Positions 1 to 29,462 of a stretch of 29,462 nucleotides of DNA are shown piece by piece. Location: positions 1-29,462 of IMG/VR virus record IMGVR_UViG_3300034198_006027. One strand, given 5' to 3'. Each line of letters starts with the position of its first letter. Positions within the stretch are counted from its first letter, which is position 1. The position numbers and the translations under genes were made by a program. Source of the stretch: a virus. The notes under the pieces are model-generated. The model worked only from the letters and a program-made list of their open reading frames with translations. It searched no databases and was not told the origin of the DNA.

Positions 1-87
1 CCGTAAAAAGTAAGCGTGTAGGAGTTAGGTTGTCCGTTTTTTAGTTGCGACTTTTCCATTTGGATTTTACCCCTGCGGAAAAATGTC
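1..87. repeat. Terminal direct repeat, left copy (circular overlap)
   Basis: These 87 bases are identical to 29376-29462. Both copies lie inside one tail-protein gene whose reading frame continues exactly when the two copies are merged. The simplest reading is a circular assembly whose ends overlap by one k-mer length. That would mean a circularly permuted or circularising phage genome of about 29,375 bp. A true short terminal repeat is possible, but would fall oddly in the middle of a coding gene. Confidence 0.95.
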
Positions 88-335
88 ATATCTATTTCAA
101 TATATCCGTCTAAGCGTTCTTGGTAATTGATTGAACTATTAACCGCGTTTTCGTAAAAGTATTCCCATACCGCGTTATTACGCGCGCTCGTAGGTATTGT
201 GAACGACTGCGAAAAGTCGGTGTAGGTTTTACTAATATCCTGAATGTTTTGAATCGTAGAATTTACTTCGATTGTTTCATCCGAGAATAAATCTAACTCC
301 CTACCTTCTACAAAAATTCTTACTTGCCTTTTCAT
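1..335 (-). CDS. Large tail protein, N-terminal part (gene crosses the circle junction)
   Basis: This is the true 5' end of the gene that fills 27329-29462. The ATG at 335-333 overlaps the stop of the preceding tail gene as TAATG, the usual coupling in this genome. The start is MKRQVRIFVEGRELDLF, and the frame stays open to base 1. It continues without a break from the right end of the window once the 87-base repeat is merged. The joined gene is 2,382 bp, 793 residues. The N-terminal segment contains a DISKTYTDFSQSFTIP stretch that I associate with tail-tip or baseplate-like proteins of Bacteroidota phages. An annotation that ignores circularity would lose these roughly 90 residues and choose a false internal Met start. 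Confidence 0.9.
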   Translation of the reverse strand, partial: MKRQVRIFVEGRELDLFSDETIEVNSTIQNIQDISKTYTDFSQSFTIPTSARNNAVWEYFYENAVNSSINYQERLDGYIEIDMTFFRRGKIQMEKSQLKNGQPNSYTLTFY

Positions 336-1420
336 TAGATAACATTATTTATAAGGTCGGTTAAACTTTCGAATTCCAAAGGATAATTTATTTGTTTCGT
401 ATTTATGTTCTTTTGTTTTTCAAGTTCCTTCGTTTTCATTTTAACGGGCATTCCATTTAATAAAATTCGTTCGCTTAAAAGTAGTTGTTGAAGATTATTC
501 GAAAAAGTTTCGTCAACCCAACCCGTGTTAACTCGGTAAGATATTATCCCATTCGTGTTAAATGTTTGTCGTTGGTTTAAGTCGGGGTTGTAACTTACGA
601 ACGGATTCGAAAATTCTTGCATTAAGTTAAACTCGGTTGATGAAGTTGCTAAACTTTCATAGGAAGCCTTAAACATAAATTCACGTTGCCAAGCGCCATA
701 CTTATTTATGAAATCTATTACAACGGGTTCGTATAAACATTCTTCGATAGGATAAAACGTAGATTCCCAAACAACCGCCGAACCTAATTTAATTCGTAAG
801 ATATTACCCGTTAAATAGTATGCAGGTCGAACCCTATAAAGATTATAAACATTACTTGAAGCAATCGTATACGAATGCGTTAAACCCGTTTGAAGTTGCT
901 CGTATTGAACTGTGTAACCCGTTGGTAAATAAGCCGTAAAAGTTCCCGCGCGTTCAAGTGGATTAACTGAAGGATTGTTATTTGCGTCCGCCCAATAAAA
1001 ATAATTTTGTTCGTTAAGGTGGTAATTCTCTAACTGCATAGGATTCATACCTTCCGAATAATAGCCATAGCCGTCAAACGCTTGGTAAGTTAACGTATCT
1101 AACAAAACGTAAGTGGTTAGCGCAAGTTTATAGCGTTTAATTTGAACCATTGTATATTGTTCCGTACCCAATAAAGCGTTATCCGTTGCGTAATTGTTTA
1201 CAAAATTATTATGGTTAATTGCTTCCAATAAATACGGAGAAACGTTATAAAGCGTTTGCGTATTGTTGCTTGCAGGAATCAATTTTTGTAGCGTGTAAGT
1301 TGGCGAAGTTGGCGGGGTTGCTCCGTTCGGATAAATGTAAAGTTCGACTTTACTTCCTGATTGCCCTACTTCGTTAACCTCAATTATAAACGGGGAACGT
1401 GCGTAAATGTTAGTAGCCAT
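335..1420 (-). CDS. Minor tail structural protein (361 aa)
   Basis: A 361-residue protein rich in Asn, Tyr and Thr with beta-type sequence throughout, as in structural tail proteins. It has no signal peptide or enzyme motif. It lies between a gp10-like protein and the 793-residue tail protein, and overlaps the latter's start by TAATG. It also overlaps the upstream gene by about 11 bases. Position, size and composition suggest a distal-tail or tail-tip component acting after the chaperone and before the tape measure. The last 40 residues are lysine- and glutamate-rich and less beta-like. I recognise the general type from Bacteroidota siphophages but cannot give a named family. Confidence 0.7.
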   Translation of the reverse strand: MATNIYARSPFIIEVNEVGQSGSKVELYIYPNGATPPTSPTYTLQKLIPASNNTQTLYNVSPYLLEAINHNNFVNNYATDNALLGTEQYTMVQIKRYKLALTTYVLLDTLTYQAFDGYGYYSEGMNPMQLENYHLNEQNYFYWADANNNPSVNPLERAGTFTAYLPTGYTVQYEQLQTGLTHSYTIASSNVYNLYRVRPAYYLTGNILRIKLGSAVVWESTFYPIEECLYEPVVIDFINKYGAWQREFMFKASYESLATSSTEFNLMQEFSNPFVSYNPDLNQRQTFNTNGIISYRVNTGWVDETFSNNLQQLLLSERILLNGMPVKMKTKELEKQKNINTKQINYPLEFESLTDLINNVI

Positions 1421-1943
1421 AGTTCTTAAAATTTTCTTTCATTATTGTATCGAATGTTTCTTGCGCTTCTAATCCGTAAGCGTCTATTAATTCGTTTGGT
1501 AAGTTCTTAAATGCGTACTTAAATGGCTTGGTAAAGAACATCGAAGGCTTTATTCCTTTATTCCATATCGAACGCGTTATAATCATAGCCGTAGCGTTAG
1601 AACTTATGAACCTTCCTTTTTTATCTCGGAATTGAATTCGTCTTTGCTTAACCCACTTTTTAATACCTTGAGTTAAACCGCCTTTTTTTCCCGTTCCCGA
1701 ACCAAACTTAAAACCGCTTAAACTTCTTCCGCTTCGTACCCCTCGAACTCCTTGGTCTTGATAAAATCCGTATTCTTCCATTTCAAAAAAGAAACGAATT
1801 GAGTTAGGCATTACCTTTATTTCTGCGCCTAAAGATTGTTTTAGTTTTCCTGAAGCATTTTTACTGCGTAAGTTACTTTTCGCCTTAGCTATTACATAGT
1901 CGCGAAATTCCTCGAGTGCTTTAAGTTGTAGTTCTTTGTCCAT
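1410..1943 (-). CDS. HK97 gp10-like / minor tail or head-tail joining protein
   Basis: A 177-residue protein starting MDKELQLKALEEF. A TTG two codons upstream is possible, but the ATG overlaps the preceding stop as TAATG and is preferred. The first ~30 residues are helical. Then follows a YGFYQDQGVRGVRSG segment with a basic Gly/Ser/Lys region (about residues 60-95), reminiscent of HK97 gp10-type proteins, in which a Tyr/Gly/Val motif follows an N-terminal helix. Those proteins act at the head-tail interface or as tail-completion factors. Neighbours are a tail-completion-like gene upstream and a minor tail protein downstream. Family placement is by motif memory only. Confidence 0.6.
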   Translation of the reverse strand: MDKELQLKALEEFRDYVIAKAKSNLRSKNASGKLKQSLGAEIKVMPNSIRFFFEMEEYGFYQDQGVRGVRSGRSLSGFKFGSGTGKKGGLTQGIKKWVKQRRIQFRDKKGRFISSNATAMIITRSIWNKGIKPSMFFTKPFKYAFKNLPNELIDAYGLEAQETFDTIMKENFKNYGY

Positions 1944-2398
1944 TAACAAATAGTCATATCGTTAGGGAAGTCCACGTCGAAAGTCATCGCCCAACCCGCT
2001 AAGTAGTTTTCAAAGCGTTCTACAAAAGGTTCGCAAGTAGGCGCACCATTTAATTGGTAAAGGTTGTCCCATATATTTCCGTGTTTAAGCATTTCAAACG
2101 CTCGGTTCAAAATTGCTAACTGCGTGTTAAGTACGTCTATTTCGTTATCCGAAGTTTCAAACTTTGTAGTTGGTTCTTCTTTTCTTTGGCTTACGTTATC
2201 CATAGCCATTAACGTTACATTCGCAGTCATTACGTTGTCATTAAACGTAACTTGGTTTACCATTATATGAACCAACGGGAATAAGTTTTGTTTACCTAAG
2301 TCCACGTTAAAAATTGAACCCTGCGTAATGGTGTTCACTAACGGGTCGGCTGTAAAGTGGGTATTAAGTTCGTTTAGTAATGAGTAGTAACCATTCAT
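1943..2398 (-). CDS. Tail completion / neck-like protein (151 aa)
   Basis: A 151-residue protein with N-terminal helix (MNGYYSLLNELNTHF) and a FPLVHIMVNQ segment followed by beta strands and an MDNVS motif. This pattern is common in small tail-completion or tail-terminator proteins of Bacteroidota phages. Its ATG overlaps the stop of the upstream -1 frame (ATGA), not the 0-frame stop of the chaperone gene. This is independent support for the frameshift product being real. Exact role (tail terminator versus minor tail protein) is inferred from position between the chaperone and the gp10-like gene. Confidence 0.6.
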   Translation of the reverse strand: MNGYYSLLNELNTHFTADPLVNTITQGSIFNVDLGKQNLFPLVHIMVNQVTFNDNVMTANVTLMAMDNVSQRKEEPTTKFETSDNEIDVLNTQLAILNRAFEMLKHGNIWDNLYQLNGAPTCEPFVERFENYLAGWAMTFDVDFPNDMTIC

Positions 2399-2670
2399 TT
2401 GTTATTCTTTTTTATTTCCATTAATTCGATTTCGTTTTTTTCGGCTTCGAATGTGAGATAGGTAAGACACTTATATAATCCGTATTTAGTAACTTCGTCG
2501 TATCTTGTAACATCGCCTTTAGCGAGTCCATAGATTGAACTATACCAACCCCACTTTTTTCCGAATTGAGTTCTTGCGCTAAAGTCGCTTGTTCGGTCTC
2601 GTTCATCTTCGTCAACTCCGTCTCTAAATAATTTAGGGTAGCGCTTAATAACTCGCTTCCTAAAGTCCAA
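2395..2670 (-). CDS. Tail assembly chaperone -1 frameshift extension (T-like domain)
   Basis: An open frame of 91 codons that overlaps the 0-frame by 250 bases and begins at a TTG within the T9 run, with no ATG. It therefore most likely has no independent start and is made as a fusion: residues 1-163 of the chaperone plus these 91, about 254 residues. The translation is protein-like. The segment FGKKWGWYSSIYGLAKGDVT and the following DEVTKYGLYKCLTYLTFEAEKNEIE resemble the C-terminal T domain of Bacteroidota phage tail chaperones. Its TGA overlaps the next gene's ATG, as at other gene borders here. Confidence 0.75.
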   Translation of the reverse strand: MDFRKRVIKRYPKLFRDGVDEDERDRTSDFSARTQFGKKWGWYSSIYGLAKGDVTRYDEVTKYGLYKCLTYLTFEAEKNEIELMEIKKNNK

Positions 2671-3158
2671 AAAAAAACCGAAGCCGAAATCGCTACGTCC
2701 ATAGGCGCGAATTTCATTAACTCGCCGTATTCTCCTGCGCCTGTATATTCGATTATTTCGTATTTTTCCCCGTCTTTAATTTTAATTGGTCGGTACATTA
2801 CCGCCATTGCTTTGTGGAAATCGTCCCACTTCGACAAATAGTTATCCAAGTCGACGTACTCCCCGAAACTTATATTCTCAAGGTCGGTAATAAATCCAAA
2901 CTCAAGGTCTTTAATCTTAAAGGTAGGTTTGAACTTTGGCTTTTCCGCGAATATATTTTTGAAGTGAATAATTAAGTCGTTAACGCTTGTTAGTTTCATT
3001 TTAACAACGTCCTTTAGTTCTATACCGCAAAATATCTCAATCATTTTCTGCGCGATAAATTCTTCGTCGTTGGAAGATTGCTGCAACTTCAGGAACTTTT
3101 GATAATTCATTAAAGGGATTTCACTAATTGAACTTGGTACGGTTATTTCTAACTTCAT
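2421..3158 (-). CDS. Tail assembly chaperone, 0-frame product (G-like)
   Basis: A 245-residue soluble protein. Residues 1-163 form the presumed chaperone domain, with a conserved-looking block ISFGEYVDLDNYLSKWDDFHKAMAVMYRPI around 96-125. At codons 161-164 (GTT TTT TTT TGG) there is a run of nine T on the coding strand, a classical -1 slippery context. Without slippage the protein continues 82 more residues, ending in a Lys/Ser-rich tail. With slippage it switches to the frame that ends at 2395. In lambda-type siphophages the equivalent G and GT proteins hold the tape measure during tail assembly. Position among tail genes upstream of the tape measure fits. No enzyme motif is visible. Confidence 0.72.
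   Translation of the reverse strand: MKLEITVPSSISEIPLMNYQKFLKLQQSSNDEEFIAQKMIEIFCGIELKDVVKMKLTSVNDLIIHFKNIFAEKPKFKPTFKIKDLEFGFITDLENISFGEYVDLDNYLSKWDDFHKAMAVMYRPIKIKDGEKYEIIEYTGAGEYGELMKFAPMDVAISASVFFWTLGSELLSATLNYLETELTKMNETEQATLAQELNSEKSGVGIVQSMDSLKAMLQDTTKLLNTDYISVLPISHSKPKKTKSN
2669..2678 (-). promoter_or_regulatory. Programmed -1 ribosomal frameshift slippery site
   Basis: The coding strand reads G followed by nine T and GG. In the 0-frame this is GTT TTT TTT TGG, so both tRNAs can re-pair after a -1 slip on T-TTT-TTT, giving TTG GAC in the new frame. Both frames stay open well beyond this point. I did not establish a downstream stimulatory structure. Confidence 0.72.
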
Positions 3159-3168
3159 ATTTATTAAA

Positions 3169-3351
3169 CTATTTATTCGTGTTTTTGTAATTCATAACGT
3201 GTTCGTGCGCCTTAATAAGCATATCAAAGTGCGCTGTAAATCGTGCCATATTGTTAAACACTATTCGAACGCGTTTGCCCGTTCGTTCCTGAATGTAAGA
3301 TTCTACTCGAGAAATCATTACTTGTAAATCGTTAGTTTTATCGTATTGCAT
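3169..3351 (-). CDS. Small hypothetical protein (60 aa)
   Basis: A 60-residue basic protein, mostly helical in appearance (VMISRVESYIQERTGKRVRI), with two His-containing segments near the C-terminus. It overlaps the end of the terminase gene by 14 bases and ends 11 bases before the chaperone start. It is therefore co-translated between packaging and tail genes. I do not recognise a family. The position could suit a head-tail or packaging accessory factor, but nothing in the sequence proves it. Confidence 0.65.
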   Translation of the reverse strand: MQYDKTNDLQVMISRVESYIQERTGKRVRIVFNNMARFTAHFDMLIKAHEHVMNYKNTNK

Positions 3352-4498
3352 AGCTTCCGTATGTTGCGCCTATTCCCAAAGTTTCCATTTCGTGGTATCT
3401 TAAAGCGTCTATTGCGTGATTATTAAAGTCGATAGGTTTCCTTAAGCGTCTTCCCGTCTTGTCGGTGTCCCAAATATACGAACGAAGTTCTTTGATTAAA
3501 TCCACACTTTGATTAGTTACTAAATAATCTTGTCGTTGCATTACGTCTATTCCGTAGTTAATTGAATCCTTACCCTTGGTTACTCCTTTAATCGTTATAC
3601 CTAATCGTCTTATTTCCTCTATACTTTTAGGCTCGGAAGAATCCGCATATACTATTACGTTTTTTGGTAGGCGCTTCGCTATTTCGCTATTTACTAACCC
3701 GTTTTGGTAAACAATTTCGTTTACTATTCTTTGCCCGTTGTATGCGTAAATTTCAATTATCGCGGTAGGGTCGTTTGTATATCCAAAGTCAAGTCCTATC
3801 CCTAACAACCTTGCTTCTTTTGGTATCGTGTCAATTATCTTCCAATTACTGAAAACAACCCCCTCGAGCATTCCAAGTTGACCTTCCCCGTAAACCTTCC
3901 ACCAATTAGCCCAATAAGAACTCGTCTTTGCTTTGTCTCGGTTCTTTTCTATTTGTTCTACTATTGATTGGTCTAACGCTTCGTTATCTTTGTATGTAAG
4001 AATTAAGAAGTCCGAGTCGGGTTCGTCTTTTAGTTCCGTATGAACCCAAAATTCGTTAGCAGGGTTAAAGTCCAAATAAACTTCCTTCCGTGTTCGAATA
4101 GCCAACTCATTATAAGCGTCAAAGGTTACATTATTACATTCGTTTATGTAAAGAATGTCGCGCCTTGCTCCACGGAGTTTACTCGAATCGTCTGCGGAAA
4201 AGAATTCGATTACCGAACCATTTGCGAACTCATAACGAAGTAACGACTTGTTAAACCTATCCTCGAAGAATCTGCCCGTCCATTTCATTATTTTTAAGAA
4301 ATCCTTTAACGCACCCCGCCTTAAGTGCGGGATTGTTTCTGCAACTACACTTATTTCTATTCCGTGTATTGATAACGCCTTATTAATTAGCACCGCTAAA
4401 ATTGAATAAGTTTTAGAAGCCGAAGTTCCGCCTTGAATAATCTTAACGCGGTTCTTAAGTCCGAGAACCTTATTCGTTGCGGTTGTCCTCTTGAACAT
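3338..4498 (-). CDS. terL: Terminase large subunit
   Basis: DNA-packaging motor, 386 residues, with ATPase and nuclease domains. The Walker A-like site is GGTSASKT (23-30), a common terminase variant. Walker B is ILYINE (115-120), ending in the catalytic Glu. The RNase-H-like nuclease domain shows LGIGLDFGYTNDPTA (Asp237), VIVYADSS (Asp286) and HAIDALRY (Asp364), a plausible acidic triad. The start overlaps the end of the small-subunit gene by 29 bases. The enzyme would translocate DNA through the portal and cut concatemers. At 386 residues it is at the short end for TerL but contains both domains. Confidence 0.96.
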   Translation of the reverse strand: MFKRTTATNKVLGLKNRVKIIQGGTSASKTYSILAVLINKALSIHGIEISVVAETIPHLRRGALKDFLKIMKWTGRFFEDRFNKSLLRYEFANGSVIEFFSADDSSKLRGARRDILYINECNNVTFDAYNELAIRTRKEVYLDFNPANEFWVHTELKDEPDSDFLILTYKDNEALDQSIVEQIEKNRDKAKTSSYWANWWKVYGEGQLGMLEGVVFSNWKIIDTIPKEARLLGIGLDFGYTNDPTAIIEIYAYNGQRIVNEIVYQNGLVNSEIAKRLPKNVIVYADSSEPKSIEEIRRLGITIKGVTKGKDSINYGIDVMQRQDYLVTNQSVDLIKELRSYIWDTDKTGRRLRKPIDFNNHAIDALRYHEMETLGIGATYGSYAIR

Positions 4499-4805
4499 CG
4501 GGGAATAAAGGAATTTCTATATTTGTTTGTTCGATTTGCTGAACGGGTGCGCCATAACCGCTATCCATTAACGCTTTGTATGCGTTTACATCGCCTTCAC
4601 GCGCTTTTTTAATTAGCGCCAAGGTCATTAGGTCTTCTTGGCTCATTGTTTCGTTTTCTCCTGTAATTGGGTTCTTTAAGTTTTGATTAACTTCCAACCA
4701 TTGCCGTGCTATTGTGCTTCGGTTCTTACTACCCTTTGGTCTTCCTGCGGGGTTTCCGCTTTCGCCTTTTTCCCACCTTGGTTCTATTTGTCCTTTGCCT
4801 GCCAT
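4470..4805 (-). CDS. Small terminase subunit-like protein (DUF5681 type)
   Basis: A 111-residue protein opening with a basic segment KGESGNPAGRPKGSKN (about 14-29), the signature of DUF5681 proteins found immediately upstream of phage TerL genes. A helical middle (LMTLALIKKAREGDVNAYKALMDSGYG) follows, then an acidic tail. Small terminases bind the packaging site and regulate TerL. Adjacency and the 29-base overlap with TerL support the call. There is no obvious helix-turn-helix, so DNA recognition would be by the basic N-terminus. Confidence 0.75.
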   Translation of the reverse strand: MAGKGQIEPRWEKGESGNPAGRPKGSKNRSTIARQWLEVNQNLKNPITGENETMSQEDLMTLALIKKAREGDVNAYKALMDSGYGAPVQQIEQTNIEIPLFPDVQEDNRNE

Positions 4806-4813
4806 TTCGTTGC

Positions 4814-5086
4814 TTATTCGTTGTTTTTTACAAAATAATCAAATTGTTTTTTTACGCAACTTGATAATTCAATATATGTTTGTTTATGCTCAGGAAAAGT
4901 ATGTATTGCAAAATGACTTTCACTTAACAAAAATAACGCCGTATATCCCATTGGTTCAAAATGCTTTTCAATTACATCTAAAACACCAAAACCGCTTTTA
5001 TTAAGTAATAACATATATTTATCAAATAATATACTAGGATTAGTTTCATCTATCCAACTTGAATAATTATACATTTGTGCTTTCAT
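4814..5086 (-). CDS. speH: Minimal S-adenosylmethionine decarboxylase (pyruvoyl type, class 1B-like)
   Basis: A 90-residue protein with the hallmark segment LLSESHFAIHTFPEHKQTYI (54-72) and ELSSC (73-77). In SpeH enzymes the chain self-cleaves before the Ser of ESH to form the pyruvoyl group. Here this is Glu56-Ser57. The other catalytic residues are also present: His62 of IHT, Cys77, and Thr49 at the upstream Ser/Thr position. The family is usually 115-135 residues; this one lacks most of the region after the Cys. Activity would make decarboxylated AdoMet for polyamines, or simply deplete AdoMet. It follows a methyltransferase gene that uses AdoMet, overlapping by 20 bases (8 if Met5 is the start). 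The region is much more AT-rich than its neighbours, suggesting acquisition. No spermidine synthase is seen. Confidence 0.85.
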   Translation of the reverse strand: MKAQMYNYSSWIDETNPSILFDKYMLLLNKSGFGVLDVIEKHFEPMGYTALFLLSESHFAIHTFPEHKQTYIELSSCVKKQFDYFVKNNE

Positions 5087-6326
5087 CTACTTCTATTTTT
5101 GGAAATATATTTTTAATTTCTTTTGTGTTTCCTTTGTAAAATACTAAAACATTTTGATGACATTTGCCAATCTTTCTATGCTCCATAAACCTACCTACTC
5201 TTTGCGGTAATGTTCCAATACTTTCAATTAAAATTAATTCATTATACAATTTCATTCCGTTTTTAATAAAAATACGTTTAATATCATCTATAAAATTATA
5301 GTAGTATCCGTCTTTATCTCGTACGTCTCCAACCGTAATAACTGCAAATCTATTTTCTTTTAAACATTTTACGGCTTTACTAAAGGCATCTTCTATTATT
5401 TCTATAAATTCTTCGTAAGTGTCTTGATTGCTTGCATCGTTTTCTAAATCTGAATAAACTTCCAAATCAAAGTAAGGCGGACAACTAAATAATAAATCTT
5501 GTGAGTTTTCTTTAATATAGTTTAATACATTTCTTCCGTCATCGCATATATAATTTGCATTAAAACCTTTTACTCTTGCATTATTTAAATCGGCTTGTTC
5601 TTTTCTTAATTCAATACCTGTAAATTTATTGCCTAAATAACTACTAACATAACCAAAAACTGTATCACCTGCAAAACAATCAAACGTATTACATTTTTCA
5701 AGTCCAAACCATTTATTTGTGATTTCGGCTAAAACAGGGTCAAGTATTGAAACTCCGTTATTCATTTCCGCCATTATACTTCCATTTGCTAAAGTATTTT
5801 CTCTACTTTCACCGTTATCGTTAATTATTTCTTTCCAATAACGTTTTCTATCATTCCAATAACCCTGCCTTGTATCTAAAATTGTAAAAGGAGGTATTAA
5901 AAAAGTTTCTTGAAGTTTACCGTGTGCAATTACTTCTTTATCTACTTCTTGAATGCTTAAATCAATAGGCAAGTCTAATCCCCAATCCTCTAACTTATCA
6001 GCATCCCATTCATTAGCTAAAGTATCCCAATCCCATTCCCCAAACCCTACGTTATCCTTTACTATAAATTCGTCTTTTTGTTCGCTTGTAAGGTCGTTCG
6101 CCCTAACTATTGATACTTCGGTATAACCTGCTTCTTTAAGTGCCTTAAAACGCATATTTCCACCCAAAATAATGTTATTCTCATCCACTACTATTGGACG
6201 AAGTTCTAACATTTGTGGAAAATCCTTAATTGATTTGACTAATTTATTAAACTTTTCGTCTTTAATTAACCTTGGGTTCTTCGGGTTTGATTTAATTTCC
6301 GATAGTTTTACTTTTTCTATTTTCAT
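5067..6326 (-). CDS. ParB-like domain / DNA methyltransferase fusion
   Basis: A 419-residue protein in two parts. Residues 1-120 are ParB/Srx-like, with SNPKNPR (13-19) and LGGNMRFKAL (54-63). Residues ~140-400 are an AdoMet-dependent DNA methyltransferase: FDCFAG (215-220) as AdoMet-binding motif I, an acidic residue at Glu239, and SCPPY (281-285) as catalytic motif IV of the N6-adenine/N4-cytosine type. The TFLIPPFTILDTRQGYW stretch before it is typical of phage ParB-methylase fusions. It likely modifies phage DNA to resist host restriction; target unknown. The start overlaps the HAD gene as ATGA. Base composition is clearly AT-richer than flanking genes. Confidence 0.9.
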   Translation of the reverse strand: MKIEKVKLSEIKSNPKNPRLIKDEKFNKLVKSIKDFPQMLELRPIVVDENNIILGGNMRFKALKEAGYTEVSIVRANDLTSEQKDEFIVKDNVGFGEWDWDTLANEWDADKLEDWGLDLPIDLSIQEVDKEVIAHGKLQETFLIPPFTILDTRQGYWNDRKRYWKEIINDNGESRENTLANGSIMAEMNNGVSILDPVLAEITNKWFGLEKCNTFDCFAGDTVFGYVSSYLGNKFTGIELRKEQADLNNARVKGFNANYICDDGRNVLNYIKENSQDLLFSCPPYFDLEVYSDLENDASNQDTYEEFIEIIEDAFSKAVKCLKENRFAVITVGDVRDKDGYYYNFIDDIKRIFIKNGMKLYNELILIESIGTLPQRVGRFMEHRKIGKCHQNVLVFYKGNTKEIKNIFPKIEVDESTNV

Positions 6327-6754
6327 ATTATTGCTCCTATTCCTGTTAATTTTCTTACAACATCAATGTTATTATCGTAGTGAGTAACTATTCCGAGTTC
6401 TTTTACTTTTTCAATTTTACCTTCGTTTGAACCCATTGCGTAAACTCTGCCTACGGGAATTCCTAATTCGTTTGCTTTAGGTAACATTCCGTCTTTATTT
6501 TGACGTGCGGAAATAATATAAACTTCTGCGCCTTCGTTAATTAGTTGTTTCGCTTTTTCGTAACCTCGTTTAGTGCTTAAAGTTCCGTCGAAGTCGAACG
6601 AAATCTTTTCCCCTGCTAATTTTGTTTTGAATGCGTCTTGGCAAACTGCATAACGTTGGTCCACATCGTATTCCTCGGTCATTTTAGAATCCGCCATACA
6701 ACGTTGGATGAATTCTTTTTCGGTTTCGTTATTCGTTGGTTGTGGTATCGGCAT
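6323..6754 (-). CDS. HAD-family phosphatase fused to a phage N-terminal domain
   Basis: 143 residues. Residues 1-45 (MPIPQPTNNETEKEFIQRCM... with EEYDVDQRYAVC) resemble the short RCM/QR.AVC segment often found at the start of phage head-maturation proteins. Residues 50-143 are a small haloacid-dehalogenase-like phosphohydrolase: FDFDGTLS (Asp54 nucleophile, Asp56), ISAR (Ser82), a Lys around 113-116, and HYDNN (Asp127). The reaction would be phosphate-monoester hydrolysis; the substrate cannot be told. The gene overlaps the upstream gene by 26 bases and the ParB-methylase by ATGA. It could serve nucleotide metabolism or DNA-end processing. Confidence 0.75.
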   Translation of the reverse strand: MPIPQPTNNETEKEFIQRCMADSKMTEEYDVDQRYAVCQDAFKTKLAGEKISFDFDGTLSTKRGYEKAKQLINEGAEVYIISARQNKDGMLPKANELGIPVGRVYAMGSNEGKIEKVKELGIVTHYDNNIDVVRKLTGIGAII

Positions 6755-7127
6755 TTTGTTCGGCTTTATAAACTGCGTAAAGTTGATTAAGTTTATTTAC
6801 GATTTCACGTAAGCAAGAACCGCACGAAGTTGGTTGTACTCGTTCGTGTAAAACTCGGTTGTAAATCTTTAGTAACTCCCGTTGTTCGCTTGGACTTACG
6901 CTACTACGTCCACGATTGTAAAAAGTATCTAAATATGCGTATTCGTCTTCCGTTAGGCATTCGGGTTTTTTATAGCGCCAAAGTTCATTTAGTTTTGCTT
7001 TGCGTTCATCGCACCCGCAATCTTCGCCCATTACCCACTTGGCAACTTTTGCTATTCCTGTAACTTCTAAAATGTTTTCGACGGTGTCTCCTAAACCTTC
7101 GGCTTGTTTTTTTCTTGGTCTTGCCAT
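6729..7127 (-). CDS. Conserved phage hypothetical, Cys-containing (132 aa)
   Basis: A 132-residue protein starting MARPRKKQAEGLGDTVENI. It contains two cysteine pairs, CGC (57-59 region, GEDCGCDER) and CGSC (about 102-105), which could bind a metal or form disulphides. I associate the N-terminal block with proteins recurrent near packaging genes in Bacteroidota phages. Mostly helical; no enzyme motif. It begins eight bases after the sigma-like gene ends and runs into the HAD fusion, so it belongs to the same transcript. Role unknown. Confidence 0.7.
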   Translation of the reverse strand: MARPRKKQAEGLGDTVENILEVTGIAKVAKWVMGEDCGCDERKAKLNELWRYKKPECLTEDEYAYLDTFYNRGRSSVSPSEQRELLKIYNRVLHERVQPTSCGSCLREIVNKLNQLYAVYKAEQNADTTTNE

Positions 7128-7134
7128 AACTTAT

Positions 7135-7665
7135 TTATTTAATTAATTCAAAATCTTCGTTTTTGTAGTCCGTGTAATCTTCTCCAACGGCTATTCTTAT
7201 TTTTTGTTTGCAGTTCTTTAAAGTGTTGAAAATGCTACTTGAACTTATTTTCGTTTCGGCTGCTATATCCCTTATGCTTAAATCCGTGTCTCGGTATAGT
7301 TCGAATAACTTTTGGTCGTACCAATGCCACGAATCAACCTCGTTTTCTATCTTACACAAAATCTTTAAGTAGGCTTCGTGTTTATCTAATTGGCTTGGTT
7401 CGTCTTTTATTTGTATCGCCTCAATATCAAAGCCTTCAAACTTTCCTTTATTACGTACCCCATAAAGATACATATTACGTAAAGTGAAATACATAAATCC
7501 TTTATTGATTTGGCCATTTTGAATAATGTTTTCAGGTTTACAATACTTGTATAATCGAAGGTAACATTCTTGTACTAAGTCTTCAGCGTATAAATCCTCG
7601 CCAAAACTTTTAACCAATTTTACCCAATCTTTGTGTTCTTTTGCCACGTCTTTAAGCCATTCCAT
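7135..7665 (-). CDS. Sigma-70-family-like RNA polymerase sigma factor
   Basis: 176 residues with a region-2-like N-terminus (GEDLYAEDLVQECYLRLYKY, 22-41, the polymerase-binding helix pattern) and a region-4-like C-terminus. The latter has WYDQKLFELYRDTDLSIRDIAAETKISSSSIFNTLKNCKQKIR (115-157), containing a helix-turn-helix, as in ECF-size sigma factors. It would direct host RNA polymerase to phage promoters. It has its own consensus promoter right behind a terminator and is the first gene of the packaging/structural region, which suggests a late-gene activator. Similar phage proteins are sometimes called terminase-associated; region 2 plus region 4 favours a sigma role. Confidence 0.75.
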   Translation of the reverse strand: MEWLKDVAKEHKDWVKLVKSFGEDLYAEDLVQECYLRLYKYCKPENIIQNGQINKGFMYFTLRNMYLYGVRNKGKFEGFDIEAIQIKDEPSQLDKHEAYLKILCKIENEVDSWHWYDQKLFELYRDTDLSIRDIAAETKISSSSIFNTLKNCKQKIRIAVGEDYTDYKNEDFELIK

Positions 7666-7682
7666 AGTGCTTAGTTTGTTGT

Positions 7683-7715
7683 CAAATATAATAATTAATT
7701 TTTAATCACAACAAA
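7683..7715 (-). promoter_or_regulatory. Bacteroidota-type promoter for the sigma-like gene
   Basis: On the minus strand, TATATTTG (7683-7690) is preceded 21 bases upstream by TTTG (7712-7715). This matches the Bacteroidota -33/-7 promoter, TTTG then TAnnTTTG. It ends only about 18 bases before the ATG at 7665, so the 5' leader is very short. It lies directly downstream of the terminator at 7719-7746, making the late region a fresh transcription unit. Confidence 0.8.
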
Positions 7716-7718
7716 ATA

Positions 7719-7746
7719 TAAAAAAAAGCCACCTTATTCGGGTGGC
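7719..7746 (-). terminator. Rho-independent terminator between replication and late regions
   Basis: Minus-strand stem GCCACC/GGTGGC (7741-7746 with 7728-7733) with a 7-base loop, followed by eight T (7720-7727). It overlaps the last codons of the gene at 7734-7949 and ends the replication transcript just before the next promoter. Confidence 0.9.
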
Positions 7747-7949
7747 AATCCATTGTAAAAACGATAAACAAACGCGTCTAACTTCTTTGCAGTTTCAAGG
7801 CTTACGGGTTTACCGAGTAAGAATCTATCTAGGTTGTATTGGTGCATTTTGTGGCCTCGTTCTTTTATTTCCATTACTATTTGATTCCGTGTTTTTGTTT
7901 CTAGAATCTTACGCAAATAACTTCGAAGTGAGTAATCGTCTATAAACAT
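7734..7949 (-). CDS. Small HTH-like putative regulator (71 aa)
   Basis: A 71-residue basic helical protein. The middle (RNQIVMEIKERGHKMHQYNL through GKPVSLETAKKLDAFV) is arranged like the helix-turn-helix of small Cro/XRE-type or Arc-like DNA-binding proteins, with a hydrophobic C-terminal helix. It is the last gene before the terminator/promoter switch to the late genes, a sensible place for a regulator. The family is not certain, and the helix-turn-helix is my reading of the pattern rather than a match to a known signature. The stop codon lies inside the terminator stem. Confidence 0.6.
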   Translation of the reverse strand: MFIDDYSLRSYLRKILETKTRNQIVMEIKERGHKMHQYNLDRFLLGKPVSLETAKKLDAFVYRFYNGLPPE

Positions 7950-7950
7950 A

Positions 7951-8190
7951 TTAAAAAGGTAAATCGTCTTTTTCTATTACTTGAGTGTGGACTTGTTTCG
8001 GGGATTCGTTCACGTAAGGCTCGGAAAATGAACACGAAAAGTATTTTAATCCTTTGGAAGATTCTTTAAGCCATAAAGCTATCTCCATTTCTTTTCCGTT
8101 TACGTTTACTTTTCCTCGGTAGTCGGGGTGTTTTTCGTTTTGTTTTTTGTCGTTCTTAAAAATTGCTCCCGTGTTGTTTTTTGTTTCCAT
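7951..8190 (-). CDS. DUF736-like small protein (79 aa)
   Basis: A 79-residue protein with GAIFKNDKK (8-16), then KHPDYRGKVNVNGKEMEIALW (20-40) and KGLKYFSCSFSEPY (47-60). This spacing of NtGaif, pdYrG, W and G-kYfs is like DUF736 proteins, small beta-barrel proteins found on mobile elements and phages. The acidic end DDLPF resembles the C-terminal tip of single-stranded-DNA-binding proteins, which recruits partners. With ERF and exonuclease genes upstream, an ssDNA-binding or accessory role is attractive, but this is inference. Confidence 0.6.
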   Translation of the reverse strand: METKNNTGAIFKNDKKQNEKHPDYRGKVNVNGKEMEIALWLKESSKGLKYFSCSFSEPYVNESPKQVHTQVIEKDDLPF

Positions 8191-8193
8191 TTG

Positions 8194-8415
8194 TTATTTG
8201 TTTAAGTTTATTTCGTGTTCTTGTAGGCTATTAAAAAACGTTTCCCGTATGCGTTCAACTATTAATTGTTCTTCGTTGCTCAATTCTTCGTATTTCCATA
8301 GCGTTCTAAGTTCCTGTTGCATTTCCCAAAGAACGTTTAACATAGCTTGTCCTTTCGTGGCGCAATAGTATTCCGCTTCTTCGTCGGGTAAGTTAAATTC
8401 AAGTGTTGCTTTCAT
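8194..8415 (-). CDS. Small conserved phage hypothetical (73 aa)
   Basis: A 73-residue acidic helical protein beginning MKATLEFNLPDEEAEYYCATKG and continuing with a long amphipathic helix (VLWEMQQELRTLWKY ... EEQLIVERIRETFFNSL). The MKATLEFNLPE opening recurs in small proteins next to recombination genes of many phages. No function is known to me. It overlaps the previous gene by 17 bases, so it is translationally coupled in the recombination operon. Confidence 0.7.
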   Translation of the reverse strand: MKATLEFNLPDEEAEYYCATKGQAMLNVLWEMQQELRTLWKYEELSNEEQLIVERIRETFFNSLQEHEINLNK

Positions 8416-8599
8416 AGGTTTCGTTATAGTATTTTTCTGCTGTTGAATATGGCTTATCTCTTAATAAAAATGATGTGTTATAAGCCTCAATTATCTGCTC
8501 TTTCTCCATTTCTTTTGCTTTGTCATAAAAAACTTTAGGAACATTAAAACCCTCTAATATTAATTCATCAACCAACCACTCTATTGCTGTTTGTTTCAT
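8399..8599 (-). CDS. Small hypothetical protein (66 aa)
   Basis: A 66-residue protein, MKQTAIEWLVDELILEGFNV..., with a second helix AKEMEKEQIIEAYNTSF and a Tyr-rich tail. Proteins with the MKQTA.EWL start and an AYN motif are frequent in Bacteroidota phages and mobile elements; no role is known. Base composition is AT-richer than the exonuclease gene before it, so it may be a later addition. It overlaps both neighbours by a few bases. Confidence 0.68.
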   Translation of the reverse strand: MKQTAIEWLVDELILEGFNVPKVFYDKAKEMEKEQIIEAYNTSFLLRDKPYSTAEKYYNETYESNT

Positions 8600-9267
8600 A
8601 AGGTTTGCATTAATAAGTTATAGTATTCTCGACATAGTTCGACACGTTCTTTAATCTGCTCGATTACGGATTCGTCTTTTTGCACGAACCAATACTTTAC
8701 ACGTCGATTTTTCGGAATGTGGCTAAACTTATGCTTTGCTTCGATTTCTTCGCGTAGTTCCTGCGATTCGTCTATAAGGTGGAATTTCCAATGCGCCCGT
8801 CTTATTTCGTCTTCCACCATTTCGCTCGGAGTGTCTATAAGGCAATAAGCCAAAATTGATTCTTGTTTACCCGTTAACCACATATACCCTTGAAGTTGGT
8901 AATAATAATCTTTGTTAGGTAAATCCGTTTCGAACCACGGGAATGTTGAAGCCTCCCAACTACTTTTAACGTCTATTAACACTTCGTCCGTGTTTACGTC
9001 GGGAGTTCCCGTTAACCAATCGTTCGTAAAATGTTCGTCGTTCTTATAAATAAACTTAAAATTTAACACGTCGTTAACAAGTGCTATTGATTCTTCTTCG
9101 ACTTCGTTTCCTTTGTCGGTGTAACGTGAACTAAACTCCTTTCGGATTCCGTATTTTTCTTTCAATACGATTTCTTCAACGTACGACTTTGCCGTTTGCG
9201 ATAGGACTTCCCCCGACTTGCGGGGGTTAGTCATTATCTTACCAATTTGAGAACATCGGACTTTCAT
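8596..9267 (-). CDS. YqaJ/lambda-exonuclease-like PD-(D/E)XK nuclease
   Basis: 223 residues; the exonuclease partner of a phage recombination pair. It has an N-terminal RCSQIGKIMTNPRK segment, a GNEVEEESIAL helix with the upstream acidic residues (53-63), GTPDVNTDEVLIDVKSS (87-103), holding Asp90 and the Asp99-x-Lys101 catalytic pair, and the YYYQLQGYMW helix (121-130) with the Gln typical of the YqaJ family. It would resect double-stranded ends to give 3' single strands for the ERF protein encoded just upstream. The two genes overlap as ATGA, consistent with a stoichiometric partnership. Confidence 0.88.
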   Translation of the reverse strand: MKVRCSQIGKIMTNPRKSGEVLSQTAKSYVEEIVLKEKYGIRKEFSSRYTDKGNEVEEESIALVNDVLNFKFIYKNDEHFTNDWLTGTPDVNTDEVLIDVKSSWEASTFPWFETDLPNKDYYYQLQGYMWLTGKQESILAYCLIDTPSEMVEDEIRRAHWKFHLIDESQELREEIEAKHKFSHIPKNRRVKYWFVQKDESVIEQIKERVELCREYYNLLMQTL

Positions 9268-9782
9268 ACGTTTTCAAGTAATTTTGTTTGACCTTCGGTT
9301 AACTCAAACTTTTCGATTAGTTCTTCTTTAGTGTATTTCCCTTCGGCAATCATTTCTAAAGCCTTACTTAATCGTTTGTTATCGATAGTTGGTTTTTTCT
9401 TTACTTGTTCGCCCGAAGCGTCGGTGTCTTTGTCCGTAACTAATCCGAGCGCCGAACTTAAAGCGTATCGACGGAAGTAAGTAACACCGCTGCCGAAACT
9501 TTGGTAATCGTTCATTCCTTTTAATTCGACTTGCGGAATAGCTACCTTTGATTCTAACGTTTCGCCACTTTCAACGTGGAAAATAACCGTACAAATGTAG
9601 TCGATTCCTTCTTTAGTGTCAAGTAATTGCGTAAAGCCTAATCCGTGTTTTTTTAGAAGCGGGCTAACTACTTCAAAAATCTTCGGTAAATCTGCGTAAC
9701 TATACCCATAGCCTTGCGTCCCTTTGTGAATTACGGGTACTTCTTGTTGGAAGGCTGCCAACGACTTAAATAAATGTTTCAT
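9264..9782 (-). CDS. erf: ERF-family single-strand annealing protein
   Basis: 172 residues from the chosen start, MKHLFKSLAAFQQEV. A longer frame begins at 9812, but the region between carries a hairpin element shared with 14101-14119. The start context ACGCTATG is also shared with the genes at 14084 and 10025, so I prefer 9782. The ERF core runs through residues 3-125: YGYSYADLPKIFEVVSPLL, GLGF, a beta segment with ICTVIFHVESGETL, and FGSGVTYFRRYALSSALGL. A variable C-terminal tail follows. It anneals complementary single strands and works with the exonuclease downstream in recombination-dependent replication. Confidence 0.92.
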   Translation of the reverse strand: MKHLFKSLAAFQQEVPVIHKGTQGYGYSYADLPKIFEVVSPLLKKHGLGFTQLLDTKEGIDYICTVIFHVESGETLESKVAIPQVELKGMNDYQSFGSGVTYFRRYALSSALGLVTDKDTDASGEQVKKKPTIDNKRLSKALEMIAEGKYTKEELIEKFELTEGQTKLLENV

Positions 9783-9799
9783 AGCGTATAAATTAAAAC

Positions 9800-9824
9800 G
9801 TGCGTTAACCAAGTCGCACCCCTT
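9800..9824 (-). promoter_or_regulatory. Hairpin element upstream of ERF, copy 2 of a shared element
   Basis: Minus strand GGGGTGCG-ACTTGGTTAA-CGCAC: a 5-bp stem GTGCG/CGCAC (815-819 with 800-804) and a ten-base loop, preceded by GGG. It is nearly identical to 14101-14124. In both places it lies between a KOW-like small gene and an ACGCTATG start. Possible roles are an mRNA processing signal, a translational operator or a weak terminator. Confidence 0.65.
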
Positions 9825-9830
9825 GTTTTG

Positions 9831-10025
9831 TTAAAATAATCCTAATTCACTTTCTTTAACAGTACTTTTGCATAAACTACCCGTCCAAGTTTTGAATTCT
9901 AATTTTACTTTTCCGCTTTTTAATACTTTGGTAATTGTTGCTTTTTGAAGTAAAAAACTTTCAAACATTTGTACTTTGTGAATTACTACATCTCCGATTT
10001 TTAATTTTGTTTCTTGTGTTTTCAT
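9831..10025 (-). CDS. KOW/SH3-like small protein (64 aa), paralogous position to 14132-14320
   Basis: 64 residues from MKTQETKLKIGDVVIHK. A longer frame from 10052 would run into the promoter, so the ATG at 10025 in ACGCTATG is chosen. The pattern is KIGDVVIHK, then KATITKVLKSGKVKLEF, then a short end. Five beta strands of KOW/SH3 type are suggested, as in small RNA-, DNA- or protein-binding barrels. It has its own consensus promoter, and that promoter plus the downstream hairpin are repeated around 14132-14320, whose product shares the LxIGxxxxW/H layout. Function unknown; a regulatory barrel protein is plausible. Confidence 0.7.
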   Translation of the reverse strand: MKTQETKLKIGDVVIHKVQMFESFLLQKATITKVLKSGKVKLEFKTWTGSLCKSTVKESELGLF

Positions 10026-10049
10026 AGCGTTTTTGTTTTTAATTATATA

Positions 10050-10080
10050 CAAATATAAACACTATTTTTTAATCTGCAAA
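10050..10080 (-). promoter_or_regulatory. Bacteroidota-type promoter, consensus spacing
   Basis: Minus strand TTTG (10077-10080), exactly 19 bases, then TATATTTG (10050-10057). This is the best match to the Bacteroidota vegetative promoter in the window. It drives the KOW-like gene, and probably ERF and the exonuclease. A 23-base block covering the -7 box and the start region (10037-10059) is identical to 14331-14353. Confidence 0.88.
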
Positions 10081-10097
10081 CTTTTTTGATTTTTTTT

Positions 10098-10451
10098 TTA
10101 ATTTTTTTTTATGAAGTCCACCAAAGGAAGTAAAATCCCCTTGCTTGTATTGCTATCTCCACCCCTTACATCGCGGTTCGTATTTAGATATTTTCTGCAT
10201 AATGTTTTTAATTCGTCTTTTGTTATCATTACAAAATGCGTGTCGCTCAACCAATAACACCACCATTCCGCTTCGCTTGTTGATATTCCTGAACGTTTAC
10301 CCCTGCTTTCGTATTCTACAAAGATATTTCCCGTTTCCGTTGCTTTGAAGTCTCGTTTAACTTCTATTCGTTTACCAAGTAATTCAAATAACTGTGTTTC
10401 GTATGTTTGTCCGATTGCTAAATCAAAACGGAAGTCGCTATTTAATTGCAT
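10098..10451 (-). CDS. Putative PD-(D/E)XK endonuclease (117 aa)
   Basis: A 117-residue protein with the layout of small PD-(D/E)XK nucleases: a Glu in the first helix (YETQLFELL, Glu18), the GKRIEVKRD strand with Glu30-x-Lys32, a following GNIFVEYESRG strand (41-51), then EWWCYWL. Such proteins next to NinG and recombination genes often resolve branched DNA or debranch replication intermediates. The first acidic residue of the motif (expected before the ExK strand) is not clear, so the family is not assured. The start overlaps the NinG-like gene by 14 bases. Confidence 0.6.
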   Translation of the reverse strand: MQLNSDFRFDLAIGQTYETQLFELLGKRIEVKRDFKATETGNIFVEYESRGKRSGISTSEAEWWCYWLSDTHFVMITKDELKTLCRKYLNTNRDVRGGDSNTSKGILLPLVDFIKKN

Positions 10452-10956
10452 TTATCTTTTGTTTATATGTTTCAATTATTTCTTTGAGTTCGTCCCGTGT
10501 GTATTTTCGTGTTTCGTGTGCTTTTTCGTGGAGTTCTATTAATTTATCCGCGCCAATTCTTTGTTGGATTCCTATTTGGTAGTTTAATAAGTTTCCGTGT
10601 TTGTGTTGGTTGCACGTTACACACTGCCCGTGTACGTTATTTTCATCGAATGTAACGGCTTTGTGTCCGCCACTACTAAAATAATGCCCTGCGTCAAACT
10701 TTGAACCGAGTTTAGAACCGCAACTTACGCAAGGTTTATCCTTGTCTCGAAGCCTTATGTACTTGTTAAATACCACTTGCGCCAATTTAGTGAGTTCCTG
10801 TACGGTTTGGAGTTCGTCTTTTAATATCTTCTTTTTCTTTTTCCATTGCTTTTCCTTTTCAAGTTCAACCCAAACTTTAACACAAAACGAATCAAAGCAA
10901 TACTTTTGGTTAAATCGAACGGGAGTAAATTCGTTTTTACATTGTTTGCACTTCAT
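10438..10956 (-). CDS. ninG: NinG/Rap-like recombination endonuclease
   Basis: 172 residues. N-terminal zinc-ribbon-like cysteines CKQC (3-6) with C20 and C25, a Lys-rich helical linker, then an HNH-like domain: CVSCGSKLGSKFDAGHY (76-92), NNVHGQCVTCNQHKHGNLLNYQIG (106-129) and RIGADKLIELHEKA. The spacing of Cys76/79, His91 and Cys112/115 is that of lambda NinG (Rap), a recombination nuclease cutting D-loops or Holliday junctions. It sits between the replication and ERF/exonuclease genes. All expected metal ligands are present. Confidence 0.92.
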   Translation of the reverse strand: MKCKQCKNEFTPVRFNQKYCFDSFCVKVWVELEKEKQWKKKKKILKDELQTVQELTKLAQVVFNKYIRLRDKDKPCVSCGSKLGSKFDAGHYFSSGGHKAVTFDENNVHGQCVTCNQHKHGNLLNYQIGIQQRIGADKLIELHEKAHETRKYTRDELKEIIETYKQKINAIK

Positions 10957-11246
10957 TACTCGTAATTTAAGGCTTTATTAATGGCTTCTAAGCGTTTATT
11001 TTCCGTGTTTAAGTCCAAGTTAACTAATTCTAATCTATAAGCATTTTGGCGAAGCGCTCGATATTCCTGCTCGAGTTGATTCCAATATACCTTGCATTCT
11101 TGTAAATGTTCTAAAGTTTCTTCCATACTATCTATTAAATCGGTTCTGTTAGGGTTCTTTGCTTTTATTTCGTTCAAACTTCCCTGAATCTTTAAGTAAG
11201 TATGCGAAAGTAAAACCTGCGCTCGTAGTGTTGTAAAATCGTCCAT
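10956..11246 (-). CDS. Coiled-coil hypothetical protein in the replication operon (96 aa)
   Basis: A 96-residue, strongly helical protein with two heptad-like stretches (TYLKIQGSLNEIKAKN and EEYRALRQNAYRLELVNLDL-like region to the end). It overlaps the stop of the DnaB-like ATPase gene by one base (TAATG) and the NinG start follows directly. A helicase loader, scaffold or partner is an obvious idea from position, but no motif supports it. I do not recognise the family. Confidence 0.65.
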   Translation of the reverse strand: MDDFTTLRAQVLLSHTYLKIQGSLNEIKAKNPNRTDLIDSMEETLEHLQECKVYWNQLEQEYRALRQNAYRLELVNLDLNTENKRLEAINKALNYE

Positions 11247-12136
11247 TATTTTGCTTTTGCGTATTTTTTAATTAATGTATTGCCGTGTTGTTCCTGCTCA
11301 AAGTAAACTAATTTTTCTTTATCAAAAAAGATTTCGTGTTTACCTATCTTCCCGTTTGAACGTGGTTTAATCTTATTAAAGTACAATTCTGCTTTATAAA
11401 ACGTTGGGTCTTCGCGGTGTACTGTTACCATACATTTTCCCGAGTTAAACCATTCCGAACCACCTTTTAAGTCATAAGGCACGGGTGCGCTTCTTTTTCC
11501 GTTTTCCTTTTCCGTTAATTTCGGGTGGATAATCGTATGTAAGTGTAAATCGTTGTCTTCGGCTATTTGGTTACGATACGGCAATACGAACTCCAAGTAT
11601 TGAGCGTAACCACCGTAATCGTTGTAAGGGTGGTTTAAGTCCTTCCAAGAATCTATCGAAGCCGTTTCAAGTCCTTCGTCTTTTTTTAGTTGTACCGCGT
11701 AATCCCAAAATTCTATCGGTGTCATTTTCGCTTTAATATCGTCTCGCGTTAGTACTTTGAAATGGTGCGTTATCCATTCAATAGCTTGTAAAATTTCATC
11801 GTCTGTAATAACATTGTAATTACTTGGGTTGAAACTTTTGCCCGTTTTCTTGTTGATTAAGTCCGCGATTATTTCCACGTTCGAACCAACATCAGGAAAA
11901 TAAACTAAATGTTTCCAACCATAAAAACGGCTCGTGTTCATTAAACATTCCATAAGAACTTGAGTTTTACCGCTCATCGGAAACCCCGTCCAATCCGTGC
12001 AATTTCCTAAACTCATCGAGTAATACTCGTCCATTCCTTCGAAGCCTAGGTATTTACCTTTTTCGTGGTAATTGTTTCTATACCTGAATAGGTCGTCTAT
12101 AACTTCGTGTGCTTTTGTTATCTTAAATCCTTTCAT
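11246..12136 (-). CDS. DnaB-like RecA-fold ATPase (replicative helicase-type)
   Basis: 296 residues from the ATG at 12136, which overlaps the upstream stop as ATGA; a TTG two codons earlier is less likely. Walker A is GFPMSGKT (51-58), followed by an [19 protein letters not shown] strand typical of DnaB/RadA proteins. Downstream are [11 protein letters not shown] and [20 protein letters not shown], the DnaB-type segment that senses partner subunits, and [16 protein letters not shown], close to the DnaB end (K.R.G..G...l.fd). It lacks the N-terminal primase-interacting domain, so it is a compact helicase. It probably unwinds the origin with the DUF6291-like protein. Confidence 0.8.
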
Positions 12137-12693
12137 TGCCAAGCAAATTTGAATGGTTCGTCTTTTGTTTTCGGGTTGTTTTTATCCAACCATTTTTTAG
12201 CAGTCAAATATAAACTTTTATAGGCTTTATTTTTAGCGTAGTTTTCTATTTGGTCTAACGTGTCGTTAATTTGTTCTTCGGTGTATTGTTCTTTTAACTT
12301 TTCTAATTCATCTAAAGTTATAGATAGATGCGCAAAGCGTCTATATATATTTACTTTATCTTTTACTTTAACATTATCTTTATCAGCTATTTTTGTTATC
12401 GTTTGTATGCGTTTGCTATCGTTTGCTTTCGTTTGCCACCTTTTGTTAGCGCCTGCTTTACCCGCTTCGCTTCGCTTTACTTTGGTATCTTCGAACTTAA
12501 CTAAGTCGCGCTTAAGTTGTTGTTTAATAGGCTCGAAAGCAATTTCAGTTATTAAGTCTTCCGCTATTGGGTCTTCGTCGTTAACGTAACTGAGAATGTG
12601 TTTGAACAATTTACCCGCTTGTTCGTCGGTTAGTTTGTTTATAGTGTACTGAAGGTCGCAATACAAGATAAAACCTTTTTTGTCTTTAGCCAT
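12133..12693 (-). CDS. DUF6291-like putative replication initiation protein
   Basis: 186 residues. The N-terminus, [20 protein letters not shown] followed by [14 protein letters not shown] and [17 protein letters not shown], is a conserved block of Bacteroidota phage/prophage proteins (DUF6291) that precede a helicase gene. A basic linker ([12 protein letters not shown]) follows, then a charged stretch, a helical domain and a [15 protein letters not shown] end like that of replication organisers. It is the first gene after the structured leader. It likely binds origin DNA or loads the downstream ATPase; no enzymatic motif is visible. Confidence 0.7.
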
Positions 12694-12712
12694 TTATCTA
12701 AATTTAAGCAAT

Positions 12713-12796
12713 AAAAAACCCCTGCAACTCCGTCGGCTTCCACTTCGACTTTATTACAAGGGTTAATAATTTCTTTCAGGTTCTATAATGTGGAAG
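12713..12796 (-). ncRNA. Structured leader RNA: possible H-type pseudoknot/terminator
   Basis: The ~100-nt leader downstream of the -7 box contains two interleaved complementary pairs. S1 is CTTCCAC (12790-12796) with GTGGAAG (12737-12743), 7 bp. S2 is AACCCTTG (12757-12764) with CAGGGGTT (12717-12724), 8 bp including one G-U. S2 runs directly into a T tract (12713-12718), as in a terminator. A small GTCG/CGAC hairpin (12732-12749) competes for the S1 3' arm. The order S1-S2-S1'-S2' defines an H-type pseudoknot. It could be an attenuator for the replication operon or a free small RNA. I recognise no known riboswitch class. Confidence 0.55.
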
Positions 12797-12808
12797 GCGA
12801 ACCGTATG

Positions 12809-12816
12809 CAAATATA
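12809..12816 (-). promoter_or_regulatory. -7 promoter box upstream of the replication operon leader
   Basis: Minus strand TATATTTG, identical to the -7 boxes at 14344, 10050 and 7683. No TTTG is found at the usual 19-21 bases upstream, so it may be weak or need an activator, perhaps the DnaA-like protein whose gene ends at 12822. The start codon of the first replication gene is 116 bases downstream, leaving room for the structured leader. Confidence 0.6.
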
Positions 12817-12821
12817 ACTAA

Positions 12822-13229
12822 TTAATTCATATTTTGTTCTTCGTAAATAAAATTTATTTGATATTCTCCCCTTCGCATTCGTTCTTGGATAGTATCAAGG
12901 TCTTTTAATCCGCCTGCTAATTTAACGTCTACGTAAAGGTCATTAAGTGAGCGCGTTATTTTGTAGTTATTCATTTCAGCGCGTAGGTGTTCGGTGTCGT
13001 TAAAAAAGTGTCGGTCGTTTATCGATTCCCACAAATTAGCGTTATTAAAAGCGTGTATACAAGTCGCGTGGTTAAGGCCTAACATTTCGCCTATTTCAAT
13101 ATAACTGAATCCGTAATGGCGCATTAATTTAATTAGATAACCCCGTTGGTTAACGTACTTTCGTTTTCGGCTACGTTTACGTAAATCGTTATCTTCGATT
13201 AGTGTGGTAAATTTATTTTTTAGTTGCAT
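12822..13229 (-). CDS. DnaA domain IV-like DNA-binding protein (135 aa)
   Basis: 135 residues. Residues 30-62, GYLIKLMRHYGFSYIEIGEM then LGLNHATCIHAFNNA, follow the C-terminal DNA-binding domain of DnaA: a helix, the IGE.LG turn and the HATC.HA signature that contacts DnaA boxes. The AAA+ ATPase domain is absent. It probably binds specific DNA, either at the phage origin or at the promoter directly downstream (-7 box at 12809-12816, beginning six bases from its stop). It could recruit or mimic host DnaA. Its start overlaps the end of a 52-residue gene by 17 bases. Confidence 0.78.
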   Translation of the reverse strand: MQLKNKFTTLIEDNDLRKRSRKRKYVNQRGYLIKLMRHYGFSYIEIGEMLGLNHATCIHAFNNANLWESINDRHFFNDTEHLRAEMNNYKITRSLNDLYVDVKLAGGLKDLDTIQERMRRGEYQINFIYEEQNMN

Positions 13230-13371
13230 TTATTTTAATTATTAAAGGTTTCCAAATATCCAAAACTAAAATAGCGTGGTTAGTGTCGTAGGCTTGTACT
13301 ATCGTTATTCGTTGTTTGCGTTTGGATTTCGGTGTTTCCTGATAGTAATGTGTTATAGCGTATTCTTTCAT
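13213..13371 (-). CDS. Small basic protein (52 aa)
   Basis: A short ATG frame with stop at 13213-13215, giving MKEYAITHYYQETPKSKRKQ and a hydrophobic second half (RITIVQAYDTNHAILVLDIW...). It overlaps the DnaA-like gene start by 17 bases, as elsewhere in this genome, and overlaps the end of the preceding gene by 92 bases in another frame. The composition is protein-like: basic centre, then beta-type strands. No family recognised. The long overlap leaves some doubt which of the two frames is used in that stretch; both may be. Confidence 0.55.
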   Translation of the reverse strand: MKEYAITHYYQETPKSKRKQRITIVQAYDTNHAILVLDIWKPLIIKINATKK

Positions 13372-13507
13372 TTTTTATTTTTATAATGTTACAATAGTGG
13401 TTAAAGTCGAAGTGTCCGTTTTTATGTATAGCGCCACCGCCACTTGTCCACCAACGAACTTGGTCGATTAAATCAATATTCCCGTCTTGAGTTCTTACCG
13501 TTGTCAT
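13280..13507 (-). CDS. Small hypothetical protein (75 aa)
   Basis: A 75-residue protein, MTTVRTQDGNIDLIDQVRWW and a Gly/His segment GGGAIHKNGHFDFNHYCNI. The first 50 residues look like a real protein. The last 25 (Thr/Asn/Ser-rich) overlap the 52-residue gene at 13213-13371, so the C-terminus may be unconstrained. It overlaps the end of the 103-residue gene before it by 35 bases. The two His and one Cys could bind metal, but no family is evident. Confidence 0.55.
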   Translation of the reverse strand: MTTVRTQDGNIDLIDQVRWWTSGGGAIHKNGHFDFNHYCNIIKIKNERIRYNTLLSGNTEIQTQTTNNDSTSLRH

Positions 13508-13784
13508 AAGCGTTTTGTATTTTAGTGTTATAATCTGCTTGTATAAATTCTTCGTGTAAATCCGAGTTTAACAAATCGTCGTAAATTTCCGTTGCGATTA
13601 GTTGTAAGTCGTACTCGGTTAACAAGTGTTCTAATTCTATTTCCAAGTCCGAACGATAAGCAACCGCCGTGGAAATTGTTACGATTAAATCGTTGTCTTC
13701 GTCTATTGATAATTCGAAGGTACATTCTCCTTCAAAGGTATCTTCGTAAAAGTACGCTAACGGGTAGTGTGTTTCTATTCTCAT
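13473..13784 (-). CDS. Acidic small hypothetical protein (103 aa)
   Basis: A 103-residue strongly acidic protein. It opens MRIETHYPLAYFYEDTFEGE with beta-type sequence (CTFELSIDEDNDLIVTISTA) and then helical acidic segments ending YDNGKNSRREY. High negative charge and small size are features of phage proteins that mimic DNA or block host enzymes, but also of many neutral proteins; I make no functional claim. Its ATG overlaps the stop of the 45-residue membrane gene as ATGA. Confidence 0.65.
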   Translation of the reverse strand: MRIETHYPLAYFYEDTFEGECTFELSIDEDNDLIVTISTAVAYRSDLEIELEHLLTEYDLQLIATEIYDDLLNSDLHEEFIQADYNTKIQNAYDNGKNSRREY

Positions 13785-13918
13785 AAGATTATAAAATAAG
13801 CAATTAATAAAAGTGAAATAAAAAGCGTTCCAAATAGTAAAATAAAATCGCGTATCGCGATAAGCAATAATTTTGCTTCGTTGTCTAATTGGTTATAAAA
13901 TTCTCTAAATCGTTTCAT
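13781..13918 (-). CDS. Tiny single-pass membrane protein (45 aa)
   Basis: A 45-codon frame, MKRFREFYNQLDNEAKLLLI followed by a hydrophobic stretch to the C-terminus (about 17-45, FILLFGTLFISLLLIAYFII). It has a basic cytoplasmic N-terminus and one membrane span. It overlaps the previous small gene by 14 bases and the next by ATGA, so it is embedded in a coupled chain of genes. Early tiny membrane proteins in phages include superinfection-exclusion and host-takeover factors; which this is cannot be told. Confidence 0.7.
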   Translation of the reverse strand: MKRFREFYNQLDNEAKLLLIAIRDFILLFGTLFISLLLIAYFIIL

Positions 13919-14084
13919 TGTTTAAGTTTAAGCGTGTTAATAATTCTTGCATTGTGTTCCATTCCTTCCAAGCCCTTTGAGTGTCATTATCTAAGTGTCC
14001 GAATGCGTCTCGGCATTCTTCGTAATTAAATTTTAACTCCTGCTCGTAAGCTAAAATCGTGTCTAAAATTTCTTGTTTTTCCAT
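13905..14084 (-). CDS. Small helical acidic protein (59 aa)
   Basis: A 59-codon frame starting in the ACGCTATG context shared with the ERF and 10025 genes. It reads MEKQEILDTILAYEQELKFN, then YEECRDAFGHLDNDTQRAWK and a helical end. Acidic, all-helical, with one Cys. It overlaps the tiny membrane gene by 14 bases. The start lies just downstream of hairpin copy 1 (14101-14119). No family is known to me. Confidence 0.68.
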   Translation of the reverse strand: MEKQEILDTILAYEQELKFNYEECRDAFGHLDNDTQRAWKEWNTMQELLTRLNLNNETI

Positions 14085-14100
14085 AGCGTTTTTAATTAAT

Positions 14101-14124
14101 GTGCGTTACCGAGTCGCACCCCTC
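14101..14124 (-). promoter_or_regulatory. Hairpin element, copy 1
   Basis: Minus strand GGGGTGCG-ACTCGGTAA-CGCAC: 5-bp stem (14101-14105 with 14115-14119), nine-base loop. It is nearly identical to 9800-9824, including the flanking GAGGGG side. In both places it separates a KOW-like gene from an ACGCTATG start. Confidence 0.65.
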
Positions 14125-14131
14125 GTTTTGA

Positions 14132-14320
14132 TTATTTAATTATAAAGCCTTTTGCCATTTTTATTGAGTATTTTCTTTCGCCAATTTCTTTACCACTAAC
14201 AAAATTTATTATTACGTCCCTTTTGTTTGTAAATCTTACAACTATACCCGCAAGCGTTTCAGGACAATCATACCAATAAAGTTTACTTCCGATTTCTAAA
14301 TTGTGTTCTGCTGTTTTCAT
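14132..14320 (-). CDS. KOW/SH3-like small protein (62 aa), first gene of the early unit
   Basis: A 62-residue protein, MKTAEHNLEIGSKLYWYDCP, then ETLAGIVVRFTNKRDVIINF and a basic end. The arrangement (LxIGxKLYWxx, a strand with AGIVVRF, DVIINFVSG) suggests a small KOW/SH3-like beta barrel. Its promoter and the hairpin after it are shared with the 9831-10025 cassette, though the proteins themselves are only loosely similar. It is the first gene of the early transcript. A role in tuning host transcription or translation is possible but unproven. Confidence 0.7.
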   Translation of the reverse strand: MKTAEHNLEIGSKLYWYDCPETLAGIVVRFTNKRDVIINFVSGKEIGERKYSIKMAKGFIIK

Positions 14321-14343
14321 ATTGTTTCGTTTTTAATTATATA

Positions 14344-14375
14344 CAAATATAAAACAAAGGTTTTAATCTACCAAA
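14344..14375 (-). promoter_or_regulatory. Bacteroidota-type promoter of the early unit
   Basis: Minus strand TTTG (14372-14375), 20 bases, TATATTTG (14344-14351). A 23-base block around the -7 box (14331-14353) is identical to 10037-10059, and the sequence between the boxes is partly conserved too. The ATG is about 24 bases downstream of the -7 box. Confidence 0.85.
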
Positions 14376-14478
14376 CTTTTTAACAAATTTTTTTCACTTT
14401 TCAATAATTTATAATGATTCTAAATAAGGAATAAGCGTATAAACTTACGGAAAGCCTAATAAAATAAGCCTATAAACG
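14376..14478. other. Intergenic AT-rich spacer between late terminator and early promoter
   Basis: About 100 bases, very AT-rich, with no frame worth calling on either strand. It lies between the end of the late transcript and the start of the early one, the only break of any size in the genome. It could hold binding sites for an activator or a replication origin. I saw no clear repeat array in it. Confidence 0.5.
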
Positions 14479-14500
14479 AAAAAAGGGGATTTTATCCCCC
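14479..14500 (-). terminator. Rho-independent terminator ending the late transcript
   Basis: Minus strand GGGGAT-AAA-ATCCCC (14494-14499 with 14485-14490), followed by six T (14479-14484). It lies 26 bases after the phosphoesterase stop. Together with the promoter at 14344 it divides the late and early regions. Confidence 0.9.
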
Positions 14501-14525
14501 CTAATTAAAAACGCTATACGCAAAC

Positions 14526-15392
14526 TTACAACGGAAATTTGAAACTATCGATATTCTTAACTATTAATTTATCAACTTCTTTGCATTCGATTTTAAGAAT
14601 CCGTCCGCCTAATGGCTTTGGTGGTGCGCCACGTTCAACGTGCCAACCGTATGCACCTTCGCCGTATTCTTCTTTGTACGTTCCTGTTAACATTAAATGG
14701 AGTTGCTTTTGTTTAATTGAGTAACCCATTTTCGCATTGTGTTTAATGGTTTCCCTAACATCGTTACGGCTTGAATTTTCGTGAATGTGCCCCATTGTAA
14801 ACACGTCAAAGTCCTCGTACATTTCAAGCGCTCGCGTAAGGTTTAACGCACCTTTGGTAACTACACCCCCACCGCCTGAGCCGTGATAGTATTTTACTTT
14901 AGTTGTTATTTGAGCGTTCCCGTGGAATAATTGTCGAATAATTACCCAACCTCCATAACCTCCCGTTTGAACGTTTGAACCACATTTGTAGTTTAGTAGG
15001 TCTACGAATCTTTGGAGTAAGTCCGTTTCCTGATATTTGATTACTCCCGTTTCGTGGTTTCCGTAGCCTATTACTTTTATAATATCCGCATAAGGCTTAA
15101 ACCATTCCGAAGCCGTTTCAACAATCGAATCTAAATAACGCGCGTTGTTGTGTTCTTGTCTAATGTCCGATTTGTTGCGGCGATTATCCCCGCGTCCCTG
15201 CATAAGGCAAAAGAAATCCCCGTTTATAACGACGGGTATATTATTCTCCTTACAAAAGTCCAAGTGTTTAGCAAGTAATTTTCTATCGCATTTTGGATTA
15301 TCCCAATGTAAATCCGATAACATAGCTACGTGAACTTGCTTACCGTCAAGTTGCAGTTCGTGGACGTTTCGTCCGTGTTTAATTAAATTCAT
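14526..15392 (-). CDS. Calcineurin-like metallophosphoesterase
   Basis: 288 residues with the complete two-metal motif set: SDLHW (Asp27-x-His29), INGDF (Gly58-Asp59), GNHE (111-114), YHGSGGGG with His170, and GHIHE (201-205). The family hydrolyses phosphomonoesters or phosphodiesters, including DNA ends in SbcD/Mre11-type nucleases. Substrate cannot be told. No coiled-coil partner gene (SbcC) is present. It is the last gene of the late transcript, downstream of the lysis genes and before the terminator. A role in nucleic-acid end processing or cyclic-nucleotide signalling are both possible. Confidence 0.88.
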   Translation of the reverse strand: MNLIKHGRNVHELQLDGKQVHVAMLSDLHWDNPKCDRKLLAKHLDFCKENNIPVVINGDFFCLMQGRGDNRRNKSDIRQEHNNARYLDSIVETASEWFKPYADIIKVIGYGNHETGVIKYQETDLLQRFVDLLNYKCGSNVQTGGYGGWVIIRQLFHGNAQITTKVKYYHGSGGGGVVTKGALNLTRALEMYEDFDVFTMGHIHENSSRNDVRETIKHNAKMGYSIKQKQLHLMLTGTYKEEYGEGAYGWHVERGAPPKPLGGRILKIECKEVDKLIVKNIDSFKFPL

Positions 15393-15396
15393 AACG

Positions 15397-15864
15397 TTAA
15401 ATTTGCCCGAAATATCGGAAGAATAATCGAACTCGCGAAATAAAAGTAGAATTCAATATTAATTTAAGAACGAAACCTAATACAAAAGCAACCAAAACCA
15501 ACCACCACGAAGTACGATATTTAACAACCTGAACGGCCTTCGCAGTATTCCATTTTGTTTTACCTTCTATTCGCAAGGTCTTAACTCGTTCTTTATATTC
15601 TATTCGTGTTTGAAAACGGGTTTTAGGCACGTAAACGTTCTTAAAATTTACTATGGTGTCTTTAGTTGTTATAAACTTTTCCCAAATTATCGTATCATTT
15701 TTAATAACGGGGAACGAATCTAAAGTAGTTATTCGTATCGTGTCGCTATCGTTAACCACCTTTAAGCCGTGTTTAAGCGCTTTTCGGTAGTGGTATTGTG
15801 CTTTGCGTTCACTTGAACACGAAAGTTGCGTTAAAACGCATATAAATGCAAATAATCTAATCAT
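15397..15864 (-). CDS. Putative unimolecular spanin (u-spanin) lipoprotein
   Basis: 155 residues. The N-terminus MIRLFAFICVLTQLSC is a short lipoprotein signal with the lipobox Cys at 16. Residues 40-105 are beta-strand-like and rich in Thr, Ile, Val and Arg. A transmembrane segment follows (WWLVLVAFVLGFVLKLIL, about 120-137) with a short basic tail. An outer-membrane lipid anchor plus a C-terminal inner-membrane span is the layout of u-spanins such as T1 gp11, which fuse the two membranes at the end of lysis. The start overlaps the endolysin stop as ATGA, exactly where spanins are found. The call rests on topology, not homology. Confidence 0.7.
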   Translation of the reverse strand: MIRLFAFICVLTQLSCSSERKAQYHYRKALKHGLKVVNDSDTIRITTLDSFPVIKNDTIIWEKFITTKDTIVNFKNVYVPKTRFQTRIEYKERVKTLRIEGKTKWNTAKAVQVVKYRTSWWLVLVAFVLGFVLKLILNSTFISRVRLFFRYFGQI

Positions 15865-16517
15865 AAACTTTCAAGCATTTTAATCATTCTCGGACACGGG
15901 TAAATGTCCGCTTTGTCTTTTCTTACGGAGTTATGCGTAAAGATTCCTTTTTCTCCGTCAAAGGCTGCTTTATCTAAACTCCAAATTTCTTTACGATATT
16001 CTTTAGGTATATTGTAAGTTTCGCAAAGGTATTCTACGAGTTGTCTTAAAGATTCTATTTGTGCATCCGTGTATTTGTACCAATGCTTGTAACCCTTATA
16101 AGGTTCTTCCAACGTGGTAACGTAAGACGGATTAACAACACCACCAACGTAATTGTAAAATTTTCCGTCTTTTTCTTTGAGCATTCCCCAATTACATACC
16201 TCTATACCTACGCTTAATTTATTTAGGTTCTTATATTTCGAACCCATACGCGCAAAGTCTTCGGAATCAATACCCAAGTGCCACGCCCAATGCTTTGAGC
16301 TAAAACATTGTATTATCGTTCCATTTTCTCCTATTATAAACGCGGTTGCTATTTGAGATTCGTTACTATTCCAAAAACGTGCGACACCTTCCGCGTTTCC
16401 ATTCCCTGCGGTATGGTGTAAATATATTTGCGTCTTGTCGCTCGGTTCTTCGAAGAATTGTCCTTTCGATAAACGCTTTTGAACTATCTTTTGAATGTCT
16501 AATTTATTTGAACTCAT
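15861..16517 (-). CDS. Endolysin: N-acetylmuramoyl-L-alanine amidase (Amidase_2/PGRP fold)
   Basis: 218 residues. The amidase core shows IYLHHTAGN with zinc ligand His34 (or 35), a FIIGENGTIIQCF strand pair, HWAWHLG (76-82), LSVGIEVCNWG with Glu106, and THNSVRKDKADIYPCP with His195 and Cys208 completing the zinc site as in T7 lysozyme. It cleaves the amide bond between MurNAc and L-Ala. There is no signal peptide, so it needs the holin encoded just upstream. It overlaps the holin gene by 14 bases and the spanin-like gene by ATGA. Confidence 0.92.
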   Translation of the reverse strand: MSSNKLDIQKIVQKRLSKGQFFEEPSDKTQIYLHHTAGNGNAEGVARFWNSNESQIATAFIIGENGTIIQCFSSKHWAWHLGIDSEDFARMGSKYKNLNKLSVGIEVCNWGMLKEKDGKFYNYVGGVVNPSYVTTLEEPYKGYKHWYKYTDAQIESLRQLVEYLCETYNIPKEYRKEIWSLDKAAFDGEKGIFTHNSVRKDKADIYPCPRMIKMLESL

Positions 16518-16923
16518 CCCATTCTTGTTTTTTTGCCGTTATAAATTCCTTAAATGATTTTAGAACGTCTTTTTTAGTTACATCGAAGTAACTTTCATTA
16601 ATTGATTTTAACTCCGTGAAAACGCAGTAAAACGTAAAAGCCTTGGTTAACACTAAATCAACTTTTACGAATAATCCTATTAAATCTTCGAGAATGTATT
16701 TCTCAAGGAAAAAAACGCAAACAATCGCACCCGCATAAAGTAAGGTTTTAGAAATCGTCCGAGCGAACCCACGTGAACGCAAAGGCAACTTTAACTTTTT
16801 ACTTCGCCATATACCTGCGCAAAGGTCAACCCAAATAAAAAGAATAGTTATAGTAACCATTCCTTTAACGGGCGCAAGAATTGAAAGTAGCGAAATTAAA
16901 AATAAAAGTAGTTTAGTTTTCAT
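16504..16923 (-). CDS. Holin-family membrane protein
   Basis: 139 residues. Hydrophobic segments: about 3-33 (LLLFLISLLSILAPVKGMVTITILFIWVDL, one or two spans) and 59-78 (KTLLYAGAIVCVFFLEKYIL). A basic loop KSKKLKLP-like and SRGFARTISK lies between, and a long soluble C-terminal tail follows. The APVKG...D...G.W...K...S....RTISK.L.Y pattern is a holin type I know from Bacteroidota phages. It would open the inner membrane for the amidase. It overlaps the small two-span protein upstream by 11 bases and the endolysin by 14. Confidence 0.78.
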   Translation of the reverse strand: MKTKLLLFLISLLSILAPVKGMVTITILFIWVDLCAGIWRSKKLKLPLRSRGFARTISKTLLYAGAIVCVFFLEKYILEDLIGLFVKVDLVLTKAFTFYCVFTELKSINESYFDVTKKDVLKSFKEFITAKKQEWDEFK

Positions 16924-17080
16924 TATGGTAAAAGTTCAATAGTTCGAATGCTAAATAAGCGCCGTAACTAACTGCAAATAGTTTGTAAAAAATATATGGT
17001 GCTTCAAATAGCGTAAACACTACTCCCGTAAAAGATAGTATGTAATAAAGTAATGAAAGTCCGCGTAAATGATTAAGCAT
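16913..17080 (-). CDS. Small two-span membrane protein (55 aa), possible antiholin or second holin
   Basis: A 55-codon frame, ATG at 17080, stop at 16913-16915. It begins MLNHLRGLSLLYYILSFTGV and has two hydrophobic stretches (about 8-25 and 31-48), separated by EAPYI. It overlaps the previous gene by eight bases and the holin start by 11, so it is tightly coupled to the lysis cassette. Two-span hairpins of this size include class II holins and antiholins. A role in timing lysis fits, but there is no family match. Confidence 0.7.
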   Translation of the reverse strand: MLNHLRGLSLLYYILSFTGVVFTLFEAPYIFYKLFAVSYGAYLAFELLNFYHNEN

Positions 17081-17279
17081 ACAAAGCGTTTAAGAAGTCG
17101 TTTATATTCTCATACGTGTTTTTGTTAATTGACATCGAAGTGTCGCACAAAATTATTCCTTGGTCCGTTGGAACGTGCGCTTGAGTATCGTCAAGAATTT
17201 CGAATTCTGCTTCGAAAATATATTCAAGTTCGTTCATTGCGAACCCGCCTTTAATGGTTGTTAAATTAAACATATGCAA
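17073..17279 (-). CDS. Small hypothetical protein downstream of the tail fibre (68 aa)
   Basis: A 68-residue acidic protein, MHMFNLTTIKGGFAMNELEY with a strongly acidic middle (FEAEFEILDDTQAHVPTDQG). Internal starts at Met3 or Met15 are also possible. The annotated start overlaps the tail-fibre stop by 14 bases. Small acidic proteins here could be tail-fibre chaperones. The sequence alone does not show it. Confidence 0.6.
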   Translation of the reverse strand: MHMFNLTTIKGGFAMNELEYIFEAEFEILDDTQAHVPTDQGIILCDTSMSINKNTYENINDFLNALYA

Positions 17280-18129
17280 AAACTTTTATTAAATCTATAT
17301 TCGCAATATCCGCGGAATTTTGACAAGCCATAGTAAATAAAATGTAATTGTCAACCGTGCGGTTCAACGTGTTTGTTAAAACTGTTCCCGTAGTGAAATC
17401 CGAAAACGCCACGTTTGAATAAGAAGTCAAGGTAGTTCCATTGTATGAAAAATTGCGTTCGCAATATCCAACGTATTGAGTTCCACCGCCACTCATTGTA
17501 AAAGTAGTATTGAACAAACTTGCGCCCGTTAAAGTGTTCGAAGTATTAAAGTAAATACGTCCGTACATTTGGCCAACGTTACCGCTTTGTCGGTACATTC
17601 TAAATACCACCTGAAGAATGCTATTCGTTGTTAAAGTGTTTGCAGGAATCAAAACCGAATGACAAGCCGTTATAACTGTTCCTGAAGTTTGCGTTCCAAG
17701 TACACCGCTAAAACCTAATAATCTTGGATTTGTTGAAATTGCTATATTTCCCGAACCAATTAATGAAGTTCCGTTAATTGTTTTGATATTCGTTCCCGAA
17801 ACAAGCGTGTCTTGTTTAGAATTTAACGCGGTTTGTGTTGCCGTGCTGATTGGTTTATTTACGTCGCTTGTATTGTCAACATTTCCGAGACCTACATCCG
17901 ATTTTGTCAAAGTAATATTTCCACTACCTAAAAGCGAAGTAGAATTCAATGTCTTGATATTTGTTCCACTTACTAAAGTTGGTTGCAATCCACTTTGAGA
18001 CGCGGTTATAATTTCTGCGCCCGTTATGGACTTAGATTCGTAGCCGTCTGCAGTAGTTACCGAAACTTCGAGTAAGTCGCTATTTTGTAAATTTGTACCT
18101 TTTGGAGTTAGTTCACTTATTTTTATCAT
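17266..18129 (-). CDS. Tail fibre / receptor-binding protein with internal repeats
   Basis: 287 residues. Residues 51-74 and 108-131 are near-identical copies (LVSGTNIKTLNSTSLLGSGN and LVSGTNIKTINGTSLIGSGN). Between them is VGLGNVDNTSDVNKPISTAT then QTALNSKQDT, the classical phage tail-fibre repeat found in many trimeric fibres. The C-terminal 140 residues are a Thr/Asn/Ser-rich beta domain, probably the receptor-binding tip. The protein likely trimerises along the repeats. It lies between the head-tail connector and the lysis genes. No lectin motif is evident. Confidence 0.85.
   Translation of the reverse strand: MIKISELTPKGTNLQNSDLLEVSVTTADGYESKSITGAEIITASQSGLQPTLVSGTNIKTLNSTSLLGSGNITLTKSDVGLGNVDNTSDVNKPISTATQTALNSKQDTLVSGTNIKTINGTSLIGSGNIAISTNPRLLGFSGVLGTQTSGTVITACHSVLIPANTLTTNSILQVVFRMYRQSGNVGQMYGRIYFNTSNTLTGASLFNTTFTMSGGGTQYVGYCERNFSYNGTTLTSYSNVAFSDFTTGTVLTNTLNRTVDNYILFTMACQNSADIANIDLIKVFAYV
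17737..17808 (-). repeat. Tail-fibre internal repeat, copy 2
   Basis: Codes for residues 108-131 (TLVSGTNIKTINGTSLIGSG then NIAI). It repeats 17908-17979 with about four substitutions in 24 residues; DNA differs more at third positions. Confidence 0.85.
17908..17979 (-). repeat. Tail-fibre internal repeat, copy 1
   Basis: Codes for residues 51-74 (TLVSGTNIKTLNSTSLLGSG then NITL). The two copies flank the KPISTATQTAL motif. Shortening or lengthening by recombination is possible. Confidence 0.85.
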
Positions 18130-18208
18130 TTTCTAATTTGATTAGAAGTTTTTTTAGTTTAATTACGTTTGCCTTCTTTGGCGTGTATGGTTTCTTTATA
18201 TTACCCAT
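18113..18208 (-). CDS. Tiny basic protein (31 aa) between connector and tail fibre
   Basis: A 31-codon frame, MGNIKKPYTPKKANVIKLKK followed by a short lysine-rich helix. Its start overlaps the end of the connector gene by 13 bases and its stop overlaps the tail-fibre start. The gap would otherwise be unfilled, and overlaps of this kind are the rule here. The chance of a random 31-codon frame is not negligible, so this is tentative. Basic charge could suit nucleic-acid or head binding. Confidence 0.42.
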   Translation of the reverse strand: MGNIKKPYTPKKANVIKLKKLLIKLENDKNK

Positions 18209-18696
18209 CCGTTGTAGTTTGAATCCGAGTTCGGATAAATGTCCGAGTTACTATTGGTATAGTATTCAGGAAACGTGTTACCACTAAAAGCCATATATTG
18301 TATAAAACGCTCGGTGTAGTTTTGCGCTAAGTAACGTTGTTTTTCTATTAAAAAGTCCACTTCGTTTTTATCTACGTTAGACGCGTTTTCGCTTGAATGC
18401 TTAAAGATTCCTTTGTTAGCGATTGTATAGGCCTGAAAAGGTAAAAACTCAACCATTGCCCAATGGATTAACATAGGCTTTAAGTAGGTTTCTACAAGGT
18501 CAAGATACGGATTCGCTAACGTGTTATTTACTATATCCGTTTTTATTTTGTCTAGTAATTGCGTTCCCGTGTACTGTTGAATGTGGATGTCTTGAGCAAC
18601 TTTAATCCATTGAATAAAAGTGTCCGTGTCCATATTACCGTTGGTGGCGGTAAACCGAACTAAATCGTCTCGTGTTATTAATAATGCTTCTGCCAT
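18196..18696 (-). CDS. Head-tail connector-like protein (DUF6712-like)
   Basis: 166 residues, mainly helical: MAEALLITRDDLVRFTATNG, then FIQWIKVAQDIHIQQYTGTQ, then LLIHWAMVEFLPFQAY and a NVDKNEVDFLIEKQRYLAQNY helix. This layout (an early LIT..DL....., a Tyr/Gly turn, and a late helix) is what I know from Bacteroidota phage head-completion proteins downstream of the portal. It would bind the portal ring and join the tail. It begins directly at the portal stop. The C-terminus is Asn/Ser-rich and probably disordered. Confidence 0.65.
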   Translation of the reverse strand: MAEALLITRDDLVRFTATNGNMDTDTFIQWIKVAQDIHIQQYTGTQLLDKIKTDIVNNTLANPYLDLVETYLKPMLIHWAMVEFLPFQAYTIANKGIFKHSSENASNVDKNEVDFLIEKQRYLAQNYTERFIQYMAFSGNTFPEYYTNSNSDIYPNSDSNYNGWVI

Positions 18697-20501
18697 TATC
18701 TTTCGTTTATAAATCCTCGGTTCGGCATATCTATTGGACGTGTCGAAACAAGTGCATTGTTTTTAATTTTATAACCAAATTTTTCCGCTTTTCGTACGGC
18801 TATTTGTTTTGCGTTTGGAGAATTAACGTCTATTCCAAAACGGCTATCGAACTGAGCGTAAACTTGTTTATTCCAACGGTGGTGGCAATTTGGACCACCC
18901 TTGTACAACCAAATATCATAAGTTAAATTTCCGTTTTTACCGAAACCGATTGTACGTCCTTCAGCGTTTGTATAGAATCCGTTAACTACGCTATTACTCA
19001 TTCGTAAAATGTCTTCTTTGCGATAAATCTTATTTGCGCTTTTCATTAACTTACAAAATGGACGCATTTTACCACTTTTACCGCCGTCTTCGCCTTCGTA
19101 AACATAGCGAGTAATAAACTTAACCCCTTCGATAACTTCGTCTTGTTCGGACTTTGCGTTAGGAAAAGCCATTCCCGTGTTAACCAATTCTACCAAACGA
19201 CTGAACAAAGATTTTTCGCCTTTAAGTGTTTTGTTTTCTTCTTCGTCCGTGTCGTAATCAACGGGTGCTTCGTCTATTAATAACCAATATTCTTTGGGTT
19301 GTTCTCCGAATTCTTGTAAAGCTAACGCGATTTGTTCTTCTAAACTTTCGGACTTTAATTGCGTTGCGTCCGCGCCCGTTTCCTCGGTTACTTGTTCTTC
19401 GGTTTGTGCATTTTCTAAGTCCGTAAATTCAAGTGGTTTTAATGTTCTAAAGAATAACTTTAACGCGATTCCGTTAAACGCTAATATATTATCAAAGGCT
19501 TCTAAGATTTCGTCTTGAAACGGCTTAATAATCATATTGTTAAATAAGATAAATGAGTTTTGTAATTCGTCTGCGTTAGAACTAAATCCGTTCGTTGAAG
19601 CAATACCAAATAACAAAGGACTTGTAACGTTGTGGCCTAACATTATTTTACGTAAACATTCGTCCGATAAATACGTATAATGGTCGGGCGCGTCATTTAA
19701 TGGTATATCCTCGACCGTGGTTTTAGATTCAACGTTGGAATTAAACGCTACGATAACTTTTTGACCTTTAGAACCCGTTAAACGTCCTAGAACCTTTTGG
19801 CTTATTAAGTCTTGTTGTTCTTCCGAAGGAACTCCGTTGTTAAAGTTAACGACTTTCGTTCCTGAGAATCCGTTTTGAACTTCGTTTATTAAATAGTCGC
19901 TTACTTCTTCTTCTAAAACTGCATAAGGTAATGCGCCTTGGTAGTCGGGATAAGCATAGTATTTCATCCCAACCCCATAAGGCTTTACAAACATTATTTC
20001 GATTTTTTCTTTTGAGAATCCGAATGCAGGAATTCGCATAGGTGGAAACTTACGTACTTCCTTCCAATTATCCGAATAATAATACCCCGTTACTTCGCCT
20101 TTGTCGTTACATTTTTCAGCGCGTAAAAGATTCACGGGTATATGGTAAGCCTTTAGAATTTTATCGTGCTTTTCGTTGTAGTGTACTTGTATAGCAAATT
20201 GACCAAAAAGTTTTCTATCGAATACCATTCTACGAACGCAATCTTTACTAAACAAGGTCATCATTTGAGCGTACTCGTTAGGCTTACGCGAAGCGTCTAA
20301 AGCGCTTAATCCTTTTCCGTAAATCAACCGAGTAACGTTATTTATTATCGCGCCATTTGTCGTTGAATTCGTATACCTATCAATTAAGTAATCGAAGTAA
20401 TCGTTATTTTCTCCCCAACCTACCCACGCGTCGCGTGAGTTTTCCTGAAGTACGGGTTGTTGGTATTCCGCTAATTGTAATACGTGGACGTTATTACTCA
20501 T
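18696..20501 (-). CDS. Portal protein with C-terminal Cys/His domain
   Basis: 601 residues, long for a portal. The first ~370 residues form the portal: NGAIINNVTRLIYGKGL (49-65), LFGQFAIQVHY, a KPYGVGMKYYAYPDYQGALPY block and FGIASTNGFSSNADELQNSF. An acidic linker (about 370-440) precedes a C-terminal domain with RPFCKLMKSANKIYRKEDIL, TYDIWLYKGGPNCHHRW (CHHRW at 539-543). This Cys/His segment resembles the end of Mu gpF-type head-morphogenesis proteins, so the gene may combine two head proteins. The portal forms the DNA entry ring where TerL docks. It lies downstream of two terminators, fitting a protein needed in 12 copies. Confidence 0.88.
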   Translation of the reverse strand: MSNNVHVLQLAEYQQPVLQENSRDAWVGWGENNDYFDYLIDRYTNSTTNGAIINNVTRLIYGKGLSALDASRKPNEYAQMMTLFSKDCVRRMVFDRKLFGQFAIQVHYNEKHDKILKAYHIPVNLLRAEKCNDKGEVTGYYYSDNWKEVRKFPPMRIPAFGFSKEKIEIMFVKPYGVGMKYYAYPDYQGALPYAVLEEEVSDYLINEVQNGFSGTKVVNFNNGVPSEEQQDLISQKVLGRLTGSKGQKVIVAFNSNVESKTTVEDIPLNDAPDHYTYLSDECLRKIMLGHNVTSPLLFGIASTNGFSSNADELQNSFILFNNMIIKPFQDEILEAFDNILAFNGIALKLFFRTLKPLEFTDLENAQTEEQVTEETGADATQLKSESLEEQIALALQEFGEQPKEYWLLIDEAPVDYDTDEEENKTLKGEKSLFSRLVELVNTGMAFPNAKSEQDEVIEGVKFITRYVYEGEDGGKSGKMRPFCKLMKSANKIYRKEDILRMSNSVVNGFYTNAEGRTIGFGKNGNLTYDIWLYKGGPNCHHRWNKQVYAQFDSRFGIDVNSPNAKQIAVRKAEKFGYKIKNNALVSTRPIDMPNRGFINER

Positions 20502-20826
20502 ACATTATAAAGTCGTTAGTTGTTGTATTGCTTATGTATTGCCCGTCGTTAACCGAGAATGTGTCAATCGGTTGATTAGTGCAAAACATACGTTCTTTTA
20601 ATAGTAGATTTCCACTTCCGTCTTTAATTACCGCCCAATAAAATTGGTTTTCTTCCGTGGGTAAAACTCCACTAAAATCGTAAACGTAATCCCCTGCGGT
20701 AAACGTTCCTGCAACTACTTGCGTTGTATTCGTGTTTTCGCCTGTTAACTCCAACGTTGTGGGTGTACCATAACGCGGAATAAACTTAAATGTTTGGCTT
20801 ACGTTAGTTTCTTGAACTACTATCAT
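20494..20826 (-). CDS. Hypothetical structural protein (110 aa)
   Basis: 110 residues from MIVVQETNVSQTFKFIPRYG. The frame is open back to 20901, but that stretch contains the terminator at 20861-20883, so the ATG at 20826 is preferred. Beta-rich: TTLELTGENTNTTQVV, AGDYVYDFSGVLPTEENQFYW and a GNLLLKERMF strand, like immunoglobulin-like or collar/decoration domains. It lies between tail tube and portal genes and overlaps the portal start by eight bases. The role is probably structural (head decoration, collar or tail), not proven. Confidence 0.65.
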   Translation of the reverse strand: MIVVQETNVSQTFKFIPRYGTPTTLELTGENTNTTQVVAGTFTAGDYVYDFSGVLPTEENQFYWAVIKDGSGNLLLKERMFCTNQPIDTFSVNDGQYISNTTTNDFIMYE

Positions 20827-20860
20827 ATTTATATAACTCCTATTCCGTGTTTTTGTGCAT

Positions 20861-20883
20861 AAAAAAAGGGGTGTTTCCACCCC
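20861..20883 (-). terminator. Rho-independent terminator after the tail-tube gene
   Basis: Minus strand GGGGTG-GAAA-CACCCC stem (20878-20883 with 20868-20873), followed by seven T (20861-20867). It begins 24 bases after the tail-tube stop and lies upstream of the structural gene at 20494-20826. No promoter with the genome's TTTG/TATATTTG boxes follows, so the portal must be reached by read-through or an unrecognised promoter. Confidence 0.9.
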
Positions 20884-20906
20884 CTTAACGTTATGAAACA
20901 AAGTTC

Positions 20907-21482
20907 TTAGTTAGTTACAAGCGTTGGGTTGTTCAACAAAGCAAGTAATTGTGCTTCGGTGTTACAATCCAAGAAGTTTGCAGGGGTAGCCTCTTGACCC
21001 GTAAAAGTCAATCCGTAACCGTTCATATCTCCTAATGCAGTTCCGTTTGAGATAGTACCCGCTGTTACGTCCATTCCTCGGAATAAACCTGCAATAAAGT
21101 ATTGCCCTGCGTTTGTCTCAACGATAATGTTAGGACGCCCGTAAGATAATAATTTAACTTGTTTGTGAGTAATTGCGTCTTGCTTTTTTAGTTGAACGCT
21201 TAATACTTGTTCGAAGAACGTAGTTCCGTTCTCACGTGAACTTGTAATAGTTGTTTCGAAGGAGTTTGTTCCTTTTAATTCGAATCTATAAATCGAAGTA
21301 GTTATTGCAGGCGCAATCGGATTCAAAGAAATTGCAGTAATTACGTCTTCGTAACCTAATGCAGTATCGTAAGTAATGTCGGTTTCGTCATAGTGTCCGT
21401 AGTTAAGAACGTAAAGGTTTTTCAATCCCCCTACTATGTCTTTACAAGGCTCTAATCTACCGTGTGAAATATCGCAACTCAT
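20907..21482 (-). CDS. Major tail tube protein-like
   Basis: 191 residues, mostly beta: MSCDISHGRLEPCKDIVGGL, then YRFELKGTNSFETTITSSRE, ENGTTFFEQVLSVQLKKQDA, LLSYGRPNIIVETNAGQYFI and GTALGDMNGYGLTFTGQEAT. I recognise this ordering (GTNSFETTI, NGTTFFEQ, YGRPNIIVE, GDMNGY) as a conserved Bacteroidota phage structural protein, most likely the tail tube monomer. Two Cys in the first 13 residues are typical. Terminators on both sides make it a short, separately dosed unit. The link between this family and tubes is inference from size, abundance and fold. Confidence 0.72.
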   Translation of the reverse strand: MSCDISHGRLEPCKDIVGGLKNLYVLNYGHYDETDITYDTALGYEDVITAISLNPIAPAITTSIYRFELKGTNSFETTITSSRENGTTFFEQVLSVQLKKQDAITHKQVKLLSYGRPNIIVETNAGQYFIAGLFRGMDVTAGTISNGTALGDMNGYGLTFTGQEATPANFLDCNTEAQLLALLNNPTLVTN

Positions 21483-21503
21483 TTTATTTTAGTTTTTTAA
21501 TGT

Positions 21504-21536
21504 TAAAAAAAAGGGTGGTAGTTTTATCCACCACCC
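21504..21536 (-). terminator. Rho-independent terminator after the major capsid gene
   Basis: Minus strand GGGTGGT (21530-21536) with ACCACCC (21513-21519), 10-base loop, followed by eight or nine T (21504-21512). It lies 22 bases after the capsid stop. Strong stem and T tract. Confidence 0.92.
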
Positions 21537-21558
21537 CGTTATATTTTGGTTAGGTTGA

Positions 21559-22491
21559 TTATCCGTAAATTACGATGTCTTCAATAACTCCGTATTGAGT
21601 ACCCGCAGCCATTCGCATAACTACACGAACGTTGTCATCTCCTAAAGTAGCCGAAGTATCAATTACTCTAACTTCTTGCGTGTCGCTCAATAAAGAACAA
21701 CCAAAGTAAAGGTTAGAAGTAGTTGTAGCCAACATTGAAGAAGTTGGTAAACCGTTAGCCATAAACAAAGGAAGTCCGTTGAAAGTAACCGCGCCGTTGT
21801 TATACCACATAGTTCCTTGAGCGTTAACACCCGAGTTAGACGTAGCCAAAACGGAGAATCCACCTAATGCAGCAACATAAGCCTTAAGAACGTCTTGAGA
21901 AACGTAAATTTTCAAGTCCGCTTTTCCATAAAGACTTGCAGGGATAGCGTTGTAAACTGATTGTAAAGCAGGGATAACGTTACCCGCGTTAATTGTACCA
22001 CCCGCGATGTTTTGAGCGATTGGTAAGTTAGGGTCTGCTTGAGCGGTTGTAAACAATCCGTCAAATTGTCCACTTACTGCGGAAGAACCTTGCCAAATAG
22101 AAATCTCGTTAGCGGCTGCAACTTTTTCAGCGGCATAAGCGATTAAGTAATCCGAAAAAGATTTTGGTAAAGTGTCGAAAGAAGAATAACCCATTTCGAT
22201 TGATTGCCAAGTTGAATGGAATTCGGACTTACAAAAAGTCATATTTACTTGAAGGTCTTTAACTTGTAATACACGCTCGGTTAAGTCAACCGTTCCAATC
22301 GGAGTAAAGTCGCAAGAAGCGTCTTTTAAGAAATCCGTTGTCTCAAGTCGTTGAATAACGGCTTTGTATTTTACGTTAGGCATAACGGTAACACCGCCAC
22401 CCTCGATAGTTGGTGCGCTTAATAAAGCGGCTGAAACGTACTTACCTGCCCATTGGCCTGCGTACGAAGTAGTAATAGTTGGATTAGCCAT
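21559..22491 (-). CDS. Major capsid protein
   Basis: 310 residues with typical HK97-like MCP content: MANPTITTSYAGQWAGKYVS, a helical long-spine region (SFSDYLIAYAAEKVAAANEI), the GQFDGLFTTAQ loop, and C-terminal strands (LKIYVSQDVLKAYVAALGGF, LPLFMANGLP, RVVMRMAAGTQYGVIEDIVI). Ala-, Gly- and Ser-rich with few charged residues. The length suits a capsid without an N-terminal delta domain, consistent with a separate scaffold-like gene just upstream. A strong terminator follows. I am confident of the class, less so of the subfamily. Confidence 0.9.
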   Translation of the reverse strand: MANPTITTSYAGQWAGKYVSAALLSAPTIEGGGVTVMPNVKYKAVIQRLETTDFLKDASCDFTPIGTVDLTERVLQVKDLQVNMTFCKSEFHSTWQSIEMGYSSFDTLPKSFSDYLIAYAAEKVAAANEISIWQGSSAVSGQFDGLFTTAQADPNLPIAQNIAGGTINAGNVIPALQSVYNAIPASLYGKADLKIYVSQDVLKAYVAALGGFSVLATSNSGVNAQGTMWYNNGAVTFNGLPLFMANGLPTSSMLATTTSNLYFGCSLLSDTQEVRVIDTSATLGDDNVRVVMRMAAGTQYGVIEDIVIYG

Positions 22492-22506
22492 TTTTTTTTA
22501 ATTTAA

Positions 22507-23115
22507 TTATTTATACATTTTGTTAAGTACGGAATCCATTATTCCGCGTGGTGCTTTTTTACCGATTTTAGTAAATTCGGTTTTAGCTTCGTTTTCAGGA
22601 TTAAAAGCGATTGGCTCGGGTGTTTCCATAAGTTCGGTTGCTTCTAATGCAACTTCGTCAACTTTGGTTAACTTCGCTAACTCAACTTTTAACGCTTCGT
22701 TTTCTTCTTTAAGTTTTTCCATTTCGCTAAAAAATGTTTCTTTAACGATAGATTCAACAGTTTTTTTAGGAGTTGAAATTGGTTCGCTCATTTGTTGCTC
22801 GGGTTGTGGTGTTGTTGCGGGTGCTTCAGGTGCTACTTCGTCTTCGGGTGCAACTTCTTCGGTGGTTGGTGCTTCTTTGATTTCGGAAATAATACCTTCT
22901 TCTACGATAACAAGAATTCGTCCGTCTTCTAGTTCGTATTCTCCAACGGGAACGGCTATTTTTTGTTCGTCTTCCGTTACGACAAAAACTTCTTTACCTG
23001 CTTCGAACGAATCCGCTTCGATTTTGGTTACTCCGTCGCCCATAAGCATTTGCTCTAACTTTACTTCGTTAGATAACAACGCTTTTATTTTTTCTAGTAG
23101 TGTGCTATTTTTCAT
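22507..23115 (-). CDS. Scaffold-like / capsid assembly protein
   Basis: 202 residues. The N-terminus (STLLEKIKALLSNEVKLEQM and AVPVGEYELEDGRILVIVEE) is a conserved opening I associate with proteins directly before the capsid gene in Bacteroidota phages. A Pro/Glu/Thr-rich linker (about 80-115) follows, then a coiled coil (EMEKLKEENEALKVELAKL) and a basic end (IGKKAPRGIMDSVLNKMYK). A disordered linker plus coiled coil plus basic tail, next to the MCP, fits an internal scaffold. Lack of homology evidence keeps this tentative. Confidence 0.7.
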   Translation of the reverse strand: MKNSTLLEKIKALLSNEVKLEQMLMGDGVTKIEADSFEAGKEVFVVTEDEQKIAVPVGEYELEDGRILVIVEEGIISEIKEAPTTEEVAPEDEVAPEAPATTPQPEQQMSEPISTPKKTVESIVKETFFSEMEKLKEENEALKVELAKLTKVDEVALEATELMETPEPIAFNPENEAKTEFTKIGKKAPRGIMDSVLNKMYK

Positions 23116-23125
23116 TTGTGTTTAT

Positions 23126-23506
23126 TTAAGAAATTTTAATTGATTCCAAAGTTTTTGAATAAGATGTTAATGCACCTTTCAATCCGTCTTGAATGTTTTC
23201 TTTTTGTTGTTTAACTTCAGCAGGTAACGGTAAACCTAATTCTTTGGCGGCTGCTTCGTATTTATCAAATATCGGTAGTGCTTTTTGATTAGTAGCTTTA
23301 ATATCGTTTAATTGTTTCAAAGCGGTTGCCGTGTCCGCTTTAATTTTTTGCATAATATCAAACGCTTTTTTTCTTGATGCGATTGCTTCATTGTAAGCCT
23401 TTTTTACATCGTCTGCAAGTGCTAAATTTACTTCGTGCGTACCTAACTCAGTTTTTTTAGCTTGGATTTCGTCCGCTTTGTTTATTTTGTCTAAAATTGT
23501 TTTCAT
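23126..23506 (-). CDS. Coiled-coil protein A (126 aa), paralogue of 23746-24126
   Basis: 126 residues, almost fully helical, opening MKTILDKINKADEIQAKKTE. Two features match the protein encoded at 23746-24126: a HE(V/I)xLA... block (THEVNLALADDVKK versus KHEIELAITDELKR) and an AKELGLP motif near residue 90. Both are 126 residues. It looks like one of a duplicated pair in the head module. Possible roles are head assembly, scaffold or ejection protein. Confidence 0.7.
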   Translation of the reverse strand: MKTILDKINKADEIQAKKTELGTHEVNLALADDVKKAYNEAIASRKKAFDIMQKIKADTATALKQLNDIKATNQKALPIFDKYEAAAKELGLPLPAEVKQQKENIQDGLKGALTSYSKTLESIKIS

Positions 23507-23545
23507 ATTATTATAATTAAAGGTTAAAAGTTTTGTTGCATTTTG

Positions 23546-23728
23546 TTACGGCTTCGGATACCAAAGCGGTGGTGGTGGAACGGGGTTCGGTGGTGTTACG
23601 TCGCTTCCTATTCCTTGGTTTTGTAGTTTGCCCGTGCAACACTTGGAATCGTATGTATTGTTCTTGCATAAGCACCCACGCTTACCACCTCGCGGACTAT
23701 TTCTTATTTCTTGTTTTCGTGCCTTCAA
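23546..23728 (-). CDS. Cys-rich small protein (60 aa), TTG start
   Basis: 60 residues from a TTG at 23728; the open frame begins shortly before and has no ATG. The centre KRGCLCKNNTYDSKCCTGKL has CxC and CC, giving four cysteines in 13 residues; then QNQGIGSDV and a Pro-rich end (PPNPVPPPPLWYPKP). The GCLCKNNTYxxKCCxGxLQxQGIG pattern is one I know from small Bacteroidota prophage proteins in head modules; function unknown. It lies between the two paralogous coiled-coil genes. Confidence 0.62.
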   Translation of the reverse strand: MKARKQEIRNSPRGGKRGCLCKNNTYDSKCCTGKLQNQGIGSDVTPPNPVPPPPLWYPKP

Positions 23729-23745
23729 CTTGTTTAATCTTTTAA

Positions 23746-24126
23746 TTACTTTCCGTATTTATTTATAAATCTTAAAACCTCGGTAAGTGCAACTCCGTTA
23801 TTTTCGTATTGTTTTACTTCGGGTAAGTTGCTTATTTGCGATTCGGGTAGTCCAAGTTCTTTAGCCATTCCTACCATTCTATCATAAGTTGTTCCCGTAG
23901 TTGCTATACCTTTATTAGCTTTTTCGTATAACGAAGTTAAATTCTTTAATTCCGTAGTTATTAAATCCATTTTGCTTTTTAATACTGCGATATTATCGTT
24001 ATCAAATTTGACATTTCTTTTTAATTCGTCCGTTATAGCTAACTCGATTTCGTGTTTTTCTAAATTTGTTTTTTCGATTGCTTCGATTTTTACTAATTTG
24101 TTTAGGATAGTGTTAATTGTACTCAT
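23746..24126 (-). CDS. Coiled-coil protein B (126 aa), paralogue of 23126-23506
   Basis: 126 residues, helical. It opens MSTINTILNKLVKIEAIEKT, then KHEIELAITDELKRNVKFDN, a long helix with LKSKMDLITTELKNL, and AKELGLPESQ near residue 90. It matches protein A in length and in these blocks. It lies directly after the head protease gene (stop/start two bases apart). It may be a head structural or scaffold-type protein; no family named. Confidence 0.7.
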   Translation of the reverse strand: MSTINTILNKLVKIEAIEKTNLEKHEIELAITDELKRNVKFDNDNIAVLKSKMDLITTELKNLTSLYEKANKGIATTGTTYDRMVGMAKELGLPESQISNLPEVKQYENNGVALTEVLRFINKYGK

Positions 24127-24127
24127 T

Positions 24128-24709
24128 TTATTTTATGTTTAATAGATTTTTAAGTTCGTTTACTATTTCCGTGGCTTCGTCTTCTTCCGAACTCATTTCG
24201 AATTTATCCGCGAAGTAACCTTCTATACTGAATCCTTTTACTTTGCCTTCTTTAACATCGTTCCAAACTTCGTCGTTATTTACTTTCATCGAAATAATCC
24301 AAGTTCCTTTAGGTAATTTGAATCCGTATAAATTTGATTTGTCCTTTTTTTCGTCTTCGATTATCCACGACTCAACAACGCTTAAACCGTTTAACTTTTT
24401 TTCGTGTTCGTAGGTCGCATTATTTTGGTTGGAACGCATTAAAAATAATTCACTTGCTTTCCTAATTGTATCCTCGGAAAAGTAAATATAGTATTCTTCG
24501 TTCTTTGCGTTTCTTCGGTAAATTTGTTTATTAGGAACTAAAGCCGCACCCATAAGAATTCGTTTCTCGGTGTCAACTTCTTTGAGTTCGATTTCGTGTT
24601 TATTTAACGCTACAAAGTTTTCTTCGATTGCAGGGGATTTTACAACGCTTACCGCGTCTATTCCGCTTTGTTCGTCGTTTTCGTCTATAATTAGCTCGAT
24701 AATTCTCAT
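24128..24709 (-). CDS. XkdF-like putative head maturation protease
   Basis: 193 residues. The start MRIIELIIDENDEQSGIDAV, then VKSPAIEENFVALNK, LMGAALVPNKQIYRRNAKNE, FSEDTIRKASELFL, and NATYEHEKKLNGLSVVESWI follow the layout of XkdF-like phage proteins. These are predicted head-maturation serine proteases: His in the HE/TYEH segment, Ser in the LSVVESWI strand. The end (KGFSIEGYFADKFEM) also matches such proteases (GFSxEG). It probably trims head proteins; catalytic residues are inferred. It is followed by the coiled-coil and capsid genes. Confidence 0.75.
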   Translation of the reverse strand: MRIIELIIDENDEQSGIDAVSVVKSPAIEENFVALNKHEIELKEVDTEKRILMGAALVPNKQIYRRNAKNEEYYIYFSEDTIRKASELFLMRSNQNNATYEHEKKLNGLSVVESWIIEDEKKDKSNLYGFKLPKGTWIISMKVNNDEVWNDVKEGKVKGFSIEGYFADKFEMSSEEDEATEIVNELKNLLNIK

Positions 24710-24730
24710 AACTTAATAATTTATTTTTGG

Positions 24731-27175
24731 TTAAAGTGTTGCGTTTTGTATTCTATTCCTATCCAAACTTTGCGCCGTTGTTACTTGTCCACTAACTACG
24801 TATGCTTGCGTAGGTTGTTGTTGAAGTTGCGAAAGTTGGTTAAGTCCGTTGTTACCTACGACATTAAACGAAGGCGCTTGAGTTCCACCCGACATTCCAC
24901 CGCCACCACCTTCGCTACCACTACCGCCACCTGAAGCCGAACCACCACCTTCGAATTTTTGCGAAGCGATTTTAGCAACTCCTACTAATCCACTTGCTAC
25001 GGCTATTCCTGCGGCAATACCACCACGAACGGGCGAAGAAGGGTCGGGAACGGGTGTAAATTGGGAAAAGTACGCAGCGCGAGCGCTTAAGTAAGTATCA
25101 ATTAATGCCGTGGCTATACTAGCAGCCTTCTTAACTTGGAATGCTTTACGCGCTTGTTTTTCTCCCTTCTTACCAAACATTTCGGTAATGTCGGAAATCA
25201 AACTTAATCCCGCTTTTGCTAAATCCGCGTTTCGTTTAATTTCTTCTTCTTTTCGTGCTTTTGCTTCGTCTGCGTATTTTTTATCTATTGCCGCTTTTTC
25301 TTTTTCCTTGGCTTCGGTTATTGTTTTTTCTGCGTCTGCATTACCTTGCGCCATTCGTTCCATTTCTGCGTACTTTTCGTCAAGTAAATAAAGTTCGCGT
25401 TGTTGCTCGGTTAAACTCGATTGATAGTTTAATTCCTGTAATCCTTCGACTTGCATATCAAAATCTAATTGACGCTTTTTTTCTTCGTCTTGTACCTTCT
25501 TTTGGAAGTCTTGAGTTCGCTTTAATACTTCGGCTTGGTGCTTTTCGTCTATTGCTAACAAGTCTTTGTTCAAAAGGTCTTTAGCATTTACTAAAATTTG
25601 TCGTTCCTGCTCGGTTAGTTTAGATTCCGCGTTTACCCTTAAATCTTCGAGTTGTTTGTTATATTCTTCGCGACTTATTTTACCTGATTCATATTGTTTA
25701 TCTAAAGCGGCTTGTTCATCTGCTATTCGTTCTTTTAAGAAATTGTCTCGGTAGTCGTTATAAGCGTCTTGACGTATTGCCTTTTCTTTTTCTATTCCGT
25801 CCGCCATTAACGCTAACTTTTGGTTTTCGGCTTCTTCTTCTAATTTGCTTTGGTCGTCGTATTGTTTCTTAAGATTATCTATATAAGCCTTGCGAGTTTG
25901 TTCCGCGTTTTGTTTCCCCTTGCTTGCCGCTTCGCTCGCTTGGTCTGCCATTTCTTTGTTATGTTCGGCTTGCATTATTTGAATGGAGTGGTTTGTGTCT
26001 GCGTTGTCTTTATAAGTTTCGTCCATTATTTTTCTAACGGCTTCCGCTCGTTTTTTCAACGCTTTGTATCTATCGGAATCTTGGTCTTCGGTTGCTAATA
26101 GTAAATCCATTTCGGCTTTTATTGCTTTCATTTTGGATTTTTGAACTTCTAAATATACGCGTCCACTTGCTAAATGTGCTTTAGCCTTGGATAGTTCCAT
26201 TTCATAGGTGGCTTTTCCTGAAGCCTTTGCTAATTCGATTTCGCGTTGCGCTTTAGCGTCGTTTTGAGTTTGTTCTTTTTTAATTGCTTTGGCTCGTTTA
26301 TCTGCTCCTTTTATAACCGCTTCCGTGTGGTCTTGCGCGTTCTTTTTTAGTTTAGCCGTCTTTACATCATCAACCACCCCCATAGCTTCGAGCGCTTTAA
26401 CTACTCCGTAAATAATACCGACGATTGGAAACATTACTGATATTAATATCTTTGCTCCCGTGCCTAATTTCTCGAACTTTTCACGCGCCCACATTACCGC
26501 TGCGGCCACCTTGTCAAAATTGGCAATTAATAAACCAACTAACACAACGATAGCACCAATTCCCGTAGCAATTAAAGCAATTCTAAATAATTTCATAGCG
26601 TTACTCGCTACACCCGTTGAAACGGCTACGCCCGTTTGCGCCGTCGCTAATCCTGTTGAAGCAACCGCTTGAGCGCCCGTTGTAACTACGTTTACTTTGT
26701 CTACCGTTGCACCCGCAGCCGTTGCTGCATTCTTCTTAAAGATTTGTAAGTAAACGTCTTTAATGTTTGCGCCTAATTGCTTAAATGAATCCTTTGCCTC
26801 GAGTACACCTTGAACGCCTTGCGAAAAGGCCATAGCGCTTTGAACTCGTAACATCGCTTCTTGCACCGCTTCGCCTTCAACACCAATTAAACCTAAACCA
26901 CCCTCAACCGCTTGGAATCCGTCAAGAACTCCACCGAACGACTTGCTTAATGCGTTAAATTTTCCGTCGGGGTTAAATGAGTTTACCATATCGTTCGTGA
27001 ATCCGATTTGGTCTTTTAATTGAGCGGCTGCCTTGGCTGCTCGTATTGCTTCGTCCGAAGTTTCTCCGTAGGCCGCGGAAATCCTTTGAAGTTCTACAAC
27101 CGCTTCTTTATATTGCGCCTTTAGACTTTTTACGTTGTCTTTAACCTCAAGTTCAATCGTTCTTTTTTCCGCCAT
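24731..27175 (-). CDS. Tape measure protein
   Basis: 814 residues. An N-terminal helical region of about 190 residues precedes two hydrophobic segments (about 197-219 and 243-262), as in tape measures that enter the host membrane. Then come about 400 residues of charged coiled coil (270-680), another hydrophobic Ala-rich helix, and a Gly/Ser-rich end (FEGGGSASGGGSGSEGGGGG). Length sets the tail: about 1.5 angstrom per residue predicts near 120 nm. The frameshift chaperone encoded upstream would hold it during assembly. A 59-residue gene overlaps the start by 23 bases. Confidence 0.92.
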   Translation of the reverse strand: MAEKRTIELEVKDNVKSLKAQYKEAVVELQRISAAYGETSDEAIRAAKAAAQLKDQIGFTNDMVNSFNPDGKFNALSKSFGGVLDGFQAVEGGLGLIGVEGEAVQEAMLRVQSAMAFSQGVQGVLEAKDSFKQLGANIKDVYLQIFKKNAATAAGATVDKVNVVTTGAQAVASTGLATAQTGVAVSTGVASNAMKLFRIALIATGIGAIVVLVGLLIANFDKVAAAVMWAREKFEKLGTGAKILISVMFPIVGIIYGVVKALEAMGVVDDVKTAKLKKNAQDHTEAVIKGADKRAKAIKKEQTQNDAKAQREIELAKASGKATYEMELSKAKAHLASGRVYLEVQKSKMKAIKAEMDLLLATEDQDSDRYKALKKRAEAVRKIMDETYKDNADTNHSIQIMQAEHNKEMADQASEAASKGKQNAEQTRKAYIDNLKKQYDDQSKLEEEAENQKLALMADGIEKEKAIRQDAYNDYRDNFLKERIADEQAALDKQYESGKISREEYNKQLEDLRVNAESKLTEQERQILVNAKDLLNKDLLAIDEKHQAEVLKRTQDFQKKVQDEEKKRQLDFDMQVEGLQELNYQSSLTEQQRELYLLDEKYAEMERMAQGNADAEKTITEAKEKEKAAIDKKYADEAKARKEEEIKRNADLAKAGLSLISDITEMFGKKGEKQARKAFQVKKAASIATALIDTYLSARAAYFSQFTPVPDPSSPVRGGIAAGIAVASGLVGVAKIASQKFEGGGSASGGGSGSEGGGGGMSGGTQAPSFNVVGNNGLNQLSQLQQQPTQAYVVSGQVTTAQSLDRNRIQNATL

Positions 27176-27332
27176 TTTTTTCTAGTTTCTTTATTAATAA
27201 CTCCCGAAGCATTTGTTTGTACGCGGGTTTAATTTTGTCGTGTAGTTTGTATTTACCTTTTGCGATTTCTATATATTCGTGTTCTCCTACGAATTCCGCT
27301 ACCTGCAATAATTGTACTATTTGGTTTATCAT
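27153..27332 (-). CDS. Small basic protein (59 aa) between tail protein and tape measure
   Basis: A 59-codon frame: MINQIVQLLQVAEFVGEHEY, then IEIAKGKYKLHDKIKPAYKQ and a lysine-rich helix. Its ATG overlaps the stop of the 793-residue tail protein as ATGA, and its end overlaps the tape measure start by 23 bases. Both overlaps are typical of real genes here, and it fills the otherwise empty gap. A helix-rich adaptor or chaperone is a reasonable guess; no family known. Confidence 0.7.
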   Translation of the reverse strand: MINQIVQLLQVAEFVGEHEYIEIAKGKYKLHDKIKPAYKQMLRELLIKKLEKNGGKKND

Positions 27333-29462
27333 TGTCTTAAAATTAAAATTTGGCTTGTTTGTGTTGTTCCGTCTTGGTAAATGTATTCACAATTAACCGA
27401 TATAACATCGTTTCTTCCTTCAGTTTCTAATTGTATTCCGTCTTCCGTTATTCTCAAATTTCCGTCTTGCGTTGCTCGGTCTATATTTCCAATTACGGGC
27501 GGTAAACTTATTCTAATTGTTTGCGAAGAACTAATCGAACTTGGTGTAATAATTACCGCCGTATTTGGCGAAGTAAAGTTAATTAACGTTGCGAAATTTG
27601 GTAGCGTAATTGGAACGGTTACTTGGTCTTGCGCTTGTCCCGTTTGAATAATACGAAGTGGAAATAACGGCATAAAATCGTTTAATAGTTCGAAGGTAGT
27701 TTCTCCCGTTACTAAATTCGTTTTCATTTCGTTAATTAGGTAGCGCTTGTCCCTAATTATAAGTCGGTCGTTTAATCTTAAATTAGTTAAAATTCCAACG
27801 GGTAAATTTGTCTTGACTGTTGTTAATCTATTTTTAGGGTTGAATAAGTTAGTTAAGTAAGGAAAATAATACGTGGCGAAAATTGATTGTTGAATCGGAG
27901 TTAACCAATAAGAAGAAGTTTCAGGCGCGAAGTTAGTAGAGTAGTTTATTCCGTTATCCGTTAAATCTTGCCCGAACATCATATAATCGTTCGTTTGAAA
28001 TAAAGAACTTCCGTTTGTAAAGTGTACGTGTTGCGCTATGTTAACGCTTCCGTATTTGTAAAGTAAACACGGCTTAGGTATGTAAGGTGCATAGGCTTGG
28101 TCTAACGCATATCCGACTTGTAAACCCGTTGGAGTTCCTGAATGCGTGAATTGGTTAAATAATAAATTCTCGAAAGGAACTTTAATCGTAAATTCTCCAC
28201 CGTCATAAGGGTATTGATATTCCGTGTTTCCGTATTCTTTTAACCCTTGCTCAAAGTAGGCCTTATTCATTAATGAATTAGATTGCTCAAAGGCGAACCC
28301 TATTTTTTTGTAAAGTTTTACTCGGTCTATTTCTATTTCGCTTTTATCCGTGAACTCGGTTATATCTATAATCGCGCCCGTCGCGTACCAATCTTCTAAA
28401 GGAATAATCGTGTACTCGTTTACTCCACTACCATAACACGTTAAATTAAATTGCTTTAAGATTCCTGAAATAAAATCTTGTACTTTCATTTGTGGCGCTA
28501 ACTGCGCTAAATCAGTTTTTGTTAATAAGTTTAATGTTGTAGTTTTATATTGAATTTGACTCGCGTAAATCGTACTTCCAATATAACTATTAACCGTATA
28601 TGTAAATCGTAAAGATATATTAACTGAACCCGTTGCCCTTAATTTGAACGTATACGTTTCGTTTAGTCCTAATTGATTAACAAAATACGCTACGTTTGTT
28701 CCTAATTGCCCACCTAAAGTAAAACCCAAACATTCCCAAGTTGTAAACAAACTTCCATTTACATAAGCATCTAAATAAAATGGAACGGTTAAATTTGAAT
28801 TGCTTGAAATGCTAACGTCTAACGTATGGTCTAAAGCGCCGTTCAAAAACTGAATCGATAATTCTCCGTTGGTTAAATCAAACGAAGGCGATAAATCATA
28901 AGGATTAATTATTTGGCTTAAAATAGTGGAATACATTACGTCTTGCGATTGACCTACGAATTGAAAATCGTTTCTATTTTTATACCACAAATATGCTTGA
29001 GTAAATTTCGGGTCGGTTAAAAATGAACCATTAAAAGTTATTCCATAGTGTAAACCGATAATATCAAAAATAGATTTTACTCGTAATGCAGGAAATAACT
29101 CGTGGTAATTTATCGCGCCCGAATTCGTGTGTATATCGTTTGAACCTGAACCTAAAAACGGAACTAACCAATTAGGTACATTTGCCACGGGTGCGGTTGA
29201 TAGGTATTCCCATATCCGATTAGAAGTAATTAGCGGGTAAGAAACGTCGTAATCCACCGTTGTAGTTCTTATTCGATTAAACACTTCGGTAAACGTGTAA
29301 TCGTGGTTTACTGTTGTATAGTCAAGGTTGCTTAATAGGTCTTCGCCTACTAAATCTTTAAGCGTGGTAACATCGCCGTAAAAAGTAAGCGTGTAGGAGT
29401 TAGGTTGTCCGTTTTTTAGTTGCGACTTTTCCATTTGGATTTTACCCCTGCGGAAAAATGTC
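27329..29462 (-). CDS. Large tail protein, C-terminal part (continues at 335-1)
   Basis: The main body (about 700 residues) of the 793-residue tail protein, whose true N-terminus is at 335. At the right edge the frame is open to base 29462. The sequence is Tyr/Asn/Thr/Leu-rich beta throughout, with no enzyme motif and no signal peptide. A C-terminal domain has SEIEIDRVKLYKKIGFAFEQ and ends in a Thr/Ile/Pro-rich beta domain (about the last 110 residues) that could be an immunoglobulin-like domain. Position before the tape measure and after the 361-residue tail protein suggests a tail-tip or baseplate hub protein. Members of this kind often carry the adsorption function. Confidence 0.82.
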   Translation of the reverse strand, partial: TFFRRGKIQMEKSQLKNGQPNSYTLTFYGDVTTLKDLVGEDLLSNLDYTTVNHDYTFTEVFNRIRTTTVDYDVSYPLITSNRIWEYLSTAPVANVPNWLVPFLGSGSNDIHTNSGAINYHELFPALRVKSIFDIIGLHYGITFNGSFLTDPKFTQAYLWYKNRNDFQFVGQSQDVMYSTILSQIINPYDLSPSFDLTNGELSIQFLNGALDHTLDVSISSNSNLTVPFYLDAYVNGSLFTTWECLGFTLGGQLGTNVAYFVNQLGLNETYTFKLRATGSVNISLRFTYTVNSYIGSTIYASQIQYKTTTLNLLTKTDLAQLAPQMKVQDFISGILKQFNLTCYGSGVNEYTIIPLEDWYATGAIIDITEFTDKSEIEIDRVKLYKKIGFAFEQSNSLMNKAYFEQGLKEYGNTEYQYPYDGGEFTIKVPFENLLFNQFTHSGTPTGLQVGYALDQAYAPYIPKPCLLYKYGSVNIAQHVHFTNGSSLFQTNDYMMFGQDLTDNGINYSTNFAPETSSYWLTPIQQSIFATYYFPYLTNLFNPKNRLTTVKTNLPVGILTNLRLNDRLIIRDKRYLINEMKTNLVTGETTFELLNDFMPLFPLRIIQTGQAQDQVTVPITLPNFATLINFTSPNTAVIITPSSISSSQTIRISLPPVIGNIDRATQDGNLRITEDGIQLETEGRNDVISVNCEYIYQDGTTQTSQILILRQ
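29376..29462. repeat. Terminal direct repeat, right copy (circular overlap)
   Basis: Exact second copy of bases 1-87. It shows that the window end joins the window start. Counting the repeat once gives a circle of about 29,375 bp. Confidence 0.95.

What the first reader, a model, noticed from the sequence alone, without database searches (positions are those of the whole stretch)
4814..5086. A 90-residue AdoMet decarboxylase with complete catalytic residues, placed beside a phage methyltransferase
The ESH self-cleavage site (Glu56-Ser57), His62, Cys77 and Thr49 of pyruvoyl AdoMet decarboxylases are all present, but the chain is 25-40 residues shorter than usual and no spermidine synthase is seen. 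Two hypotheses: it supports polyamine production for DNA packaging, or it depletes AdoMet to weaken host AdoMet-dependent restriction, as phage T3 does with its AdoMet-cleaving enzyme. The neighbouring methylase consumes the same substrate, so ordering of the two activities would matter. Decarboxylase genes are known as auxiliary genes in cyanophages; a minimal one in this setting is unusual.
Basis: partly seen in the sequence, partly recalled or inferred. Interest (0 to 1): 0.8.

Follow-up and report, generated by a model that had tools for sequence, protein, structure and literature searches.

The report
Phage AdoMet decarboxylase feeding DNA-modifying enzyme
A small phage enzyme that makes decarboxylated S-adenosylmethionine is almost always encoded overlapping a DNA 'methyltransferase' whose cofactor pocket carries the same kind of change that spermidine synthases use to accept that product, which suggests that these phages decorate DNA with an aminopropyl group, a modification I found no report of.

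Summary
In detail: window 4814-5086 (minus strand) encodes a 90-residue class 1b AdoMet decarboxylase with all catalytic residues. The short length is real: it is a family trait under purifying selection, and the Croceibacter phage P2559S relative (51% identical) is an experimentally proven AdoMet decarboxylase. Neither proposed function fits best. The gene overlaps a DNA-methyltransferase gene, and this pairing is conserved in many diverse viral and bacterial contigs. All 143 decarboxylase-linked methyltransferases carry Asp221 and Phe224 in AdoMet-binding motif I (FAG-D-x-x-F-G). Of 114 relatives without a decarboxylase, 106 carry Gly and Arg instead. In spermidine synthase / putrescine N-methyltransferase, published mutagenesis shows that the matching positions (D103, V106) help decide between decarboxylated AdoMet and AdoMet. 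No spermidine synthase was found in 15 phage records, and eight host genomes show no speE match and one decarboxylase. Best explanation (about 0.6): the decarboxylase supplies decarboxylated AdoMet to a re-tooled 'methyltransferase' that transfers aminopropyl groups to DNA, analogous to the phage CmoA/CmoX carboxymethylation system. No biochemistry was possible. The motif switch is a single evolutionary event, and a few members lack the decarboxylase.

The parts
4814..5086 (-). AdoMet decarboxylase (class 1b, short form, 90 aa)
   Evidence: ORF and translation; PF02675 and phrog_27309; model pLDDT 97.1 with best PDB matches A. aeolicus and T. maritima AdoMetDC, Z 11.5 and 11.0
4916..4921 (-). 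Glu56-Ser57 self-cleavage / pyruvoyl-forming site
   Evidence: sequence; invariant in 50 aligned relatives
5067..6326 (-). ParB-N + DNA methyltransferase-like protein (419 aa, phrog_498), proposed dcAdoMet-dependent DNA aminopropyltransferase
   Evidence: phrog_498 E 8.8e-124; N6_N4_Mtase and ParB_N; class I MTase fold at about residues 138-402
5067..5086 (-). 20-bp overlap of the MTase end and the AdoMetDC start
   Evidence: coordinates; the genes overlap in 122 of 140 pairs, 20 bp being the commonest
5652..5675 (-). MTase motif I FAGDTVFG (residues 218-225, Asp221 and Phe224)
   Evidence: loop between strand 213-216 and helix 223-230 in the model
5472..5483 (-). MTase motif IV CPPY (residues 282-285)
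   Evidence: invariant in 40 aligned relatives
6102..6323 (-). ParB N-terminal-like domain of the MTase protein (residues 2-75)
   Evidence: PF02195 E 2.1e-6

Best explanation
The 90-aa protein is a working AdoMet decarboxylase: it cleaves itself at Glu56-Ser57, forms a pyruvoyl group and turns AdoMet into decarboxylated AdoMet (dcAdoMet). The partner is the overlapping 'DNA methyltransferase', which has been re-tooled to bind dcAdoMet instead of AdoMet (Asp221 for the free amine, Phe224 where relatives have Arg) and transfers the 3-aminopropyl group, releasing methylthioadenosine, to an exocyclic amine of DNA bases. Phage DNA would carry a positively charged aminopropyl base that may block restriction or help packaging. 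Shown here: enzyme identity, gene linkage, motif change. Shown in the literature for a relative: AdoMetDC activity. Inferred: dcAdoMet use by the MTase, aminopropyl transfer, DNA as acceptor, and the benefit.
For: Linkage: in loci found through the decarboxylase alone, an MTase of one family lies directly upstream, mostly overlapping, and all 77 readable motif I sequences carry Asp. In loci found through FAGDTVFG alone, 97 of 102 MTases not cut off by the contig end have the decarboxylase. Of 119 MTases found through DPFAGG[ST]VRG, none has one in the locus. A motif IV scan blind to both gave the same split. Pooled: 143 of 143 linked are Asp+Phe, 106 of 114 unlinked Gly+Arg, and columns 224 and 221 are among the three most discriminating. 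Within 4 kb the decarboxylase is the only large gene cluster near-specific to the Asp class: 76 of 80 against 1 of 93 loci, that one (L182) also holding a linked Asp-type MTase. Residues: in spermidine synthase the motif I Asp (GGG-D-GGV) binds the dcAdoMet amine and is thought to repel the AdoMet carboxylate; D103I abolishes aminopropyl transfer and gives weak methyl transfer, and V106T at Asp+3, on top of D103I and Q79T, improves it (PMC3725402; PMC6514230). Asp221 and Phe224 have the same spacing. P2559S AdoMetDC restores spermidine in E. coli delta-speD (PMC9992855), and its genome has the same pair. No Spermine_synth match in 15 phage records; eight host genomes show no speE match and one AdoMetDC. 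Two divergent members without a decarboxylase (L341, L347) have also lost Phe224. The decarboxylase type changes at least 6 times on the MTase tree while linkage persists.
Against: No biochemistry. Asp/Gly changes only once on the tree, so the motif-linkage match is one origin plus a few losses, not many independent events. Five records (L133, L139, L158, L185, L191) keep Asp+Phe without a decarboxylase in the record; four are near relatives of the window phage. Two jumbo-phage records have the short decarboxylase without this MTase. Profile comparison finds no significant similarity to spermidine synthase, so the residue equivalence rests on motif I landmarks. The model has no ligand.
Confidence: 0.6

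Rival explanations
1. The decarboxylase boosts spermidine for phage replication and packaging, using the host's spermidine synthase; its place beside the MTase is module hitch-hiking.
For: A relative restores spermidine when E. coli speE is present. AdoMetDC genes are common in cyanophages. Four of 19 host genomes have a speE over the curated cut-off.
Against: Many hosts have no speE match. No Spermine_synth match in 15 phage records. It does not explain overlap with one MTase clade only, nor the motif I change.
Confidence: 0.15
2. The MTase still methylates DNA; dcAdoMet or lower AdoMet inhibits host AdoMet-dependent enzymes (restriction, other MTases), while Asp221/Phe224 makes the phage MTase resistant to dcAdoMet or able to use scarce AdoMet.
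For: dcAdoMet is described as a competitive inhibitor of methylation (PMC2933235). It would explain linkage and a changed pocket together.
Against: The substitutions resemble those that favour dcAdoMet binding, not exclusion. AdoMet decarboxylases are generally slow (own knowledge).
Confidence: 0.12
3. The MTase-like protein transfers the aminopropyl group to an acceptor other than DNA, such as RNA, protein or a small amine, acting as a phage aminopropyltransferase.
For: The fold's best matches are tRNA m2G methyltransferases. The same motif I evidence applies.
Against: Family, CPPY motif IV and ParB-like domain point to DNA.
Confidence: 0.1
4. The short decarboxylase is a neofunctionalised pyruvoyl-dependent ornithine or arginine decarboxylase.
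For: Such changes are known in phages (PMC9992855) and bacteria (PMC10407285).
Against: The nearest tested relative, P2559S, is a bona fide AdoMet decarboxylase. Pro45 is nearly invariant and Pro65 invariant in the aligned family.
Confidence: 0.03

Closest known systems
CmoA/CmoX(/CmoY) of Synechococcus phage S-B43 (PMC12783734)
   Same: A phage-encoded enzyme converts AdoMet to an altered cofactor, and a neighbouring DNA-MTase homologue with a changed cofactor-binding residue puts the altered group on DNA; ParB-like domains also recur there.
   Different: Different enzymes: CmoA makes carboxy-AdoMet and CmoX is a C5-cytosine MTase homologue. Here AdoMetDC makes dcAdoMet and the partner is an N6/N4-type (CPPY) MTase. 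Activity is proven there and not here.
Class 1b AdoMet decarboxylase (SpeD/SpeH, PF02675), in particular Croceibacter phage P2559S
   Same: Sequence family, catalytic residues, fold; P2559S has the same gene pair.
   Different: Shorter at the C-terminus (last strand missing in the model); below the TIGR03330 equivalog cut-off; no speE partner in the record.
Spermidine synthase (SpeE, aminopropyltransferase)
   Same: Proposed use of dcAdoMet; Asp at the same point of motif I and a hydrophobic residue three further on.
   Different: No significant sequence similarity; the partner is a DNA-MTase family member with motif IV CPPY and a ParB-like domain.
Phage T3 AdoMet lyase (AdoMet depletion)
   Same: Also consumes AdoMet.
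   Different: Unrelated protein family (own knowledge); the linkage to an MTase with altered motif I is not expected from depletion.

Membership tests
Class 1b AdoMet decarboxylase | Pfam PF02675 above its curated cut-off | tested here: met
   46.2 bits against 25
Class 1b AdoMet decarboxylase | Self-cleavage Ser with catalytic His and Cys at T. maritima spacing | tested here: met
   S57, H62, C77, invariant in relatives
Class 1b AdoMet decarboxylase | AdoMetDC fold | tested here: met
   Z 11.5 and 11.0 to 2iii and 1tlu, 89 residues aligned; only T. maritima residues 2-97 are covered
Class 1b AdoMet decarboxylase | TIGR03330 equivalog cut-off (B. subtilis type) | tested here: not met
   40.0 against 75.65 bits; so filed as AdoMetDC family, not as that equivalog
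Class 1b AdoMet decarboxylase | Self-processing and AdoMet decarboxylation | not testable with these tools
   Shown for the P2559S relative (PMC9992855)
Pyruvoyl ODC/ADC derived from SpeD | Diagnostic Gln/Thr/Phe/Tyr (ODC) or loss of the conserved Pro (ADC) | tested here: inconclusive
   The figure positions could not be read; Pro45 and Pro65 are kept; a relative is a proven AdoMetDC
N6/N4 DNA methyltransferase (partner protein) | N6_N4_Mtase / phrog_498 match with motifs I and IV | tested here: met
N6/N4 DNA methyltransferase (partner protein) | Motif I of the presumed AdoMet-using relatives (FAGG[ST]VRG) | tested here: not met
   Asp221 and Phe224 instead
Spermidine synthase pathway | A spermidine synthase in the phage | tested here: not met
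   PF01564: 0 of 15 records; the window record may be a fragment
CmoA/CmoX system | CmoA homologue plus C5-cytosine MTase homologue | tested here: not met
   The proteins are AdoMet_dc and N6_N4_Mtase; similar logic, not a member

The most novel reading that the evidence does not exclude
A widespread phage DNA-modification system in which a minimal AdoMet decarboxylase makes dcAdoMet for a DNA aminopropyltransferase that evolved from a DNA methyltransferase by gaining, in convergence with spermidine synthase, the motif I Asp that selects dcAdoMet; its product would be DNA bearing N-(3-aminopropyl) bases.
Probability: 0.55. Interest if true: 0.92.

Novelty: new variant of a known kind. Interest (0 to 1): 0.84.

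Why it matters
If true, it adds a new chemistry (aminopropylation from dcAdoMet) to phage DNA modification and a second case, after CmoA/CmoX, of phages making their own AdoMet-derived cofactor for a DNA-MTase homologue. It would explain phage AdoMet decarboxylases that occur without spermidine synthase, and give an enzyme that could place a primary amine on DNA. It is directly testable on two cultured phages, P2559S and ZRG1, and on prophages of sequenced isolates.

Tried and rejected
Frameshift or truncation of the decarboxylase: rejected by conserved length across contigs, dN/dS and the tight gene spacing. Spermidine synthase elsewhere in the phage: no match. A decarboxylase elsewhere in the exceptional records: no match. 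A third conserved gene of the system within 4 kb: none found beyond a terminase-like cluster common to both MTase classes. Profile comparison of the MTase with spermidine synthase: no significant alignment, and no spermidine synthase among the fold matches shown, so the residue equivalence rests on motif I landmarks. Paper searches for DNA aminopropylation or for a decarboxylase-MTase link in phages found nothing relevant; only open-licence PMC papers were searched. Independent-pairs test: too few transitions to be informative. PADLOC models: only generic type II methyltransferase matches for the partner, none for the decarboxylase.

Full report
Observation. Window 4814-5086 on the minus strand encodes 90 residues, MKAQMYNYSSW...LLSESHFAIHTFPEHKQTYIELSSCVKKQFDYFVKNNE. 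It matches Pfam AdoMet_dc (46.2 bits, cut-off 25), phrog_27309 'S-adenosylmethionine decarboxylase' over almost its whole length (E 3.9e-33), and by sequence only AdoMet decarboxylases in the PDB. Thr49, Glu56-Ser57, His62 and Cys77 are present as stated. The AlphaFold2 model has mean pLDDT 97.1; its best matches are the Aquifex and Thermotoga AdoMet decarboxylases (Z 11.5 and 11.0, 89 residues aligned). It covers Thermotoga residues 2-97 and lacks the last part. The short form is genuine: relatives in many contigs have a similar length (MTase-linked members 86-155 aa, median 95.5), and dN/dS between near relatives is about 0.05-0.13.

Activity. The Croceibacter phage P2559S homologue (51% identical, 106 aa) restored spermidine in E. 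coli BL21 delta-speD with speE co-expressed (PMC9992855), and that genome holds one AdoMet_dc match. So a decarboxylase of this short type makes dcAdoMet. The window protein itself is untested.

Surroundings. The gene overlaps by 20 bp the end of a 419-aa protein with a ParB-N-like domain and a DNA-methyltransferase domain (phrog_498, E 8.8e-124); its fold is that of class I methyltransferases, best matching Trm11/TrmN-type tRNA m2G enzymes (Z up to 19.7). Downstream come a DUF5681 protein and the large terminase. A search with the decarboxylase family returned 80 loci out of 121 relatives, and almost all carry the same MTase directly upstream, most overlapping (122 of 140 pairs overlap). Stutzerimonas phage ZRG1, with a longer standard-type decarboxylase, has the same arrangement.

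The discriminating test. Relatives of the MTase without a decarboxylase (Listeria B054, Enterococcus phiFL3A, Fusobacterium Funu2, Pam4, Mae-JY30, HCTV-2) have Gly where the linked ones have Asp in motif I (FAGGSVRG type against FAGDTVFG). I tested this with patterns that do not use the decarboxylase. FAGDTVFG over viral contigs gave 108 loci, one not an MTase; 95 hold a decarboxylase motif and two more hold a variant (L124, L197). Five are cut by the contig end. Five lack it with room downstream (L133, L139, L158, L185, L191). A scan on motif IV, blind to both features, gave the same split (that table also includes the other loci fetched; one Gly-type locus, L264, has a decarboxylase-like motif about 5 kb away, not followed up). 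In the reverse direction all 77 readable motif I sequences in the decarboxylase-found set have Asp. Pooled over 262 distinct MTases: 143 of 143 linked have Asp221+Phe224; of 114 unlinked with room, 106 have Gly+Arg, 2 have Gly with another residue, 4 Asp+Phe and 2 Asp with another residue. Columns 224 and 221 rank first and third among discriminating columns (226 is second). Within 4 kb the decarboxylase is the one large gene cluster near-specific to the Asp class (76 of 80 against 1 of 93 loci); the one exception, L182, also holds a linked Asp-type MTase.

Phylogeny. With motif I masked, the Asp class and the Gly class are separated by a single change, and linkage needs 4 changes. The motif match is therefore one origin followed by retention and a few losses, not many independent gains. 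Retention is deep: pairwise identity of 76 linked MTase representatives falls to 38%, and bearers include contigs assigned to Bacteroidota, Bacillota, Pseudomonadota, Lentisphaerae and Poribacteria (bins may be contaminated). The decarboxylase type (SSC short against TC standard) changes at least 6 times on the MTase tree, as if the decarboxylase can be swapped but is rarely lost. Two divergent members without one, L341 (GDITKG) and L347 (GDFTTG), have also lost Phe224.

Why these residues. In spermidine synthases the Asp of motif I GGGDGGV binds the amine of dcAdoMet and is thought to repel the carboxylate of AdoMet. In Datura spermidine synthase, D103I abolished aminopropyl transfer and created weak methyl transfer from AdoMet; Q79T and then V106T raised it (PMC3725402). 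Arabidopsis structures show the corresponding Asp131 bound to the amine (PMC6514230). V106 is three residues after D103; Phe224 is three after Asp221. The phage MTases thus differ from their Gly-type relatives at the same two places, in the direction expected for dcAdoMet. The equivalence is by motif I landmarks (strand 213-216, loop, helix 223-230) and by the ungapped alignment of motif I to TTHA0409; profile comparison with four SpeE proteins gave no significant alignment.

Hosts. No Spermine_synth match was found in 15 phage records, including the whole P2559S and ZRG1 records. Among 19 bacterial genomes carrying the motif, eight (Alistipes, Symbiothrix, three Bacteroidales, Dysgonomonas, Spirosoma, a Clostridiales bin) showed no speE match at E 1e-5 and one AdoMet_dc match; many are draft bins. 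In such hosts a polyamine role lacks a known acceptor enzyme.

Interpretation. The simplest reading is a two-gene DNA-modification cassette: AdoMet to dcAdoMet, then transfer of aminopropyl to a base amine. The closest precedent is CmoA/CmoX, where a phage makes carboxy-AdoMet for a DNA-MTase homologue with a changed cofactor-binding residue (PMC12783734). The acceptor base, the chemistry and the benefit are inference. Main counter-evidence: five records keep the Asp+Phe motif without a decarboxylase in the record, four of them near relatives of the window phage, where the host might supply dcAdoMet or the gene may lie outside the contig; and two jumbo phages carry the short decarboxylase without the MTase.

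Noticed in passing
L090:4035-6524 (Pseudanabaena phage Pam4): An 829-aa protein in which a PLP-dependent (PALP) domain sits between motif I and motif IV of the DNA methyltransferase.
   Followed up: no
L081:6137-6583: A second AdoMetDC-like ORF right after the decarboxylase that seems to have lost the normal ESH site; possibly a dead paralogue like the trypanosome prozyme.
   Followed up: no
L039:6001-6336 and L052:6001-6333: Jumbo phages (289 and 250 kb) with the short AdoMet decarboxylase but no MTase of this family in the record; a thymidylate synthase-like gene lies nearby.
   Followed up: partly
L182 (minus-strand frame 8813-10277): A second, divergent MTase (FGGGVQMG, SCPPYYKVEKY) near the linked pair.
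   Followed up: no
L158, L185, L191, L139: Close relatives of the window phage keep FAGDTVFG but have no decarboxylase in the record; the MTase is followed directly by DUF5681.
   Followed up: partly
G027:C31:28619-28939 (genome of L394, Phocaeicola coprocola): A second AdoMet_dc match inside a 555-aa open frame in a genome with no speE match.
   Followed up: no
L095:3692-4765 (Bacillus phage vB_BcoS-136): A 357-aa SpeH with long N- and C-terminal extensions of unknown role.
   Followed up: no
window 6323-6754: A 143-aa protein upstream of the MTase that reads like a HAD-type phosphatase (DFDGT motif), with no Pfam hit over its cut-off.
   Followed up: no
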